From Ignisphaera sp. (GTDB taxonomy: Archaea > Thermoproteota > Thermoprotei_A > Sulfolobales > Ignisphaeraceae): a stretch of 64,000 nt of DNA. Location of the stretch: assembly GCA_038831005.1 (NCBI GenBank), contig JAWBKZ010000002.1, positions 186,001 through 250,000 of the forward strand, in the 5' to 3' direction. The notes below the pieces were generated by a model that worked only from the letters and a program-made list of their open reading frames with translations, ran no database searches and was not told the DNA's origin. The translations under genes were made by a program, and so were the position numbers. Positions 1 through 64,000 of the stretch are shown piece after piece. How positions within the stretch are numbered: position 1 is the first letter of the stretch; each line of letters starts with the position of its first letter.

Positions 1-328
1 TAAAAGGTATGGAGCTATAGCCAAAGTCATTATAGAATCTCCTATACTAAGTTACACAGAGAAGATGAAGGCTGTTGAACTAGTTATTGAATCTGGAGCT
101 CATTTCGTGAAAACATCAACAGGAATATTATCAAAGACTAATCTACATGACGTATACACAATAGTTAAATTGGCTAGGGGTAGGATCAAGGTAAAAGCTT
201 CTGGAGGGTTCAGAAACGCTGTTGATGTACTTATGGCTCTAGCTATAGGTGCTAATAGAATTGGTACTTCATCAGCTGTACAGATAATTGAAGAGTTCAA
301 GGTACTAAAAGAGACTAGGGCAATATAG
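1..328 (+). CDS. deoC: Deoxyribose-phosphate aldolase, C-terminal part (cut by window start)
   Basis: The frame is open from the window edge, so the 5' part of the gene lies outside. DeoC cleaves 2-deoxyribose-5-phosphate to glyceraldehyde-3-phosphate and acetaldehyde in deoxynucleoside breakdown. The visible end of the beta/alpha barrel carries the family's Schiff-base strand FVKTSTG, whose Lys is the catalytic residue, and the phosphate-binding strands VKASGGFR and NRIGTSSA. The protein stops soon after the last motif, as in other DeoC proteins, so the C-terminus looks complete. Internal ATG codons, such as the one at base 65, are not the real start. Confidence 0.93.
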   Translation, partial: KRYGAIAKVIIESPILSYTEKMKAVELVIESGAHFVKTSTGILSKTNLHDVYTIVKLARGRIKVKASGGFRNAVDVLMALAIGANRIGTSSAVQIIEEFKVLKETRAI

Positions 329-384
329 CTATAGACGTAAAATTTATCTGCCAGAAAAGTTACGATATGTATGGCTTTACAACT

Positions 385-401
385 GAGCCGAAAGACGGCT
401 C
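385..401. repeat. Perfect 6-bp inverted repeat, possible mobile-element relic
   Basis: GAGCCG and CGGCTC flank a 5-nt spacer in the otherwise gene-free, AT-rich stretch after deoC. The minus-strand frame through it runs open for over 100 codons but has no convincing start. It could be a decayed 3' end of an IS605-type element, whose ends carry hairpins, or chance. The rest of 329-819 shows no gene I can support. Confidence 0.25.
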
Positions 402-819
402 TGGATGAGTAAAGCAGGGACGTATTCACCGCTACATTCATTACTTCACAATAAATGTTTTCCTTAATCAAGAGAATAGATTCATGTCTAGTACGAATTC
501 AGGAATAACATGATAGGATAAAAGTTATAATGATGGAGATGCAAAGGTATGTATATTGTTGAAGACTAGGGAATTTGTCTAACAATATGGATAGAATTAT
601 TAAGAGATGATCCTAGGAAGAATGAGAAAACATCTTTAGCGATTATGAGTTTATTTTTGAATAATTAATTAAATGTTTACTATATGTAGCTACATCAAGA
701 GATAACGAGAGTAGGTGAAAATCCTCACCCATATGTGATCTTTAACATTCAGTATAATGAGAGAAAAATACATATACCTCAGCTATCACTATATCTTCTG
801 CTCGTAAGGCTCGAGATTT

Positions 820-1137
820 ATGTCAGATAATATCGGTAGATATGATGATTTTCTTCCAGAAGATTTGGTTAAGGAGGTTAAAGAGTATGAAGAGAGATTT
901 AGTAAGAAGTCTAGAGGTAAAGGTAGAGCTAGATTTCCAAGTAATGAAGATATAGTTGATGCTATAATCAATGTTACAGGTAGCATCCTAACTAGATACA
1001 ACATAAATGATCTCTATATAAACGTTATAGACTATCTAAAGAGTCAAGGATTTGATACTTCTGCTCTTACTGAATCTAGAGTTGAAAGACTCGTAAGCTC
1101 ATTGCTCAAAAAAGGAGTGTTGTCTAAGAAACTATAG
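820..1137 (+). CDS. Small hypothetical protein (105 aa)
   Basis: I do not recognise this gene. The protein is soluble and charged: an acidic N-terminal third, a short basic patch (KKSRGKGRAR, about residues 29-38), then alternating hydrophobic and polar helices ending in a Lys-rich tail. The C-terminal half could be a small helical or winged-helix-like domain, but that is only a guess. The ATG is preceded by a TATA-like stretch near 767-776. It converges on the helicase gene with about 40 bp between stop codons. Confidence 0.6.
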   Translation: MSDNIGRYDDFLPEDLVKEVKEYEERFSKKSRGKGRARFPSNEDIVDAIINVTGSILTRYNINDLYINVIDYLKSQGFDTSALTESRVERLVSSLLKKGVLSKKL

Positions 1138-1177
1138 AGATATTTTATTCAATACAAAGCTGATACATTAGCTAAAG

Positions 1178-4100
1178 CTAGTTGATGTATTGTGGCATGG
1201 TTTGTGCTACTAGATGTATTGTGTATAAAAGTTTTGATTTAGCTTCAAGATATCTTTTGATATATGATGCAATATTTTGAGGAATATTCTTTATATTTTC
1301 ACCTCTTTCTTTAATGAAATCCATATAGATCTTCTGAAGCTTAGCTACATCTATACTCTCTAGGTCTATCTCCATACCCTCGATCACCAGCTCTGAAGCT
1401 ACTGTAGTAAGTGATACGGGATTGATCCCTATCTTCAGTAATTCTTCTCTTAAGCTATATCCATAATCATTAATAGTTCTAGCCAATCTCTTTAGACCTA
1501 TAGCTTCAAGTTCTTTAACTGCTACATCTTTATCATAGACTATTAGCTTCATATCGTTATACATAACTAGATCCTCAACTTCTACCTCAAAATCTCTAAG
1601 AGATTTGGGAGGTGGTGTGAAAGGATACATTACGTAGAGATCTACAACAGTTTTAGTGGATTCTCCATCATATACACTAAGACCTACTATAGCTCTACGT
1701 ATAGCTTCATCTTCATCGATTATCTGACCAATACCGTCGAGAGTAACGATCTTGAGAGCTCTACTAGGCTTAGGTATGATTATCTTTTTGTTCCTGAATA
1801 TAGCTGCAACTCTTTCCCTTAGCAGTATATAGTCTATAATCCTGATAGCTATATCCCTAACGGTATTAAGATCTATACCTATGGATAGAAGATCAGCATA
1901 AGCTATATCATCTAACTGTAACAACAGGATCAGATCTATATCCTCTGGACTATATGTCTCTATATCTTTTCGAATTCTGCTCCAATCTAGGCTATCTATA
2001 AGTCCTGCAGCTTCAGGTTCATGTATTTCAAAGAACTTCTTTTCTCCTATTTTGCCAACGCTATACATAATGGTTTCGAGAGGTATTCCGTATAATTTCC
2101 TAAGCAGAACCATTAGATAGGCGAGACCTAGTCTAAGTAGCGTTGAATCTTCTCTTTCATCAACCTCAATGAGAAATCCATAGGTATAGTCTTGGTATAG
2201 ACCAACTGTTTCAACAGGAACATATACAGTTTTTCTATCGTATGAAACGACATGTTTATCACCGATTCTCGATATCCTCGGTTTACTTGAAATGAGGTAC
2301 CATATCACTCTGTTTGGAACCTTTCTGTATTCGCCGAAACCTTGTTTAGGTGTATAGACAACAGCAAGAACATAGCTATACAACTTACCTCTCGCTATAT
2401 CTTTAAGTATGTTTGTTTCTTCTCTCCACAAAGATTTTATGTATCTATACTCCTCTAGTGCTTCAGCAATAGCATCATCGCTATAGAAACTGAATCTACT
2501 GAGTTTAGTCTCTACAACGGCTCTAGCAATTCTATGGCTTTTACCACTCTCGACATGCTTAACTATAGCGTCTTGCGAAATATCTATACAGCCTTTCTGA
2601 AAACGTTCAACAAGATCGCAATGACCTATAGGCTCGAGAGGTATAAGTCTTCCATCTTCCTCCATATATCTCTTGATACCATACGGAGGACCAAATTCAT
2701 AGAAGTTGAGTCTTTCCCATATCCATTTAGCTTTATCCACATCTATAGATCCGTTACCTTTAACCACTTTTACAGCTTTTAGGACTCTGTGTTCTTCTTC
2801 AGTAATTTTTTCTCTATACCATGGAGAGAGAACCTTTGCTAAACCTGTAAACAAATGTATATACTTATTATTGGGATTTATTATAGTTTTTTCTAGTTGT
2901 AATTGGAGCCATCGTTCAAATGCATTCATACCTTTTGAAAGTAGCTCCCAATCCCAACGCGTCGATGGTATGATTAACGATTCCGAGAAGGGTATACCTT
3001 TTCTTCTACCTTTCCTGCCCTCTCTTTGCAGAAATTCTCTAACACTTTCAGGTAACCCGATATGTACTATTCTAACAACAGTACCTATATCTATTCCTTG
3101 GCTTAATGTTCTAGGACTCACAATAATCTTTATTTCATCTCTTCTAGCTTTCTCTTCAATGATTTCTCGATCCTTTTTAGGAATTAAGTGATGATGAGCT
3201 GCTACAACATCTCCTATAGATTCTCTCAAATTTCTGGTAATTTCATCAGCACGTGCAATACTTTTAGTAAAGACAAGCGTAACACCATCATCATTTACAT
3301 AATTTGATAGCACTTCTTTTAGATCTATAGATATTGAAGGTGTTTCATAACCTAATGCTTCAAGATACTGAAGAACTCTATATACATTCTTTCTAAATAT
3401 CTCGAAATCATTGAGAGCCTCAATGATATCTTTATCTACATCACTTCTCTTTACAACATCGCTGCTATATCTTTTGATACTATTCCAAATATTTTCAAGA
3501 TTTTTTCCCAAGATTATGTAGAGTCTATTCTCGACTCTAAATGGCTTGCCATCAACTATAACACATTTTCTGTTTGTTACATCTTCTAGATATCTACATA
3601 TATCTTCAGGATTTGCTAGAGTTGCTGTCAGGATTACTATTTGTGGTTTTTCATCGCTATACTTCGTTAAGATCTTTATCATAGCTAGTATTAATGCTAT
3701 ACTTCTTGGGCTATAGAAATCAAATTCATCGATAACAAATAGATTTAGTTTCCTTAAATCGAGTACACATTCTGTAGGGGTTATGAGGAGTTTCTTAATT
3801 TCGTGGAAAAGAAATGCAGGATTCGTTATTACAAGGTTTGCAGATGCAAGTGTTTTCCTAAGCCCATACTTACCTATTTTCTGTATAATTTCGTCTCTTT
3901 GTAGAGCATCTATTTTCGTAACAGATATACCTGCTGAAGAAGAGTATAGTGATATTCTTTTGATCTGATCGTTCGCTAGTGCTAGTGTTGGATATACAGC
4001 TATAGCCTTAAACGTTCCGTTCTTTGCTTTTTCGTGGAAATAGAGGTACCAGCTTTCAGTCTTACCTGAACCAGTACCAGCCTTAAGGATAACATTGTAT

Positions 4101-4309
4101 CCTTCTCGAAGAAGATTTAGTGTCATTAGTTGATGTTCGTAGAGATATTCTTGAGCTAGCTCTATGCCGATAGTCTCTAGCTCGGGAACTATATCTATAA
4201 ATTTAACGTTTGTTCTAGTGGGTTGTAGAGGTGATTCAACATTCTTTACATAATCGTAACCAAGATTCTTCAAAAAGTATTCGCTATCTGTTATCTTCAC
4301 CAAGAACAC
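1178..4309 (-). CDS. Large superfamily 2 DEAD/DEAH-type helicase (about 1043 aa)
   Basis: An ATP-dependent SF2 helicase. Motif I (AGTGSGKTES, about residues 77-86), motif II DEFD (194-197), motif III TAT (228-230), motif V (SQGIDIGT) and motif VI (QREGRKGRRKG) are all present in order, so both RecA-like lobes look functional. The remaining 550 residues match no domain I can name, which sets it apart from Hel308 and XPB. The overall plan recalls archaeal YprA/MrfA-like repair helicases, but I do not see their Cys cluster. The likely start is GTG at 4309, with in-frame TTG and GTG codons a few residues further in. The 3' neighbour of the Lrp-type regulator gene, on the same strand. Confidence 0.88.
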   Translation of the reverse strand: MFLVKITDSEYFLKNLGYDYVKNVESPLQPTRTNVKFIDIVPELETIGIELAQEYLYEHQLMTLNLLREGYNVILKAGTGSGKTESWYLYFHEKAKNGTFKAIAVYPTLALANDQIKRISLYSSSAGISVTKIDALQRDEIIQKIGKYGLRKTLASANLVITNPAFLFHEIKKLLITPTECVLDLRKLNLFVIDEFDFYSPRSIALILAMIKILTKYSDEKPQIVILTATLANPEDICRYLEDVTNRKCVIVDGKPFRVENRLYIILGKNLENIWNSIKRYSSDVVKRSDVDKDIIEALNDFEIFRKNVYRVLQYLEALGYETPSISIDLKEVLSNYVNDDGVTLVFTKSIARADEITRNLRESIGDVVAAHHHLIPKKDREIIEEKARRDEIKIIVSPRTLSQGIDIGTVVRIVHIGLPESVREFLQREGRKGRRKGIPFSESLIIPSTRWDWELLSKGMNAFERWLQLQLEKTIINPNNKYIHLFTGLAKVLSPWYREKITEEEHRVLKAVKVVKGNGSIDVDKAKWIWERLNFYEFGPPYGIKRYMEEDGRLIPLEPIGHCDLVERFQKGCIDISQDAIVKHVESGKSHRIARAVVETKLSRFSFYSDDAIAEALEEYRYIKSLWREETNILKDIARGKLYSYVLAVVYTPKQGFGEYRKVPNRVIWYLISSKPRISRIGDKHVVSYDRKTVYVPVETVGLYQDYTYGFLIEVDEREDSTLLRLGLAYLMVLLRKLYGIPLETIMYSVGKIGEKKFFEIHEPEAAGLIDSLDWSRIRKDIETYSPEDIDLILLLQLDDIAYADLLSIGIDLNTVRDIAIRIIDYILLRERVAAIFRNKKIIIPKPSRALKIVTLDGIGQIIDEDEAIRRAIVGLSVYDGESTKTVVDLYVMYPFTPPPKSLRDFEVEVEDLVMYNDMKLIVYDKDVAVKELEAIGLKRLARTINDYGYSLREELLKIGINPVSLTTVASELVIEGMEIDLESIDVAKLQKIYMDFIKERGENIKNIPQNIASYIKRYLEAKSKLLYTIHLVAQTMPQYIN

Positions 4310-4377
4310 CGAGTGTATTATCTTCAGAGAGGATTCGTGACATCATCTTTCAGAGCCCACCACAATCATCATGAAGT

Positions 4378-4836
4378 CTATATTGTGGCTACATGTATAT
4401 CATCTTTAACGGCCTTAAATATCACACTAGTTACACTACCCTTTATGTGCGGATTCTTAAGAATCCTCTTAATAAATCTATCCAGATCTTCAACATCTTT
4501 AAACAAAGCCATAATAGCTATATCATATTCTCCAGTTATATCGTAAACACCTCTAACATTACCCTCAATAGATATATTCCTTTCAATATCCTCTATATGA
4601 GCTCCATCAACATTAAGCAGTATTAGAGCCATTAAGCTATAGCCTAGCTTCTTATAGTCTACAACAGCAGTACATTTCTTAATGAGCCCCAGTTTCTTCA
4701 ACTTTTGGATCTTCTTAGATACAATGGTTGGTGATTTACCTACTCTACGAGATATCTTGCGAACACTTAAGCTACAATCTTCTATAAGTATCTTTAGTAT
4801 CTCTTTATCGACATCATCAAGTGTCTCTGTAGACAC
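4378..4836 (-). CDS. Lrp/AsnC-family transcriptional regulator
   Basis: An N-terminal helix-turn-helix (about residues 8-55 of the 152-aa form) begins with DKEILKIL and is followed by a RAM/ACT-type effector domain with the family's pattern of a GEYDIAIMA strand and a C-terminal VTSVIFKAVKDD segment. Such proteins bind amino acids or related ligands and regulate transcription as oligomers. I chose GTG at 4836 because AGGTG lies 6 nt before it; an in-frame GTG at 4845 would add three residues. It lies upstream of the helicase gene on the same strand; nothing in the sequence shows the target. Confidence 0.9.
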   Translation of the reverse strand: MSTETLDDVDKEILKILIEDCSLSVRKISRRVGKSPTIVSKKIQKLKKLGLIKKCTAVVDYKKLGYSLMALILLNVDGAHIEDIERNISIEGNVRGVYDITGEYDIAIMALFKDVEDLDRFIKRILKNPHIKGSVTSVIFKAVKDDIHVATI

Positions 4837-4882
4837 TAAACACACCTAAACTATGTGGTGTGTAGAGGGTTCAAAATCTTAG

Positions 4883-6082
4883 TTAGTGCTTGGATGTTGA
4901 AGTAAATAGAATTGTATCTAGTATCTTTTTCCTAAATGATTTATTCTTCGATAAATACATATTCAACTCTTTGATGCATTTTCTATTAAGCTTCTTCTTA
5001 ACTATACAAGGTAGCATTCTAATGCAATCTTGACTTTCTCTACATCTATCAACAATAAGCATAAGAATTCTTCTATCGTATCCTGATCTATATAGGGGGA
5101 CTATAGATATAGGTTCTTCTTTGCGCTTCAAGAATCGATGATTGTAGAGAATAACCATAGCGATCAAAATAGATAACACTATTAGAAGTAGAGGAAATAG
5201 TGTAGGATCACCATTAACAGCATATACATAGATATACCGAAACGGATTAAGCATCATTCCGAGAGTCTTTAGACCGCTATATCCATATTCAATCATTTCT
5301 TCTGGAAGCAATGGTCTAAGGCTATACCTAGATGAATCAACTAAAAACAAGACTCTAGATACATTACCTTTACAAAGCTTGTTAATAAGGCTATCTACAA
5401 CTATTGTGTAAACATTTATTTTGTTTATAGAAGGTATTGCAGCATTAGTTACTATTGATCCATCTCCTAGGACAAAAACCATACCTACATTAAGATCACA
5501 TAATGCACCAACAACACTATCTGTAGCGTATGCTATAGGTCTACATAGAGATTGATTGTATATAGATACCGTTGACACATAAGAAAATACTACATCATAT
5601 CTATAGTCAATATCTATGTAGCCAGAAACAATATCTTCTGCATATCTGTAAACAGATTTATACATCTTTACATAATTAAATGCATTTATCTTGACAGGTA
5701 CATCTAAGGAATCTAGTATCCTATTTGCGTAAGGGCCTTCATCAAGAATAACTATACTGAAACCATGCTTCAGAAAAAGTCTTGCAATAATATTTATATC
5801 ATTATCGCTATAGGCTTTTTCTGGCGATATAAAGATCATTAGCCTACAACTATAGTCTTGGACAAGATGGTTCTGCAGAGTTGATTCAGCATCAATCCAG
5901 CTATCGACTAAGATAACATCTCCATAATTTTTAGCTAGATATCTAACAAAGTTAGAGGTGCCGTCCCATCTATGGTTATAAGGAGAAGCACCTCTAAATG
6001 TGATACCTTTAGCTCTGTTCTCAAAGGCTATTAAAAGAATTACAGATATAACTAGTAGAATGATAAACCATTTCAACCTCAT
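4883..6082 (-). CDS. DUF4350-like membrane protein (399 aa)
   Basis: One N-terminal membrane anchor (about residues 4-20), an extracytoplasmic domain, and a second membrane segment near residues 303-322 followed by a basic cytoplasmic tail with several Cys. The outer domain has the GATase-like layout of DUF4350: a GxSPYN-like start, a strand for a reported 'lost' ligand pocket (LMIFISPE) and a hydrophobic IVILDEGPYANRIL stretch. DUF4350 proteins commonly sit with MoxR, DUF58 and DUF4129 genes, as here. It is the last gene of a tight four-gene minus-strand operon; its ATG overlaps the stop of the small gene before it. Exact function unknown. Confidence 0.72.
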   Translation of the reverse strand: MRLKWFIILLVISVILLIAFENRAKGITFRGASPYNHRWDGTSNFVRYLAKNYGDVILVDSWIDAESTLQNHLVQDYSCRLMIFISPEKAYSDNDINIIARLFLKHGFSIVILDEGPYANRILDSLDVPVKINAFNYVKMYKSVYRYAEDIVSGYIDIDYRYDVVFSYVSTVSIYNQSLCRPIAYATDSVVGALCDLNVGMVFVLGDGSIVTNAAIPSINKINVYTIVVDSLINKLCKGNVSRVLFLVDSSRYSLRPLLPEEMIEYGYSGLKTLGMMLNPFRYIYVYAVNGDPTLFPLLLIVLSILIAMVILYNHRFLKRKEEPISIVPLYRSGYDRRILMLIVDRCRESQDCIRMLPCIVKKKLNRKCIKELNMYLSKNKSFRKKILDTILFTSTSKH

Positions 6083-6243
6083 TCTCTACACCCACTATTA
6101 AGAAGCGACATCAACACTATTGCACATCCAAGAGATATAAGGGAGGCAACATATCTTTGAAAAATGGCTAGAACTATAGCGATTAATATCACTAATACAG
6201 CTAAATACAGAAGATAATTGGTTCCCCTAATATCTCTACCCAC
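6079..6243 (-). CDS. Small membrane protein (54 aa), GTG start
   Basis: This gene is below usual ORF size cut-offs. It starts with GTG one base after the upstream stop codon (TAA, C, GTG) and its TGA overlaps the ATG of the DUF4350-like gene, so it fills the gap exactly. A GGTGG stretch just before the upstream stop can serve as ribosome binding site. The product has a short charged N-terminus (GRDIRG), a hydrophobic helix at about residues 11-28, a QRY turn and a second helix at about 32-48. The tight coupling on both sides is the main evidence that it is real; no homologue is known to me. Confidence 0.72.
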   Translation of the reverse strand: MGRDIRGTNYLLYLAVLVILIAIVLAIFQRYVASLISLGCAIVLMSLLNSGCRE

Positions 6244-6244
6244 G

Positions 6245-6742
6245 TTAACCACCTTCAAACATTGCTAGAATGATATCCAGAGCACCTATATCTTCATCTA
6301 TCCATCTGAACAAATAGAGTGGTATAAGTATGGCGATAGACATAGACAGTATTGTCATAATTCTTTTACAAGGATTGACTTTTCTTGATACATACAATAT
6401 AAGAGATATAACTAGAGCTACACTCAAAACCGATATCAACGATCTACCGAGTACTGCAGTAATGATACTATCGATAGCTATACCGAACAAAGTTACAGTA
6501 GTACTGTAACTGATGCTCTTAAACAATCCTCTAAGCGATATACAGATCTTGATAGGAGGCTCAAAAGATATGCCTAGGTAAAGAGATAGAGCTGTATAGA
6601 TCAGTAAGTAGGTTGAGGGAATAACTAAAGCTAATGTAAACACTAACTCTAGATATGTGTAATTCTTAGACATTAATGTAAGTGTCAACAAAAATGCTAA
6701 AGTCAGTAAAATAAGTATAATATCTCTACCTCTTCTAGACAT
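6245..6742 (-). CDS. Polytopic membrane protein (165 aa), unknown function
   Basis: Four to five predicted membrane helices after a basic start (SRRGRD), ending with a short acidic tail. I recognise no family motif. Its ATG overlaps the end of the upstream 589-codon gene by 8 bp, and its stop is one base from the next gene, so it is translated as part of the MoxR-linked membrane operon. The small size and position suggest an accessory subunit of the same envelope assembly; that is inference. Confidence 0.7.
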   Translation of the reverse strand: MSRRGRDIILILLTLAFLLTLTLMSKNYTYLELVFTLALVIPSTYLLIYTALSLYLGISFEPPIKICISLRGLFKSISYSTTVTLFGIAIDSIITAVLGRSLISVLSVALVISLILYVSRKVNPCKRIMTILSMSIAILIPLYLFRWIDEDIGALDIILAMFEGG

Positions 6743-8504
6743 TGAGTCTATCCCTATGTTCTATGAGTTTAATCATTTTAATAATAGATTTTAGCCATGT
6801 CTCTCTATCAATTATATCTCTACTAAAACGAAGAGTCTCATAACCTTTAACTATGTCTTTTAATAGATCTTTGTATTCCTTATCTGAGTTACCTAATTTA
6901 TGTAGTATCTTGCTATATATTTCTCTATGTGTCTCATTGTTACTTATCTTTACATCGAAAACATGAGCAATACTATATATAAGGTTCCAAAATAGATCGA
7001 AATGTGATTGACTATGTACGTTTCTTTCAATATTGTCAATAGAAGTATTACTTATAGATAGTAATCTTAATATATACCTTAGAAGATGTTTTCTTCCGAC
7101 TATCACTAAGATAGTTACTGCTATACCTGTAGAAAATGTTATATAGATAGTCAATGGTATAGTATAGAGTAGAGGGTTAGATACATCTCTACCTATTTCC
7201 ACAATATTATCTTGCTCTATAGAGCTCTGTATTGATGTGGCATCAGTATCTATTGACACAACTATATCGATATTGATACTATTAACCTTTTCAATATATT
7301 TGCTGAGCTTTTTCTCAACATTCTCTATATAGTCTGGTATTTTTGTATCGATATCAGTAAAGAACTTTAAGTTGATGTCGGTACTGTTTGAGAGATCGCT
7401 AAATAATGTGGCATTCTCTTTGCTATACATATCAATAAGATTAAATGGTATGCCAATGTATGTTAAGTTATTTACAAAGTTTTCACTATCTGAATAGTTA
7501 ACATATGTAGGTGTATACACGATTTCGATAGGCATATCTCTTAATCTTTCACTAAACTCTATGCTATCTAGTAAAGCTATTATCTTGTCTGAATCTATAC
7601 TCATAACATAGCTAATTATCTTAGGAATATCTTCAGTAGATATGGTTATTCCCTTCTCTTTGAGACTTGAAGCCAAAGCTATAGCTTTACTAAGTATATA
7701 TTCAACATCTTGAATAGTTAGAGGTTTACGAACCTCATTTTTGTTAGTCTCAATTAGTATTTGTTCTACTGATGAGTATGGATTTCGTTCAATTATATTG
7801 ATGTTCGATTTAGACAAGAAATCTTCTAGGAATAGGTATACAACAATAGATTCTTCGTATAATAGTTTGTCCATGATGTTCTCTAGAGTGTCTCTATATA
7901 TTCCTCTGCCTTGGAGGGCCATCTTTATTGTGTAAATCTTGCTTATGATCGAGAATAAGTATTCTTGTGATACATTCTCCCCTAAAAGAACTAGATACTC
8001 AATCAATGTATCTAGATCGCTATAGCGATACCTACAATGGCTATCTCCATAGAGTATATTCAGCAAGAGATTAGCAAAGGGATTTCCACATGTTCTACCA
8101 CTACTTATCGATATGTTGAAGTTAGCTGTGATAGTCAGTATAAGGTTTAAGATATCTCTATCGTCTATATTGCTTGATCCATAAGCAAATCTCTTTAGAG
8201 TCCTAAGCTGAAGAGCTCCAATGAAAATCGATAATGAGGGTTCTGTATATATATGGTTAAATATGTGTATGGCATTGTTCTTTAAATCTCTATAACTATG
8301 CACCTTGATATCACGGTATCGCGAAATATTTACAGAATTAAGCCATCTAAATAGTACTTCGAATGAATATAGATCTTTTGTAGCTACTTCAGAAATAGTT
8401 TCTGAATGTCTAGTGGTATCTAGGGCATATGCTATAGAGTATGTTGAACAAATAGATGTTAAGACAATTATTATGAGGATGATTGCCTTAGCACGAATAT
8501 GCAC
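6735..8504 (-). CDS. Secreted/anchored protein with DUF4129-like cytoplasmic tail (589 aa)
   Basis: A signal peptide or anchor occupies about residues 5-27, followed by a long extracellular helical region, one membrane helix near residues 445-470, and a cytoplasmic domain. That tail contains a THREIYSKI segment resembling the T-P-R-E core of DUF4129, a domain usually found beside MoxR and DUF58 proteins. No transglutaminase triad is visible in the outer part, so the usual catalytic domain is missing or replaced. The start is GTG, 55 bp from the divergent moxR start, so both genes share a promoter region. Confidence 0.68.
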   Translation of the reverse strand: MHIRAKAIILIIIVLTSICSTYSIAYALDTTRHSETISEVATKDLYSFEVLFRWLNSVNISRYRDIKVHSYRDLKNNAIHIFNHIYTEPSLSIFIGALQLRTLKRFAYGSSNIDDRDILNLILTITANFNISISSGRTCGNPFANLLLNILYGDSHCRYRYSDLDTLIEYLVLLGENVSQEYLFSIISKIYTIKMALQGRGIYRDTLENIMDKLLYEESIVVYLFLEDFLSKSNINIIERNPYSSVEQILIETNKNEVRKPLTIQDVEYILSKAIALASSLKEKGITISTEDIPKIISYVMSIDSDKIIALLDSIEFSERLRDMPIEIVYTPTYVNYSDSENFVNNLTYIGIPFNLIDMYSKENATLFSDLSNSTDINLKFFTDIDTKIPDYIENVEKKLSKYIEKVNSINIDIVVSIDTDATSIQSSIEQDNIVEIGRDVSNPLLYTIPLTIYITFSTGIAVTILVIVGRKHLLRYILRLLSISNTSIDNIERNVHSQSHFDLFWNLIYSIAHVFDVKISNNETHREIYSKILHKLGNSDKEYKDLLKDIVKGYETLRFSRDIIDRETWLKSIIKMIKLIEHRDRLNV

Positions 8505-8559
8505 GTTTATTCACATCAGCTTATATACGTTTAACAAAGTTAATAATTTGTTGTAAAAA
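8505..8559. promoter_or_regulatory. Divergent promoter region of the MoxR module
   Basis: Only 55 bp separate the GTG of the membrane operon from the moxR ATG. GCTTATATAC (8519-8528) is nearly symmetrical and can be read as a TATA-like box in both directions; AT-rich stretches beside it could also serve. The arrangement implies coordinated transcription of the two halves of the module. Box assignments are by eye. Confidence 0.45.
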
Positions 8560-9504
8560 ATGACGATATTTAGTAAGATTATCAAAAATGTTGTTGAAGA
8601 ATCTGCTAAAGTACTTGTTGCAAGAGAAAAACATGTGACAATGATTGTTTTCTCGGTTATAGCTGAAGGTCATGTACTTATAGAGGGTGTACCCGGGATA
8701 GCTAAAACACTAACAGCTAAGGTTGTAGCAAAACTACTTAATCTGAAGTTCTCAAGAGTTCAATGCACTATAGATACCCTTCCATCTGATATAATCGGTA
8801 GCAAAGTATATAATCAGAAGATAGGTGATTTCGAGACAAAAATCGGGCCTATATTTACTAACATTCTTCTTGTTGATGAGATAAATAGAGCTTCTCCAAG
8901 GACTCAGAGTGCTTTACTTGAAGCTATGCAGGAAAGACAGGTTACAATAGATGGTGAAACTATAGCTCTACCTAGACCCTTTGTTGTATTAGCTACACAG
9001 AACCCTATAGAACATGAAGGTACATTTCCATTGCCAGAAGCTCAACTAGATCGATTCTATATAAAACTGACTATGGGTCTGCTTGATAGAGTTGCCTTGA
9101 TGAACCTACTTAAAAGAGATTTGAAAATCATTGAGAAAGAGTATTGGTATCTAAAACCTGTAGCAGATGTTAACGATATAATTAATGCATCTAAAGAGAT
9201 AGAGAAAGTCTATGTAGATAGCTCTATATTCGAGTATATCGCGAATATATTCGAGTATAGTCATAGACATGAAGCAGTTCAATTAGGAATAACACCTAGA
9301 GGAGCTCTAATGCTTCTTCAGCTAGCTAAAGAGTTTGCTTTAGCTGATGAACGAGATTATGTAATACCAGACGATGTAAAGAATGCTGCTGTACCTGCAC
9401 TTGCGCATAGATTTCTAATAAAACCAGAATTTTTAGCAGAAGGATATACTGGTGAAAGGATTGTTCAAGAGATTCTAGCAAATGTTGAAGTTCCCCGACC
9501 TTAA
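8560..9504 (+). CDS. MoxR-family AAA+ ATPase
   Basis: A 314-aa AAA+ chaperone-like ATPase. Walker A is GVPGIAKT (residues 43-50), Walker B LLVDEINRA (103-111), followed by the MoxR hallmarks ALLEAMQERQVTIDG and VLATQNPIEHEGTFPLPEAQLDRF. MoxR proteins act in maturation or activation of partner complexes, typically with VWA or DUF58 proteins. Here the DUF58 gene begins inside or just after the stop codon, and the membrane partners are divergent. Confidence 0.95.
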   Translation: MTIFSKIIKNVVEESAKVLVAREKHVTMIVFSVIAEGHVLIEGVPGIAKTLTAKVVAKLLNLKFSRVQCTIDTLPSDIIGSKVYNQKIGDFETKIGPIFTNILLVDEINRASPRTQSALLEAMQERQVTIDGETIALPRPFVVLATQNPIEHEGTFPLPEAQLDRFYIKLTMGLLDRVALMNLLKRDLKIIEKEYWYLKPVADVNDIINASKEIEKVYVDSSIFEYIANIFEYSHRHEAVQLGITPRGALMLLQLAKEFALADERDYVIPDDVKNAAVPALAHRFLIKPEFLAEGYTGERIVQEILANVEVPRP

Positions 9505-9514
9505 GGGTATATGG

Positions 9515-10807
9515 ATGCTGAAGCATAGGATAGATAGAATAGTCATTGGCAAAGGCTTTTATATACTGGTAGTATCTACTCTACTTACATATATGGTTGT
9601 TGATGGAGTAGGTTTAGGATATCCTATTGGGAACACTCTTTTGCTTTACCTACTAATTACAGACACATTCTTTGTAATAACATCTATAGCGTTACTGCAA
9701 AATCTAAATAGAATTGATATAGAGGTAGAGCAAAAAGATGTATTGACATCTGTTGAGGGTATGGAATTAGGTATGAAGATTATTTTTAGTCATAGTAGAA
9801 TATTCAGATTTATTGTTATCAACAACATTGAAATAAAGAGCGATAGAGGTTTATGGATTAGTAGATGGAGAATCAATGATGAAGGATACATAGATCTATA
9901 TGTAACTGGTTATCCAGGTATGCACAAAGTTTATGGCTATAGAATAGAGGTTTCAACACCATTATCTATACATAGAGCGGAACTCAATATAGACTTCGAT
10001 ATAGCTAAAGAAATACGTTTTGCTCCTACAAAACATGTACCTAGATTCAATATCGAGCTAGTTTTACCGTATCTACAGATATTTGAAGGCAGATCTTCGA
10101 AAAGAAAAGGGGTAGGAGCTGAGGTGATGAGTATAAGAGAGTTTACGTCTGGTGATGATCATAGAAGAATTCATTGGAAGGCTACAGCTAGAGTAGGTAA
10201 ACTCATGGTTAAAGAATATGAACATAAGGTATATAGAAACGCACTAGTAATAGTGTCTATACATAAAGACTTCTTTGTCGGTGAACCAGCTCCACTTCTA
10301 TATCTGGTAAAGCTTGTGATAGATGTTGTTGAAAGTCTTTTGTCCAAGGGAATGAACATAGTATTGGGTGTCATAACGGAGAGAAACATCAAGATGTCTA
10401 CAGTTATTGATAGATCTAGACTTTATGAAGTCTACAGAATTCTGTCGGAAATAGAGTGGCTTATAGATATTGATAGGTATAGTAGTAGTAATAGGTTACT
10501 TAGATGGTTTACACAAACAGTTGCAAGAGATGTCTGTAGAGAACCCTGTATAGTGTTTTTAGTGGTAGATCCTCTAGATAGTATGGATATAGACAGTATT
10601 GCGAATATATATAGAACGCTTAATCAACAAAAACATAAAGTTAAAGTACTTCTCACAACACCACTAGCTATAAGGTTTATGTATACAGCTAGAGTTGAAA
10701 TTGCTGATGTAGATATGCTCCAGAAGGAAGCCACAAGGTTGAAGAATATCATCCATACTCTTAAGGTAGGTGATGTGTATCTTCCAACAGCATATCTAAA
10801 GTTCTAG
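9515..10807 (+). CDS. DUF58 family protein (MoxR partner)
   Basis: Two N-terminal membrane helices (about residues 10-55) are followed by a soluble region carrying the DUF58 core REFTSGDDHRRIHWKATAR with the KEYE segment after it, and a VWA-like C-terminal half. DUF58 proteins are encoded beside MoxR across archaea and bacteria and are thought to be its clients. The ATG at 9515 gives a natural basic start before the first helix; an upstream in-frame ATG at 9482 overlaps moxR by 23 bp and adds 11 residues, so the start is not settled. Confidence 0.9.
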   Translation: MLKHRIDRIVIGKGFYILVVSTLLTYMVVDGVGLGYPIGNTLLLYLLITDTFFVITSIALLQNLNRIDIEVEQKDVLTSVEGMELGMKIIFSHSRIFRFIVINNIEIKSDRGLWISRWRINDEGYIDLYVTGYPGMHKVYGYRIEVSTPLSIHRAELNIDFDIAKEIRFAPTKHVPRFNIELVLPYLQIFEGRSSKRKGVGAEVMSIREFTSGDDHRRIHWKATARVGKLMVKEYEHKVYRNALVIVSIHKDFFVGEPAPLLYLVKLVIDVVESLLSKGMNIVLGVITERNIKMSTVIDRSRLYEVYRILSEIEWLIDIDRYSSSNRLLRWFTQTVARDVCREPCIVFLVVDPLDSMDIDSIANIYRTLNQQKHKVKVLLTTPLAIRFMYTARVEIADVDMLQKEATRLKNIIHTLKVGDVYLPTAYLKF

Positions 10808-10869
10808 CAAACTCTACATCAGAGATATCGAGATCGTGTAGTAAACATATGGATTAATGCATTGATTTC

Positions 10870-11574
10870 TCAAATCTTATTAATACGAGTCAATATAGAC
10901 ATCATGGTTCTAGCATTTTCCAGCATCCAGTGATCATTATTGAAAAACACGTATATTTTCTTAGGGTTCAATTCTACAATTCTTCTAGCTATATCTTCGA
11001 GTTCTTCATAGCTGTATTCATAAGCATACCATGTGTAACTTCCATGCAGTCTCATATAGACTATATTGTTGGAAGATACAATCCATCTACCAATAGGCGA
11101 ATCTATTGAAACTATTGTTGCATTAAATTTCTTGAGCTGGTCAATAACGTTGAACCAACTGTTATGCCTAAACTCAATAGCGAGTCTTTCACCAAGTGCA
11201 ACAATTTTTGCAAACTGCTTTAGTTTCTCAATATTTTCATCAGATGCAACAAAATTAGGGGGCATTTGAAATAAATAGAAGTCTATATACATATCAAGAG
11301 GGGTGAATAACTCATAGAATTTCCTCCATATGTCTATAGCTTTATAGCTAAGTTTTCTGTAATGAGTTATACCTCTAAACACCTTAACAGCCCATCTGAT
11401 ACCGTAGATCGATGTTTTCTTAGCCCAACTCGATACTTGATTACGGAAAGGGAATCGATAAAAAGAGGCATTAAGTTCAATAGCATTAAGTCTAGAGTTC
11501 TGTAAATACCAATTGAGAGTTCCATCGATATTCCAATCATATAGCCATCCAGAAGTACCTATAAATATCTCCAT
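10870..11574 (-). CDS. DUF72 family protein (234 aa)
   Basis: A TIM-barrel-like DUF72 protein of unknown biochemical role. The N-terminus IFIGTSGWLYDWN and the segments ELNASFYRFP, LAIEFRHNSW and YVFFNNDH are typical of the family and cover its whole length. I start it at the ATG at 11574 because DUF72 proteins begin directly with this GTSGW strand; the frame is open upstream to a TTG at 11634 but those residues look non-conserved. No clear operon partner. Confidence 0.9.
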   Translation of the reverse strand: MEIFIGTSGWLYDWNIDGTLNWYLQNSRLNAIELNASFYRFPFRNQVSSWAKKTSIYGIRWAVKVFRGITHYRKLSYKAIDIWRKFYELFTPLDMYIDFYLFQMPPNFVASDENIEKLKQFAKIVALGERLAIEFRHNSWFNVIDQLKKFNATIVSIDSPIGRWIVSSNNIVYMRLHGSYTWYAYEYSYEELEDIARRIVELNPKKIYVFFNNDHWMLENARTMMSILTRINKI

Positions 11575-11689
11575 AGATCTACATCCAAAAATTCTAGATC
11601 TAGAGATGGAATTAAAGTTTAGCTTTTGTTCCAATTTTGTTTAAGTGTTTTATGTAGATTGAAATAGTCATCATATTGGCTCTAGATTC

Positions 11690-12565
11690 TTAATCCTCTA
11701 GAGTTGTTTTTTCAAATATCTTTGAAGCACTATAAGCAAATACTATAGAGGTGAAGGTAAGTACTGCTAGATCTAGTAAAGGATTCATTGGAGGAATACC
11801 CACATCTGCACCTGTAAGCCAGTATCTTACACCGTGTACAGTATAGCTGAGGGGATTAAATATTGCTACATGTTTCATCCATTCCGGCATAGTTGTTATA
11901 GGATAGAATACGCCACTTAAGAACATTACAGGCATATTGAATATGTTGATGATCATCTGAAATCCTTCTATACTTGCCAATTTCAATGCTATTACTATTC
12001 CGAGAGACGTAAATGCTATTGAGGTTATGAATAGATAGGGAAGAGATACAAGTACTCCTAGGGGATTTAACGAACGTGATATTGTGAATCCTATACACAT
12101 TACTACAAAACCGTTAAAGGTGTTTATGATAGAATCTCCAACTATTCTTCCCAGAATTACTACACCTCTAGGTGCTGGAGCTACAAGCGATTCTTTAAGA
12201 AACCCAAATTGTTTATCCCATATAACGCTTATCCCAGCTATAAAGCTACCCATAAACACAGACATAGTGGCCATACCGCTAACCATGAATGTTGCATAAT
12301 CAAGTCCTCCAAACCTACTATTGACCATCTGCTGAACGTATTTAGCTATAGTATCCATAATGTTACCTACATTGGGTAAAGCGTCAATACCTGGAGGAGC
12401 TACATCTTTTGGTGTAAACGTGAATACTGTACTCATTCCAAGACCCATGAATATCATCCATAGAAGAGGATTCAGAAAGACAGAAATCACTCTAGATCTT
12501 GCACTCCACCATCTCTTTACATGTCTATATACCATTGCTATAAAGGGAGATAAGTCTAAGCTCAT
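11690..12565 (-). CDS. ABC-2 type transporter permease (DrrB-like)
   Basis: About 291 aa with six membrane helices of the ABC-2 exporter type; the stretch ending GVFYPITTMPEWMKHVAIFNP is characteristic of DrrB/NodJ-type permeases. It follows the ATPase gene directly: the SD sequence GGAGGTGA spans the ATPase stop and lies 7 nt before this ATG. A closer ATG at 12571 is only 1 nt from the SD and less likely. With the ATPase it should export a drug, lipid or similar hydrophobic compound under PadR control. Confidence 0.9.
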   Translation of the reverse strand: MSLDLSPFIAMVYRHVKRWWSARSRVISVFLNPLLWMIFMGLGMSTVFTFTPKDVAPPGIDALPNVGNIMDTIAKYVQQMVNSRFGGLDYATFMVSGMATMSVFMGSFIAGISVIWDKQFGFLKESLVAPAPRGVVILGRIVGDSIINTFNGFVVMCIGFTISRSLNPLGVLVSLPYLFITSIAFTSLGIVIALKLASIEGFQMIINIFNMPVMFLSGVFYPITTMPEWMKHVAIFNPLSYTVHGVRYWLTGADVGIPPMNPLLDLAVLTFTSIVFAYSASKIFEKTTLED

Positions 12566-12572
12566 TCTCATG

Positions 12573-13547
12573 TCACCTCCATATTCTGAATCTAGGTGGA
12601 ATAGATGTTGATTCAAGTGAATCTCTAAGTTCTTTACCAGTTAGATGTAGAAATACCTCATTTAGTGTAGGTCTACGGTAACTCACTTCTTTAACTTTAA
12701 CCCCTAGTCTATCTACTATTGAGAATATCTCTGGGAGAGCTTTTGAAGCATTATCTACAACAATTTCTACTCTATCTAATGAAATCCATCTACAGCTATT
12801 AACGAACTTTATAGTTTCACATATATCTATATTTCTATTATCCAAAGTTACATATATAACATCGCTTCCAATCATAGACTTAAGCTCTTCAACACTACCC
12901 TCAGCTATAATTTTTCCGTGATCCATTATAGCTATCCTATGCGCAAGTTCTTCAGCTTCATCCATATAGTGTGTGGTCATCAGTATGGTCATATCTTTCT
13001 CTTTCTTCAATCTTTTTATGTAGTCCCATATCCTTGCCCTAGATTGGGGATCTAAACCAATAGTTGGTTCATCTAGAATCAGCAACTCTGGTTCATGAAG
13101 AAGACCTCTAGCTATCTCAAGTCTTCTCCTCATACCTCCACTAAAGTATCTTACATATTTAGATGCATATTCCTTTAGTTCAACAAATTCCAGTAAATTC
13201 ATTATCTTCTTCTCAAGTTCTGGACCCCTCAGTCCATAGAGTTTTCCATGAATATACATATTATCATATGCAGTTAGATCTAGATCTAGACTAGGATCCT
13301 GAAACACTATGCCTATGTGTTTCCTAACCTTATCTGGATTCTCAACAACATCGTATCCAGCTACAAAAACATTTCCGCTTGTTGGTTTAAGTATTGTAGC
13401 TATTATATGGATAGTTGTTGTTTTTCCAGCTCCATTAGGACCTAAAAGAGCATATATCTCGCCTCTCCTGATCTTAAAGCTTATACCATTAACAGCAACT
13501 ACATCTTTGAATTTCTTAACGAGATTTTCAACAGCAACTATATCCAT
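12573..13547 (-). CDS. ABC transporter ATPase (DrrA-like)
   Basis: A single nucleotide-binding domain: Walker A GPNGAGKTTT, Q-loop VFQDPSLD, signature SGGMRRRLE, Walker B LLILDEPTIGLD and the switch His in MTTHYMDEAEELA. A C-terminal extension of about 90 residues ends in RRPTLNEVFLHLTG, as in daunorubicin-type exporter ATPases. ATG 13547 comes 2 nt after the padR stop with GGTTGG before it; an upstream TTG (13556) overlaps padR. Middle gene of padR-ATPase-permease. Confidence 0.93.
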   Translation of the reverse strand: MDIVAVENLVKKFKDVVAVNGISFKIRRGEIYALLGPNGAGKTTTIHIIATILKPTSGNVFVAGYDVVENPDKVRKHIGIVFQDPSLDLDLTAYDNMYIHGKLYGLRGPELEKKIMNLLEFVELKEYASKYVRYFSGGMRRRLEIARGLLHEPELLILDEPTIGLDPQSRARIWDYIKRLKKEKDMTILMTTHYMDEAEELAHRIAIMDHGKIIAEGSVEELKSMIGSDVIYVTLDNRNIDICETIKFVNSCRWISLDRVEIVVDNASKALPEIFSIVDRLGVKVKEVSYRRPTLNEVFLHLTGKELRDSLESTSIPPRFRIWR

Positions 13548-13549
13548 TT

Positions 13550-13999
13550 CTACCAACCTATAACCTTATTGATATCTTTAACAAAGTTCTCTATAACATT
13601 CCTGAGATACTCGATCTTCTCGTTAGACATTCTGTCGAGAGACCCAAAGATATTATAAGCAACTTTCAGAAGCTTATGCAACTCTATCTCTTTTGCTCTT
13701 CTGAAACGCTCGATATATATATCAACACGATTAACTAAATCCTTATTATCTTCAAGAAACTTTCTACCTTTCTCTGAAAGCTTATACAGTCTAACTCTTC
13801 TTCCACCAAAATAAGTTACAGTAACATCAACTAGATCCTCTTTCTCAAGTTTCTTAAGCAGCATATATATGTGGCCGGGACTTGGAACAAAACCTGTGAT
13901 CTCATTAATTCTCTTCATAATCTCATAACCATTTAGAGGTCTCTCTACAAGAAGCTTAAGGACAAAAGCTTTAGCTATCCCTCTATCCATAGGTCTCAT
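13550..13999 (-). CDS. PadR-family transcriptional regulator
   Basis: A 149-aa protein with the PadR winged helix: LLVERPLNGYEIMKRI, then PSPGHIYMLLKKLEKEDLV and the wing strand RVRLYKLSEKGRKFL, followed by a helical dimerisation region. PadR proteins usually repress a neighbouring exporter and release on binding a toxic compound. It heads the tight operon with the DrrAB-like ABC exporter, which is its most likely target. A second in-frame ATG three codons in is possible. Confidence 0.92.
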   Translation of the reverse strand: MRPMDRGIAKAFVLKLLVERPLNGYEIMKRINEITGFVPSPGHIYMLLKKLEKEDLVDVTVTYFGGRRVRLYKLSEKGRKFLEDNKDLVNRVDIYIERFRRAKEIELHKLLKVAYNIFGSLDRMSNEKIEYLRNVIENFVKDINKVIGW

Positions 14000-14171
14000 A
14001 ATATATCTCCAGATATATCTCGAGTACTATCATCAGAAATACGTAAAGAGAAAATATAAGTGTTCTTCGCGAATATGTAGAAACTCGTCAGAATTTAGTA
14101 CAGTCATTTAGAATACCTCTAAACATGTTCTTTAGCAGGTCTCGATATAGATAGATGTTGATCCATCTGTT

Positions 14172-14825
14172 TTACCTATATCGACAACTATTGAGAGCAT
14201 TAATAACAAATAAGTTAGCTCTATACTCTTTATCTAAAGTTGATTTAGGACCATGTCCTGGTAACACTATTGTTTCTAGAGGATATAAGCTATAGATTTT
14301 GCACAAACTCTTCAGAAGATCTTCTTCACAACCTCCAGGTAGTTCAGTAGTTCCTACAGATCCAGAGAATAGTGTATCACCTGTCAATAGCGAAGATATA
14401 GATGGTATATAGATAGTTATTGAGCCTGGTGTATGTCCAGGTGTGTGCAGTATGTATACCTCTATAGATTTAAATCTATGATACCCCTCTCTATCAATAA
14501 CCTTATCTGGCTCTACCTTTCTGTAATCTATATTGAACTGTCTAGCCAAATCATAGTTATAATCTAGAATCTCGAGATCGTCTCTATGGATTAGGAATTC
14601 TGCATCAAATTTGTCTCTAAGTTTATTAACACCTTCTAAATGATCAAAATGTCCATGAGTTGCCATAATTGCTACTATATTCAAACCCATAGATTTTATC
14701 CATTCTACTAAATCCTTACCATAACCACCTGGATCAACTATAATGCCATCTAATGTATGTTCATTGTACACTACATAGGTATTAGTATTAAAGAATCCTA
14801 GGACAAATAACTTAATGCTATACAT
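14172..14825 (-). CDS. Metallo-beta-lactamase-fold hydrolase (glyoxalase II-like)
   Basis: A 217-aa MBL-fold enzyme with the full dinuclear metal site: THGHFDH (residues 56-62), His131 in HTPGHTPGS, Asp150 in LTGDTLF and His in VLPGHGPKS near 197. The compact size and the GSVGTTELPGG loop match archaeal hydroxyacylglutathione hydrolase-like thioesterases, whose true substrate in archaea is generally unknown. It stands alone; the ATG is clear. Confidence 0.92.
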   Translation of the reverse strand: MYSIKLFVLGFFNTNTYVVYNEHTLDGIIVDPGGYGKDLVEWIKSMGLNIVAIMATHGHFDHLEGVNKLRDKFDAEFLIHRDDLEILDYNYDLARQFNIDYRKVEPDKVIDREGYHRFKSIEVYILHTPGHTPGSITIYIPSISSLLTGDTLFSGSVGTTELPGGCEEDLLKSLCKIYSLYPLETIVLPGHGPKSTLDKEYRANLFVINALNSCRYR

Positions 14826-15288
14826 AGATACAACCTATGTAATTAATTTAATAACCAAAATTTTATGTCTAACTATCTCTAGAGCTCTAACTATGCATCA
14901 GCGTTCTGCCTTTTGTAGATAGTAATCTGCAGTACAGATAATAGTAGTTGCCTTATATCTGGGAATACTGTATCTTTATATCTTTCTATATGGTTAAGTT
15001 ATACAGGATTTAGATGTTTGTTAAATTATGGATTAGGATGTATATAGAATAAGAGATTCTAAATACAAGAAGATCTATGCTGTAGATTTGTGGATACTAT
15101 GGGGAATCAGTATTTGTGTAGTTTTAGTAGTGGTGATTGATGATGTGGGTATCTATAGTCATTTGATCTAAATAGATTGAATAGCGGGTTTATCTATGCT
15201 AACTTTATTTACAGCTTATTTCTGATTTAGAGTGAAAAATTTTTATTCTAGTTGTAGGTGTTGAGGATCTTTATATAGTGATAATCTC
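14826..15288. other. Intergenic region without recognised features
   Basis: About 460 bp of AT-rich DNA between two divergent genes. I see no ORF with a plausible start, no RNA-like GC-rich segment and no long repeat. TTTTTATT around 15240-15247 and TTTATATAG near 15270 could be TATA elements for the MFS gene. Confidence 0.4.
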
Positions 15289-16542
15289 ATGAGCAAGATA
15301 TGGTATATAGTTGTAGCGTTCATGTCTATGCTTTTTGCAAGCTTTGGAACAGCAGGATCTCTATTCATACTCTACATTAAAGATATCTATGGACTTGACA
15401 ACATTACACCTATAGCAATTGGAGCTACTATATCTAGTGGAGTATCTATTGCAGCTATGATTGTCATGGGCTATCTATACGATAGATACGGCTTGTTTGT
15501 GCCAATGATTACAGCTACAGGATCTATGGCTGGATGGAGTTTTTGTATAGGTTATATGGGTAGGTTTTCGTCTTGGTATCAAGCGTCTACTGTATGGTAT
15601 GTAGCTGCAGTACTCCAGGGATTCGTAATGGCGTCTATCATGATAGGGCTTAATCCAACGCTTATGACTATGTTTCCTAATAGGAGAGGTTTAGCGGTAT
15701 CTGTAACTCAATCAGCTCAAGCATTAGCAATGTCTTTTTGGTCGTATACATCTATCTATTTGATAAAGTTATTGAACTTCTTTAATGCCTTAGCGGTTAT
15801 GGGTCTTATAGGCACTACATCGATAGCTTTAACCACAATTACATTCAGTAGAATAAGAGCCTCAGACTCCGCCAAAGATGGTGAGGATGATAGACATAGC
15901 CAGAATAGAATAGAGAAACAAGACTATTTATCAAAAAGATTGCTAGCACTATCTTTCGCTATGATATTCTTCATAGCTCTTTCATCTGTTGTGATAATGA
16001 GCTTCTTTGCTGGTCTTATAGAAGAATCATTTACTTTTGCCACTACCTCGACATCTATACGCGAAGATATTGTACCTCAGGTAATGATGGTAACAGGTTT
16101 TCTACAAGCATTAGCGGCAATATTATGGGGATACTCTATAGATAGACTTGGACCACTAAAGACCATTCCAATAATATATTCGATGGAGACTGTGAATACG
16201 GTACTTAGCTTTATAGTCTATACTGTGAATCCCTGGGTAGCTTCATTGTTTATAGCTTTAAGATACATATTCTTTAGTGCTGAACCAATTGTTCATTGGG
16301 CTCTTATTCCAGCGCTTTTTGGGCTGAAGAGCCTAGGCAAGATATCTGGTATACTTAATACTGCTCCTATGGTAGCTTCAGTACTAGCACCTGTAGCTGG
16401 AGGATTGATTAGAGATATCTATGGAAGTCATCGATATATACTTACTCTGTCTATGGTTCTATCTCTTCTATCACTAGTTTTCTATATAGTGATGAAGAGT
16501 ACTGCTAACAGGGCTAAGATAAGTAGTCTAGAGGTATATTAG
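15289..16542 (+). CDS. Major facilitator superfamily transporter (OFA-like)
   Basis: A 417-aa carrier with 12 predicted helices split by a hydrophilic loop (about residues 190-220). The loop-2/3 motif GYLYDRYG matches the MFS consensus, and the second half repeats it as GYSIDRLG. The layout resembles oxalate/formate antiporter (OFA) family members, but the substrate cannot be told. The end overlaps the convergent EcfT-like gene by 15 bp. Confidence 0.88.
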   Translation: MSKIWYIVVAFMSMLFASFGTAGSLFILYIKDIYGLDNITPIAIGATISSGVSIAAMIVMGYLYDRYGLFVPMITATGSMAGWSFCIGYMGRFSSWYQASTVWYVAAVLQGFVMASIMIGLNPTLMTMFPNRRGLAVSVTQSAQALAMSFWSYTSIYLIKLLNFFNALAVMGLIGTTSIALTTITFSRIRASDSAKDGEDDRHSQNRIEKQDYLSKRLLALSFAMIFFIALSSVVIMSFFAGLIEESFTFATTSTSIREDIVPQVMMVTGFLQALAAILWGYSIDRLGPLKTIPIIYSMETVNTVLSFIVYTVNPWVASLFIALRYIFFSAEPIVHWALIPALFGLKSLGKISGILNTAPMVASVLAPVAGGLIRDIYGSHRYILTLSMVLSLLSLVFYIVMKSTANRAKISSLEVY

Positions 16543-17211
16543 GGAGATTGATGTTAATAGGATAAGTAGTTGAAATAGTAGTGCTTTTGTGCTATAAATT
16601 GGTCTTGGACAAAAGGAGTATCTTTTTAGATAGATACCTTCGCTAAACATCTCCACCATTTCGTCACCTCTTACGAATAGTATGGATAACGTTTTCCATG
16701 GTTTTTCATTCTTCAGTCTATGTACATAGATAATCTCTTGAGCTTCTTTAAGAATCTGTGATATAGATCTCCATAGAAGTGGAATTACTGGTGAAGCTGT
16801 TCTTGAAATTTTGTGGACTAAGTAGGATGTTTCAGCTATATTTATACAGTGAAATAAGTAGAACATAGATAAAGAAAATACTTCAGCTCTTATGAAGACC
16901 TCGAGAAAGGATTCTATATTGGTTTTCCCCATAAGATATAGAACTAAGGTATTGGATATAGCCATCCATAGAGATGGTATAGAGGTTAAAAGAGCTGAGT
17001 AAATGAACAGTTTCTGCATTGAGAAAAATAGGTAGTAGAGAAAGATTAGTACAGTTATTACCAACGATTGGAAAGGTTTAGATGAAACCGCTATTGCTGT
17101 AGCTAGAACTATGGCTGTAAGTAGAGCTGTTGAACCAAGTCTAGCTTCAGAAAAACCGTAGAGGAATAGAGCATTTGATAGAAACTTAATGAATCTAGCT
17201 ATAATGCTCAT
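16528..17211 (-). CDS. ECF transporter T component (EcfT/CbiQ-like)
   Basis: A 227-aa membrane protein with about five helices and a cytoplasmic coupling region. That region has RAEVFSLSMFY and the later SQILKEAQEIIYVHRLK segment, where EcfT proteins carry their coupling helices, though the classic ARG boxes are weak. Identification rests mainly on its place directly after the fused ATPase (2 bp gap) and the S component. It would form the energy-coupling scaffold of the importer. Confidence 0.75.
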   Translation of the reverse strand: MSIIARFIKFLSNALFLYGFSEARLGSTALLTAIVLATAIAVSSKPFQSLVITVLIFLYYLFFSMQKLFIYSALLTSIPSLWMAISNTLVLYLMGKTNIESFLEVFIRAEVFSLSMFYLFHCINIAETSYLVHKISRTASPVIPLLWRSISQILKEAQEIIYVHRLKNEKPWKTLSILFVRGDEMVEMFSEGIYLKRYSFCPRPIYSTKALLFQLLILLTSISLIYL

Positions 17212-17213
17212 AT

Positions 17214-18488
17214 CTATCCAAGCTCGATAACGTTATTAGATATGTACCTTAATTCTTCACCATGGCTTGCAACAGCTATTCCACAACCATGTTTAGCTAA
17301 GAGACATAGAGATTCTAAAACATGTATAGCGTTCCAGGGATCAAGACCAACAGTAGGCTCATCTATTAAGAGAGCTTTTGGTTGTCTAATGAATGCAGAA
17401 GCTATAGCAAGTCTTCTTTTTTCACCACTACTTAGCATAGCTATTGGCGTATCTAGAGCTTTCTCGAGGTTGAATTTTTTAGCTATATCTATTCTATTCA
17501 TGAGTTCTTCTCTCGGTGTTGGTGATGATATGTAGTGTAGAGGGTTTTCGGGAATAAACTGTATCCCTTTAGGTCTCCTCATAGAACCCTTCACTGGTTT
17601 AAGTATGCCAGCCAATATCTTTAGCAATGTTGATTTACCTGAGCCTGATGCACCTTTAATCCATGTTATACCTCCTTTCTCAATATCTATATCCACTCCG
17701 TTAATCACGTATCTCTCTCCATCGGGGTACTTGAACCATACATCTCTAGCTTCTATAACAATTTCATCTTCATTACTTGAACATGGAGAGAGCTTTTCTG
17801 CGTATTCATTTAGCTTAGTAAGATCATCGTAAATAGGTGTCTCTTTTGGATCTTCATATATTTTAGCAGAACCATTATCTATGTAGAGTACAGAATCTAC
17901 CACACTTCTCCAAAGCTCTACATCATGATCTACCACAACTGTAGAAATACCAGAATTCTTTAACTTCTTAACCAATTCCACTATCTTGTATCTAGATTGT
18001 GTATCTAGATATGATGAAGCTTCATCTATTAAAATAACATCTTTTCTAGATATGTAAGCCTCTAGTAGCGCTATTCTCTCAATTTCTCCAGCGCTTAATG
18101 AAGATGTTGAGCTCCATAAACAGTTATGGATACCGAATTCTTTCGCCATGCCAATAATTTCCGGGAAACTGTTTCTGCTGTAGAACATGATCTCTATGTA
18201 CGGATATGGTGTTGATATGGAGAACCATGGCTCTTGAACTATATAGCATATGTGTTTTGAAGCTGAGTAACTGTTACGGATTTTCTCTCCATAGATCTCA
18301 ATACTACCCTTTATCACCATATCGAAAAGCTCTTTAGCTATAAAAGTTAGAGCTCTTAAGAGTGTAGTTTTACCGGAGCCAGATCTACCTAAAACAAGTA
18401 GCGTTTCTCCTCTATCAATAGAGAAAGATATGTGATTCAGTATAGTTCTTCCTCTAGCCTCTACCTTCAGATCCTTTACCTCTAACAC
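17214..18488 (-). CDS. ECF transporter ATPase with two fused nucleotide-binding domains
   Basis: Two complete ABC domains in one chain. The first has GRSGSGKTT, signature LSAGEIERIALLEA and LIDEASSYLD; the second has GASGSGKST, LSSGEKRRLAIA and LLIDEPTVGLD. This replaces the separate EcfA1/EcfA2 pair. I take GTG 18488 as start; a TTG at 18503 adds five residues. Either start overlaps the end of the S-component gene, which supports coupled translation. Confidence 0.92.
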   Translation of the reverse strand: MLEVKDLKVEARGRTILNHISFSIDRGETLLVLGRSGSGKTTLLRALTFIAKELFDMVIKGSIEIYGEKIRNSYSASKHICYIVQEPWFSISTPYPYIEIMFYSRNSFPEIIGMAKEFGIHNCLWSSTSSLSAGEIERIALLEAYISRKDVILIDEASSYLDTQSRYKIVELVKKLKNSGISTVVVDHDVELWRSVVDSVLYIDNGSAKIYEDPKETPIYDDLTKLNEYAEKLSPCSSNEDEIVIEARDVWFKYPDGERYVINGVDIDIEKGGITWIKGASGSGKSTLLKILAGILKPVKGSMRRPKGIQFIPENPLHYISSPTPREELMNRIDIAKKFNLEKALDTPIAMLSSGEKRRLAIASAFIRQPKALLIDEPTVGLDPWNAIHVLESLCLLAKHGCGIAVASHGEELRYISNNVIELG

Positions 18489-19230
18489 CTTTGGCTCTCT
18501 CAATAAATTGCACCACAGGATAGGCGATAACTACGCCAGCTGAAAACTGACCTATATTGATCGGTACTTCAGCTAGTGCAGCTATAGGCTCTTTCCCCAG
18601 TATTAATGGATTTGATACAAAATACTCATAGAGGAAGTATCCTAGGACCATAACCATGCCTCCTAAAATCATTGGTAATACATAAGGCTTCAATCTAGCT
18701 ATACAGGTCACGGCAATAGACATCACAATTACTGCAATGGCAATAACTATCCATATATAGGAGGGTAGCGCTAGATAGAGATAGGGTACAGACATAGGTG
18801 TTCCAGAGACATGTATCCACCCCAATTCTATTGACAGATGTTCTTCACCTCTGTAAAAAGCTATGGGCAGAGCAATAGCTAGAGCAAGGATAACGCCAAG
18901 AATAACAACAGCAACATTAATTATCCTACCCTTACTCGTGGCTCTAACCTTGGATATCAGTTTCGATACTATAAATCCTTCACAAAACTTTATAGCAAAT
19001 GTTGCAGGAGCGAAATAACCATAGCCTAGAACTATATCAGCAATAGCTGGTCCTAAACCTGATGCTATAGCTGCCACAATAGGGTTAGATATAGATGCTA
19101 TAACGTATATAGATGCTTCACCTAAGTTAAAGTAGCCTCCGGTAGCAGGTGTTTCGACAACAAGAATAGCTGTCGCTATAAATGTTATAGCTGTATAAAT
19201 TACTGTTCTCACAATATCCTGGAACCTCAT
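18454..19230 (-). CDS. ECF transporter substrate-binding (S) component
   Basis: A 258-aa integral membrane protein with six or more helices. The early segment GGYFNLGEASIYVIASI and the following GLGPAIADIVLGY are the pattern of ECF S components, which bind vitamins or related micronutrients. The long central part (about residues 105-190) is an extension relative to the usual 180-200 aa. Substrate not inferable from sequence alone. First gene of the three-gene import operon S-A-T. Confidence 0.85.
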   Translation of the reverse strand: MRFQDIVRTVIYTAITFIATAILVVETPATGGYFNLGEASIYVIASISNPIVAAIASGLGPAIADIVLGYGYFAPATFAIKFCEGFIVSKLISKVRATSKGRIINVAVVILGVILALAIALPIAFYRGEEHLSIELGWIHVSGTPMSVPYLYLALPSYIWIVIAIAVIVMSIAVTCIARLKPYVLPMILGGMVMVLGYFLYEYFVSNPLILGKEPIAALAEVPINIGQFSAGVVIAYPVVQFIERAKGVRGKGSEGRG

Positions 19231-19399
19231 AAAATTCCTTCACCTTCTCGCTGACTTTGTAGTATCCCAAAATAAGCTTTAATCGGTGTGCCAAATCAAA
19301 ACTGTTCACAGCTACAGCATTAAGAAAATGGTTCTGTTCATGATAGATAAATTTGTAGGTATAGGTACACTTTACTAGTTACTAGAGAGTGCCATCATA

Positions 19400-20161
19400 A
19401 TGCTCTATAGAATATTTGAAGATATCTATGCTTTAGTAGATCTACCTTTAGCATATATTCCTAGATTTAAAGCTGTAGTTATGGCTGATGTACATCTAGG
19501 TTTCGAAGAGGATATGGCTTCTAAAGGCGTCTTTTTGCCAAGGATTCAGCTTAAAAAGGCTATAGAGGTAGTGGAAAAAGCTATTAGCTATGTAGATGCA
19601 TCAGTACTCATAGTTGCTGGTGATATTAAACATCATTTCGAGAAGCTAGGCAAAAAGGAAGCGAAAGATCTTAAAGAATTTCTAGAGTTTACTACGAAGA
19701 GGTTCAAAAGGGTTATAGTTGTTAGAGGGAATCATGATACATACCTTATCTCTATTTCAAGAAGGTTGGGAATAGAGCTTTACGATAGACTTTGGCTAGA
19801 CAAGGTACTTATCGTACATGGACACAGAGAACTTGCGGATAACGATAACCCGGATCTAGTGATTATGGGTCACGAACATCCCAGTATAGCTATAAGAGAT
19901 CCCATAACTGGATACGGTAGCAAATTTCCATGTTTTCTCTTGATGCCACTAAAGAGAGGAGGATACGCGCTGGTTCTTCCTGCAGTAGGACTATACCAGA
20001 GTGGTACAGCTGTATCTATGAATGTAGAAAGCTATCTTTCGCCAATAATCCGCAAAGAAGCTGTAGTTGAGGAAGCAAAACCTTTCGTTATAGTCGAGAG
20101 AGAAGGTGTTATTGAGCTTCCAAAGCTGAAAACAGTTGAAGATCTAATGCTTTCTCTCTAG
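19400..20161 (+). CDS. Calcineurin-like metallophosphoesterase (COG1407-type)
   Basis: A 253-aa phosphoesterase with all metal ligands in order: DVH (30-32), GD (74-75), GNHD (110-113), HGH (140-142) and GHEH (157-160). The size and spacing match the archaeal COG1407 group, related to the DNA-ligase-associated phosphoesterases. Substrate unknown. Monocistronic by spacing, ahead of tbp. Confidence 0.92.
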   Translation: MLYRIFEDIYALVDLPLAYIPRFKAVVMADVHLGFEEDMASKGVFLPRIQLKKAIEVVEKAISYVDASVLIVAGDIKHHFEKLGKKEAKDLKEFLEFTTKRFKRVIVVRGNHDTYLISISRRLGIELYDRLWLDKVLIVHGHRELADNDNPDLVIMGHEHPSIAIRDPITGYGSKFPCFLLMPLKRGGYALVLPAVGLYQSGTAVSMNVESYLSPIIRKEAVVEEAKPFVIVEREGVIELPKLKTVEDLMLSL

Positions 20162-20208
20162 ATTTAAAAACTGTTTTAAACTTTGAACTAGATCAGTTTC
20201 ATAAAAGC

Positions 20209-20216
20209 TTTTAAAC
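20209..20216 (+). promoter_or_regulatory. TATA box candidate for tbp
   Basis: TTTTAAAC lies about 27 nt before position 20239, the expected transcription start, which is just ahead of the open TBP frame. This places the start of translation at or soon after 20243 and rules out the internal GTG at 20444. Confidence 0.55.
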
Positions 20217-20254
20217 CTCATTAAAAGTTCCGTATCTATTAAGAGTGTGAGACT

Positions 20255-20959
20255 ATATCTTCCGATAGTTATTCTCAAAAAGAGCTGTATCAAAAATATC
20301 TATCAGATCTTAGGAATCCGAATATAAATGTCAAGATAGAAAACATAGTTGCTACTGTAGCTATAGACCAGCATATAGATCTTGAATATCTAGACAGAAT
20401 ACTACCAAATGTTGATTATGATCCAGATCAGTTTCCGGGACTTGTGTTTAGGTTAGAGAGCCCGAAGGTAACAGCACTAATATTTCGATCAGGTAGAATG
20501 GTTGTAACAGGATCAAAAAGTACGGCTAACTTGATAAAAGCTGTTAAGAAGATAGTGAGGGTTTTATTAAAGCATGGAGTTCCGATAACCGCGAAACCGA
20601 GGATACAGGTACAAAATATTGTGGCTTCTGTAAGTCTTGGTGGTGAAGTACTTCTAGAGAAAGTAGCATTTCTACTTGAAAATACTATGTATGAACCTGA
20701 GCAATTTCCGGGACTTATATATAGAATGGAGGATCCTCATGTAGTTCTGCTGATATTTAGTAGTGGTAAAATGGTTGTTACTGGTGCTAAAAGTGAGGAA
20801 GAAGTATTTCTAGCAGTTAGAAATATATTTCTCAAGCTTAAAGAACTTGGATGTTTGAAGGAAACAACGTCTGAGGAAGAGATACTTAGTGAAGAGCTAG
20901 AGGGTCTGGAAGGTGGTAGAGGGAGAAGGAAGCTTACATACAAAGACTTTCTATTCTAG
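20255..20959 (+). CDS. tbp: TATA-box-binding protein (start codon unusual)
   Basis: The archaeal general transcription factor that recognises the TATA box. Both saddle repeats are intact, each with the hallmark PDQFPGL / PEQFPGL segment, RMVVTGSKS and KMVVTGAKS, and an acidic C-terminal tail ([11 protein letters not shown]) follows. The frame is open from 20243 (stop at 20240) and its N-terminal residues are plainly TBP ([12 protein letters not shown]). Yet it holds no ATG, GTG or TTG before GTG 20444, which would delete most of the first repeat. ATA at 20255, preceded by GTGA, or CTG at 20285 are candidate starts. A sequencing error is also possible. Confidence 0.9.
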
Positions 20960-20971
20960 AGAATACTGAAG

Positions 20972-22453
20972 CTAATAGCTATGCCATATAGATACAGCAT
21001 CTATATCAAATCCGGAGAATTTTTCTCCAACATAATCTATTTTTGCTACAGTAGGTGTTTTGACCCATTCGCCAAGCAGTATAGCTTCTCCAGTATTTAG
21101 ACCCGGAAGCTCATTGATAACGTCATGCACGACAGATTCACAGTATCTAGCTACATAAGCTTGATCTTCTGGATGAACAATCCTCAATATGGCTAGATTA
21201 CCAAGCTGACTTAGAATCGTTGAATCAAGGCCTCTAGGTCTTTGAGAAATCACAACTAGTCCTACACCAAATTTCCTACCTTCTCTAACTATAGATATGG
21301 CTTCTCTTTTTGTAGCAGTTTCATAATCATTTGGTAAAAACACATGGGCTTCTTCAATAACAACTAAGATAGGTATAGGAAAACCTCTTCTATTTTCGCT
21401 AATAGTTGCTTCTTTTCTTGATGTCAGTAATCTGTTGAGCCAATGAGCTATAACTGCATCAGCTTGATTTATGTGCAGTTCACTTAAGTCTACAACATTT
21501 ATAGCACCTAGAACAATTCTATCGAGAACATCATCAACATTCTCATCTAGAATCTTCTTGAGGTATCTCTCATAAACAGTTATAGAATCTAGAAGCTTTT
21601 GAGCAGATGATCCGTATCTAGCTACTCTATTCTGTAGACATTTCTTGATATACTGAAAGAACTCTACACCATTATGCTGAAGATTCTCTAGACATTCATA
21701 TAAAGCCATTCTCTGTCTAGATGCGTTCACCGGTACATTAAGTAGTCTAGCAACCTCATCTAGATTCATGGTTCTTGGATTCAGCTTAGGTCTTATTATA
21801 TTCAAACTCTTCATATTCATTGACACATATTCGCCATGGTAATCAAAGATCACAATAGTACCATTCTTTTCAATAACTCTTTTGGCTAACAATGCAACTA
21901 GGTTACTCTTGCCCATACCGGTCATAGCCAATATGCCTAGATGTCTAGATACAACTTTATTGATATTGACTCTAGCCTCTACTGTAGGCTCTCTCAAGAG
22001 CACTCCTATACGTATATAGCTATCTTTATCGGGACTGAATATTTTTGATAGAAAGGATCTAGCTGCCTTAAATACTTCAGTTCCAGGTGGTGGAGGTATA
22101 GGAGGTATCTTCAGCTTCTGTGATTCAGGATCAAGATACCCTAAAATGTTTACTAAACCTTTGTAGTAGTACATCCTTTCTCCACCCTTTATAGTCTTCA
22201 CTATCCTCTCAATGTCTTTTGGATCATAGATATCGCTAGTTATAACATGGCTACCTATTGTTGATGAGCTAACCATTGATAGCACATGGTAGCCATAGTA
22301 CTCCATGCACAAGTATTCGCCAATCGTAAGAGGTCTTGATGCAATTATTTCAGCTCTATAGGGTTTACTCTCTCCTACAACAAACCCAATGCTCTCTACA
22401 TCTGTAACTTTATCTATAGGTACACCATCTCTATAAGAGTTAGTTAGAGCCAT
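20972..22453 (-). CDS. herA: HerA DNA translocase/helicase
   Basis: A 493-aa FtsK/HerA-type hexameric ATPase that pumps DNA into the NurA nuclease during end resection. It has a beta-barrel N-terminal HAS domain, Walker A MTGMGKSN (177-184), Walker B VVIEEAH (about 366-373) and the arginine-finger region EGRKFGVGLVVISQRP. Seven bases separate it from nurA, an operon seen widely in archaea. The usual mre11-rad50 genes are not next to it here. Confidence 0.95.
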   Translation of the reverse strand: MALTNSYRDGVPIDKVTDVESIGFVVGESKPYRAEIIASRPLTIGEYLCMEYYGYHVLSMVSSSTIGSHVITSDIYDPKDIERIVKTIKGGERMYYYKGLVNILGYLDPESQKLKIPPIPPPPGTEVFKAARSFLSKIFSPDKDSYIRIGVLLREPTVEARVNINKVVSRHLGILAMTGMGKSNLVALLAKRVIEKNGTIVIFDYHGEYVSMNMKSLNIIRPKLNPRTMNLDEVARLLNVPVNASRQRMALYECLENLQHNGVEFFQYIKKCLQNRVARYGSSAQKLLDSITVYERYLKKILDENVDDVLDRIVLGAINVVDLSELHINQADAVIAHWLNRLLTSRKEATISENRRGFPIPILVVIEEAHVFLPNDYETATKREAISIVREGRKFGVGLVVISQRPRGLDSTILSQLGNLAILRIVHPEDQAYVARYCESVVHDVINELPGLNTGEAILLGEWVKTPTVAKIDYVGEKFSGFDIDAVSIWHSY

Positions 22454-22460
22454 AGATTAG

Positions 22461-23450
22461 TCATCTCAAGAACGATTCTCTAGTCCTTGGATCTTTAGAT
22501 ATACCGAGTAAAATAGCTACTCTCTCTACATCGCTATTACTTATCTTGGCTAAGTTATGTGCTCTTATCAATGGATATGGATAACCAGATACAATAACAT
22601 CAGATAGAGAATCAACTACATACTTAACCCTATCTATAGCTTCATCAACAGAATCTGAAGCAAACTCTATTCGATAAACTCTCGAGAAGTCCTCAAACCT
22701 TACATATGTAAGCATTATAGATACATCTAGTCCAGTTAACTTCTTTGTGTATTGCTTAAATAATCTAGCTATGGATGCCATTCCTAGATGCTGTGAATTA
22801 GCTAAATCTATAGGTTTCGTAAAACCTGATACAAATTCTGTGTACCGCTCAAAATAGTATATATCTCCTTTAACAAGCCCCAGAAGATCTTTAGAATTAG
22901 AGTTCTTAGATATGAAGACGACTTTCCTTGGATTCAGCGCTATAGTGTAAACTAATTCTTTAAGCGTTTTACTGATATTTATACCTCTACTCTCTAGAAT
23001 CTCATATCCATCATCTATAGAAGCTTTATATAACTTGAAGAACATAGCCGTAAGACTTCCATCAATTAAAACGATATCAACATCATTGATCATTTTGTTC
23101 ATTGTCTCTATCTCCATACACATAGATAGTAATGAAAGTTCGTGCTCAAGATTAGGTGATGTAACTACATCTACATCGACACTACCATTAACTATTTCTT
23201 CTCTTTTAACATCAAGTACAACAGAAACTGTATTAACTACATAAAGTGCAAATCCTCTGTACTCTATGTGGTTGTAGCTACTATCTATACCACCTATAGA
23301 AAGCTTCTTTATGTAGGGGTTTACAGATCCTCTATATCTTACCCAGATATTTTTTAAAGACCTTACTACATCCTGTGATACCGCTTCATCTATTTTATTT
23401 CTCAGAAAACCAAAACGAAGGAGTGTTGCATCAAGTGTTCGAGTCAGCAT
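22461..23450 (-). CDS. nurA: NurA 5'-3' nuclease
   Basis: A 329-aa RNase H-like nuclease partner of HerA in double-strand break resection. Motif I is GGIDSS with the metal-binding Asp at residue 56; the second acidic site lies in LIDGSLTA near 137-145, and ARLFKQYTKK follows in the C-terminal half. Full family length. It precedes herA by 7 bp in the same operon. Confidence 0.93.
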   Translation of the reverse strand: MLTRTLDATLLRFGFLRNKIDEAVSQDVVRSLKNIWVRYRGSVNPYIKKLSIGGIDSSYNHIEYRGFALYVVNTVSVVLDVKREEIVNGSVDVDVVTSPNLEHELSLLSMCMEIETMNKMINDVDIVLIDGSLTAMFFKLYKASIDDGYEILESRGINISKTLKELVYTIALNPRKVVFISKNSNSKDLLGLVKGDIYYFERYTEFVSGFTKPIDLANSQHLGMASIARLFKQYTKKLTGLDVSIMLTYVRFEDFSRVYRIEFASDSVDEAIDRVKYVVDSLSDVIVSGYPYPLIRAHNLAKISNSDVERVAILLGISKDPRTRESFLR

Positions 23451-23561
23451 AACTCTATACCTTGTTACTCAATACTTCTAGGAGTACCTGGATATTACCT
23501 GGTTTTCAGAGGATATAAGGGAGAGAGTTGAGCGAAAATATTAGTAGGTGTCTATTGAGTT

Positions 23562-24140
23562 ATGCATGTATATGAATGTGGTAGAGAGTGTAGAGATATA
23601 GTTGAAAAAATCTTTAACTCTTCTTTCTCATGGTTTCATTCATACTATGCTACATCATGTACAGAGGTAGGGGTCTGTAGATCTGTTGTAGCTTATGAAG
23701 ATGAAGGTGTGGCTATAGGTGTATTCTACTCTATTGATAAGCTATCTGTTGGCGTTATTTACTACGTAGCTGTTTTACCCACACATAGAAGAAGAGGTGT
23801 GGGAAAAATCATTGTGGCTTCTATAGAAGAGATACTGAGTTCAGAAGGAATCTACACATTTTTAGCTACAACTAAAAGTAGCAATATAGCCTCTAGAAGA
23901 ATGCTGATTGGTTTAGGGTACATGGATCTAAAACTAGATAGAATTGATGAAGATACACGAGAAGCTATAATGATGCTGACCTGTGGATACGAAGACGATA
24001 TTCTACAAATAAAAACGTTCGATACACCTATAGATGAATTTTTCAAGAAGCTTATCCAAAATCTAGACGCTATAGAACTTGTTTGGAGAACCATTTGCTA
24101 TAATCCATGGAGAAAACTTAGAAAGAGAACCAATATCTAA
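23562..24140 (+). CDS. GNAT-family N-acetyltransferase
   Basis: A 192-aa protein with the GNAT acetyl-CoA motif A: VAVLPTHRRRGVGKIIVAS, holding the R-x-x-G-x-G loop, and motif B SSNIASRRMLIGLGY. The C-terminal 50 residues are an extension outside the core. Acceptor substrate unknown. An AT-rich AAAATATTAG about 23-26 nt before the ATG fits a leaderless transcript. Confidence 0.9.
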   Translation: MHVYECGRECRDIVEKIFNSSFSWFHSYYATSCTEVGVCRSVVAYEDEGVAIGVFYSIDKLSVGVIYYVAVLPTHRRRGVGKIIVASIEEILSSEGIYTFLATTKSSNIASRRMLIGLGYMDLKLDRIDEDTREAIMMLTCGYEDDILQIKTFDTPIDEFFKKLIQNLDAIELVWRTICYNPWRKLRKRTNI

Positions 24141-24320
24141 TTTCTGATCCAGAAACTCCTCTACGATAATCTATGGAAGAAACACCATCTATAACTCTAT
24201 AATCAACTCCAAATACCATACAACTAGATCAGCAATCCTAGATGACAAGGATTAGGTTTAAAACATATTTTCGGTATAGTTAGTAGATAAGAGAAGTATG
24301 TGACTCTGTAGGTAGATCCT

Positions 24321-25697
24321 ATGTACATTTTTGGTGTAGCCGGTCTAGATAAATACCTCAACAACGTGCTTAAGCCAAGCTCTATGGTTGTTGTTGCTGG
24401 TCATCCTGGTTCAGGTAAAACAACACTTGCATCAACAATATGCTACTCAAATGCATTAAGAGGACACAGATGTCTCTACATATCTTTTCAAGAAGATAGA
24501 GAAAAGCTTTTCAACAATATGAAGAGTTTTGATATGGATTTCTATAAACTAGAGTCTCAAGGCATTATAAAGTATGTACAGTTTCCTCTCTACTTCGCTG
24601 TTGATGATGTCGTTAAAGAGATAAATAGCTTGGTTCTTGATGGTGGGTATAGAATAGTTGTTGTAGACTCTGTTAATGCTCTTCTCGAGATGGTGAAAGA
24701 TGATGCCTCTAAAAGGGCTTGGCTACAGAACTACTTCTATGGTTTGCCAAAGTTAGTAAATGGTGCATGTATACTAGTTGCTGAACTTCCATATGGATTA
24801 GAGAAGCTTAAGCTAGGCGCTATAGAATTTGTATCAGATGCTATACTTATCCTAAAGCATAAAGTTGTAAATAGCATACTTACAAGAAAGTTAGAGATAA
24901 GGAAGGCAAGATTTGCCCCTATTAATGTAGCTGAAGTACCGTTCACGATACGTGAAAATAGTGGAGTAGAGGTATACATACCTCCGCTACTCGAAGAAGT
25001 AGGTCCTGAAGGACCAGAACTAGATGTTATATGTAAACCTCTCAAAGATGTTGTGAATCATATCCATAAAGGAATGGTTATGTATATTAGTTATCCACCA
25101 GATGCAAGACCAATAGAATATGTACCGCTACTTCTCGGTATAGTTGCTCTCAATAATTTGAAAACTCTTGTAGTATCATATCACTATCCTCCAGAAACAG
25201 TTAAATCTCTTATACGTAAAAGCTTTATTTCCATAGGTGTAGAGGGAGATTTTGTCGAAAAACTTATTGAGAGGCATCTAGAGCTTAGATCTCTGAATCC
25301 ATATGCATATGGTACCGAAGATATAGCATTGAAAGAGCTATCAATGGTTAAAGAAGAACACGATGCTGTAGTTTTCCATGGAATAGAACTCGTATCATCT
25401 GTTACATATAGAGAAAAATATCTACAAACTCTCTACAACCAGCTCAACTATCTAAAACACCTACACAAACTCGTAGTGAGGCTAGGTAGCATAATAGATG
25501 AAGATACATATAGATTTCATTCAGCTCTAGCAGATATGGTGATAAGGTTTAATCCTGTACAAGAGGGAGACAAGATACATTATGATGTGTATGTATGGAG
25601 GCGAGGCTCATCTCCCTCAATCCTCAGATACAGTAAGTTCATGGAGTGCTGTAGGGAGATCACAGAGAAACTAAAATTAAAAATTATAGAGAATTGA
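24321..25697 (+). CDS. KaiC-like RecA-superfamily ATPase
   Basis: A 458-aa protein whose first half is a KaiC/RadA-like ATPase: Walker A GHPGSGKTT (27-35), the FQEDREKLFNN segment after strand 2 and Walker B RIVVVDSVNALLEM near 115-128. The second half (from about 235) starts with a PPLLEEVGPEGPELD linker and keeps a RecA-like strand order without a Walker A, so it may be a degenerate second domain. Archaeal KaiC paralogues are often signalling or motility regulators. No partner gene nearby suggests which. Confidence 0.85.
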   Translation: MYIFGVAGLDKYLNNVLKPSSMVVVAGHPGSGKTTLASTICYSNALRGHRCLYISFQEDREKLFNNMKSFDMDFYKLESQGIIKYVQFPLYFAVDDVVKEINSLVLDGGYRIVVVDSVNALLEMVKDDASKRAWLQNYFYGLPKLVNGACILVAELPYGLEKLKLGAIEFVSDAILILKHKVVNSILTRKLEIRKARFAPINVAEVPFTIRENSGVEVYIPPLLEEVGPEGPELDVICKPLKDVVNHIHKGMVMYISYPPDARPIEYVPLLLGIVALNNLKTLVVSYHYPPETVKSLIRKSFISIGVEGDFVEKLIERHLELRSLNPYAYGTEDIALKELSMVKEEHDAVVFHGIELVSSVTYREKYLQTLYNQLNYLKHLHKLVVRLGSIIDEDTYRFHSALADMVIRFNPVQEGDKIHYDVYVWRRGSSPSILRYSKFMECCREITEKLKLKIIEN

Positions 25698-25944
25698 AAT
25701 AATCCCAACAAACAATACCGCAACCTAACTCAATACTCAAATGATTCTATTTACACATATCAGTTACTGATCAATACTCTACATATGATCATCTGCAATG
25801 AATACCTCCCAAACACCCTATTACTCGTAAACCATCTATCTATAGCCATGAATCCTACAAATACATTTATTCTAAAAATACACTCACAAATATACCGACT
25901 AACTAGAATACAACATATTGTCTTTTTTAATACTATTTAGGATT

Positions 25945-26021
25945 TGGTGGGCCCGCGGGGATTTGAACCCCGGACCTCCGCCTCGTCAGGGCGGCGTCCT
26001 ACCAGGCTAGACGACGGGCCC
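25945..26021 (-). tRNA. tRNA-Val (anticodon GAC), CCA encoded
   Basis: The minus strand folds into a full cloverleaf. The acceptor GGGCCCG pairs with CGGGCCC over 7 bp, the anticodon stem CCGCC/GGCGG holds the loop CTGACGA with anticodon GAC, and the T arm is CGGGG-TTCAAAT-CCCCG. The discriminator A is followed by an encoded CCA (25945-25947). No intron. AATATAAT at 26051-26058 lies about 33 bp upstream as a TATA box. Confidence 0.97.
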
Positions 26022-26050
26022 TTCGAATGACATACTAGAAAGAAGTAGCA

Positions 26051-26058
26051 AATATAAT
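26051..26058 (-). promoter_or_regulatory. TATA-like box for tRNA-Val
   Basis: AATATAAT on the plus strand reads ATTATATT in the tRNA direction. Its centre is about 33 bp before the mature 5' end, leaving a leader of a few bases for RNase P. Confidence 0.5.
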
Positions 26059-26096
26059 CTTTACTCCTAAATTCTCTAAAAAAACCTAATGATGTA

Positions 26097-26531
26097 CTAG
26101 TATTTTGTGTAAAGATCTATTATGCTTAGAACAGCTTCCGGTTCTATCCGTTTCGTACTTAAGAATCTTCTCTTCTTTTTAATCGTTATAATATTTAGGA
26201 TCTTTCCTAATGATTCTAGAACATAGTTCCTGGAGTCGGGAGCCTCTATAGAAAACAGGTATAGGTTTTCTGTTAACCATTTCTCGTCTACATTCTTTGC
26301 TATATAGATTCTATCAACATCGATCTTTTTAAGCATATCTAATGCGAACCCCTTGAGCGAATATATATCACTACATTCGTATACCCCATATTTTGGAATG
26401 AATACTGTGTGCCTGCCTATATCAATGATCATAAAGTTCCTTTTATGTTTCCCCATGTATTTGCTTACTATGGTAAGAAGATATGTAGAAGTACGTTCTA
26501 TATATACACAAGGTCTATCGTGTATCGCCAT
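26097..26531 (-). CDS. Hypothetical protein (144 aa)
   Basis: Not recognised. A soluble alpha/beta-like protein with alternating hydrophobic strands (NFMIIDIGRHTVFIP, DRIYIAKN) and a basic segment KKKRR near the C-terminus. ATG 26531 has GGTGA 3 nt before it; two in-frame GTGs (26540, 26537) lie just upstream. The gene lies upstream of tRNA-Val on the same strand, with about 75 bp between its stop and the tRNA. Confidence 0.6.
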   Translation of the reverse strand: MAIHDRPCVYIERTSTYLLTIVSKYMGKHKRNFMIIDIGRHTVFIPKYGVYECSDIYSLKGFALDMLKKIDVDRIYIAKNVDEKWLTENLYLFSIEAPDSRNYVLESLGKILNIITIKKKRRFLSTKRIEPEAVLSIIDLYTKY

Positions 26532-26769
26532 AGTCACCACTTTCTAGTTAAACTTGCTACATCTAGACAAATTTATTCTCTGCTACATACTATCTACTTT
26601 GTTTCGAAGTTTATAAATATATCTGTGTAGAGCACGCAGTAACGCAGTAGAATATTCTATGTATCTAGTTTTACACAACTGTTTATATAGTTCTTTATAG
26701 GGAACCAGTACATTGTGATATACTAGTGTAACTGCGGGAATCACGAAACTATGCCTTATCACATTCTTA

Positions 26770-27171
26770 TCACATATGGTAGTGTTTTCCTTCTTTCTCT
26801 TCTCTACTGCTTAATGGTATCTGTATTGGTGGTGGTAGGCCTAATTCACGTGAGAGTAGAGCTATCATTGGTAATGTGTAGCTGTATACTGTTATAAATA
26901 GCTGTTGAGGTGGTGTTGAGTTGGATAAATCTTCTTCTATTCTTTTAGCTTCGTTCTGATCTATGGGTGTGATGTATACTGCTCCCTTTAGATTTATTGA
27001 AGCTATAGGAGGTATGCAGTCTATCTTTACAATAAATTCAACTATATGGGTATTATCTTTCTTGATAGGCTTACTGAACATTATGTTCATATTTATATTC
27101 AGATGCTGTATAGGGTCAAAATTATATCTCTCAGCTCTTATACTATCCATTCTGAAGCTTATTGTCGGCAT
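26770..27171 (-). CDS. Conserved-looking hypothetical protein (133 aa)
   Basis: Function unknown. It has the shape of a SecB-like small chaperone fold: an N-terminal strand set around NINMNIMFSKP, a strand IASINLKGAVYITP, then a helix MIALLSRELGLPPPIQIPL. The RELGLPPPI-type ending followed by a charged tail is a pattern I associate with archaeal SecB-like proteins, but I cannot confirm this without a search. Three bases after its partner gene's stop, so cotranscribed. Confidence 0.62.
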   Translation of the reverse strand: MPTISFRMDSIRAERYNFDPIQHLNINMNIMFSKPIKKDNTHIVEFIVKIDCIPPIASINLKGAVYITPIDQNEAKRIEEDLSNSTPPQQLFITVYSYTLPMIALLSRELGLPPPIQIPLSSREEKEGKHYHM

Positions 27172-27173
27172 GG

Positions 27174-27506
27174 TTATCCACCTCTAGAGATCCTTAACTT
27201 ATTTGTTTTGTCTATAGGTATCAAAGCTATAGCATGTACATCTAATCTAGGTGAAGACACGGGAAACACAAGAGCCTTCCCTTCTTCATACGACAGTATA
27301 ACTCTATCAACATCGCTGTAATCCTTTAGCTCTACATATGTAGCATCTTCACATAATCTAGAGAAAATACTTCTTAGAGAACTTTCAGCAACAATATTTC
27401 TACAACCATTAGCGAAAGCAGCTATCCTCTTCAAAATGTTCTCGACATCTCTTCCATAGATTATGTATGCTCGATACCTAGGTATACCACTATCGTTTAA
27501 CACCAT
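27174..27506 (-). CDS. Hypothetical protein (110 aa)
   Basis: Not recognised. A compact protein with regular strands and helices (YRAYIIYGRDVENILKRI, ILSYEEGKALVFPV), two Cys (residues 35 and 50) and a basic C-terminus ending SRGG. First gene of a two-gene unit with the 133-aa protein, 2-3 bp spacing, so the two probably act together. Confidence 0.58.
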   Translation of the reverse strand: MVLNDSGIPRYRAYIIYGRDVENILKRIAAFANGCRNIVAESSLRSIFSRLCEDATYVELKDYSDVDRVILSYEEGKALVFPVSSPRLDVHAIALIPIDKTNKLRISRGG

Positions 27507-28277
27507 AAACTTTACCGCTAAATAACTTTATAGAGGAGCTTATATCTTAATGAGCTACAAAGTATTATTGAAACTTTAGAAAAGTTAAGCCATATATAGG
27601 TATACCTGATTGGGTAATCCTTTATGTACGCTATTGCGTAATAGTTTATACTGTGTTTCTGGCCATAGTAATAGATTTTGTGATTTCTTTATCAACTTTG
27701 GCCGTAGATTCTTTTACTCTATAGATTATCCTAGATTCTCCGGAGATGATATTGCAGTAGTATTCATGTCCATAAAGGATTATGACCTTAAATACTGACA
27801 ACTAACATAGTTACTTAGTTCTAAGCAAAAAGTAGTCTCAAATGAAGCATAGTCTATGTTCTCTACATCACATCTCATACATTAATAAGTATTCATAATG
27901 TTTAAAACTAGCCATAGACTTTATTCATAGACATAATAACAGAGTGATTCGATCTAGCTTTCGAGATTTTGTACCAAATTTTAGACCAAATCCATTACTT
28001 CTTCAGTCTTTACTCTAATTGTAGAGACTAGATATAGAGATAGATGTATATAATTTATTTCTAACTCTTATAAAAATAAATTTCACAAAACTGCACCTAT
28101 CTTTAATAAGTATGTATATAAAGAAAACCTAGTTTAATTATTAATGCAAGAGAAACACATATATTTTGCAAGCCACAGGAAAAGATAGTATCCAGATAAC
28201 ATAGGTGCTCGAAATGATATCGGTTAAAAAGCAAAGAATCACTAATCAATTAGCTAGATACCCTGCCGATATCTATA
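27507..28277. other. Gene-free region
   Basis: About 770 bp of AT-rich DNA. A 62-codon plus-strand frame near 27610 starts with TTG, has no ribosome binding site and an unconvincing composition, so I do not call it. No RNA-like GC island, no long repeat. Confidence 0.45.
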
Positions 28278-28358
28278 TCAATTGCTGGTGTTGGTGCAGC
28301 CTAAAACTAATACTATCTCAATAGGAGAAACTCTAAAGGGTAGAGCTAAAAGTTTCAT
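28278..28358 (-). CDS. Candidate 26-aa peptide gene, possible RiPP precursor
   Basis: Its ATG overlaps the permease stop as ATGA, and GGTGA lies 7 nt before it inside the permease gene, a good archaeal Shine-Dalgarno spacing. The product has a Lys start, a largely hydrophobic stretch, and a hydrophilic tail GCTNTSN in which four of seven residues are Cys, Thr or Ser. Such residues are the substrates of YcaO cyclodehydratases, and a YcaO gene lies divergently beyond the ABC operon. The gene could instead be a chance frame after the permease; coupling and SD favour translation. Confidence 0.5.
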   Translation of the reverse strand: MKLLALPFRVSPIEIVLVLGCTNTSN

Positions 28359-29470
28359 ACTTTCTTCACCAACGGATAGATCAAGACAGATACTGTAAGT
28401 AGGATAACTGCAAACACCACTTGGTATACTAGTGACATTATGTTTATCTCTAGGTAGAGCACATAGTTTCTTGCTGTAAATAATGTATGGAATGATGGTA
28501 GAATACGTGCAAACCACTTAAGCATTTCTGGAAACAGCTCGTAGGATGCAAAATATCCCGAAGTAAATGCCAGAAACAGAAAGACTGGTACACCCATACT
28601 ACTTGCAGCAACTATTTCTTTCGATGTAGTGCTTTTGTAGAGAACTATAGAGTACAAAATCAATGCTAAAGCAAATGCAATAACATAATTAATTATATAC
28701 GTAAACCAGAACACATGAGTCATGGCGAAACTTAGTGAAGTTCTAAGGAACATTCGGGATACGAGGAACAATACCAGAGTAGATTCCAACATGTATAAGA
28801 GTACAGCTACAAAAACTATGAATATTGCTGTAAACTTGCTGGTGGGGGATATATACATCCTTTTATCGAGACCCGTAAGAGTGAACATCGCTAGTAGCGA
28901 AATAGTTATAGTTATGCTCGATAATGGGATCACTAAAGCTATCTGTAGCGTCATGATTTCTCGACTACTTATATCTGAAGCCACTATCTCGGTACTGATA
29001 TTGAAGTTACGGAAGAGTAACATATGTGGTAATCCTATGTACGTATTGTTTAGCAGAAAACCGAAAAGAGCTTCACGTAGAACTCCAGATAAATAATTTG
29101 CATAGAGACTCGATGTAGAGTATATATGGATATTCTTGTTACTTTCAAAATCTTTCGGTATATAGATATAGGCTACGTGATCTAGAGAGCGCAAACTCTT
29201 CTCTACGACGTAGGTTCGCGGATTATCTACAATGTTTTCGACTACCAGGGTCTTAATGCCTGTGTTATTGAGTTTTGACTCGATATGGTTAACGATAGTG
29301 GTATCTCCTGATATATATACAGTTACAGATGGTTGTTGGTCTGCTAAGGATCCAAACAATATTAAGAGTATAATGGGAAAGACTATCTCCCAGAATAAAG
29401 CGATTTTAGATCTGTTAAATATCTTTAGAATAGAGTATACTTGGTAAAAGATACTTCTAATAACATTCAT
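28355..29470 (-). CDS. ABC-2 type transporter permease (371 aa)
   Basis: One N-terminal helix (about residues 22-41) with the FWEIVFPIILLILFGS pattern of ABC-2 permeases, an external domain of about 120 residues, then five clustered helices and the FASYELFPEMLKWFARILPSFH segment before the last ones. This is the topology of exporters for peptides, lipids or drugs. Its ATG overlaps the ATPase stop (4 bp), and a 26-aa peptide frame overlaps its own stop. Confidence 0.9.
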   Translation of the reverse strand: MNVIRSIFYQVYSILKIFNRSKIALFWEIVFPIILLILFGSLADQQPSVTVYISGDTTIVNHIESKLNNTGIKTLVVENIVDNPRTYVVEKSLRSLDHVAYIYIPKDFESNKNIHIYSTSSLYANYLSGVLREALFGFLLNNTYIGLPHMLLFRNFNISTEIVASDISSREIMTLQIALVIPLSSITITISLLAMFTLTGLDKRMYISPTSKFTAIFIVFVAVLLYMLESTLVLFLVSRMFLRTSLSFAMTHVFWFTYIINYVIAFALALILYSIVLYKSTTSKEIVAASSMGVPVFLFLAFTSGYFASYELFPEMLKWFARILPSFHTLFTARNYVLYLEINIMSLVYQVVFAVILLTVSVLIYPLVKKV

Positions 29471-30375
29471 ACATGATTAACCTCTTTAACAATGTTTTCA
29501 AAAGCTTTAGCAAGCGTTGGAGGTTCAACAACTATACTCACTATATTATTTGCATAGGTATTTAATTTCATAAGTAGCGATATCGCATCCAATATGTTAT
29601 CTAACTCTACTACAACTTCACCTCCCTTGACATTCACCATATCGATTTCTACTGGTTTCCTGAACCTCACCATTACGGTCCATTTCCCTCCATATATAGA
29701 AGCAATATCGTATGGATCACCATATGCAACAATCTTGCCCTTAACGATCATAGCTATTTTTGTAGAATATCTAGCCGCTATCTCCATAACATGCGTCGAA
29801 TATATAACTGTTATATCGTTCTTATTGAGGAGCTTGACTATATCCATAAGCTCTACTCTTGCAACAGGATCTAGATTAGCTTCAGGTTCATCTAGTATAA
29901 TCACCCTTGGTTCTGTAACTAATGATGCCGCTATTTCGACTCTCTTCCTTTGACCTGCTGATAAACTACCATACAGTTTGCTATAGTATTCCCGCATACC
30001 AACAAAATCCAGCAACTTCTTTAAATCCTCATCTCTCAGCTTTATTCCCCATAACGAGGCAACATACTTTAGGTTTTCCTCAACTGTTAGTCCCTCAATC
30101 AGCCTAGAGTTCTCGACAACAACACCAATACTTTTCGCTATATCTTGAGGTAATCTCTTCTTAACTTCTCTACCAAACCATACTATTTTACCGCTGTTAA
30201 TTTTTCTCAAGCCTAGGACAGACTCTATGAATGTTGTTTTACCAGCACCATTAGGTCCAATAAGACAAAACATTTCGTTGTATGCAACCCTAACAGTAAC
30301 TTTGTCTAAGGCTACCATATCTCCATACTTTTTAACTATCTCTAGAGCCTCTAACACATAGTTACCATTACTCAT
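29467..30375 (-). CDS. ABC transporter ATPase (302 aa)
   Basis: A single ABC domain: Walker A GPNGAGKTT, signature LSAGQRKRVEIA, Walker B VIILDEPEANLDP and switch His in YSTHVMEIAARY. A regulatory C-terminal tail of about 90 residues follows. A strong SD (GGGAGG) lies before the ATG. It forms an exporter with the next gene. Upstream, divergent, are a tnpB remnant and the YcaO gene. Confidence 0.93.
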   Translation of the reverse strand: MSNGNYVLEALEIVKKYGDMVALDKVTVRVAYNEMFCLIGPNGAGKTTFIESVLGLRKINSGKIVWFGREVKKRLPQDIAKSIGVVVENSRLIEGLTVEENLKYVASLWGIKLRDEDLKKLLDFVGMREYYSKLYGSLSAGQRKRVEIAASLVTEPRVIILDEPEANLDPVARVELMDIVKLLNKNDITVIYSTHVMEIAARYSTKIAMIVKGKIVAYGDPYDIASIYGGKWTVMVRFRKPVEIDMVNVKGGEVVVELDNILDAISLLMKLNTYANNIVSIVVEPPTLAKAFENIVKEVNHV

Positions 30376-30507
30376 ATCCTCCCACCACCAAGATTGAGGC
30401 CGATAGCTCGCAATTCTCTAGTAGTAAAATTTTGCACCTTATATGTTTATCAAATTCTGCAACCATGGCCGAGTGTAACAATGCTACAGTACATGCTAAA
30501 TAGGGGT

Positions 30508-30957
30508 TCAGCTCTGATGTAGGTTTATATTAGTTGATTTCATTGCCTCATCTCTTTTCCCCTGCATTCCGCTCGGGTTTTCATCGGGCTCAGGGGCGTT
30601 CAAGGGCACCCCACAACCCCCACATCTTGAGTATCTTAGAAGTAAGTTGATGCATGCGATTACGTCTCTATCTCCTGTGAATCCACATCTAGTGCATCTC
30701 AGTACTCTATCACCTTTATCCTTTAACCTGCTTCCACATCTGAGGCATGTTGATGATGTCTTCATTGGGTTAATGTAGCTAACCTCTAGTCTTTTCTCGA
30801 GAGCTTCATATACTATGGTGAACTGTATTCTTCTGTAGAACCACAGGGATAGCTTCTTATTGAATGAGCTACTTCTATTCACGTTATTCCTGAGTTTGTC
30901 TAGGTTTTCAAAACTTAGAGAATAGACGATAAACTCGTTAGAGGCGAGGTATAGTGT
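30508..30957 (-). pseudogene. tnpB: TnpB (IS200/IS605-type) C-terminal remnant
   Basis: The N-terminal two thirds are missing. What remains covers the region from about FENLDKLRNN through SLWFYRRIQ, the zinc ribbon (TCLRCG and RCTRCG) and the last RuvC motif GDRDVIACINL with its Asp. The first two RuvC acidic residues are lost, so it cannot cut DNA. The frame runs uninterrupted from an upstream stop that lies inside the start of the YcaO gene to the TGA at 30508. No transposase tnpA is present. IS element decay is therefore old enough to have lost half the gene but not to have broken the rest. Confidence 0.85.
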
Positions 30958-32309
30958 TCAAAGAAATCGATGAGTATATGGATCTCCTCAAAGTCTCGGA
31001 ATTATTTGGTGACTATCATATATTCAAGAGCCCGAGAATTATTGTTCCTTCATCTACGGATCTACCTATGTATGTAGCAAATACTGAGGAGCTTAACATA
31101 GAAGAATTAGTACATACTATAGTAGGAGAATTTAAATTTATCTCTCATAGTGGTAAAGGCACAACCCCCAATAAAGCGCTTGGTTCTGGATTAGGGGAAG
31201 CTGTTGAGAGAACAATACCTATAATTAAGAGACCCAGAGCTGAAGTTTACGGTGCTTACAGAGATTTGAAGAGCAATGCATTAGGTCCTCAGCAACTTCC
31301 ACTCTTTGCTCTAGAGCAATATGAGTCTATTCCATTTAATCAATTTACTGAGCAAACCTATATTGGTTGGGTTAGAATGCATGATATCATCAATAGTGAA
31401 CAAATTTTAGCTCCCGGCCAAATAATGGCGTTTGGATACATACCTGTAGCTACTGAGAAGCTTATAGGGTACTCTTCATCTGACGGATTAACTGTTCATA
31501 CAGATATAGATAAGGCAATCTACAAAGGAGCTATAGAGTTTATAGAAAGAGATGCTGTAAATTTAGGATGGCACAGTGATATTCCTCCATACAAGGTAGA
31601 GCTAGACCTCAAAGAAGCTCTAGATATTCTAGGTCTCGATACTAAAATACCATACAACGATATAAAACTTGATGTATTCTTATGGAGATCAGACACAGAC
31701 TTATATGTCGTCTCTACACATGTTATAGATGAGCGTAGAAAATTCTACACCTATTTTCCAGGCGAAGGTGCTGGTACAACTTTTGTTGAAGCCTTATCGA
31801 AAGCTCTAGCTGAAAGTTGTCAAGCGTATTTTCATTCATATGCAATACATCGTTACCGTAGAGATTTTGGTGAAGATGCTGACTACTATTACGTAGACGA
31901 AAATAGTTCGCCAGAGGAGGCTGATAATCTATTCAGAATAGTTTTCTACTATGGGTATCCGAGCAATCTCCAAAAACTATATAGAGAATTCTTTTCAAGA
32001 TCTCCGAGATACGATTTGAAGAATTTTGAAAGAAATGAAGAGATTACGAGGTTTTCGCATAGATACTCGATACTCAGAACTATAGCTAAGGAGAAAAGGT
32101 TATCGCTGTTGCAATTAAATCAAACACCAGAAGAACTTGAGCATCTAAACATAGTTAGAGTATTTATACCAGAACTAACTCAATACAATGCTCCTAGGTA
32201 TCCCTACTTTGGTCAATTCAGATACTATCTAGCTAGAAGAATACTTAAAATAGATGATATAACTCTAAACTATAAAGATCTCAGGAAAACTCCAATTCCA
32301 TATCCGTAG
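30954..32309 (+). CDS. YcaO-family protein with C-terminal PxPxP (putative cyclodehydratase)
   Basis: A 451-aa YcaO enzyme. YcaO proteins use ATP to activate a peptide backbone amide, giving azolines, thioamides or amidines. Conserved features seen: SGKGTTPNKALGSGLGEAVER (residues 66-86, with the ATP/Mg-binding Glu in E-x-x-E), and the second acidic motif AIEFIERDAV (Glu195, Glu198). The protein ends exactly in PIPYP, the PxPxP tail known to be needed in azoline-forming YcaOs and absent from the thioamide (TfuA-partnered) ones. No TfuA, E1-like or dehydrogenase gene is adjacent. Start is GTG, with GATAAACT about 23 nt before, inside the tnpB remnant. Confidence 0.9.
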   Translation: MFKEIDEYMDLLKVSELFGDYHIFKSPRIIVPSSTDLPMYVANTEELNIEELVHTIVGEFKFISHSGKGTTPNKALGSGLGEAVERTIPIIKRPRAEVYGAYRDLKSNALGPQQLPLFALEQYESIPFNQFTEQTYIGWVRMHDIINSEQILAPGQIMAFGYIPVATEKLIGYSSSDGLTVHTDIDKAIYKGAIEFIERDAVNLGWHSDIPPYKVELDLKEALDILGLDTKIPYNDIKLDVFLWRSDTDLYVVSTHVIDERRKFYTYFPGEGAGTTFVEALSKALAESCQAYFHSYAIHRYRRDFGEDADYYYVDENSSPEEADNLFRIVFYYGYPSNLQKLYREFFSRSPRYDLKNFERNEEITRFSHRYSILRTIAKEKRLSLLQLNQTPEELEHLNIVRVFIPELTQYNAPRYPYFGQFRYYLARRILKIDDITLNYKDLRKTPIPYP

Positions 32310-32377
32310 AGCAGGGATACGCTAATGGAGATCAGCAAAAAGATCAAAAATTTTCTACGAATAGTAGATACAGGTTT

Positions 32378-32509
32378 AGGAGAATTTATCTAAATTACTC
32401 AAGAGAATTATATTTACCACTACAACTTTCAGGGTGTTGGTGCTCTTGGTGTGGATTCCATTATATATATATCAATAACTTTCCTATGATAATTGAGGTT
32501 ACAGCTTAG
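32378..32509 (+). pseudogene. Cys/Trp-rich decayed frame (radical-SAM-like or precursor relic)
   Basis: About 70 bases after the YcaO stop an open frame encodes LPLQLSGCWCSWCGF (codons from about 32414 to 32458). It has no ATG, GTG or TTG upstream, and in-frame stops follow from 32507. The motif C-x-C-x-x-C would become the radical-SAM C-x3-C-x2-C by adding two residues, so a decayed radical SAM gene is one reading. The other is a lost or frameshifted Cys-rich YcaO substrate; an ATG in another frame at 32325 would need a shift. Neither is proved. I see nothing else in 32510-32854. Confidence 0.3.
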
Positions 32510-32827
32510 ATACTCAAATTTCTATAACCTCCACACATATAGACATATTCGCAAGTTTCGCAGAGTTGCAAAAAGCGCACAAAACTAACTGGTATGCAGG
32601 GCTAGAGTAGGTATTTGTGGATTAGAGAAGCTTAAGGACTAAGATAGTATGGAAGAAATTAGGCAGTTGATTAAACAAGATAAGCAAGATAATATAGTGA
32701 CGTAGATTCTTACACTCTTCTGTATAACTTGGTTCACTAAGCATATACATTTATATGGGTTATATCGAGATCATTAAGCTATTTGTAGCTACACTCATAA
32801 AAGTATTGTAAAGCATCTTGGATGTAT

Positions 32828-32836
32828 CTTTATGTA
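32828..32836 (+). promoter_or_regulatory. TATA-like box of the malic enzyme-fumarase operon
   Basis: CTTTATGTA is centred about 24 nt before the ATG, the distance expected for a leaderless crenarchaeal transcript. Confidence 0.45.
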
Positions 32837-32854
32837 CTGTAATGGTGAATACGT

Positions 32855-34183
32855 ATGGATAGCGTACAGGATTGGGGGAAGATTTCACTAGATCTTCATA
32901 AGAGGTATAGAGGTAAAATAGAGATTGTGGCCAAGGTCCCTATAAAGGATTTAAATGATTTCTCTATATGGTATACACCTGGTGTAGCTGAACCTTCTAA
33001 AGCTATAGCTAGAGATATAGAGAATGGATTGGATACATCATTTGAATACACATATAGATGGAATAGTGTAGCGGTTATATCTGATGGTACACGTGTTCTT
33101 GGGCTTGGAGATATAGGTGCTGAAGCTGCTCTACCTGTTATGGAGGGTAAAGCTCTGTTGTTCAAATACCTTGGTGGTGTAGATGCTATTCCTCTTGTTA
33201 TTCGTGAAAAAGATCCAGATAAATTCATCTATATAGTGAAGGCTTTAGAGGCAAGTTTTGGCGGTATAAATCTTGAGGATATAGAGAGCCCTAAATGCTT
33301 CTACATACTCGAGAAGCTTCAGCAACTTCTAGATATACCTGTATGGCATGATGATCAACAGGGAACAGCATTAGTTGTTGTTGCAGCTATGATTAATGCA
33401 TTAAAGGTTGTTGGTAAAAAGGCTGAAGATGCTAGAGTCGTTCTTGTTGGAGCTGGTGCAGCAAATATAGCTATCTATAGGTATCTGAAGCTGGTAGGCT
33501 TCAAGCCAAAGAATATAGTTATGGTTGATTCAAAAGGTGTTTTAAATCTACGTAGAAGAGATATAGATGATATGAAGATGTATAATCCATGGAAATACAG
33601 AATCGCATTGGAAACAGATCCAGAGATTGATGGAGGTATAGCTGAAGCTCTTAAAGGTGCAGATGCTCTTATAGCCATGAGTAGACCAGGACCCAACGTT
33701 ATCAAGAAGGAGTGGATCAGAGAGATGAACAATAATGCAATAGTTTTTGCATGTGCTAATCCTGTGCCAGAGATATGGCCTTGGGAAGCTAAAGAAGCTG
33801 GTGCAAGAATTGTTGCTACAGGTAGAAGTGATTTCCCTAACCAAGTCAATAACTGTCTAGGTTTTCCAGCTGTTTTCAGAGGTGTTTTGAGTGTAGCAGC
33901 GAGAAAAATGGTTGATGAGATGTTTATTGCTGCTGCACAAGCTATAGCTAGATATACAGAAGAAACAGGGTTGAGTGAAGATAGGATAGTTCCTTCGGTA
34001 AACGAAGTAGAGGTGTATGTTCGTGAAGCTGTAGCTGTTGCTGAAAAAGCTATAGAGCTTGGGCTAGCTAGAAGGAATATAGCTAGAAAAGAGCTTGAGT
34101 ATGAGATTAAGTGTCTTGTGGAAAGACCTAGAAAGTATATGGATATAGCCTTAAGAGAGAACCTTATACCTATCTATAAGTGA
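32855..34183 (+). CDS. NAD(P)-dependent malic enzyme
   Basis: Oxidative decarboxylation of malate to pyruvate and CO2. The 442-aa length is that of the compact prokaryotic type without a phosphotransacetylase tail. Seen are the SIWYTPGVAEP start of the malic domain, SDGTRVLGLGDIGAEAALPVMEGKA, the HDDQQGTA segment, the NAD-binding loop VGAGAAN (198-204) and ACANPVPEIWP. It is followed at 6 bp by both fumarase subunits, so the operon can carry fumarate through malate to pyruvate. Confidence 0.94.
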   Translation: MDSVQDWGKISLDLHKRYRGKIEIVAKVPIKDLNDFSIWYTPGVAEPSKAIARDIENGLDTSFEYTYRWNSVAVISDGTRVLGLGDIGAEAALPVMEGKALLFKYLGGVDAIPLVIREKDPDKFIYIVKALEASFGGINLEDIESPKCFYILEKLQQLLDIPVWHDDQQGTALVVVAAMINALKVVGKKAEDARVVLVGAGAANIAIYRYLKLVGFKPKNIVMVDSKGVLNLRRRDIDDMKMYNPWKYRIALETDPEIDGGIAEALKGADALIAMSRPGPNVIKKEWIREMNNNAIVFACANPVPEIWPWEAKEAGARIVATGRSDFPNQVNNCLGFPAVFRGVLSVAARKMVDEMFIAAAQAIARYTEETGLSEDRIVPSVNEVEVYVREAVAVAEKAIELGLARRNIARKELEYEIKCLVERPRKYMDIALRENLIPIYK

Positions 34184-34189
34184 TAGAGG

Positions 34190-35086
34190 ATGGATGCTAA
34201 AGAGGAATTGATAGATGTACTGATTGAGTTTATCAAGATTGTAGAGACTTCACTTTCAATAGATGTGTATCATGCTATAGACAGACTTATAGAAGTTGAA
34301 GAAGGGCTCTCTAGAGAGATAGCTAAGGCCATGGTCATGAACATAGATGTAGCGAGATCAGAACGTATACCCATATGTCAAGATACAGGCATATTTGTAT
34401 TCTTTATTAAACTTGGTTTAAAGAATCCCTATATAGATATCATAGGAGATGCTATAATCAATGCTGTTGAAAGAGCAACTAGAGATATACCTCTTAGACC
34501 AAATGCTGTAAATCCTTTCACAAACATCAATAGTGGTACCAATCTAGGTAGGTATATACCTTGGATTCAGTACGAAATCGATAAATCAGATACTCTTGAG
34601 GTATGTCTATACGTTGCTGGAGGAGGAAGTAGTTCTGTAGGTGAAGCAAAAGTGTTACAACCTATAGATGCTGAAAAAGAGATCGAGAAAATAGTTCTAG
34701 AGGTAGTCTTGAAGCGAGGTATAAATTCTTGTCCTCCACTAATCATAGGGATAGGTATTGGGCCAACTATAGAGATAGCGTCTGTATTATCCAAGAAGGC
34801 TCTTCTTAGAGAAATAGGCAAAAGACATGAAGATCCCAATGTTGCAGAACTAGAGCAGAAACTGAAGGAGAAGCTCAACTCACTTGGTTTAGGTCCCCAA
34901 GGACTTAAAGGAAAAACATTTGTTCTAGATGTATTTGTAGAGTATGCATATAGACATCCAGCTACATATGCTATAGCTGTATCAGCTGGATGCTGGGTTC
35001 ATAGGAAAGGATGTATAAAGATATATCCAGATATGAGTTTCGAGATACCTACACATAACGTTATAAGGAAGAAGCTCTATGGTTAA
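34190..35086 (+). CDS. Fumarate hydratase, alpha subunit (class I)
   Basis: The 298-aa Fe-S subunit of the two-subunit class I fumarase. Cys63 in PICQDTGIF, the Cys in INSCPPL (about 178) and the Cys in SAGCWVHRKG near the end are placed as the [4Fe-4S] ligands of the family; GGGGSS-like GGGSSSVGEAKVL and GIGIGPT are also typical. It overlaps the beta-subunit start by 8 bp, consistent with translational coupling. Confidence 0.94.
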   Translation: MDAKEELIDVLIEFIKIVETSLSIDVYHAIDRLIEVEEGLSREIAKAMVMNIDVARSERIPICQDTGIFVFFIKLGLKNPYIDIIGDAIINAVERATRDIPLRPNAVNPFTNINSGTNLGRYIPWIQYEIDKSDTLEVCLYVAGGGSSSVGEAKVLQPIDAEKEIEKIVLEVVLKRGINSCPPLIIGIGIGPTIEIASVLSKKALLREIGKRHEDPNVAELEQKLKEKLNSLGLGPQGLKGKTFVLDVFVEYAYRHPATYAIAVSAGCWVHRKGCIKIYPDMSFEIPTHNVIRKKLYG

Positions 35087-35621
35087 CATCTATAGAATTT
35101 CATCACCATTTCATGAAGAGCTAGACTTTCTGAAAGTAGGTGACATAGTCTACTTATCTGGTATCGTTGTAACAGCTAGAGATCAAGTCCATAAGAGAAT
35201 CGTGTTAGAGGGTCTATATCCACCGATACAGATAAACAGGTTAGCTGTATGGCATGCAGGTCCTACAGTTAAGAGAAAAGATAATGAATGGATTGTAATC
35301 TCCATAGGATCAACATCAAGTAGCAGAATGGAATCTATTGAAGCAGAATTCATAGAGAAAACAGGTGTGAAGATGATCATAGGTAAAGGGTTTATGGGTA
35401 GGAAAACAGTAGAAGCCTGTAGAAGATATGGATGTGTTATAGCTATATATCCTGGGGGTTTAGGAGCTTTAGGAGCTAAAGCTGTTAGAAAAGTTATTGA
35501 TGTTTATTGGCTAGACCTGGGTATACCAGAAGCTATGTGGGTTCTAAGCGTAGAGAATTTGGGGCCCTTAATAATCTCCATAGATACACATGGAAACACC
35601 ATTACAGACACTAGTGTTTAA
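35079..35621 (+). CDS. Fumarate hydratase, beta subunit (class I)
   Basis: The 180-aa C-terminal-domain subunit. GDIVYLSGIVVTARDQVHKR, the VWHAGPTVKR segment, GSTSSSRME and the GKGFMGRKTVEACRRYG stretch are the conserved beta-subunit motifs. With the alpha subunit it makes the heteromeric fumarase typical of archaea. Last gene of the operon. Confidence 0.94.
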   Translation: MVNIYRISSPFHEELDFLKVGDIVYLSGIVVTARDQVHKRIVLEGLYPPIQINRLAVWHAGPTVKRKDNEWIVISIGSTSSSRMESIEAEFIEKTGVKMIIGKGFMGRKTVEACRRYGCVIAIYPGGLGALGAKAVRKVIDVYWLDLGIPEAMWVLSVENLGPLIISIDTHGNTITDTSV

Positions 35622-35926
35622 CTTAGTTATCTCTAGATACAGCAATTATTTCTAGTTGTGTAGCAATACAATTGTTAAACCGATAGTAAATTGATGTATA
35701 TTGCGTTACTTTATAATACTCTAAGCATGTTAAATCCTATAAAATTGATAAAGTATAGCTGAAGTATATACACATCTAATCTAGGTGATAATGAACACAG
35801 AAGATATTTCAGTATAAGTAAGAACGCTTTGTTTTGAGATTATCCACAATAATAAGTCGAATAATTTTTTATACTGAATGTAGCTGGTTATACACAGAGT
35901 AGTATGTTACATCATAGGTGCATAGA

Positions 35927-36862
35927 ATGAAGAAGAGTTGTGAATCACTAGTACTTGTTGTAGTTGCATCTATCATCGTTCTTTCTCCTTCGATACTGTG
36001 TAGAGCTAGCAATGTCGTTAGTATTGATGAGTATGGTGTGGTAGAGGTGTCTATAACCTTATCTCTTGATAGAGGTGTTCATGAAATTGTGGCACCTATA
36101 GAACCTATAGCTTCAACAGCTATAGCTACAGCCGATGATAGTGCTCTACCGCTTATCTATGATAATGGCTCATTCTATATAGTGCTTAATACTGAAGCCA
36201 ATGTAACTATAACCTATATAGCTAATACCAGTATTATCAACAATATATTCTACCTAGATATAGTAACAGATGATACTGTTAGCATCAAGATACATAGAGA
36301 CGTCATACTCTTATCATGGCCAGGTGAAAAACTAGTTGATGCTAGAGTAGAACAAGATAAACTAGTGCTCGTAATTAGGGGTCCAGAAACAATTAGATAC
36401 ACCATTAGACTTCCATCACTAGTGACGATAACTTCACCCTTAACACGTATACCAACAACTACCACAGAGACTCCGGTACAATCTTCTGTAGCTACAGAAA
36501 CAATAACTACAGAATTGACATCGGCTGTAGCGCAATTGCAAAGACCTGCAGATATAGTGATGGTAGTTACCATAGCTACTGTTCTAGCTGTTGGTGTAGC
36601 TACAGGTTTCTATCTATATAGATCTAGATTGAAGAAACCTAGTTTTATCAGTGATATGCTCAATGATATTGATATAGCTATAATAAGAGCTCTAGAAGCT
36701 AGAGGTGATTCTGCTCTCCAAACAGAACTACAGAACGATGTAAATATCCCTAGAACAACTCTGTGGAGACATATTAGAAAGCTAGAGAAGCTAGGAATAG
36801 TTAAAGTAGAGAAGATTGGTCTTCAAAATAGGATCGTGTTGATTAAGAAGGTTAAGGTTTAG
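35927..36862 (+). CDS. Membrane-anchored winged-helix regulator
   Basis: A 311-aa protein: signal peptide (first 25-28 residues), an external beta-rich domain, a Thr-rich stalk (TRIPTTTTETPVQ), one membrane helix at about 207-228, and a cytoplasmic winged helix with ALQTELQNDVNIPRTTLWRHIRKLEKLG. This is the architecture of archaeal membrane-bound regulators that sense something outside. ATG 35927 has AGGTG 6 nt before it; the GTG at 35918 would place extra residues before the signal. It lies directly upstream of a secreted coiled-coil gene, on the same strand. Confidence 0.85.
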   Translation: MKKSCESLVLVVVASIIVLSPSILCRASNVVSIDEYGVVEVSITLSLDRGVHEIVAPIEPIASTAIATADDSALPLIYDNGSFYIVLNTEANVTITYIANTSIINNIFYLDIVTDDTVSIKIHRDVILLSWPGEKLVDARVEQDKLVLVIRGPETIRYTIRLPSLVTITSPLTRIPTTTTETPVQSSVATETITTELTSAVAQLQRPADIVMVVTIATVLAVGVATGFYLYRSRLKKPSFISDMLNDIDIAIIRALEARGDSALQTELQNDVNIPRTTLWRHIRKLEKLGIVKVEKIGLQNRIVLIKKVKV

Positions 36863-36922
36863 TCACAATCTATTCAAAACATATGAAGTCTCTTTCCACA
36901 GGGTACCTAAAAAACCTACTGT

Positions 36923-36930
36923 ACATATAC
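36923..36930 (+). promoter_or_regulatory. TATA-like box of the coiled-coil surface protein gene
   Basis: ACATATAC is centred about 23 nt before ATG 36949, the leaderless spacing. It lies inside the longer frame beginning at 36883, which argues against that longer start. Confidence 0.45.
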
Positions 36931-36948
36931 CTGTTTCTGGTGCTCGAA

Positions 36949-38412
36949 ATGGTGAACCTAAAAACAAGACTCCTATCCATAATAGTCATGTCAATGGTTA
37001 TAGCATCACTAGCTACACCAATAGCTGCAAGTTTTGCAGAAGGAGATACAGAAGCTGTAGCAGATGATGCATCAAGATTAGTTGCTAAAGCTTTAGCGAT
37101 ACAGGTTATGCTTAGAAACGCTTTAGCATTAAATATATCTGCAGAACTTGTAGCTGAAGTAGAGACTCTATTAAACGTGAATGTATCTTCTCTATCTGTT
37201 GAAGAACTTAAACAATTCATAGAGAGAGGTAGAGAGATATTAGCTAGAATTGAGCATGAGATTAGAGCGGCCTGGAGACTGGATTTAGGCAACATATATG
37301 CCGAGAGACTTAGAAAAGCTATAACGTCTAGAGCTAGGGTTATGGAGAAGCTATGTAATGTGTCATTAGACGAGGTAGTGGCTAACATATCCAGGGCAAG
37401 AAATCGAGTAGAGCTGATGAAGACTCTAAAAGATCTAGATAGAGTTGTTGAAAAAGCGAGGCTTAAGATATTTGCAGCGGTATCGATGGAGCACGGTATA
37501 CTAGCAGTAAATGCTACAATTGGAAGGCAGGAAGAAAGAACAGTTGTAAAAGCCTACGTGGGATTGGGGAAGGCTATAGATGTATTAAAGAGGATTAGGG
37601 AAAGACTTGGATCACTAAACATCTCTGATGAAGTTGTTAAGCATATAGATATTGCTATCGAACATATATCTATCGCTAAAGAAATTTTGGCTAACGTATC
37701 TGCAAACATGTCTATACAGCTACCATATGTAAATAGAGAAAGAGTTAGAGAAATAGTGAACAAGACTCTAGAGAAAATCTATGATCGAACAAACAAAAGT
37801 TTATATGAACTTAAGAAAGAAGTGGATGAACTTCTAGAAAGAGCTCTAGAAGTGAATGCTACAGAAATTATCGAAAAATTAGAGTCTATTGTTCAGAAGC
37901 TAAACGATTTAGAGAAAGAATTACGGAAAACAAATATATCTATAGTAGAGCTCAATAAGATAATGATGAGTTTAGCTAGAATAAAAACCGAAATTAAGAG
38001 GGTAGAGTTTGAGATAGAAAGACAATTAAAAGAAGTTCCGGTACGTAGTATCGATAATGCATTCAATGTTACGTTATCTAAAGCTATAGAGAATATCAAG
38101 AAACTGAAAGAAATGTATAGATTCGTTGAGAATAAATCTAAAGAGATAATCTGTATAGCTGTCTATCCACCTCCACCAGCATGTAGATTCCTCGTAGCAC
38201 TGCCGATACTCCTAAAACAAGTGAATACAACAATTATAACAGCTGAAAAAATGATCGATAAAGCTATTGATCTATACAACAGCGGTAATAAAGTTGAAGC
38301 TCTACAAATGGTTGCAAAAACAAATGCTATGGTTACTATTGCAAAAGCACAACTAGAGCCTATCTATAGACTGCTGAAAGCTTCTGATACAGTTAGAGGC
38401 AAATCTGGTTAA
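36949..38412 (+). CDS. Secreted coiled-coil protein (487 aa)
   Basis: A signal peptide (about residues 1-28, ending IAASFA) is followed by some 450 residues of heptad-patterned charged helices rich in Glu, Lys, Arg and Leu, with many N-x-S/T sites that could be glycosylated outside the cell. No C-terminal membrane anchor is visible. Function unknown; a surface-layer stalk or ligand for the neighbouring membrane regulator is a guess. I use ATG 36949 because the signal peptide starts there and a TATA box lies about 23 nt upstream; a codon at 36883 would add 22 residues. Confidence 0.78.
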   Translation: MVNLKTRLLSIIVMSMVIASLATPIAASFAEGDTEAVADDASRLVAKALAIQVMLRNALALNISAELVAEVETLLNVNVSSLSVEELKQFIERGREILARIEHEIRAAWRLDLGNIYAERLRKAITSRARVMEKLCNVSLDEVVANISRARNRVELMKTLKDLDRVVEKARLKIFAAVSMEHGILAVNATIGRQEERTVVKAYVGLGKAIDVLKRIRERLGSLNISDEVVKHIDIAIEHISIAKEILANVSANMSIQLPYVNRERVREIVNKTLEKIYDRTNKSLYELKKEVDELLERALEVNATEIIEKLESIVQKLNDLEKELRKTNISIVELNKIMMSLARIKTEIKRVEFEIERQLKEVPVRSIDNAFNVTLSKAIENIKKLKEMYRFVENKSKEIICIAVYPPPPACRFLVALPILLKQVNTTIITAEKMIDKAIDLYNSGNKVEALQMVAKTNAMVTIAKAQLEPIYRLLKASDTVRGKSG

Positions 38413-38508
38413 GAATTGAGAGACAAAACTTGTTAAGGAACTACTGGATTTAAAAGAATTTATAAATGATGTGAATAGCAATGTGCTATAGAAGATGGTC
38501 TAATATTT

Positions 38509-39747
38509 TTAACTATGCAGATACCTATCCAATTTTTTCTCTTTAGTAAGTTTTTTAAGGATATACGATTTCTCTAACCATCTGTTTATTCCTATATTGC
38601 TAATCTTATCGATTATCTTGAAAGATTCCTCTAGAGAATCAACAACACATATAGGACCTTCTCTATACATTGCCCTTAGCTGTTCACGTACAAACCAAAC
38701 ACCTATGGGTATATCGAAACCAGAGTATATCTCTCTTAAAACAACAGCTATGGCCTGTCTACCTATTTTCTCGAGATATTCTGCTGTTGCTAATCTTGCT
38801 GCATAGTAGCATCCACCTATAGATGCATAGGTATTCCTATTTGCTGTAAACAGCTCATGATCACCTTCTATAGCTACCTCACTTCCAAACATATTCCATG
38901 TAGATCTAGGAAACCATGTCTCCATCCATTCGAAACACCACTTACCTGGAATTAGGAGAGCTATAAAGAGATTCTTGTGTATTGATCTCATAAATAGCTG
39001 GATTTGATCTACCTCTCTGTAGTACTTAATGCGCTTCTCTACAAGATATTTTGATATAGCATCATCTACAGCTGTTATAGACCATCTTGTGGGAACAAAC
39101 CTTCTAGATCTTTTCCTACCTAATGCACCTACACTTAGCAGTTTCTGGATATATGAGACAGGTATACCGTAGCGATAGAGTTCTACAACAGCTGTAGATG
39201 CTTTGGTATCTGTATCGCTATATAATCTATCCACTATACGGTTAGATGAGGTTGAGCCAACTATTCTGAGATTAACTAAAGGTGCTCTAGGACCTATTGG
39301 AGGCTCGTATTCTGAGAATATGAATCCTTTTGGAGGCTTCTCAAAAACCATCTCTATATCTGTAGGTTTAGTATTTAGAACAAGCTCGTGAATAGCTTGA
39401 GCAATCCTAGAGTCTACATCTGTTATACCTATCTTAGTTCGTCCAAGAACAAGACTCAGCCGCATCTCGATAATCTTGTCTATTTTTAGTGAACTCCATT
39501 GCTCTGGAAAATCATATAGAGAAGTATTACCGCATTCGGTAGGCGCCATAGGGCCCACGTAGATGTCGGGGTAACCCATTCTACCAACAAAAACAGCTGG
39601 TGGACTTGTTCCAAAAAGTTCGTTACTTCTTTTTAGATTAGCTATCATGCTTAGTGTACGCATTCTGGTTATAATGGGGCAATACGCTTTTCCACAGAGG
39701 TTTCTACCTCCTCTACAGTGGACACAGAGCTGGGTGCTAAAGCTCAT
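38509..39747 (-). CDS. Nre-family DNA repair protein
   Basis: A 412-aa archaeal Nre protein, a family implicated in DNA repair. The N-terminus has the zinc-binding pattern C-x2-C (LCVHCRGG) and C-x4-C (LCGKAYC), followed by the conserved PPAVFVGRMGYPDIYVGPM segment and the C-terminal VGVW-like PIGVWFVREQLR. Length fits the family. A PCNA-interacting tail is not obvious. It is monocistronic and convergent with the coiled-coil gene. Confidence 0.9.
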   Translation of the reverse strand: MSFSTQLCVHCRGGRNLCGKAYCPIITRMRTLSMIANLKRSNELFGTSPPAVFVGRMGYPDIYVGPMAPTECGNTSLYDFPEQWSSLKIDKIIEMRLSLVLGRTKIGITDVDSRIAQAIHELVLNTKPTDIEMVFEKPPKGFIFSEYEPPIGPRAPLVNLRIVGSTSSNRIVDRLYSDTDTKASTAVVELYRYGIPVSYIQKLLSVGALGRKRSRRFVPTRWSITAVDDAISKYLVEKRIKYYREVDQIQLFMRSIHKNLFIALLIPGKWCFEWMETWFPRSTWNMFGSEVAIEGDHELFTANRNTYASIGGCYYAARLATAEYLEKIGRQAIAVVLREIYSGFDIPIGVWFVREQLRAMYREGPICVVDSLEESFKIIDKISNIGINRWLEKSYILKKLTKEKKLDRYLHS

Positions 39748-39802
39748 AGATAAGTACCTGTTAATCTATTGGGGATCTGTTTTCGAGAGTTTATAAAATA
39801 CG

Positions 39803-40204
39803 CTACTTATGGCCTATAGTATAGCCTATGGGTATGTATCTAGTTCCACAGCCTACCGATAAGAGGTTTCTATGAAGATCCTTAATTCTTTCAGAGTTTC
39901 CTGAAACTATAAACATGCATATACAAGTGTTCTCTAGATGGTTATGTGTATAACTTAGAACAACATCTTTAAAGCTCTCGATTGCTCTATCTATTTTTTC
40001 TCCTTCATCTGTTTCTACAATAATCACGCCTCTACAGAAGTGGTTTTCATGAGCATGGCTATAGCTGTACTCATTAACAAAGTTTGTTAATGCTTTTTCA
40101 ACAAGCTTGGATCTATCTATACCAAGTATTTTAGCAAGTCTATCTATTTCACAAGCTAGAGAACTATCTATAGATATTCCGAAGCGCTTCTTTCTAGTCA
40201 TCAT
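39803..40204 (-). CDS. NikR-like metal-responsive regulator
   Basis: A 133-aa ribbon-helix-helix protein: RFGISIDSSLACEIDRLAKILGIDRSKLVEKAL is cut here to its core RSKLVEKAL. The C-terminal ACT-like domain has HAHENHFCRG and YTHNHLENTCICMF, matching the His/Cys metal site region of NikR, though the exact ligand set differs. ATG 40204 overlaps the permease stop. Being the last gene of the SBP-permease-regulator operon, it probably controls that metal importer through the TGTGCACA sites upstream of znuA-like/znuC-like genes. Nickel, zinc or another metal cannot be decided. Confidence 0.85.
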   Translation of the reverse strand: MMTRKKRFGISIDSSLACEIDRLAKILGIDRSKLVEKALTNFVNEYSYSHAHENHFCRGVIIVETDEGEKIDRAIESFKDVVLSYTHNHLENTCICMFIVSGNSERIKDLHRNLLSVGCGTRYIPIGYTIGHK

Positions 40205-41073
40205 TTCTTCACTCTCTTTAAAGCTATCGAAAGCATATACATCGTTAGTGCAGTAAATCCTATACCACTTGCTGGAGCTATATTTAGCCAATAAGAGAGA
40301 ACGAGTCCCAGAAGTCCTGAAACAATAGACATGTATATGCTTAGGGCCAAGACCCTATTACTTCCTTCAACACTATTGATTGCTGTAAGAGCTGGAAGAA
40401 GGAGAAGAACATGTTCAACTATATAGCCTATGATCCTCATGAGGGCTATACAAGCTACACCTAATACAGTAAAGAAGAGAAATTCATAGATGTGAGTGTT
40501 TTTAACGCTAAGCATAACGGTATCCCTATCTATACCGATATAGATTGTAACTCTATATATAGCTAGCGCGGTAATGAGCAAAACTAGGCCTATTGCTGCA
40601 AGAATCTGTATGTCTCTCCATGTCGTGAGTAGAGGATCTCCGAGAATTATGCTCCATAAACTGTACTCAACTCTGTATCTAGTTAAAACAGCAAACATGG
40701 ATACAACACTACTTGAAGCAGTAGCAGAAACAACAATAGAGGTAGCCATATCTGGATCAAAACCTTTGTGTATAGCATAGCCAACAACATATACTATAGC
40801 GAGACCTACCATTATTGCCCATAGAATCTCGGAATTAAGTGGTGTTTCTCTAGAAAGAGCTACAGAGATAGTTACTGCAAAAAGAGCTATATGGCTTACT
40901 TCAGATGCCAGGAAATATAGTCTTCGAGCAGCTATCAATGGACTTACGGATCCATATATAGTTGCTGAAAGAATTATAGCTAAGATCCATTCAACTCTAG
41001 GTATATATAAAAAAGAGACAACTGTAAGAACCATGAAAAAGCCGATGAGTATACATGTTGCTCGAGCATTCAA
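40201..41073 (-). CDS. ABC metal transporter permease (ZnuB/MntB family)
   Basis: A 290-aa membrane protein with eight to nine helices and the family's pattern of LYFLASEVSHIALFAVTIS early and AINSVEGSNRVLALSIYMS after the middle, where ZnuB/TroC proteins contact the ATPase. The start is TTG overlapping the binding-protein stop (TTGA), which is tight coupling; the next ATG is 13 codons in. Confidence 0.88.
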   Translation of the reverse strand: MNARATCILIGFFMVLTVVSFLYIPRVEWILAIILSATIYGSVSPLIAARRLYFLASEVSHIALFAVTISVALSRETPLNSEILWAIMVGLAIVYVVGYAIHKGFDPDMATSIVVSATASSSVVSMFAVLTRYRVEYSLWSIILGDPLLTTWRDIQILAAIGLVLLITALAIYRVTIYIGIDRDTVMLSVKNTHIYEFLFFTVLGVACIALMRIIGYIVEHVLLLLPALTAINSVEGSNRVLALSIYMSIVSGLLGLVLSYWLNIAPASGIGFTALTMYMLSIALKRVKK

Positions 41074-42056
41074 TGCTTTTTCGCCACAAATAGCACTATA
41101 AACACAATTAGAGCCAAACCCACGGCTACGTAAACTAAGTAGTATCCCTCTCTCCAGACATCTGACTTATCTAGAGGTACTGGCGACATCATATCTTGTG
41201 AAATCATCTCTAAAACAGATTCGTGGTAGCCTAGTATGGAGTTATAGCTAAGAGGATTAGGTAGCTCAACAAATGGTACTCTATATCTATACGCAATATC
41301 ATTTAATGATGCTCTAGCTATCGACTCTTTTAGAACAACCATAATGGTCTTGTTACCATATGTCTTAACCACATCTTCAGCTTTAGCTATATCTTTTGGT
41401 GTTATCGGTACTTCATGTTCTATTTGAACAATATGCTTAACCTCAGCTCCTAGAGAGTTAACAAGATATTGAAGTATAGGTGAATCTATTACAGCAACTC
41501 GATCCTTTAATAACTTCTTAACACCGGCAACTCTAGCTCTACTCACAATCTCTTCAAATTTAGATCTATAGACATCACTACAATCGTGTCTGATAAAGGT
41601 CAGTGTATTGGTTACATTCTCTATGAACGTTAGATAGTTGTTTATGTCCATAAGCAGACCATGGTAATTGATTGTACCTGATAATGGATGTTCTAAAAAC
41701 TTTATACCGGGTATATTAGGTATCTCTATGAGTTTGGCTTTCAGTACACCATCACCGATAAGCTTCTTGATGTTTGTTTCAAAAGGTGTATGTGCTGTAG
41801 ATATAATCAGGTCTGCTTTACTGAGAATTTCGAAATCTTGTGGCGTAATTTGGTATTCATGCGGATCAACACCTAGGGGTACGAGACTATAAACGGTATC
41901 ACCATCGCATAGAATGTTTTCTACATCTTTAAGCATGAAGGGGAAAGTGACAACAACATGTACACCGTCTTTGGTACCTACTGCTCCAGTAACCGTTATA
42001 GATGTTGCTAGAATTATGTGGACCAACAATATGGTTGCAATCTTCTGTAGCATCAT
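41070..42056 (-). CDS. Metal ABC transporter substrate-binding protein (ZnuA-like)
   Basis: A 328-aa extracellular protein with a signal peptide (residues 1-22) and a C-terminal membrane helix before a short Lys/His tail. The metal site motifs of cluster-9 binding proteins are visible: the DPHEYQITP segment with the first His, HGLLMDIN, and the ITPKDIAKAED linker. The usual His-rich loop of ZnuA is absent. I use ATG 42056 because AGGTG precedes it and the further GTG at 42092 lies inside an operator. Divergent from the ATPase gene. Confidence 0.9.
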   Translation of the reverse strand: MMLQKIATILLVHIILATSITVTGAVGTKDGVHVVVTFPFMLKDVENILCDGDTVYSLVPLGVDPHEYQITPQDFEILSKADLIISTAHTPFETNIKKLIGDGVLKAKLIEIPNIPGIKFLEHPLSGTINYHGLLMDINNYLTFIENVTNTLTFIRHDCSDVYRSKFEEIVSRARVAGVKKLLKDRVAVIDSPILQYLVNSLGAEVKHIVQIEHEVPITPKDIAKAEDVVKTYGNKTIMVVLKESIARASLNDIAYRYRVPFVELPNPLSYNSILGYHESVLEMISQDMMSPVPLDKSDVWREGYYLVYVAVGLALIVFIVLFVAKKH

Positions 42057-42082
42057 GAGGCACCTAAGCACCAAATGTCTTG

Positions 42083-42096
42083 TTGTGTGCACACAA
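42083..42096. promoter_or_regulatory. Operator 1: 14-bp palindrome for the metal regulator
   Basis: TTGTGTGCACACAA is a perfect palindrome with core TGTGCACA. It lies between a plausible TATA region and the start of the znuA-like gene, so a bound regulator would block that promoter. The same core occurs again 33 bp away. Confidence 0.7.
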
Positions 42097-42099
42097 AAG

Positions 42100-42117
42100 T
42101 TTTTAAGCTTTATTTAT
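42100..42117. promoter_or_regulatory. Shared TATA region of the divergent metal-transport promoters
   Basis: An AT-rich TTTTTAAG/CTTTATTTA stretch sits between the two operator palindromes. Read rightward it is about 25 nt before the ATPase ATG (leaderless spacing); read leftward it can serve the binding-protein operon. Confidence 0.5.
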
Positions 42118-42118
42118 C

Positions 42119-42126
42119 TGTGCACA
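42119..42126. promoter_or_regulatory. Operator 2: TGTGCACA palindrome
   Basis: A second copy of the core of operator 1, centre-to-centre 33 bp (about three helical turns), placed directly before the ATPase start codon. It would cover the transcription start of that gene. Confidence 0.65.
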
Positions 42127-42127
42127 T

Positions 42128-42910
42128 ATGGTAGTAAGTATGGTTTTATTGAGAACAGAAGGACTTGCTATAGGTTACGAAGGACCTCTTGTAGAGAATA
42201 TAGACTTAGAGATAGTCTCGCCATCGTTTATACAGATCATGGGTCCAAATGGCTCCGGTAAAACAACATTCTTAAGGACTTTAATAGGTGTTTTAAAGCC
42301 GATAAAAGGTAGGATTTATATCGATGGAGAGGATGTGACAGGAAATACAGCTAAAACAGGTAGATACATTAGCTATGTACCTCAGATAGCCACTTACGTA
42401 CTAGGTGAAGTTTTTCCTATAACTGTATGGGAGTTCATAGAATTCGAAGCCACTGCTTACGCTAAAACACTAAACATAGCTAGAGATAGTATAAGGAAAA
42501 GGGTTAAAGAGATTCTCGAGCTTATAGGTATACCTAGAGAACTATGGTATAAAGGTGTACATAGGCTTTCCGGTGGTCAGAGACAGAGGCTTTTAATAGC
42601 TAGAGCTTTAGTAAAGGATGTACCTATAGTTGTTATGGATGAACCTCTATCAGCTATAGATGTAGAAGGTAAAACAGTTGTAGCAGATCTAATCAGGGTT
42701 CTCAGAGATAGAGAGAAGATTGTTATAACAACGTGTCACGATCCATCTATGCTTATAGAATACACAGATTATGTAATGATTCTGTCGAAAGGTAGCTATA
42801 TCTATGGAAAACCAGAAGAAGTATTAAAGCCTTCTGTTCTAGAGAAAGTCTATCGCGAATGCTTTACAGAGTACGAGAAGCATATACATCTCTACGACTA
42901 TCATCTATGA
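42128..42910 (+). CDS. ABC metal transporter ATPase (ZnuC-like)
   Basis: A 260-aa ATPase: Walker A GPNGSGKTT, Q-loop YVPQIA, signature LSGGQRQRLLIARAL, Walker B VVMDEPLSAID and switch His in TTCHDPSML. It is the missing third component of the importer whose binding protein and permease are encoded divergently. The ATG at 42128 fits a leaderless start; a second ATG at 42140 is possible. Confidence 0.93.
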   Translation: MVVSMVLLRTEGLAIGYEGPLVENIDLEIVSPSFIQIMGPNGSGKTTFLRTLIGVLKPIKGRIYIDGEDVTGNTAKTGRYISYVPQIATYVLGEVFPITVWEFIEFEATAYAKTLNIARDSIRKRVKEILELIGIPRELWYKGVHRLSGGQRQRLLIARALVKDVPIVVMDEPLSAIDVEGKTVVADLIRVLRDREKIVITTCHDPSMLIEYTDYVMILSKGSYIYGKPEEVLKPSVLEKVYRECFTEYEKHIHLYDYHL

Positions 42911-42960
42911 AGTTAGAACACGCTACACATAGTTGCCCTTTAAATGATTAACCATAGAAT

Positions 42961-43662
42961 CTAGCTACGGAGTACCGCTTTATCTTGAAGCCTCTGCAGT
43001 AGTTTTTCCCAATCAATGTACATCATCAATACAGTTACAATAATGAGTGCTGCTGTTGTAATTAGAAAAGATATTTCTTCGTTTGTGTAACCTTCAACAT
43101 ATGTTGCCCAAATCCTACCAAGAACACTAACTAGGTAAACCATAAAGATTTTTCCAAGAATTGTGAATGGCAGTATTCTCCATAAACTATATCTCATCAT
43201 ACCTAGAGGAAGATACAAAATCTTATCTGGTAGAAATGTGAACGAGAATAAGAAGGCTAGAAATGGCATGGTCCAAGATCCTCTTTTCTGAATAAACTTA
43301 AGTAATGTGTTGATTCTCCTGAAGTAGATGGTATCGTAAAGAAAATGAGCACTAGCTCTCCCAATACCCCAAGCTACTGCTTCGCCTAATGCTGATCCCA
43401 TACCAACAACAATAGATATCGGTAATATGTCTACATATCTAGCCACTTTGAACACTATAGGTATATAGGGTATTGGTGCTATAGAGAGACACGATATAAA
43501 GGATAGAACGAAGAATCCAAGAAGACCTGGAAAACTACCCAAAAGATACACTATTTGTGACCTGTAGATATATAGAACGATACTGAATACCACGAATACT
43601 ACTATAGATATGTATACACTGACTAATTTCTTGATGATTTCTCTACTATTTAGTTTAGCCAA
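42961..43662 (-). CDS. VTT-domain (DedA-like) membrane protein
   Basis: A 233-aa protein with five or six membrane segments. The centre holds GMGSALGEAVAWGIGR and, later, FTFLPDKILYLPLGMMRYS, the re-entrant-loop pattern of VTT/SNARE-associated proteins, which are linked to lipid scrambling and membrane homeostasis. The start is TTG; no earlier ATG is in frame. Converges on the ATPase gene. Confidence 0.82.
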   Translation of the reverse strand: MAKLNSREIIKKLVSVYISIVVFVVFSIVLYIYRSQIVYLLGSFPGLLGFFVLSFISCLSIAPIPYIPIVFKVARYVDILPISIVVGMGSALGEAVAWGIGRASAHFLYDTIYFRRINTLLKFIQKRGSWTMPFLAFLFSFTFLPDKILYLPLGMMRYSLWRILPFTILGKIFMVYLVSVLGRIWATYVEGYTNEEISFLITTAALIIVTVLMMYIDWEKLLQRLQDKAVLRS

Positions 43663-43726
43663 TGTTTTTCTACCTACACCTCTGATTAAATCATTGTATA
43701 TCTAGATACAGGACTCTAAAACAAAA

Positions 43727-43736
43727 TTTTTAAATA
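43727..43736 (+). promoter_or_regulatory. TATA-like box of the MoaD-MoaE gene
   Basis: TTTTTAAATA lies about 35 nt before the chosen GTG; transcription would start near 43757, giving a very short leader. Confidence 0.45.
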
Positions 43737-43766
43737 CATAGTACAGGATTAATGCTGAAGTAGTTG

Positions 43767-44486
43767 GTGTACTACGGTTTGAGAGTTAAGGTAAAAATCT
43801 TTTCACTATATAGAGATATTGTAGGTCTTCCCGAAGTAGAAATAGATGTTGAGAAGTGTAGCGCTAAAGAAGTTCTATTGAAACTAACAGGAATCTATCC
43901 AAAACTTAGAGAAACCTTTAGGAATGTATCGCCAATAGTTTTCATAAACGGTGAACCAGCTGATCTAGAGACAGATAAAGGTCTAGAGATATGTACTGAA
44001 GTAGCTATTGCTCCTCCAGCTTCTGGCGGTAGTAGCAATATTAAGGTTGGTTTCTTTTCTAGTGATATAGAAGTTTCACTAGATAGCATTATAATGGATA
44101 GTATTAGAAAAGAGGTTGGCGCTATAGCTATTTTCATTGGTGTAGTTAAAGGTGAAATCAATGGTAAAGAAGTTGTGGAGCTAATATATGAAGCTTACGA
44201 ACCCTACGCTACGAAGATACTGGAGAGGATAGCTCAAGAAGAATTGAAGAGACATGACCTTTATTCTGTACAGATTCTTCATAGACTCGGTAATGCTAAA
44301 CCTGGTCAAAAGACACTTGTAATAGCTGTTTCAGCTAGAAGTAGAAAAGAGGCTATAGAGGCTCTTTCAACAATCTTAGAGAGAGTGAAAAGCGAGGTGC
44401 CTGTTTACAAACTTGAGAAAAGAGTTGATGGTGAATACTGGGTAGTGGGGGACGGCAATAGGTATAAGAGATCTACAAATGTATAG
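43767..44486 (+). CDS. MoaD-MoaE fusion (molybdopterin synthase)
   Basis: About 239 aa. Residues 1-88 are a MoaD ubiquitin-like domain ending PPASGG; from about 92 a MoaE domain follows with AIAIFIGVVKG, YEAYEPYA, HRLGNAKPGQ and the C-terminal KRVDGEYWV carrying the catalytic Lys. MoaD must expose its diGly end as a thiocarboxylate, yet here GG is internal, followed by SSN. Either the chain is cleaved after GG, or another MoaD serves and this domain is structural. TTG 43764 and GTG 43767 are adjacent start candidates. Ends overlap the convergent regulator gene by 14 bp. Confidence 0.92.
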   Translation: MYYGLRVKVKIFSLYRDIVGLPEVEIDVEKCSAKEVLLKLTGIYPKLRETFRNVSPIVFINGEPADLETDKGLEICTEVAIAPPASGGSSNIKVGFFSSDIEVSLDSIIMDSIRKEVGAIAIFIGVVKGEINGKEVVELIYEAYEPYATKILERIAQEELKRHDLYSVQILHRLGNAKPGQKTLVIAVSARSRKEAIEALSTILERVKSEVPVYKLEKRVDGEYWVVGDGNRYKRSTNV

Positions 44487-45495
44487 CTCTATAGAGCTGA
44501 ATCTTGTGCGGAATTTCGAAGCCCAGTATATCAACTATCTTCACGAAATACTTAGAATCCAGCTGTGGTTCATAGACATACTCATTTACAGCTTTCTTCA
44601 GTAGAGCAGTATCGATACCAACAACTGTTGAATACCACTCTACATATCTTTCTCTATCTCTTTTGAACATCTCTATCGATTCTCTATATATCTTGCTCAT
44701 AGTCTCTATAACTTCATAGCTAAGAGATCTAGATATAGCGAAAGTACAGCAATACTTCATTTCCTCTAGATCAAGACAACCAAACATCTTTCTACCACCA
44801 ATAAGCTCCATCTCTGTATTTAATGGATGCCATACAACTGCATATCTAGCTAAACGTTTTCTAGCCAATAGTGTAGCTTCTTGAGCAGAAGAGAAGTATC
44901 TTGTAGAGACATCTCCAATATATTTCTGCTTTAGCGCAAGATATCTACATAAATCCATTGTCGATATCTCGCTAGATATGATTATATCTGTTTTTGATTC
45001 TGGGAATTCGTAAATATATCCTCCACCACTAGCTCCACCACCAGCTATATAGAAAGATCTAGATAGGAGATAGCCATAGATTTGTGTAACCATAGGGCTT
45101 AGAGAAGCATCTACTTCACCTTTTATAAGAGCTAAAACAGCTTGAACTGCACTTGGATAGACATGAACTTTAAGCTCTATGTCTTCTTTTTCTCTAAGAT
45201 TTTTAGCAAAATATCCTAGGAAGAGATATTCGCTAGACCACACAATACCTATTCTAAAGACTTTTAATTCTTTATTGTAACCCAAACAATGTTTTGGTAT
45301 TACTGGTTTAACTATGTATGTATTGCCTATACGTACTCTATAAATCAAACTCTGTTTCTCTAGTTCTCTTAGAATAATACTGATATAGGCTTTAGATATT
45401 CCCAATGCTTTTGCTAAATTTGATTGAGGAATACCTTCAGGATTTCTAGACAGTAGTTCTAGTATCTTTGTCTCTATATTCACAGTATCACACAT
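44473..45495 (-). CDS. Winged-helix protein with a substrate-binding-protein-like domain
   Basis: A 340-aa cytoplasmic protein. Residues 5-60 form a MarR-like winged helix (LSRNPEGIPQSNLAKALGIS, then ISIILRELEKQ). The remainder resembles a type-2 periplasmic binding fold of the NMT1/SsuA kind: FRIGIVWSSEYLF opening strand, GEVDASLSPMVTQIYGY hinge region and a Gly-rich GGGASGGG loop. There is no signal peptide, so it should sense a small molecule inside the cell, possibly the substrate of the divergent SSS symporter. The fusion is uncommon. Confidence 0.8.
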   Translation of the reverse strand: MCDTVNIETKILELLSRNPEGIPQSNLAKALGISKAYISIILRELEKQSLIYRVRIGNTYIVKPVIPKHCLGYNKELKVFRIGIVWSSEYLFLGYFAKNLREKEDIELKVHVYPSAVQAVLALIKGEVDASLSPMVTQIYGYLLSRSFYIAGGGASGGGYIYEFPESKTDIIISSEISTMDLCRYLALKQKYIGDVSTRYFSSAQEATLLARKRLARYAVVWHPLNTEMELIGGRKMFGCLDLEEMKYCCTFAISRSLSYEVIETMSKIYRESIEMFKRDRERYVEWYSTVVGIDTALLKKAVNEYVYEPQLDSKYFVKIVDILGFEIPHKIQLYRAIHL

Positions 45496-45581
45496 ACTGT
45501 ATATATGTTGCTAAACCTATATGTTGCATTAAGTTTTTTAAACTTAGCTGAACAGGTAAGTATGTAAACAACCGTTTATAG

Positions 45582-45779
45582 GTGATTAAGATAAAGAATC
45601 TTAAACGTTATGCATTAACTTTTGTATTCCTAACAATACTATTCTTCATACCCTCTATACCATCCATATCAGAGATTATGGTTAGTATGTGGAGCTTTTC
45701 GCTTTTTGTTTACTGGATTCTGTTAACCATTATAGCTATAGCTCTAGGGCTTAAGGCTATAGAAGGTTGTGAATCATGA
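45582..45779 (+). CDS. Small membrane subunit, DUF3311-like, of an SSS symporter
   Basis: A 65-aa protein with a basic start and two membrane helices (about 10-25 and 38-57), the size and layout of the small proteins encoded before some solute:sodium symporters. It starts with GTG and overlaps the symporter start by 4 bp (ATGATG), so the two are translationally coupled. Confidence 0.8.
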   Translation: MIKIKNLKRYALTFVFLTILFFIPSIPSISEIMVSMWSFSLFVYWILLTIIAIALGLKAIEGCES

Positions 45780-47227
45780 TGGAGCTCTTCATAATTACCT
45801 TAATAGTCTTCTTTTCTACAAGTTCTCTTATAGCTTTTGCATCGAGAAAGCTTATGGGAAAAGGATTTACAGAATTTACTGTTGCTGGCTATAGATTAGG
45901 GGGATTTCTATCAGCTATGACATATGCTGCAACAACCTATAGCGCCTTCATGATGGTTGGTCTCGTGGGTCTTTCTTTTGCTACAGGTGTAGCTGCTTTA
46001 GGATTTGAACTAGTATATCTTGTGGCAACAATAGGTATACTTGTTAGTGTTGGACCTACCATATGGATGAAGGCTAGATCAAGGAGATGGGTATCGCCAT
46101 CAGAAATGTTGGGGGATCTCTATGGATCCAAGGCTCTGGCATCAGCAATAGCAATTCTATATCTACTTGCTTTAACACCTTATTTAGCAGCACAATTCAA
46201 AGGTGTAGGTGAGATTTTTCAAGCCCTTGGAATTGATTATACAGTTGGTGTTACGTTTATGGCTATAACGACATTCTTGTGGATAGCTATTGCAGGTATA
46301 TGGAGTGTAGCGACTTCTGATGCTTTTCAAGGTCTCTGGATGATTGTTACATCCATAGTTCTTGTGACATGGATTGTTATGGTTATGCTTCCAGATTCTG
46401 GTCTCGATGTATCTAGAGCTTTAGTGATGCTAACTAATACATCAAATGGTAATATATTGGGGTTTAGATGGACTATAAACATGTTTTTGGGACTATCTAT
46501 ACCATGGATATTCTTTGCTTTAACTAATCCCCAAGTTGTTCAAAGGCTTTATATCCCTAGAGATATTAAAGCCTATAGAAGAATGGTCAGATACTTCTCG
46601 ATATATGGATTTATATACACAATTGTTTGTGTGTTTCTGGGTCTTGTATTCAGATCATATGTAGCTATATCGCTTCCCCACCTAGAGAAGATCTTGATAA
46701 GCTCTAGAGATAGTGTTACACCAACAGTTCTACTCTATACACATCCAATCCTTGCATCAACAGTTTTTGTAGGTATTGTAGCAGCAGCTATATCTACATC
46801 AAACAGCATAGTCCTATCGGTTGCTAGCTGTATTGCTAAAGATCTCTATACAGCTTACTCAAAAAAGGCTAGTGAATCTAGAGCAATACTGGTGACATAC
46901 ATATCTATAGTCTTGATGATAGCTATAGCAAGTGTCATAGCTATACAGAGAATAGCCTATATAGTAGAGCTTTCAGTTACATCGTCAGCAATCTTGATAC
47001 CTATAGCACCAATAACATTGATAGGTCTATATAGAGAGCCTAAGAGAAGAGGACTACTGTATGCTGTATCATCTTTAGCTATAGGTTTAACCATAATGGT
47101 TATAGCTATAATACAGCTAGGACCTTCTAGAGCTCTTACAGCACCATTTATAGGTGCACCAGCCCCATTATGGTGTCTAATTGCTTCCTCCATACCTCTA
47201 CTTATAATGCTACTAAAGAATAGATAG
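45776..47227 (+). CDS. Sodium:solute symporter (SSS family)
   Basis: A 483-aa carrier with 12-13 membrane helices. GGFLSAMTYAATTYSAFMMVG is the TM2-type SSS motif (cut here to its core TYAATTYSAFM), and VGIVAAAISTSNSIVLSVAS is the TM8-type segment with the Ser/Thr that bind Na+. The paired small DUF3311-like subunit and the pantothenate/carboxylate-carrier-like pattern suggest an organic acid as substrate, not proved. Divergent regulator upstream. Confidence 0.92.
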   Translation: MMELFIITLIVFFSTSSLIAFASRKLMGKGFTEFTVAGYRLGGFLSAMTYAATTYSAFMMVGLVGLSFATGVAALGFELVYLVATIGILVSVGPTIWMKARSRRWVSPSEMLGDLYGSKALASAIAILYLLALTPYLAAQFKGVGEIFQALGIDYTVGVTFMAITTFLWIAIAGIWSVATSDAFQGLWMIVTSIVLVTWIVMVMLPDSGLDVSRALVMLTNTSNGNILGFRWTINMFLGLSIPWIFFALTNPQVVQRLYIPRDIKAYRRMVRYFSIYGFIYTIVCVFLGLVFRSYVAISLPHLEKILISSRDSVTPTVLLYTHPILASTVFVGIVAAAISTSNSIVLSVASCIAKDLYTAYSKKASESRAILVTYISIVLMIAIASVIAIQRIAYIVELSVTSSAILIPIAPITLIGLYREPKRRGLLYAVSSLAIGLTIMVIAIIQLGPSRALTAPFIGAPAPLWCLIASSIPLLIMLLKNR

Positions 47228-47317
47228 AAAAACAATAGATTATGAATAAAATCAAGAATTACTGGAATTTATACAGTAGATATTGTTATTCTCTTGGTCT
47301 TGAAATTAAGGTAGATA

Positions 47318-49186
47318 TTAAGGTAGGTACAGAGACTCGGTAAACAGTTTCTTAAAGTTTGGATATGCAGATATCTCCACATACTCTATTCTCTTAGATA
47401 GAGAAACAGTTTTATCTCTAATATCTCTAGACTTGAGTATAGCTTTAGCACCTGTGATAGAAGCATTACCTATGAAAACATATCTAGAGATAGATATATT
47501 TGGTAAAAGACCTATTGTTATAGCGTTCTCTATATTTATGTATGAGCCAAAAGATCCTGCAATATAGATTTTACCTATATCGTTAACCTCTAGATCAACC
47601 CACTCAAGTAATGTTTTCAGTCCTGAGGCAATAGCTGCTTTTGCTAGCAACAAATTGTCTACATCTCTTTCATCTATAGCTATATCCTTACCTATCGATG
47701 TTTCATTAGCTCTTACAACAATAAATTTTGTTAAACCATTCTCCTTCACAATTCTTGATGACTTGATATCGTTATAGAATTTGCCACGTTTATTCAGTAC
47801 ACCAACTCTATAGAGATTAGCTACAAGATCTATATAACCTGAACCACACACACCTGCAGGCTTCTTTCCACCAATAACACTATATTTAACAACATAATCT
47901 CCTAGAGATTTGTCGAAGTATATATATACTTGGTCTATAGCTCCTTCAATTGCCCTTATACCGAAGCTCATCGAAGCTCCTTCGAAAGCAGGTCCAGCAG
48001 GTGTAGAGCCAGCTACAATCTTTTTCCCTGTATTCACTATTATCTCTGTATTGGTTCCAATATCGATTAATATACATGGTTCTCTACATTCATCTATATC
48101 GATAGATACAGCATCAGCTACAGCATCAGAACCCACGAAACCTGCTATAATTGGTGGCAAGTAAACAATACCATACTTATTCATTTTTAGGCCAAGTTCT
48201 CTAGCCTCATAGTGTAGAGGTCCTCGGGCTCCAGGTGTGTAAGGTGCGATACCAAGGTATCTGGGCTCTATACCTAGAAACAGATGATGCATAACGGTAT
48301 TGCATACAACTACAGCTTCATATATCTGATCGAGAGAGATAGATACTCTATTAACTATTTTCTCAATAAGAGTGTTGATGCTATTCACTATCACGGTATG
48401 GAGTTTCTGAAGATTCTCTACAGATCGAGATGCATATACAAGTCTCGATATTATATCTGCTCCATAAACTGTCTGTGGATTTACCATAGACTCTATAGCT
48501 ATTGTTTCACCTGATAAGAGATCAACAAGATGTACCACAACTCTAGATGTACCTATATCTATGGCTAAACCATATGGCTTAAAAGAATCTATGTGAGGTC
48601 TTACATCAACTATCTTTTTACCACTCCATAGAACAACATCTATATCCCAATCAGCTTTCCTCAGTATCTCTGGTAGTTCTCTCAGTATCTCTAGAGGTAT
48701 CCCGACTTCATCTACAGCTAATGCTTTCTTAATCTCTTCTACAACTCTATCGAGATCTGGATAAGGATGATTAAGTGTTGGCTTAGATGGTCTAACCCTA
48801 TAGATATTTATAGCTGGCTTCAACACTAGAGGTTTCTCTAAACCTATGTCAGCAGATCTGTATTTTTGGATTATGCTCTCAGAAGGGATATAGATAATGA
48901 AGCGACCGCTAATCAATTTAACTTGACATGCAAGCCTATATCCTTCAGCTATACTTTTTTCCCCAAGAATATTCAGTTCGCTTTGTGTTGGTTTAGAGAG
49001 CTCTCCATCAATAGTCTCGAATCTTACTCTACATTTTCCACAGACACCTATACCACCACAATCGGCTCTAACAGGGATTCCGCATTCTCTAGCAACATCT
49101 AGAAGAACTTTGTTTGAGGTAGATACAGCTCTTGTCTCTATTGGTTTGAACACTACCTCGATATCTCCATGACTCATTCTAACCAT
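47318..49186 (-). CDS. RACo-like protein: [2Fe-2S] ferredoxin domain plus ASKHA ATPase domain
   Basis: A 622-aa protein. The N-terminal ferredoxin has the ligand pattern C43-x5-C49-x2-C52 with a fourth Cys near 88. A linker follows, then an ASKHA-type ATPase domain (DUF4445) with AIDIGTSRVVVHL, LIDIGTNTEIIVN and AGSTPAGPAFEGASM, ending in a GSFGSYINIENAI segment. Such proteins reductively activate corrinoid methyltransfer proteins. No corrinoid protein or methyltransferase is in the window. It is divergent from the BMP ABC importer, with 156 bp between starts. Confidence 0.92.
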   Translation of the reverse strand: MVRMSHGDIEVVFKPIETRAVSTSNKVLLDVARECGIPVRADCGGIGVCGKCRVRFETIDGELSKPTQSELNILGEKSIAEGYRLACQVKLISGRFIIYIPSESIIQKYRSADIGLEKPLVLKPAINIYRVRPSKPTLNHPYPDLDRVVEEIKKALAVDEVGIPLEILRELPEILRKADWDIDVVLWSGKKIVDVRPHIDSFKPYGLAIDIGTSRVVVHLVDLLSGETIAIESMVNPQTVYGADIISRLVYASRSVENLQKLHTVIVNSINTLIEKIVNRVSISLDQIYEAVVVCNTVMHHLFLGIEPRYLGIAPYTPGARGPLHYEARELGLKMNKYGIVYLPPIIAGFVGSDAVADAVSIDIDECREPCILIDIGTNTEIIVNTGKKIVAGSTPAGPAFEGASMSFGIRAIEGAIDQVYIYFDKSLGDYVVKYSVIGGKKPAGVCGSGYIDLVANLYRVGVLNKRGKFYNDIKSSRIVKENGLTKFIVVRANETSIGKDIAIDERDVDNLLLAKAAIASGLKTLLEWVDLEVNDIGKIYIAGSFGSYINIENAITIGLLPNISISRYVFIGNASITGAKAILKSRDIRDKTVSLSKRIEYVEISAYPNFKKLFTESLYLP

Positions 49187-49300
49187 CTTGTGACTTGAAG
49201 ATACACTAAAAATAATAAAGTTTAGGAAGTATTTTAATCATGAATCATTGGAAATTTAACATGATTATGCATAAGCTTAAATAAATACTGTAGATAGCGC

Positions 49301-49308
49301 TTATAAAC
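49301..49308 (+). promoter_or_regulatory. TATA-like box of the BMP importer operon
   Basis: TTATAAAC is placed so that transcription would begin near 49330, before the AGGTG (49331-49335) that serves ATG 49343. This argues against the ATG at 49322. Confidence 0.45.
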
Positions 49309-49342
49309 TTTCTCAAGATTTATGAACATCAGGTGTGTAAAT

Positions 49343-50764
49343 ATGGTGAATAGACTGTATATAGGTCTAGCCATAGGAATAGTGATAGGAGCTCTAATAG
49401 GTTCAATTTCATTCTATACCCTTTACACACCATCAGTTTACACAACAACTACTGTAATTCGAACAGAACATAAACCTCCAGAGAAGATAAGAGCAGCATT
49501 TATATACGTAGGACCTATAGGTGATTTCGGATGGTCACATGCTCATGAAGTAGGTAGACAAGTTGCTGAAAAACTATTTAGTGATTGGCTGAAGACAGAG
49601 AAAAAAGAATTTGTTTCTAAAGAAGCTACAGCTAACGTTATAGATGAGTTTATTAGACAAGGATACAATGTTATATTCACGACAAGTTTCGATCACATGG
49701 ATCCAACATATGAAAAAGCTCTACAATATCCCAATGTTATGTTCTTTCACTGCTCTGGATACAAAAGAGCACCAAATATGGGTACATACTTTGCTGATCT
49801 CTACCAGATATACTACCTCAATGGCCTTATAGCTGGAGCAGTTACACAAACAGGTAACCTCGGCTATGTAGCAGCACACACAATACCCGAAGTCGTTAGA
49901 CATATCAATGCCTTCGCTATAGGAGCTATGGAGATGGGTAGAATTCTTGGCAAGAACATAAAGGTCTATGTGATAGAGATAGGTGCTTGGTATGATCCTG
50001 ATGCAGCTAGAGAAGCTGCTAAAACATTTGTAGAAAGATATGATGTCGATGTCCTTGCCTTTACTGAAGACTCTACAGCTGTTATTGAATATGCACAATC
50101 ACTTTACGACGAGAAAGGTAAACTAGTCTACGTGTTCAGCCACTACAGCCCAATGTACGAATATGGACCGAATGTAGTGATAAGTGGTCAATTGGTTAGA
50201 TGGGAAGTAATATATGTGGATATCTTGGCTAAGGTTAAGGCAGGTATATATATGCCAAACAATCTCGAGAATGTGGATTACTGGTATCTACTCAATACAG
50301 GTGCTGTTGAACTTGGAGCCCACATATATCCCAACGGATCTGTTATGATGATAAACCCCAAGTATATACCGATGCTACAGAACATTAGGTTCAGAGACCC
50401 TGAGACAAGAAGAGAGGTATCGGTGTATGAATACGTTATGAAGAGATATGAACAGATGAAAAATGCTCCAATACTACAGTCACTCCAAGGTACGGCGGTT
50501 ACCCATGAGCATGAATCTGTAGCGTATGTAGATATAGATATAAGAGCTATACCCAGACATATAGTAGCTCCAGTATTCGATCCATTCATAGGTCCTCTTG
50601 AAGGTTACTGTATAAAGGGTGGTGAAGAAGCTTACTCAAGATTCTGCAAAGGTAGAGCTATTGGAGCCACTGTTACAGTATCAGCTGGTGTAAGACTTAC
50701 ACACCAAGATCTATGGGATATGGATTGGTTCATCAAAGGAGTAGAATATATGGGTAAGAGGTAG
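49343..50764 (+). CDS. BMP-family ABC substrate-binding protein
   Basis: A 473-aa lipoprotein-like or anchored binding protein. One N-terminal helix (about residues 8-28) then a Thr-rich stalk (TTTTVIRTEHK), then the BMP/PnrA core: AAFIYVGPIGDFGWSHAHEVG, VIFTTSFDHMD, FFHCSGYK, and GAVTQTGNLGYVAAH. BMP proteins bind nucleosides or related compounds. It is longer than usual because of a C-terminal extension with several Tyr/Gly. AGGTG precedes ATG 49343. Confidence 0.92.
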   Translation: MVNRLYIGLAIGIVIGALIGSISFYTLYTPSVYTTTTVIRTEHKPPEKIRAAFIYVGPIGDFGWSHAHEVGRQVAEKLFSDWLKTEKKEFVSKEATANVIDEFIRQGYNVIFTTSFDHMDPTYEKALQYPNVMFFHCSGYKRAPNMGTYFADLYQIYYLNGLIAGAVTQTGNLGYVAAHTIPEVVRHINAFAIGAMEMGRILGKNIKVYVIEIGAWYDPDAAREAAKTFVERYDVDVLAFTEDSTAVIEYAQSLYDEKGKLVYVFSHYSPMYEYGPNVVISGQLVRWEVIYVDILAKVKAGIYMPNNLENVDYWYLLNTGAVELGAHIYPNGSVMMINPKYIPMLQNIRFRDPETRREVSVYEYVMKRYEQMKNAPILQSLQGTAVTHEHESVAYVDIDIRAIPRHIVAPVFDPFIGPLEGYCIKGGEEAYSRFCKGRAIGATVTVSAGVRLTHQDLWDMDWFIKGVEYMGKR

Positions 50765-50808
50765 GACAATAATCGCCGCTACAAATATTTTTTGCCTTGG
50801 GTATAAAA

Positions 50809-52296
50809 ATGGCTTTTCTGAAGATTGTTAATGTAACTAAACGTTTTGGAAATATTATTGCTCTAGATAGAGTTACACTAGATGTCTATGAAGGTGAGAT
50901 CCTAGGTGTTTTAGGTGAAAACGGTTCAGGTAAATCTACGTTAGCGAAAATAATTTATGGCATCTATACACCTGATAGCGGCTATATAGAATTCAATGGA
51001 GTTAAGATGAATCTTTCATCTCCTAGAGACGCTATAGAGAACGGCATAGTAATGATTAGCCAAAGACCTCAACTAGTTGAAGATCTATCCATAGCGGATA
51101 ATGTTGCATTATTCTTGAAGATCTCACCTTCTATGGCCAAAAAAGTGACTCAATCTATTACGAAGAGATTTGAGATAGATATAGAGCCAGATGTCCCAGT
51201 TAATCTTCTTAGCTATACAGAGAAACAGTTTGTAGAACTTGTGAAAGCATTAAGCATTAAACCAAAACTGTTAATAGTTGATGAAGCTACTACATACCTT
51301 CCTAAAGAAGTTAGAGAAAGGTTTTATGGAGCATTAAAGATGTTTATATCTCTCGGTAGTTCAGCTATATTCATAACCCATAAAATAAATGAAGCTGTAG
51401 AAGTATGCGATAGAATAGCTATTCTTCGTAAAGGGAAGCTCGTAGATGTTTATCCAAATAATGGTGGACTTTCTGTTGAAGTTTTAAGAAAAACTATGTT
51501 TAATAAAGGTAGAGAGGTGATAACATCTTTTCCCAATGTCTCCGGCGATGATATTGGGAAACCAGTTCCTAAGACCTTCGATAAGGGTATACTGGAGATC
51601 GAGAATCTGGCTGTACTTGATGACTATGGTAGAAAAGCTGTCGAAGGTGTAAATCTATCTATTAGAAATGGAGAGATTCTATCTATAGTTGGTGTAGCTG
51701 GTAATGGTCAGAAAGAGCTTTGCGAAGGTATTATAGGTCTTAAGAAAGTAGTTGAGGGAAGAGTGCTTCTTGATGGTGTCGATATAACTGATGCACCTAC
51801 ATCTCGAAGAGTCGCTATGGGTCTTGGGTATCTACCAGAAGATCCGTTTAGAGATGGTGTTGTACTGGATTTGACTGTGGCTGAAAACCTTAAATTAGTA
51901 GCAGGTAGAGGAATTAGCAAGACAGATATATCTAGTATACTCAATAGTATGAGGATCTATCCACCAAATCCAAAGGTTAAGGTGTATAAGTTCTCTGGTG
52001 GAAATGTACAGAAAATCTCTATATCTAGACTAAAGCTTCTTCCTCTAAAGTGCATCATAGCTTATAACCCGACTAGAATGCTCGATGAAGCTAGTTCAAA
52101 TTTTGTGAAGTTGGTGTTTAAGGATATGGCTGATAAAGGTGTAGGTATTCTGCTTGTTACTGAAGATGTTGATGAAGCTCTTGGACTAGCCAATAGGATT
52201 GCAGTTATTTCACGAGGCAAGATTGTCAAGATTTTTGATACAATTTCACCAAGTATTAGAGAAGAAATTGAGGAGGCTATGGTTCTCTATGGTTAA
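50809..52296 (+). CDS. ABC ATPase with tandem domains (BMP importer)
   Basis: Two ABC domains as in sugar and nucleoside importers. The first has GENGSGKST, LLSYTEKQFVELVKAL and LLIVDEATTYL with switch His in ITHKINEA. The second has GVAGNGQKE, where the usual Walker A Lys-Ser/Thr is replaced, and a CIIAYNPTRMLD Walker B with Met for the usual Gly. The second site is probably catalytically weak, as in related importers. ATG 50809 is preferred to an upstream TTG. Confidence 0.92.
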   Translation: MAFLKIVNVTKRFGNIIALDRVTLDVYEGEILGVLGENGSGKSTLAKIIYGIYTPDSGYIEFNGVKMNLSSPRDAIENGIVMISQRPQLVEDLSIADNVALFLKISPSMAKKVTQSITKRFEIDIEPDVPVNLLSYTEKQFVELVKALSIKPKLLIVDEATTYLPKEVRERFYGALKMFISLGSSAIFITHKINEAVEVCDRIAILRKGKLVDVYPNNGGLSVEVLRKTMFNKGREVITSFPNVSGDDIGKPVPKTFDKGILEIENLAVLDDYGRKAVEGVNLSIRNGEILSIVGVAGNGQKELCEGIIGLKKVVEGRVLLDGVDITDAPTSRRVAMGLGYLPEDPFRDGVVLDLTVAENLKLVAGRGISKTDISSILNSMRIYPPNPKVKVYKFSGGNVQKISISRLKLLPLKCIIAYNPTRMLDEASSNFVKLVFKDMADKGVGILLVTEDVDEALGLANRIAVISRGKIVKIFDTISPSIREEIEEAMVLYG

Positions 52297-53341
52297 GGTA
52301 GCTATAGTTAGAAGAGAGCTACCGATTTGGAGCAATATTCTGCTTAGGATTAGCGTAGCTATAGGTGGAATAGCTCTAGCGGTATCTTCTCTAGCATTTC
52401 TATTAGGGATTCCCGTAGATTTGGTTGCTAGTAGAGTTATAGATGTGTTCATTAGACTAGATGCGCTTAGATATATGACGGTTTTCTTACCAACAGCACT
52501 AGGTCTAGCAATAGCGTTTCACGCAAAGTTGTGGAATCTAGGTGCTGAAGGACAAATAGTTCTAGGAGCAATAGGAGCTACATATATAGCTCTCTTTACA
52601 CCAGTTGGTGAGGTCCCTTTTCTAGGTGCTACAGTATCTCTTGTTTTTGCCTCAATTGCTGGAGCTCTCTGGGCTTTAGTACCAGCACTACTTCGTACTT
52701 TCTTAGGAGTTAATGAAGCTCTTACAACCCTAATGATGAACTACATAGCGTATTACTTAGCTAACTACCTAGTCTATGGTCCATGGAGAGGAAGAACTGT
52801 GTATGGATATCCAGAAACAGACCCTATACCTACTCAATGTAGATTTCCGTGGTTCCCTGGCTATAGCTTCTCCATATATCCTCTAATCATATCGTTCGCT
52901 TTAGTTCCACTTGTGTATATGTTTCTCTATAAGACTAGAATAGGTATAGCTATAAGAGCTCTTGGATCTAGTGGAACAGCTGTAGAATTAAGCGGTATCT
53001 CGAGGAGAAAAGTGGCTATAATAGCTTTTGTTCTCTCTGGCGCATTAGCTGGTTTTGTAGGAGGTAACGAAGTGCTTATGTATCATAGAAAACTCGTACC
53101 GGGAGAGAAGATAGGTGCTGGAATGGGGTTCATATCTATTCTTGTTGTATGGTTTGCTGATCTCAATCCTCTTGTAGTACCTCTCGCTTCATACTATGTC
53201 TCATCTCTTCATTATCTGAGAATGGTTATACAGGTTGGAGAGTTAACAGAAGCTGTTGCACGATTCTTCGTGGGTTTGATATTTGTTCTCATGCTTTTAT
53301 CGATATTCGTGGCTAGGTATAGAGTGGTGGTAAAGAGATGA
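52289..53341 (+). CDS. BMP importer permease 1
   Basis: A 350-aa permease of the sugar/nucleoside ABC type with eight to ten helices. AFHAKLWNLGAEGQIVLGAIGA is the conserved permease loop (core NLGAEGQIVLG), and FVLSGALAGFVGG near 270 is the coupling segment. ATG 52289 overlaps the ATPase stop, with AGGAGG 12 nt upstream; a longer frame upstream starts with TTG and is not used. Confidence 0.92.
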   Translation: MVKVAIVRRELPIWSNILLRISVAIGGIALAVSSLAFLLGIPVDLVASRVIDVFIRLDALRYMTVFLPTALGLAIAFHAKLWNLGAEGQIVLGAIGATYIALFTPVGEVPFLGATVSLVFASIAGALWALVPALLRTFLGVNEALTTLMMNYIAYYLANYLVYGPWRGRTVYGYPETDPIPTQCRFPWFPGYSFSIYPLIISFALVPLVYMFLYKTRIGIAIRALGSSGTAVELSGISRRKVAIIAFVLSGALAGFVGGNEVLMYHRKLVPGEKIGAGMGFISILVVWFADLNPLVVPLASYYVSSLHYLRMVIQVGELTEAVARFFVGLIFVLMLLSIFVARYRVVVKR

Positions 53342-54228
53342 TAGATCTCGGGATATTGTTTGAAGAATTCTACCTATTTATTGCTCTAGCTGTTTTAGGT
53401 GATATAGTTGTAGAACGTAGTGGTGTACTAAACCTAGGAATAGATGGGTTCATAGTATTTGCTATAGCTTTAACATATACATGTACAGTTGTGTTCAATC
53501 CTATCGTGGCTCTAGCAATAACTCTAGCATCTGCTATAGTATACGCCATACTGATCTCTCTACTCATAAACGTAATGCATTTATCACATATATTATCAGG
53601 ATTAGTACTCAATATGATCTTCTATGGATTAAGTGTTGTTGTAGGAAACATAGGGCTTTCTCTAGCCCCAATATACTTAAGAAGAAGAACACTTGTAGCA
53701 CCTATAACACTAAATTGGGGCGTAATACTCTTGATATCTATAGCTGTATCTATAGCTATATGGTTATTCCTATACAGATCAAGAATAGGTGTGGCTATAA
53801 GAGCATGTGGATTCAATCCTAAGGCAGCAGATCATCTTGGTGTAAAGATGTGGAGAACAAGGTTTATAGCGTTAGCTCTAGGTTACATAGTTATAGCTTT
53901 TAGTGGATATGTATATACACTTCTATACAAAAAGTCTTGGTCTTCGTACATAGGCATGGGCTATGGATTTCTAACACTAGCTTTAGCTATGGCATCGCTA
54001 TGGCATCCCCTAATAGCTTTAATACCTGTAACAATATTTAGCTATCTAGAGAGATCTCTCTACATATATCAACTCGAATACGGGATACCACAACAAATAC
54101 TCTCAATGATACCATATATAGCATCTATAGCTTTTGTAACATTTGTAAGCGCATTGCCAATAAGCAAAAGGTTAGCTATACCTAGAGCACTAGGAGAAAT
54201 ATACTTTAAAGAAGAAAGAGCCGCATAG
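53338..54228 (+). CDS. BMP importer permease 2
   Basis: A 296-aa partner permease. VERSGVLNLGIDGFIVFAIAL is the matching family loop (core SGVLNLGIDGF), and the ALGYIVIAFSGYVYT stretch follows in the second half. ATG overlaps the stop of permease 1 (ATGA). Completes the importer of binding protein, ATPase and two permeases. Confidence 0.92.
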   Translation: MIDLGILFEEFYLFIALAVLGDIVVERSGVLNLGIDGFIVFAIALTYTCTVVFNPIVALAITLASAIVYAILISLLINVMHLSHILSGLVLNMIFYGLSVVVGNIGLSLAPIYLRRRTLVAPITLNWGVILLISIAVSIAIWLFLYRSRIGVAIRACGFNPKAADHLGVKMWRTRFIALALGYIVIAFSGYVYTLLYKKSWSSYIGMGYGFLTLALAMASLWHPLIALIPVTIFSYLERSLYIYQLEYGIPQQILSMIPYIASIAFVTFVSALPISKRLAIPRALGEIYFKEERAA

Positions 54229-54249
54229 CATCTAGCAAAATACTAGATA

Positions 54250-54423
54250 ATGTTTATACTTCGGAGCTACTATGTTTTAATTTCAGATGAAGTTCTATCT
54301 CTATTGCTAAGAACAATGAATCTTTATATGGATCAGACTATTCTAGATTTGGCCTTAGCCTTAGGGATTCTCTATCCATCTGCATGGTTAGAGCATTTAT
54401 TTTCAGATAGACAATGTATTTAG
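54250..54423 (+). CDS. Possible small ORF (57 aa)
   Basis: An uninterrupted ATG frame 21 bp after the importer operon with a protein-like, Leu-rich composition (DEVLSLLLRTMNLYMDQ, then LALALGILYPSAW). No SD or TATA box precedes it and I know no family. It may be a real small protein, or part of an eroded gene. Confidence 0.25.
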   Translation: MFILRSYYVLISDEVLSLLLRTMNLYMDQTILDLALALGILYPSAWLEHLFSDRQCI

Positions 54424-54920
54424 GGTTGTTGCTAACAACTATATCCTTTCATTTCAATAATATTATCTCTTATTGTTGCTACACTTACAGATTTCTAGAA
54501 AGAGAATTCTGATTAGTTATCAATCACATAGACTTGAGGAGCAAAAAGTGATCGAAAGTCATTCACAGACAATAATAGAGAAGCTATTCTTAGAGGTAAG
54601 GTAAAGTTGACGAGATACATCTTTGTGGATTTCTTCACAATGGTTAATAATGTTACATAGATTCTGTAGGGTTTAGATTTTAATCTCCATAATCCAGCTT
54701 CTTTTTGTTACTCGGTATAAAGAATTCGTAGAAAGGTACTCTAGAGATGTATGTAGATTGTACAAGAAAGCTATGAGGAATGGTTTTTGCTCATAGTTAT
54801 TTCATGGAATAGAGCATCACGGAAAATACTCTACAGAAGTGAGGAGTTTCTGAAGTGGAATAGGGGTATCTCAGCTGAAAAGGTATAGGTAGCAAACTGT
54901 GTTATCACTATAATCGTCTA
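54424..54920. other. Gene-free region
   Basis: About 500 bp with no ORF I would call; short frames broken by stops around 54700-54850 may be the remains of a gene, but I cannot identify it. Confidence 0.35.
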
Positions 54921-54930
54921 GTTTTTATAC
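54921..54930 (+). promoter_or_regulatory. TATA-like box of the ABC-2 exporter operon
   Basis: GTTTTTATAC is centred about 30 nt before GTG 54956, fitting a nearly leaderless transcript. Confidence 0.45.
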
Positions 54931-54955
54931 CTCAGTATATTCGTTATGCATAGGA

Positions 54956-55873
54956 GTGTGGTGCTTTTTGATAGAAATTGATGGTATATCGAAGTCATTT
55001 GGTTCTTTAAAAGCCTTAGATAGAGTCTCATTCTCTGTTAAGAATGGAGAGATAGTTGGATATGTGGGTCTCAATGGTGCTGGAAAAACAACTACCATAA
55101 GGATATGCATAGGTGTTCTTAATCCTGACTCAGGTGATGTAAAGATAAATGGATATTCTATTACCTATGAGAAGAGAATTGCTTCTAGATATATTGGATG
55201 GGTTCCTGAGCTACCTATATTTGAGCTAGATGAAAAAGCCCTCAACTATTTTGTGTATCTAGCAGGTTACTACGGTATATCGTATACAGAAGCTAGATCC
55301 CTAGGTAGGAAACTTCTTGAAGAAGTAGGTCTAGGGAATGCATTAAACATGAAGTTAAAGAATTTTTCACTAGGAATGAAGAAAAGATTCGCATTAGCTG
55401 TATCGATGATCAATAACCCAAGCAACTTTCTATTTGATGAAGTGCTTAACGGTCTAGATCCCCAGGGAATAGCTTTTTTCAGAGAGCTTACTAAGAGATT
55501 CAAGAAAGAGAATAGAGCTGTTCTATTCTCATCACATATACTTAAAGAAGTTGAAGATATAGCGGATAAGGTTGTGTTCATACATAGAGGTAGGATCGTG
55601 AAGATAATGACCATAGACGAGATAAAGAGTATGGCGAAACCTAAATTCATTATCAAGATACCGAGTATTGATGAAAGAGCTATAGATATCCTCAAGAAAT
55701 ATGGAGACATAATTAATATAGATAGAGATACCATACATATAGAGAACATTTCTAGAGATATTTCAGAAATTGTTGAAGATCTTGTAAAGAAAGGTTATAG
55801 AGTTGAAGAATTCAAAAAAGAGGAAGCAAGTCTTGAAGATGTGTTCTTCAAAATCATAGGTGAAGCAAAATGA
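54956..55873 (+). CDS. ABC transporter ATPase (ABC-2 exporter)
   Basis: A 305-aa ATPase: Walker A GLNGAGKTTT, signature FSLGMKKRFALA (Leu replaces the first Gly of LSGGQ-type), Walker B FLFDEVLNGLDP and switch His in FSSHILKEVEDIA. A C-terminal regulatory tail follows. GTG 54956 or TTG 54968 could start the protein (the latter gives IEIDGISKSFG at once). Coupled to the permease by a 4-bp overlap. Confidence 0.92.
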   Translation: MWCFLIEIDGISKSFGSLKALDRVSFSVKNGEIVGYVGLNGAGKTTTIRICIGVLNPDSGDVKINGYSITYEKRIASRYIGWVPELPIFELDEKALNYFVYLAGYYGISYTEARSLGRKLLEEVGLGNALNMKLKNFSLGMKKRFALAVSMINNPSNFLFDEVLNGLDPQGIAFFRELTKRFKKENRAVLFSSHILKEVEDIADKVVFIHRGRIVKIMTIDEIKSMAKPKFIIKIPSIDERAIDILKKYGDIINIDRDTIHIENISRDISEIVEDLVKKGYRVEEFKKEEASLEDVFFKIIGEAK

Positions 55874-57366
55874 AGATACCTATACTCTATGACTTTAAGA
55901 GATCTTTTCTAAGAATATCAACAATAATTATCCTTGTGGTAGCCATAGCTCTAGGGATATCTCTATCTTATCTTACCTACATAATGCTTCTACGGACTCA
56001 ATTAATCAATAGTGTAGCTCTGCACATCGAGAAAGACGGGGAATGCACAATCATAGGAACAATATTTGATAGAAAAGGAACATTAATAGATGGTGAAATA
56101 AACATTATTAGAAACGGTATGACTATCTATAGCACGAGTTCTAGAAAAGGTGTATACATGGCTACTGGTTCTCAATTATGTGGAGAAACTCCTGATTCTA
56201 TAGAGATTAGAACTAATGTAATGAATTTCAATATAACGAGATACCGAGGAGAAAGAATATACCATCTCTACATATCTTTGTCAGGAATAGAGGAGAGATG
56301 GAAAGGAATTGAATTTCCTGAAGATACATTCTTTACTGTTTATGGTTCTCCAGATGCATGGATTTTTGTCAATGATACTATTGCTGTCTTTAAATTATTT
56401 ACCATCAGCAGAAGAACAGGTCATTCAATTCTAATTGTATTGAGCGCAAATATTTCTTCCATAGATCTTAAACCAGATCTACTACTATACTACTCTACAT
56501 ATAGAGCTTTCTTATCAAGTGAAGATAGTTTTAAGAATCTATCTACGAGTTATAGAACTCTAGAGATCAAAAATATTGTTGAGGTCTACCATATTGATCT
56601 AGATCCATACAACGATACAATGATTCTAAGTCTTGAGAAAGAAGGTGCGATAGGTATGAACACTATATCGTATGGTGGAATTAGTTTTGAACAAATGTAT
56701 ATCGAGATGGCTTTAGGATCTGGAGGAATGAATATACTCGTAGCGTTTTTCCCGATAGTCATGATATACCTAGTCAATACACTTTTCGCTAAACCTAAAG
56801 AAAGTGGTGCACTAGAATTCATATTGGCTAGACCTGTAACTAGATTCGATATATACTTACTAAGATATTTATCTGGTGTACTAACAGCTTTATCATCAGC
56901 AACTCTATATGTTGTTTCTATAGCAGTATCTTCTGCAATTATTTTTGGAATAACTCTTGATATAACTAGCTACATAGTCTTAGCACTAGGTTTATCAGCG
57001 TCATTCATAATGTTCTATACATTATGTTATACATTAGCATCAGTAACACGTGGCAAAACCTATTTAGCTACAGCATTAGCTCTATACATACTTTTCGCAT
57101 TTCTCTGGACTTTTATACAATTTGCAATTGCTTTAGCACTAAATATACCGTTAATTGGTAAAGAGTTTACAGAATTTAGTCACAGACTTAACCACATCAA
57201 TCCCATAAACTATATAGATGTGGTCCAATACTTCATAAAATTGAAATACGATCTAACTCAAGAAATCTCTGTAGCTAATCCATACATATCTATTGCTGTA
57301 CCTATAGCATGGATTACAGTACTCTTTATCATAGGTTACAAGATATTTAAGAAAATAGATCTATAA
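55870..57366 (+). CDS. ABC-2 type exporter permease (498 aa)
   Basis: One N-terminal helix, an extracellular domain of about 260 residues with two Cys, then six helices beginning near residue 290. The motif FAKPKESGALEFILARPVTRFDIYLLRY (core SGALEFILARPVTR) is typical of ABC-2 permeases of the NosY/gliding type. Substrate unknown. Confidence 0.9.
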   Translation: MKIPILYDFKRSFLRISTIIILVVAIALGISLSYLTYIMLLRTQLINSVALHIEKDGECTIIGTIFDRKGTLIDGEINIIRNGMTIYSTSSRKGVYMATGSQLCGETPDSIEIRTNVMNFNITRYRGERIYHLYISLSGIEERWKGIEFPEDTFFTVYGSPDAWIFVNDTIAVFKLFTISRRTGHSILIVLSANISSIDLKPDLLLYYSTYRAFLSSEDSFKNLSTSYRTLEIKNIVEVYHIDLDPYNDTMILSLEKEGAIGMNTISYGGISFEQMYIEMALGSGGMNILVAFFPIVMIYLVNTLFAKPKESGALEFILARPVTRFDIYLLRYLSGVLTALSSATLYVVSIAVSSAIIFGITLDITSYIVLALGLSASFIMFYTLCYTLASVTRGKTYLATALALYILFAFLWTFIQFAIALALNIPLIGKEFTEFSHRLNHINPINYIDVVQYFIKLKYDLTQEISVANPYISIAVPIAWITVLFIIGYKIFKKIDL

Positions 57367-57894
57367 CAATTATATATGATTATCAATATCACCCTAAATT
57401 ATAGGGAACTGGTTATAGGGGTTCATTAGAATGTATATCTCGAAGATAGTGAAAACATTTTATGGCTTATATTAAATCTTTAAATATTCAGATACATAGA
57501 TATCTAGGAATAATGTGGTTATAAAAATCTGTTCCACAAGTATCGTAAGGACGATCTCTATATAGACTGCAGTTTATATAGCATCCCAATATATTGCTAG
57601 AACTAGTGTGTAACCAAGATACTGGATGTGTTAAACTTTCTTTTAGAATTTTGATAAGCGCTAGAAGAGACTCTAGCTCTATTAGATACTTCGTGTTTCT
57701 ATAGGTTCATTCTCTATGTTTTAGCTAAACAGTTCTCGTGTAGCATCTAATGTATATTAAGATGATCATCAAGTATAATGGCACTACTATTGATTATCGA
57801 TATAGGTTATATTTTTGTAGATACACTCTAGTTCCACAGCAATTTTAGAAGAACGCAGATTTTTAATGTAGACTAGATATATCTCGGTGATTGA
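57367..57894. other. Gene-free region
   Basis: About 530 bp, AT-rich, with short stop-filled frames only. TTTTTAATG near 57860 could be the TATA element for nnr. Confidence 0.4.
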
Positions 57895-59496
57895 ATGTTG
57901 TCAAAATATGTGTTGAAGATCTGTAGTGTTGAAGAGATGAAGAGAATTGATGAAGATACTGCAAAAATTTGTGGTATAGATCATCTTCTGCTTATGGAGG
58001 ATGCAGGTTCAGCTGTTTTCTCGGCTATAGTTAAGGAAATTGGTGATGTTCTTTATAAGAGATTTCTTGTTGTAGCTGGTACAGGAAATAATGGTGGTGA
58101 TGCTCTTGTTGCTGGTAGAAGGATCTACTCAGCTGGAGGAGATGTGAAGGTGGTTGTTGTTGGTGATGTTTCGAGAGCTACTGAGTTATGTAGAAAGAAT
58201 CTAGAGCTTGTTAAGGCCTTGGGTATAGAGGTTGTAAATGTGTCTACTTCAGAAGAATTGGATAGATTGAGGAAACTTCTTGATTGGTGTGAATATGTGG
58301 TTGTAGGTCTTATAGGTATAGGTTTGAGGGGAGAGGTGAGGGGTCTATATAGAGAGGTTATAGAGGAGATAAATAGGTGGGGCAAACCTGTCGTAAGTAT
58401 CGATATTCCTTCTGGTATCGATGGAAATAACGGGCTTGTTAGAGGTGTTGCTATTAAATCTTGGCTAACTGTTACATTGGGTCTACCTAAGTATGGAAAC
58501 ATTCTGTATCCTGGATACAGTTACTGTGGTAAGCTGTATGTATCTTTTCTATCGTATCCACGTAACCTTCTAGAAGATATAAAGACAGAACTGAATACAC
58601 CTATACAACCTCCAGAAAGAGTTAAGTGGGGACATAAAGGTGTGTTTGGGAAGTTTCTAGCTGTTGCTGGTTCTAGATATTACTATGGTGCACCATACTA
58701 TGTATCTTACTCTTTTCTTAAAGCAGGTGGAGGTTACTCTAGATTAGCTACACCTAAATCAGTTGTACCATATATTGCTGCTAGATGTAGTGAGGTAGTT
58801 TATATACCTCTTGAAGAAACAGCTGAAGGATCTATAGCTCTCAGTAATCTCGAACATATTCTGGATATTGTAGAAGAATACAGTATAGATATAGTTGCTG
58901 TAGGTCCTGGTATATCTCTCAATCAAGAATCTCAACAACTTGTCAGAGAACTTATTACACATATAGATAGACCTGTTATAGTTGATGGTGACGGTATAAC
59001 AGCTGTAGCAAGAGATATAGAAATCATTAGGAAGAGGAAAGCACAAACAGTAATAACGCCTCATCTAGCTGAATTCTCTCGTTTGATAGGTCTCGAAATC
59101 AAGAATATCCAAGAAAATCCTATAGGCATTCTTAGAAAATCATGTAGAGAATTAAATGCATATATAGTGCTTAAAGGTGCTCATAGCCTTATAGGGTACC
59201 CAGATGGCTATGTATATATAAATATGACTGGAAACCCCGGAATGGCTAAAGCTGGTTCAGGTGATGTTTTAACAGGAGCTATAGCGGCTATGTATGGTAT
59301 AGGTTATAGAGATATAGGATTGGCAACAAGAATGGGTGTGCTTATACATGGATTAGCAGGTGATTTAGCAGCAGATGATATTGGTGAAGATGGTGTAACA
59401 CCAGACGATATAATGAACTATCTACCTAGAGCTGTGAAACTATTGAGAGAGAATCATAGAGCTATAATAGATAGATACTTCCCCAAACTTGTTTGA
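57895..59496 (+). CDS. nnr: Bifunctional NAD(P)H-hydrate repair enzyme (epimerase + dehydratase)
   Basis: Repairs hydrated NAD(P)H. Residues 1-220 are the YjeF_N epimerase with GTGNNGGDALVAGR (about 62-75) and SIDIPSGIDGNNG; from about 245 the ADP/ATP-dependent dehydratase domain follows with VAVGPGIS, VITPHLAEFSRL and the GNPGMAKAGSGDVLTG nucleotide loop. Length (533 aa) is normal for the fused form. A mobA-like gene follows after 20 bp. Confidence 0.95.
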   Translation: MLSKYVLKICSVEEMKRIDEDTAKICGIDHLLLMEDAGSAVFSAIVKEIGDVLYKRFLVVAGTGNNGGDALVAGRRIYSAGGDVKVVVVGDVSRATELCRKNLELVKALGIEVVNVSTSEELDRLRKLLDWCEYVVVGLIGIGLRGEVRGLYREVIEEINRWGKPVVSIDIPSGIDGNNGLVRGVAIKSWLTVTLGLPKYGNILYPGYSYCGKLYVSFLSYPRNLLEDIKTELNTPIQPPERVKWGHKGVFGKFLAVAGSRYYYGAPYYVSYSFLKAGGGYSRLATPKSVVPYIAARCSEVVYIPLEETAEGSIALSNLEHILDIVEEYSIDIVAVGPGISLNQESQQLVRELITHIDRPVIVDGDGITAVARDIEIIRKRKAQTVITPHLAEFSRLIGLEIKNIQENPIGILRKSCRELNAYIVLKGAHSLIGYPDGYVYINMTGNPGMAKAGSGDVLTGAIAAMYGIGYRDIGLATRMGVLIHGLAGDLAADDIGEDGVTPDDIMNYLPRAVKLLRENHRAIIDRYFPKLV

Positions 59497-59516
59497 TGAA
59501 CCCATAGAGTGGTTTA

Positions 59517-60098
59517 ATGATATCTGTAGCTGTTTTAGCTGGAGGAAGCTCCACTAGATTCTTTGTGAATAAGCTCTTCTATCCTTTTAAAGGTAGACCT
59601 CTGATTATGTACATAATTGAGCGCCTTGGATTATGTAGAAACGTTATGAAGGTTATAGCCATAGCTTCCCCATATAATGTACATAATCTAGTCGATCTAG
59701 GTGTAGAGACAGTTGTAGACAATCTGTGTATAGGACCTATTGGAGGTATATATATAGCCACAAAGATGTTTAATAGAGTTCTTGTTATAGGAGGTGATAT
59801 GCCTAACATTAGCTGTAGCTATATAGAGAAGATAGATGAATTATGTGTTAAAGATGCCTATGCATGTATACCAACTTGGGGAGGAGTATATATGGAGCCT
59901 CTTGCAGCAATATACACCAATAAGATAACTAATATAATTGAATACGGTATAGCAAGTACTGAATACAGTATACAGAGACTGTTAAGGAAACTTAAAGTAG
60001 ATGTACAGTTCATACATATAGATACAGAATTAAGCGAGTATAGAGAGGTCTTTAGAAGTATCAATACTCTAGAAGATATAGAAGAGATAATGGGTTAA
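59517..60098 (+). CDS. mobA: MobA-like nucleotidyltransferase
   Basis: A 193-aa NTP-transferase. The signature LAGGSSTRF (7-15) with NKLFYPFKGRPLI, the metal-binding VIGGDMPNIS and the PLAAIYTNK segment match MobA, which attaches GMP to molybdopterin. It would complement the MoaD-MoaE fusion elsewhere in the window. The Lys of the consensus LAGGxSxRMGxDK is shifted to NKL. Confidence 0.85.
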   Translation: MISVAVLAGGSSTRFFVNKLFYPFKGRPLIMYIIERLGLCRNVMKVIAIASPYNVHNLVDLGVETVVDNLCIGPIGGIYIATKMFNRVLVIGGDMPNISCSYIEKIDELCVKDAYACIPTWGGVYMEPLAAIYTNKITNIIEYGIASTEYSIQRLLRKLKVDVQFIHIDTELSEYREVFRSINTLEDIEEIMG

Positions 60099-60213
60099 GA
60101 AGCATTCAAGATATAGTGGATAGGCAAAATCGTGATATGTATACTAATAATCTTCGCTCTATGCATAATCATGTTAAATATTAATTGTATCTGGTATCCA
60201 GCTAGCATCATCC

Positions 60214-61584
60214 TCATTGTTTTTTCTCTAGAAGTGCGTAAAAGAATCCGTTGACAGAATGTCTATGAGGCCACGCTCTCATTGTGCCTTTGAGAAAGCC
60301 GGGATCGAAGGGTCTAGTTAATGGTATAAGAAACACTTTATCGCTATATCTATCAAGAATGTATCTAATAACGTCTTCACCTTCTTCTCTAAATATAGAA
60401 CATACAGTATACAGTATTCTTCCACCAGGTTTCACAAGCTTTATAGCTGTCTCTAGAAGCTCTATCTGAAGTCTCTGAACATCATCTATTCTTTCATAGA
60501 CAACTCTCCACCTAACTTCATGATTCTTCGCTATAGTTCCTGTAGATGTGCAAGGAGGATCAACAAGAACTTTGTCTGCCACATCTTCACCAATTATTTT
60601 TGAAGCTTTTCTTCCATCCTCTTCATACACCTTAACAATATCTATTCCTGTTTTATTCAGAAGCTTCTTCATCCTGGCTATCCTATTCTTATCTATATCG
60701 AAAGCATATATAGTTCCATTATTATTCATAAGCTCAGCCATATACTCAGTCTTTCCTCCTGGTGCAGCACATAGATCTACAACTATTTCACCTGGTTTTG
60801 GATCAAGTACAATAGAGGCTACAGCTGATGCCTCATCTTGAATAACTATCTTACCCTCATTGAATAGCCTAGATCTATTGAAATCATAAGGCCCTCTAAA
60901 CTTCACTACAGTTGGTACATATCTACCTACTACTGGTTCTAAACCTTCTTCTCTAAGTGTTTTAACAACTTCATCAACCGATGCTTTGAGTATATTGACT
61001 CTAACACTTATCGGAGGAACTCTGTTTACAGCTTGAAGAAACTTCTTTGTCTCTTCTCTGCCCATAAGCTCTACAAGCTTCTTTATAATGAATTCAGAAA
61101 CTAGGTATCTATATTCCCATTTAAGGTAGAGATCTCTAGGTTCATATCTATAGGTAGCTAATCGGTCAACAAGTTTCCAGAAGTACATACCCACATAAGG
61201 GTGTGTAATATTGGATAGAAAACTAGCTACAGGTCCCTTCAAATACTTTATAAACAGATTTCTAGTATCTCTATCTCTATCTCTAACGAATTTCTCGAAA
61301 ACGAGTAGCTCTATAGCTACTCTTAAAGCAGCTCTTAACCAAGGATCTAGTACAGCTATATCACTAACATTGGTAAACTCTATAGCTATTCTATCTATTA
61401 TACCCATACGTCTCCATATATCGTAGAATATAGCTGTCAAGATTCTATCTTTATATGTACCAGCGATACCTTCTTCCTCGAATACCTTTCTTTTAGCTTG
61501 TTGACTAGGCTTTACTTCTTCACCATATCTAGTAGCTTTAATAAGGGCAATGATATCTCTCGGAACTATTGTTATAATACTCAT
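60214..61584 (-). CDS. NSUN/RsmB-type RNA (cytosine-5) methyltransferase
   Basis: A 456-aa enzyme with an N-terminal NusB-like helical domain (about 1-150), and a SAM-dependent catalytic domain. SAM site DLCAAPGGKTEYM, motif IV DPPCTSTG with the release Cys and motif VI CSIFREEGED with the nucleophile Cys are all there. The substrate may be rRNA or tRNA. Monocistronic; convergent with the mobA-like gene. Confidence 0.93.
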   Translation of the reverse strand: MSIITIVPRDIIALIKATRYGEEVKPSQQAKRKVFEEEGIAGTYKDRILTAIFYDIWRRMGIIDRIAIEFTNVSDIAVLDPWLRAALRVAIELLVFEKFVRDRDRDTRNLFIKYLKGPVASFLSNITHPYVGMYFWKLVDRLATYRYEPRDLYLKWEYRYLVSEFIIKKLVELMGREETKKFLQAVNRVPPISVRVNILKASVDEVVKTLREEGLEPVVGRYVPTVVKFRGPYDFNRSRLFNEGKIVIQDEASAVASIVLDPKPGEIVVDLCAAPGGKTEYMAELMNNNGTIYAFDIDKNRIARMKKLLNKTGIDIVKVYEEDGRKASKIIGEDVADKVLVDPPCTSTGTIAKNHEVRWRVVYERIDDVQRLQIELLETAIKLVKPGGRILYTVCSIFREEGEDVIRYILDRYSDKVFLIPLTRPFDPGFLKGTMRAWPHRHSVNGFFYALLEKKQ

Positions 61585-61730
61585 ACCTCATCATCTGTAC
61601 TACAGCATCTCCTGCACTATCTATATATCGATCTAAAGTTTTGTGGATTACGTAGATTTAACGTTTTTAAAATGTTTTTATATTCATAAACAGATTTATT
61701 CTGGAGTTCTACAACATTTGCGGAAGAATT

Positions 61731-62939
61731 ATGATAGACTATAAAAAGTATAGATCAAGAGATGGAGAACATGTAGCTTCAATAGTAGCTAGATACTCGC
61801 TTCAGTTTCTAGAAGATAAATCGATAATAAGTTTTGCTGGAGGGTTACCAGATCCCTCCACATTTCCTATAGTAGAGCTCAAGAGGATAGTGATAGAGGT
61901 TCTAGAGAGTTATGGAGCTGATGCTCTTCAGTATATGCCAAGTAGAGGTATATCGATATACATGAATGAGTTAGTAGACTTTCTCTATAGGACGCGGGGA
62001 ATAAAGGCATCGCTAGAGAATGTTTTAGTGACAACAGGTTCTCAACAAGCCATAGATATTGTGGCTAGAATGTATTTAGATGAAAACGATGTGGTTGTTG
62101 TTGAGGAGCCTACCTATATAGCTGCACTTAATGTATTTAGAGCTAGAAAACCTAGGTTCATTGGTATTCCAATAGATGATGAAGGTATGAAGACAGAAAT
62201 TCTTGTAGAAAAACTTAGGAGGCTTAGATCCGATGGAGATAAGGTTAAGATCGTCTACACAGTTCCTACAGCTCAAAACCCATCGGGTGTAACACTATCT
62301 ATTGAGAGAAGAAAGCATCTAATTGAGCTTGCTGAAGAATTTGATTTCCTGATAATCGAAGATGATGCATATGGTTTAGTGATATTTGATGAAGGTACCT
62401 CAGTCCCCCCACTCTACACACTAGATAGATCTGGAAGAGTTATCTACATAGGTTCATTAAGTAAGGTACTGACACCAGGTCTTAGACTAGGTCATATCAT
62501 AGCAGCTAAAGAAGTTATAGATAGTCTCGAGACGTTTAAACAGATAGCAGATCTACATACACCTTCATTCAATCAATACATAGCTGCTTTTGCGTTGAGG
62601 GAAAGAATCATAGAGAAGAATATAGAGAAGATAAAGTCTATCTATAGATTAAAGAGAAACACAATGATAGAATCCATAGAGGAGTACTTTCCAAAAGAAG
62701 CTTGGTGGACAAAACCTATAGGAGGTATGTTTGTATGGGTTAAACTCAATAGAGATATAGATACAGAGAAACTTCTACCTAAGGCATTCAGTAGAGGCGT
62801 TCTCTATGTACCTGGAAAAGGGTTCTACCACAACGAAAATGGTCACGATACAATGAGACTCAACTTCACATACCCAACAGTTGAACAGATAAGAATAGGG
62901 ATAGAGAGATTATCAGAAGTAATCAGAAACGAAGAATAA
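61731..62939 (+). CDS. PLP-dependent aminotransferase (class I fold, 2-aminoadipate-type)
   Basis: A 402-aa fold-type I aminotransferase. It has ISFAGGLPDPSTFP at the N-terminus (typical of the LysN / MocR-domain group), TTGSQQAIDIVARM, VPTAQNPSGVT, the PLP-contact IEDDAYG and the Schiff-base Lys in GSLSKVLTPGLRLG. LysN-like enzymes act on 2-aminoadipate or aromatic amino acids. No lysine-pathway genes are near. Confidence 0.92.
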   Translation: MIDYKKYRSRDGEHVASIVARYSLQFLEDKSIISFAGGLPDPSTFPIVELKRIVIEVLESYGADALQYMPSRGISIYMNELVDFLYRTRGIKASLENVLVTTGSQQAIDIVARMYLDENDVVVVEEPTYIAALNVFRARKPRFIGIPIDDEGMKTEILVEKLRRLRSDGDKVKIVYTVPTAQNPSGVTLSIERRKHLIELAEEFDFLIIEDDAYGLVIFDEGTSVPPLYTLDRSGRVIYIGSLSKVLTPGLRLGHIIAAKEVIDSLETFKQIADLHTPSFNQYIAAFALRERIIEKNIEKIKSIYRLKRNTMIESIEEYFPKEAWWTKPIGGMFVWVKLNRDIDTEKLLPKAFSRGVLYVPGKGFYHNENGHDTMRLNFTYPTVEQIRIGIERLSEVIRNEE

Positions 62940-63012
62940 TTTGAGAAAAAGTCTATAGCCAAAGATCTACAAAAATTTAACTCACACAATCTCACTACTC
63001 TTTTGACGAGTT

Positions 63013-63459
63013 TTAGCGTATCATGCTACTATCTATCTTTATTAGACCCATGTTCTCAGCTATTTCTAGAATCCATCCAGCAATATCTCTAGCCACAATA
63101 TCTACAGCAATCTCTTCATCAATATCGCTACCTAAAGCCTCTCTAACAGCCTCTTTAGCAGCTTCTCTATGCACTCTAGCCACAATTCTAGCAATAAGCT
63201 CTTCTAAAACATCTAAAAACTTTTTTCTACCAGAGGATACAAGCCTCACAACAAAATCCATATCACTTGAACTCGGTAAATACAGAGATTTATCTACCCC
63301 CATCTTCTCTAACAAATCAAAATACTTCTCCAATACTGTATAGTTCTTAACAAGCTTACCTGAAGACATAAACAACAACAATAGATCCCATTGAAAGATA
63401 GATGAATCTAGAGCTAATAAATATGCATGAACCGGTAAAAAGAAAATATTTTTAAACAT
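63013..63459 (-). CDS. Hypothetical protein (148 aa)
   Basis: Not recognised. The C-terminal two thirds are charged helices: DFVVRLVSSGRKKFLDVLEELIARIVARV is cut here to its core RKKFLDVLEELIA, followed by HREAAKEAVREALGSDIDEE. The N-terminal 30 residues are hydrophobic and may not be translated: an in-frame ATG at 63369 would give a soluble 118-aa protein starting MSSGKLVKN. Start uncertain. Confidence 0.6.
   Translation of the reverse strand: MFKNIFFLPVHAYLLALDSSIFQWDLLLLFMSSGKLVKNYTVLEKYFDLLEKMGVDKSLYLPSSSDMDFVVRLVSSGRKKFLDVLEELIARIVARVHREAAKEAVREALGSDIDEEIAVDIVARDIAGWILEIAENMGLIKIDSSMIR
63449..63457 (+). promoter_or_regulatory. TATA-like box before the candidate ncRNA
   Basis: ATTTTAAAC-type stretch (bases 63449-63457, TTTTTAAAC in part) is centred about 26 nt before the GC-rich island starting near 63479. 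Confidence 0.45.
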
Positions 63460-63478
63460 CAAACCTTAAAAGATAAAG

Positions 63479-63552
63479 TGGGAAGGCTCTCAGACGCTCC
63501 GTAGATACGGAGAGAATGAAGAGAGAAGCCGACGGGGTCGCACACCCCCACA
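63479..63552 (+). ncRNA. Candidate structured RNA (GC-rich island)
   Basis: A 70-nt GC-rich stretch in AT-rich DNA. It holds two perfect hairpins: CTCCG(TA)GA(TA)CGGAG at 63497-63512 and GGGGT-CGCAC-ACCCC at 63534-63548, with GGCTCTC (63485-63491) able to pair with GAGAGAAGCC (63521-63530) to enclose the first. A TATA box lies at the right distance upstream. It matches no tRNA, 5S or C/D box layout I know; an H/ACA-like guide or regulatory RNA is possible. Confidence 0.5.
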
Positions 63553-63684
63553 TACACAATACCTATGTGTCACACACTTATGCAATTCTGTCAAGTATAA
63601 GTTTCCACATTGATACAAAGCTCTATATCACAATATCTATCTATATATCTATCTATAATACTTAACCAGTCTATAGAAAGTAAA

Positions 63685-63695
63685 GTTTATATAAG
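63685..63695 (+). promoter_or_regulatory. TATA-like box of the DUF973 gene
   Basis: GTTTATATAAG is a strong TATA-like box; transcription would start near 63718, 15 nt before the ATG. Confidence 0.5.
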
Positions 63696-63732
63696 AGAAA
63701 CCATAGCTAGATAGAGAGTGAGGTACAGAAAA

Positions 63733-64000
63733 ATGGAATCATCACAATCTTCTGTAAGTACAGAAAGTAAGTCCATAGCTATAGAGGGGCTCAGGAAACT
63801 CAGGACAGGAGCCATAATATTCATAGTAGCAACACTACTGGTAGGTGCCACACTTATAGTGGCAATATCTGCAATACTGGCAACAGCCTTTGCTGAAGGC
63901 GAGACGGGGGTGCTCATGGGTTTAACTACGGTGCTAGGATTAGCTATAGTTGGTTTCATACTGAATTTGGTTGGTCTATTCGGATTTATGATTCCAGGTG
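63733..64000 (+). CDS. DUF973-like membrane protein, N-terminal part (cut by window end)
   Basis: The frame opens at ATG 63733 and is uncut to the window edge. A short Ser-rich start is followed by EGLRKLRTGAIIFIVATLLVG (core EGLRKLRTGA), then at least two more hydrophobic helices. This start is characteristic of DUF973, a family of crenarchaeal polytopic proteins of unknown function. The C-terminal part lies outside the window. Confidence 0.8.
   Translation, partial: MESSQSSVSTESKSIAIEGLRKLRTGAIIFIVATLLVGATLIVAISAILATAFAEGETGVLMGLTTVLGLAIVGFILNLVGLFGFMIPG

Follow-up and report, generated by a model that had tools for sequence, protein, structure and literature searches.

The question raised by this locus is whether its host makes and exports an azoline peptide by means of a YcaO enzyme, an ABC exporter and a short coupled frame. 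The whole stretch of DNA analysed, 64,000 nucleotides, is called the window here. The YcaO gene, assigned below to the azoline-type cyclodehydratases (D proteins), lies at 30954-32309 on the + strand; its frame of 451 aa is intact, has a GTG start and ends in PIPYP. An ABC exporter ATPase (29467-30375) and an ABC-2 type permease (28355-29470) occupy the - strand, followed there by a frame of 26 aa (28278-28358). A sequence-only reading had placed an exporter operon on the strand opposite the YcaO and had taken the 26-aa frame as a possible substrate; the coordinates and features given there were all confirmed in the window, both exporter frames included. Two features had been overlooked, namely a truncated TnpB gene (30511-30957, - strand) and a 36-aa Cys-Trp frame on the + strand (28214-28324). 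The TnpB gene comprises the C-terminal zinc-ribbon part, lies between the ABC operon and the YcaO and abuts the YcaO start; a degenerate second TnpB copy on contig 3 is 74% identical to it. Gene content, gene order, homology and truncation indicated, with a probability of about 0.85, that the locus is the rearranged and decayed remnant of a laterally distributed archaeal cluster for linear azol(in)e-containing peptides (LAP/TOMM).

The type of the YcaO was analysed with profile models and a tree. PF02624 matched the protein at 149.7 bits over profile positions 1-324 of 325, and the nucleotide-binding motifs Sx3ExxER (S78-R86), ExxERD (195-200) and ExxQ (287-290) were present and conserved in the relatives, confirming the acidic motifs described earlier together with the PIPYP end. 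The best NCBIfam model was TIGR03604 (SagD), with 178 bits over positions 1-377 of 377, a score below the curated cut-off of 219 bits. The McrA thioamidation model TIGR03266 gave only 63 bits, against 490 and 499 bits for two true thioamidation-type YcaOs of the same phylum; a third, less closely related, reached 285. A tree built from 13 YcaOs placed the window protein in one group with those of two relatives, L016 and L024, at a support of 100/99, and not among the thioamide types. The C-termini of these relatives are SVPYP and PVPYP. A PxPxP terminus has been linked to azoline-forming YcaOs (PMC12338566); the azoline-type YcaOs of our set showed P-x-P or similar ends except L014 (PHLLP), and none of the thioamide-type YcaOs did. 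TfuA was not found in the genome, in which this is the only YcaO. The SagD match, the thioamidation score, the tree, the C-terminus and the published link support the assignment, made from sequence, that the protein is an azoline-type (SagD-like) cyclodehydratase and not a thioamide-type one, as the earlier reading had held. An AlphaFold model of the YcaO built from four sequences was poor (pLDDT 42) and was left unused.

Close relatives of the cluster were found in two other Thermoproteota genomes only. Scanning genome contigs with the single protein gave no relative, and a two-row alignment scan led to L024; no relatives were found among viral contigs and phages, and plasmid matches stayed below 28% identity. 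L016, from the same order (G183 contig 84, also L025; a Desulfurococcales MAG), carries a complete collinear cluster on one strand in the order Cys-rich precursor, CAAX-type protease, 200-aa protein, SagB, ABC ATPase, permease, E1-like partner and YcaO. The precursor is a small Cys-rich frame, MQVRRVSVSRADLKRVPADIVIACCACCCWCHCHAYSMLPVQFSNSEE, at 2272-2418 in L016 coordinates. The CAAX-type membrane protein is Rce1-like with an E of 0.0017, just under the cut-off, and the SagB dehydrogenase matched TIGR03605 at 109 bits against a cut-off of 78. The partner of 261 aa matched the TOMM leader-binding models TIGR03882/TIGR03603 weakly; its predicted structure (pLDDT 62) had LynD, TruD and the E. 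coli McbBCD synthetase among its first eight PDB matches, with E down to 1.5e-10 but large rmsd. L024, a Thermoproteota MAG with a sequence apparently identical to G461, retains the L016 order for permease, partner and YcaO. Over its full length the window YcaO is 48% identical to that of L016 and 52% to that of L024. The window ATPase is homologous to the ATPase of the L016 cluster, with 40% identity, the best among the ABC ATPases of the window (the next reached 36% over a shorter match), and the two permeases are 25% identical. The link between exporter and YcaO drawn from the window is ancestral: the two co-occur in the relatives, where ABC, permease, partner and YcaO share one operon.

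The 26-aa frame had been read as the precursor of the exported azoline peptide. Its position is real, as are its ribosome-binding site (GGTGA, 7 nt upstream), the ATGA overlap that couples it to the permease stop and its GCTNTSN tail. The same ATGA overlap on the permease stop was found for the partner genes of L016 and L024, which encode proteins of 230-261 aa with N-termini reading (x)RVSPxEI...LG. In the N-terminal alignment the window frame reads MKLLALPFRVSPIEIVLVLG, L016 MRLRGIPIRVSPKEIIVAIG and L024 MRV----VRVSPTEILLLLG. Among 2,270 six-frame stop-to-stop segments of the window, the 26-aa frame ranked top against both partner N-termini (scores 56 and 45); shuffled versions of it reached these scores in 0/20,000 and 1/20,000 cases, respectively. 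Identity to the L016 partner is 10/20 positions. The similarity ends at G20, after which the foreign residues CTNTSN follow; opposite the GCTNTSN tail, the + strand encodes NCWCWCS, the core of the 36-aa frame. The shared junction, the best N-terminal match and the stop of similarity at G20 together identify the 26-aa frame, by homology, as the 5' end, ~20 codons long, that is left of an E1-like partner (C protein) gene, and not as a precursor. The frame is indeed conserved in relatives, as the N-terminus of the partner and not as a peptide gene. This homology already refutes the precursor reading unless the truncated frame has been re-used, and that reading is almost certainly wrong. The junction is documented in two close relatives only.

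A better candidate for the precursor is the 36-aa frame, MISVKKQRITNQLARYPADIYINCWCWCSLKLILSQ, which overlaps this remnant on the opposite strand. It ranked first of the 2,270 window segments against the L016 precursor, aligning LARYPADIYI-NCWCWC with LKRVPADIVIACCACCCWC and sharing LxRxPADIxIxC, and a GGTG motif stands 6 nt before its ATG. The core is NCWCWCS, and the match to the L016 precursor comes partly from Cys/Trp composition; a control set of 6,080 segments from congeners included one, a plain Cys run, that scored above it, and the leader by itself came only second in the window. The similarity ends at the CWC core. What follows CWCWCS is read from the antisense strand of the partner gene, and the native tail has thus probably been lost. 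These sequence comparisons make the frame a candidate for the precursor, and its orientation is the one that an inversion predicts. No RNA fold was found upstream of it. A second candidate, 3' of the YcaO (32276-32506, core GCWCSWC), was rejected, having no start codon before the core; on its opposite strand, part of it resembles the DNA that encodes the TnpB zinc ribbon.

The remaining genes of an L016-type cluster were sought. The window showed no remnant of SagB, of the protease, of the 200-aa protein or of the missing part of the partner, and no C protein was found in the genome beyond the ~20 codons described; its sole TIGR03882 match is a MoeB/ThiF-type E1 and was rejected as the partner. 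A SagB-family protein with an N-terminal membrane segment (L019) lies unlinked on contig 5, and neither a partner nor a YcaO was seen beside it in the short flanking stretch available. Partner and dehydrogenase are absent from the window, as described earlier, but a native stand-alone type is not supported, as the relatives carry the partner and L016 also SagB. A natively partner-less D protein of the bottromycin kind was not what was found: the C gene stands directly upstream of the YcaO in L016 and L024, and a remnant of it is left here.

The present order can be compared with that of L016, in which one strand carries both precursor and YcaO, the two genes that bound the cluster. Both are again on one strand in the window, with ABC ATPase, permease and truncated partner inverted between them and the partner stub touching the precursor core. 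A single inversion that broke the DNA past the precursor core and past partner codon ~20 would flip the ABC-permease-partner' block and give this arrangement directly, with precursor and YcaO keeping their common orientation; we infer its junction at 28296-28302, an approximate boundary. The partner remainder, SagB, the 200-aa gene and the protease genes would then have been lost beside the TnpB fragment. The cluster is absent from 10/10 same-genus genomes, in all ten of which the neighbouring gene at 27174-27506 is kept, and a malic-enzyme-like gene is kept in most. The absence from ten congeners, together with close relatives in two other Thermoproteota genomes, suggests from the distribution of sequences that the cluster was acquired laterally and then decayed.

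Decay is not the only account of these data. The junction at 28.3 kb could be an artefact of assembly or strain mixture, with an intact cluster in the living strain; the genome is a draft of 9 contigs, and the rearrangement was seen in this one genome only. That account needs the inversion, the four-gene loss, the TnpB remnant and the loss of the partner remainder all to be artefactual on a single 331-kb contig, and SagB, protease and 200-aa gene of the L016 type were not found in the window nor the partner in the genome, so it is considered very unlikely. Another account is that the YcaO has been repurposed for a different ATP-dependent backbone modification such as protein thioamidation, which would explain an intact frame that has outlived its own cluster. 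The grouping with azoline-cluster YcaOs at 100/99, the low thioamidation score, the PxPxP end and the lack of TfuA in the genome leave it highly improbable.

The more serious alternative is a minimal system that still functions, in which the YcaO modifies the CWCWC peptide with no partner, or with a partner or SagB supplied in trans, and the product leaves the cell through the ABC pair. The frames of YcaO, ATPase, permease and precursor are all intact, the YcaO is normally conserved, a SagB-family protein (L019) is encoded elsewhere in the genome, and stand-alone D proteins are known from bottromycin and trifolitoxin clusters (Cox et al., PMC4603692). Yet the relatives of this YcaO have the partner immediately upstream, no partner was found in the genome, the precursor tail appears to be replaced by antisense partner DNA, and cyclodehydration in known systems is orders of magnitude stronger with the partner (PMC4603692); the minimal system is regarded as unlikely. 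A bolder form, judged quite unlikely, is that the rearranged locus is active, the partner-free YcaO acting on a chimeric precursor in which the inversion has left a newly cut core, CWCWCS, joined to an antisense tail; if true, a minimal partner-free azoline peptide system would be evolving in a hyperthermophile. Changes unique to the window YcaO fell at codon positions 1/2/3 in the proportions 0.21/0.16/0.55, a third-position bias like that of the relatives. The intact frames and this bias count against decay. Since the record mostly predates the break, however, nothing more follows from it than a recent break or a function that has been retained, for example if the ABC pair still serves in export or in protecting the cell itself. 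Given the usual boost by the partner, most likely little or no product is formed, and on this analysis the cluster is probably non-producing, product formation being abolished or very weak. The earlier reading of an azoline RiPP locus with an exporter stands by ancestry.

In the intact cluster the E1-like partner would dock the leader of the Cys-rich precursor, the YcaO would convert core cysteines to thiazolines with ATP, and the SagB flavoenzyme would oxidise the thiazolines; the CAAX-type membrane protease would probably trim the product or protect the cell, and the ABC pair would export the product. By means of the intact form, some hot-spring archaea probably produce small ring-modified peptides and export them. 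The analysis corrects a tempting reading, in which a coupled short frame is taken as a RiPP precursor, and shows an LAP cluster caught in mid-decay with its steps still readable. It also points to a small archaeal LAP group (window, L016 and L024) with Cys/Trp-rich precursors, apparently apart from thermoacidophisin, of which L016 is a complete and expressible example.

Among known systems, the LAP/TOMM clusters are the nearest, as L016 has the set of SagA precursor, SagB, SagC partner, SagD YcaO, CAAX protease and ABC exporter, and the window YcaO fits the SagD model end to end; unlike them, the window is without B, C and protease, its YcaO scores 178 against 219 bits, and the partner is weak on SagC models. 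Thioamidation by YcaO/TfuA (McrA glycine) shares the YcaO superfamily, whereas the window has no TfuA, 63 against 490-499 bits and a PxPxP end. In archaea, Cox et al. (2015) described thermoacidophisin in Sulfolobus and some bacteria, and haloazolisin in halophiles (PMC4603692). Thermoacidophisin, which L013 and L015 probably represent, is likewise crenarchaeal with discrete C and D proteins, a B protein, ABC transporters and a regulator; however, the window YcaO is only 24-25% identical to the Sulfolobaceae YcaOs and falls in a separate, fully supported clade (100/99), its candidate core is CWCWC and not Gly/Tyr-rich, and the partner protein is different. Haloazolisin clusters (PMC4603692, PMC9953058) are also archaeal and of TOMM type, with fused, divergent cyclodehydratases and Ser-rich cores, in contrast to the discrete C and D proteins and Cys/Trp core of the window group. 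The window, L016 and L024 apparently form a further archaeal LAP subgroup, undescribed in the literature searched, within a kind of system that is not itself new.

An operon of SagC-SagD-SagB-like type (E1-like partner, YcaO cyclodehydratase and dehydrogenase) together with small frames was located in the Sulfolobaceae-like genome G120 (L014/L017; L014 about 7940-11580 and 16012-16140), and the operon scored 144, 225 and 139 bits with the models TIGR03603, TIGR03604 and TIGR03605. The small frame adjoining it has the core SSSSSCCSSG, and a second, Cys-rich small frame (MKLRIIKLSQSKLTPPIINGCCTTTCINGCCCSCSLTCCGG) lies close by; both are candidate precursors of linear azol(in)e-containing peptides (LAPs) in this archaeon. 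The short frames beside Sulfolobaceae YcaO operons carry the cores GCWIGCW (L013 7576-7698), GCWFGCW (L015 10214-10363) and ACWVGCWFSCW (L018 15050-15172), and are candidate precursors of a thermoacidophisin-like group.

The YcaO of locus L018 (genome G130) is shortened to 169 aa (9646-10155), and this is another archaeal YcaO cluster in decay, the second after that of the window. The remnant is adjoined by a transposase-like gene. The window's own genome encodes a membrane-anchored SagB-family flavoenzyme apart from any YcaO (G000 contig 5:163115-163669, L019).

The Thermoproteota MAG locus L024 contains dispersed repeats of ~34 nt (TAAATTTACCAGAGACTAAA; 3001-4568) in mostly intergenic DNA. 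They are spaced about 440-580 nt apart, some copies lie on the opposite strand, and they do not form a regular CRISPR array.

The locus L026 of a Pseudomonadales MAG is the LAP cluster of a bacterium. Its YcaO gene is broken into two frames, immediately 3' of which lies a frame ending in GGCNCWCWCCCSSIQIGEITRGE (5170-5364), followed by ThiF-like and SagB-like genes. The core of this GGCNCWCWCCCSSIQIGEITRGE-ending frame resembles that of the window.

Follow-up and report, generated by a model that had tools for sequence, protein, structure and literature searches.

The window analyzed here is a 64-kb stretch of an Ignisphaera genome in which an AT-rich cAAAAGTTTTTAAGCTTTATTTATc region separates a znuA-like gene from a divergent ABC-ATPase gene (Table 1). 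The left operon continues from the znuA-like gene, whose start we set at MMLQK rather than at the GTG at 42092, through a permease gene to a gene for a NikR-like regulator, the ATG start of which overlaps the permease stop (ATGA). With ZnuA, the ABC-3 permease and the ATPase together, the locus qualifies as a ZnuABC-type importer; the three genes were found together in most of the loci that we fetched, where the regulator gene also mostly follows the permease gene. The substrate-binding protein matched manganese families (45.5 bits) and zinc families (30.6 bits) of NCBIfam, all far under cut-off, and is thus too divergent for its metal to be named. Elsewhere in the window, a 240-amino-acid open reading frame (43764-44486) contains a MoaE domain at residues 105 to 211; its N-terminal part lies outside the MoaE match, and the protein may be a MoaD-MoaE fusion.

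Table 1. Genes and sequence elements of the importer locus (positions within the 64-kb window)
Feature	Position	Strand	Remarks
NikR-like regulator gene	39803..40204	-	Third gene of left operon; Pfam RHH_3 33.1 bits, NikR_C 26.4 bits
ABC-3 family permease gene	40201..41073	-	Pfam ABC-3 85.7 bits
znuA-like metal-binding protein gene	41070..42056	-	First gene of left operon; Pfam ZnuA 78.5 bits
Left operator TGTGCACA	42086..42093	no strand	znuA side; core of 14-bp palindrome TTGTGTGCACACAA (42083-42096)
AT-rich spacer, 25 bp	42094..42118	no strand	Between the two operators
Candidate TATA element TTTTTAAG	42100..42107		Promoter function inferred
Candidate TATA element CTTTATTTA	42108..42116		Promoter function inferred
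Right operator TGTGCACA	42119..42126	no strand	1 nt before ATPase start codon
ABC transporter ATPase gene	42128..42910	+	Divergent; Pfam ABC_tran 94.5 bits

Two copies of the palindrome TGTGCACA occupy the intergenic region, with a start-to-start distance of 33 bp. A sequence-only reading had described TTGTGTGCACACAA and TGTGCACA at these coordinates, 33 bp or about three helical turns apart, flanking a shared AT-rich TATA region, with each site between the TATA element and the start of one transcript and with a NikR-like ribbon-helix-helix (RHH) protein encoded third in the left operon. The sequences, coordinates, spacing, flanking arrangement and gene order all held; the TATA elements remain candidates only, and the placement of each site relative to TATA and transcript start is inferred from sequence. 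The 14-bp extent of the left palindrome had to be corrected, as alignment of orthologues showed that the conserved unit is the 8-mer TGTGCACA and not the left site's 14-bp extension. TGTGCACA occurs exactly twice in the window (0.54 expected), which is weak evidence by itself because 11 of 100 shuffled windows also contained at least two copies. Single sites were likewise not enriched in the 1.70-Mb genome (10 versus 8 for the reversed control); the other eight comprise seven inside open reading frames of ≥100 amino acids and one intergenic site. The paired pattern TRTGCAYA-N24..26-TRTGCAYA, by comparison, occurs once in the genome, at the znuA/ATPase locus of the window. The earlier reading had proposed looking for pairs at other metal genes, and this whole-genome pattern scan found no other pair anywhere, so that, judged by pairs, the regulon comprises the znu locus alone. 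The pair, rather than the single site or its count, is the meaningful unit.

Homologues of the regulator were present in 168 of the 229 genomes of the class, and loci were fetched from the 60 best-matching genomes. A readable, oriented znuA/ATPase intergenic region was obtained from 46 of these 60 loci; of the 14 left out, 12 had no readable znuA or ATPase match and 2 had both matches on the same strand. One left-out locus (L078) has the pair upstream of znuA, another (L048) has a degenerate pair (TGTGCACA / TGTGTACG, 32 bp), and no pair was found in the fetched DNA of the remaining 12. The 46 regions lean toward close relatives of the regulator because they derive from the best-matching genomes; the pattern scans reported below (229 class, 398 phylum and 84,980 genomes) are free of this bias. 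A pair at 32 to 34 bp with ≤1 mismatch per site was present in 38/46 regions (32 bp, n = 16; 33 bp, n = 20; 34 bp, n = 2), compared with a mean of 0.015 regions (maximum 1) after dinucleotide shuffling. The other eight regions also contain a pair, at 32 to 33 bp, with TGCA kept and at least one site with two mismatches. Under a relaxed rule (TGCA core, ≤2 mismatches), 42/46 regions scored, versus 0.09 in shuffles. Absence of the palindromes from orthologous promoters would have refuted the sequence-only reading, and this was not observed.

At these loci the operators have scarcely changed, and spacer and flanks have diverged. Mean pairwise identity among the 33-bp loci (n = 20) was 0.952 for the operators, 0.42 for the spacer and 0.31 for the flanks; for the 32-bp loci (n = 15), the corresponding values were 0.927, 0.41 and 0.31. 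Each column of the left operator was 90 to 100% identical across the 20 loci at 33 bp, and the right operator was kept in orthologues at 32 to 34 bp from the left site. Spacers usually contain a TTTATAAG-like sequence. The right site usually lies 3 to 17 nt upstream of the ATPase start at znu loci; if the transcripts are leaderless or have short leaders, we infer that it would be situated between TATA and the start site. Loci with more than two sites showed extra spacings of 40 to 44 bp (about four turns), among others. Separately, L048 carries a TGTGCACA / TGTGCACG pair at 3822-3870, 5 kb from the znu promoter, with a spacing of 41 bp (about four turns); it is possibly an extra target.

To a wider extent, TRTGCAYA-N24..26-TRTGCAYA was detected in 60/229 class genomes (3/229 with the reversed control), and exact pairs with N23..26 in 20/398 genomes of the phylum (0 with the reversed control). 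Five of the exact pairs fall outside the class, in two additional families, and all five lie between znuA and the ATPase gene. That a short palindrome recurred by chance would be compatible with the unremarkable window count and the lack of enrichment of single sites, but is virtually ruled out by these two scans and by the excess of orthologous pairs over shuffles. When 84,980 named genomes were searched for a TATAA flanked by two sites, 32 stretches were returned. Fifteen hold znu genes, every one at 32 to 34 bp, and belong to Pyrodictiaceae, Desulfurococcaceae, Ignisphaera, Archaeoglobales (five records) and other Thermoproteota; the complete four-gene cassette is present in two Archaeoglobaceae (L164 and L170). 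Spacings in ten bacterial stretches were scattered from 22 to 35 bp, none at 32 to 34, and two further stretches came from one archaeon, at 26 bp. In five Woesearchaeota loci (L156, L158, L161, L166 and L177), a conserved TGTGCACA pair with 32-bp spacing encloses TATATAAA..TTTCGGTT, and the gene downstream of it is Fic-like (identified by eye in L161). A tblastn search returned no znu gene there, nor was a NikR-like gene found, and we treated these pairs as unrelated to the znu switch. We conclude that the paired site is likely a widely conserved metal-import switch of heat-loving archaea, in the absence of binding or expression data. No archaeal report of a TGTGCACA-pair operator was found in a search of titles and abstract openings, from which subscription papers were mostly excluded.

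The pair tends to co-occur with the regulator. Among the 229 class genomes, 50 have both, 59 the regulator only, 10 the pair only and 110 neither (regulator at E up to 1e-15; Fisher P = 6e-11, ignoring genome relatedness). As evidence against the model given below, no pair of the TRTGCAYA pattern is present in 59 of the 109 genomes in which the regulator is clear; within the subset inspected, many have weaker sites. In three genomes (G143, G151 and G152), the regulator gene has no adjoining znu genes, and in 3/3 the pair is found at the distant znuA/ATPase promoter. Without binding data, these unlinked cases, together with those of genera g9 and g11 described below, are stronger evidence than linkage or co-occurrence that the regulator is the binder. 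Autoregulation of the importer by the NikR-like protein, as proposed in the earlier reading, is supported by the linkage, the co-occurrence and the unlinked cases, with binding itself inferred.

Alternatively, a different regulator might bind TGTGCACA. In favor of this possibility, one DtxR-type protein scored above cut-off in the window's genome, and 10 of the 60 pair-bearing genomes have no clear regulator match. However, in five of these ten, all of genus g36, the regulator does match more weakly, and at the single locus inspected (L150) its gene adjoins the operon; two are incomplete genomes (G137, 55%; G172, 75%); the match in G040 is a hairpin; and the matches in G219 and G221 lie far from any znu or regulator gene. 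In addition, no Fur-family or Zur protein scored above cut-off in the window's genome, and genomes with a replacement transporter (described below) that lack a clear regulator also lack the pair. We therefore regard a different binder as unlikely and retain the NikR-like protein as the candidate.

The regulator has a NikR fold. Its only Pfam matches were to RHH_3 (cut-off 21.6), NikR_C (cut-off 22) and RHH_1, and a profile of 45 homologues matched Pyrococcus horikoshii NikR at 3e-16. NikR was also the best match to its structure model (pLDDT 90; Foldseek 1e-8), which aligned to NikR 2bj3 over nearly the whole length (Z 13.3; 126 residues; rmsd 2.4). The regulator nevertheless fell below the cut-offs of all NCBIfam NikR models (best, 31.9 bits versus 105). 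R6-F7-G8 of the recognition strand is invariant (67/67 homologues), as are H54 and C56, which form an extra HxC; H86/H88/C93, equivalent to NikR His87/His89/Cys95, are kept in 65/67. The position of NikR His76, registered by alignment to 2bj1, is instead occupied by E (46), D (9) or other residues (12). In the model, C56 (strand 55-64) and C93 (strand 92-102) are each near the start of a strand. From the strand order we infer that these are neighboring strands of a ferredoxin-like sheet, so that a tetrahedral site could be made up of C56, C93, H86/H88 and H54. Regulators at two loci (L148, 6974-7366; L150, 6948-7340) lack HxH..C and retain H54/C56 and the operator pair, suggesting that metal sensing may differ there. 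The window's genome also encodes a canonical NikR paralogue (L185, 4767-5177; G000:C3:89766-90176) with all four nickel ligands (LQHKY, HIH and C), adjoining two moeA-like genes (named by eye); no TRTGCAYA site was found in the 10 kb inspected around it. Thus, the description "NikR-like" held for the fold, while the metal site differs from that of standard NikR.

In genera g9 and g11, the regulator is present and ZnuA is absent (0/6 genomes tested). Here, at 7/7 promoters inspected, the pair precedes a gene of the P0002 family, whose multi-pass membrane proteins have an HGATPDEHTWP motif and are unrelated to ZnuABC; the spacing is 31 to 33 bp, and the sites are weaker in G025 and in g11. This family (member at L134, 5046-5966; homologues in 49/229 genomes) likely replaces ZnuABC. 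Its members gave weak matches to LysE (13/16) and NicO (7/16); naming the transporter by fold was tried and abandoned (model pLDDT 67; no PDB match with E < 0.001). Where the regulator is not clearly present, the pair was found at 0/13 P0002-family promoters inspected (12 in f9, which we take to be Sulfolobaceae, and one in f15). These 13 carry TTAGGGNNACCCTAA-like palindromes instead (L192, L193, L195-L200, L202 and L204-L207), and the strict TTAGGGNNACCCTAA motif occurs in 41/229 class genomes, mostly f9 and f15. Palindromes of this kind resemble DtxR-type operators. It is possible that the TTAGGGNNACCCTAA-like palindrome is such an operator and that regulators were swapped on one transporter.

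The g9/g11 promoters also bear on whether the two sites act together. The sites could be two independent single-site operators, their spacing fixed merely by back-to-back promoters sharing a TATA region; at most znu loci, that of the window included, the sites are indeed each on the transcript side of the shared AT-rich region, with a TATA-like element between the two. In contrast, the g9/g11 promoters serve single genes and have a TATA-like box just upstream of both sites (7/7 inspected), and the spacing is kept. The spacing therefore belongs to the operator and not to the divergent promoter layout, and its survival when the TATA position changes points to a single protein assembly in contact with the two halves. 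Two znu loci (L086 and L095) also contain a second 32-bp pair in the same region, plus spacings of 42 to 44 bp, or about four turns. Independent sites are thus improbable.

Our preferred reading is that a NikR-derived repressor bridges both TGTGCACA sites of one bipartite operator, which we consider likely, with binding inferred. Our observations are the conserved pair and the distance between its sites, the association of the pair with linked and unlinked regulators, the NikR fold and the altered ligand set; what we infer is DNA binding, bridging by a tetramer, the way in which metal acts on binding, and which metal is sensed. In the proposed mechanism, the two palindromes would be halves of a single operator, each 8-bp palindrome bound by one two-fold-symmetric RHH dimer. 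A metal-loaded tetramer would bridge both halves on the same DNA face, three turns apart, and would cover the core promoter, silencing the importer operon together with the divergent ATPase gene. When metal is scarce, the protein would release the DNA and both transcripts would be made, including the regulator's own. Since the NikR operator halves are centered 22 bp apart, the 32- to 33-bp span would require two tetramers or a tetramer in a wider conformation, which weighs against the proposed mechanism.

Among the candidate metals, zinc ranks as the most likely, followed by manganese or iron, and none is proven. Zinc is placed first because of the His/Cys ligand set and the ZnuABC-type importer; nickel is disfavored because a canonical NikR coexists and His76 is lost; manganese and iron are not excluded because the f9 replacement transporter has a different palindrome, which resembles DtxR operators. 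The switch could be the one proposed and respond to manganese, iron, nickel or cobalt instead of zinc. This would agree with the NikR homology, with the binding protein's weak manganese and zinc matches and with the DtxR-resembling palindromes of Sulfolobaceae-like genomes, DtxR-type proteins usually sensing iron or manganese. Against it stands the nickel-type paralogue in the window's genome; moreover, two invariant cysteines (C56 and C93) with histidines make a zinc-like set, atypical for manganese. On balance, we lean slightly against a metal other than zinc. A bolder reading, which could as readily prove wrong as right, is that this is a NikR-derived archaeal zinc sensor, a non-nickel RHH metalloregulator with H54xC56 and HxH..C ligands and a three-turn bipartite operator. 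It would govern zinc uptake throughout Thermoproteota and Archaeoglobales and would stay with the function under control when an unrelated transporter takes the importer's place.

Beyond the sequence-only reading, the analysis shows how deeply the sites are conserved, that they form a bipartite unit, that cases in trans exist, that the metal site is altered and that transporters were swapped; all functional steps are predictions. The pair offers an exact and experimentally checkable DNA code for the control of metal importers in a large archaeal group. A conserved NikR paralogue that differs in metal site, operator and target would reveal how a sensor fold was retooled for another metal. The transporter was swapped with the operator kept, and the operator with the transporter kept, so that the evolution of regulation can be followed in a clean natural experiment.

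The closest known system is NikR, which has been called unique among RHH proteins in its regulation by metal; its tetramer has two RHH domains, its operator has two parts, and its nickel site comprises His76, His87, His89 and Cys95 (PMC7055735). Like NikR of Escherichia coli, Helicobacter pylori and P. horikoshii, the regulator has RHH and ACT-like metal domains in the same order, and it shares with NikR the HxH..C part of the metal site and, by inference, a two-part operator and control of a metal importer. Unlike NikR, it mostly has Glu or Asp in place of His76 and has an invariant H54-x-C56, its inferred target is a ZnuABC-type importer, and its inferred operator is TGTGCACA twice at 32 to 33 bp instead of GTATGA-N16-TCATAC. 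The latter had no match at ≤3 mismatches in the intergenic region, the nearest (42905-42932) lying outside it. The inferred role, a metal-dependent repressor of a Znu-type importer, is that of Zur, although the fold is unrelated and the regulator's Pfam matches contain no Fur domain. The archaeal DtxR-family regulators FetR, MntR and ZntR are reported to control metal importers via palindromic operators (Leyn and Rodionov 2015); the regulator differs from them in protein family and operator. RHH repressors of the MetJ type bind an 8-bp palindrome per dimer, with more than one site per operator. The arrangement proposed here is similar, with one 8-bp palindrome per RHH dimer and several sites per operator; however, whereas MetJ boxes abut, the halves of this operator are three turns apart.
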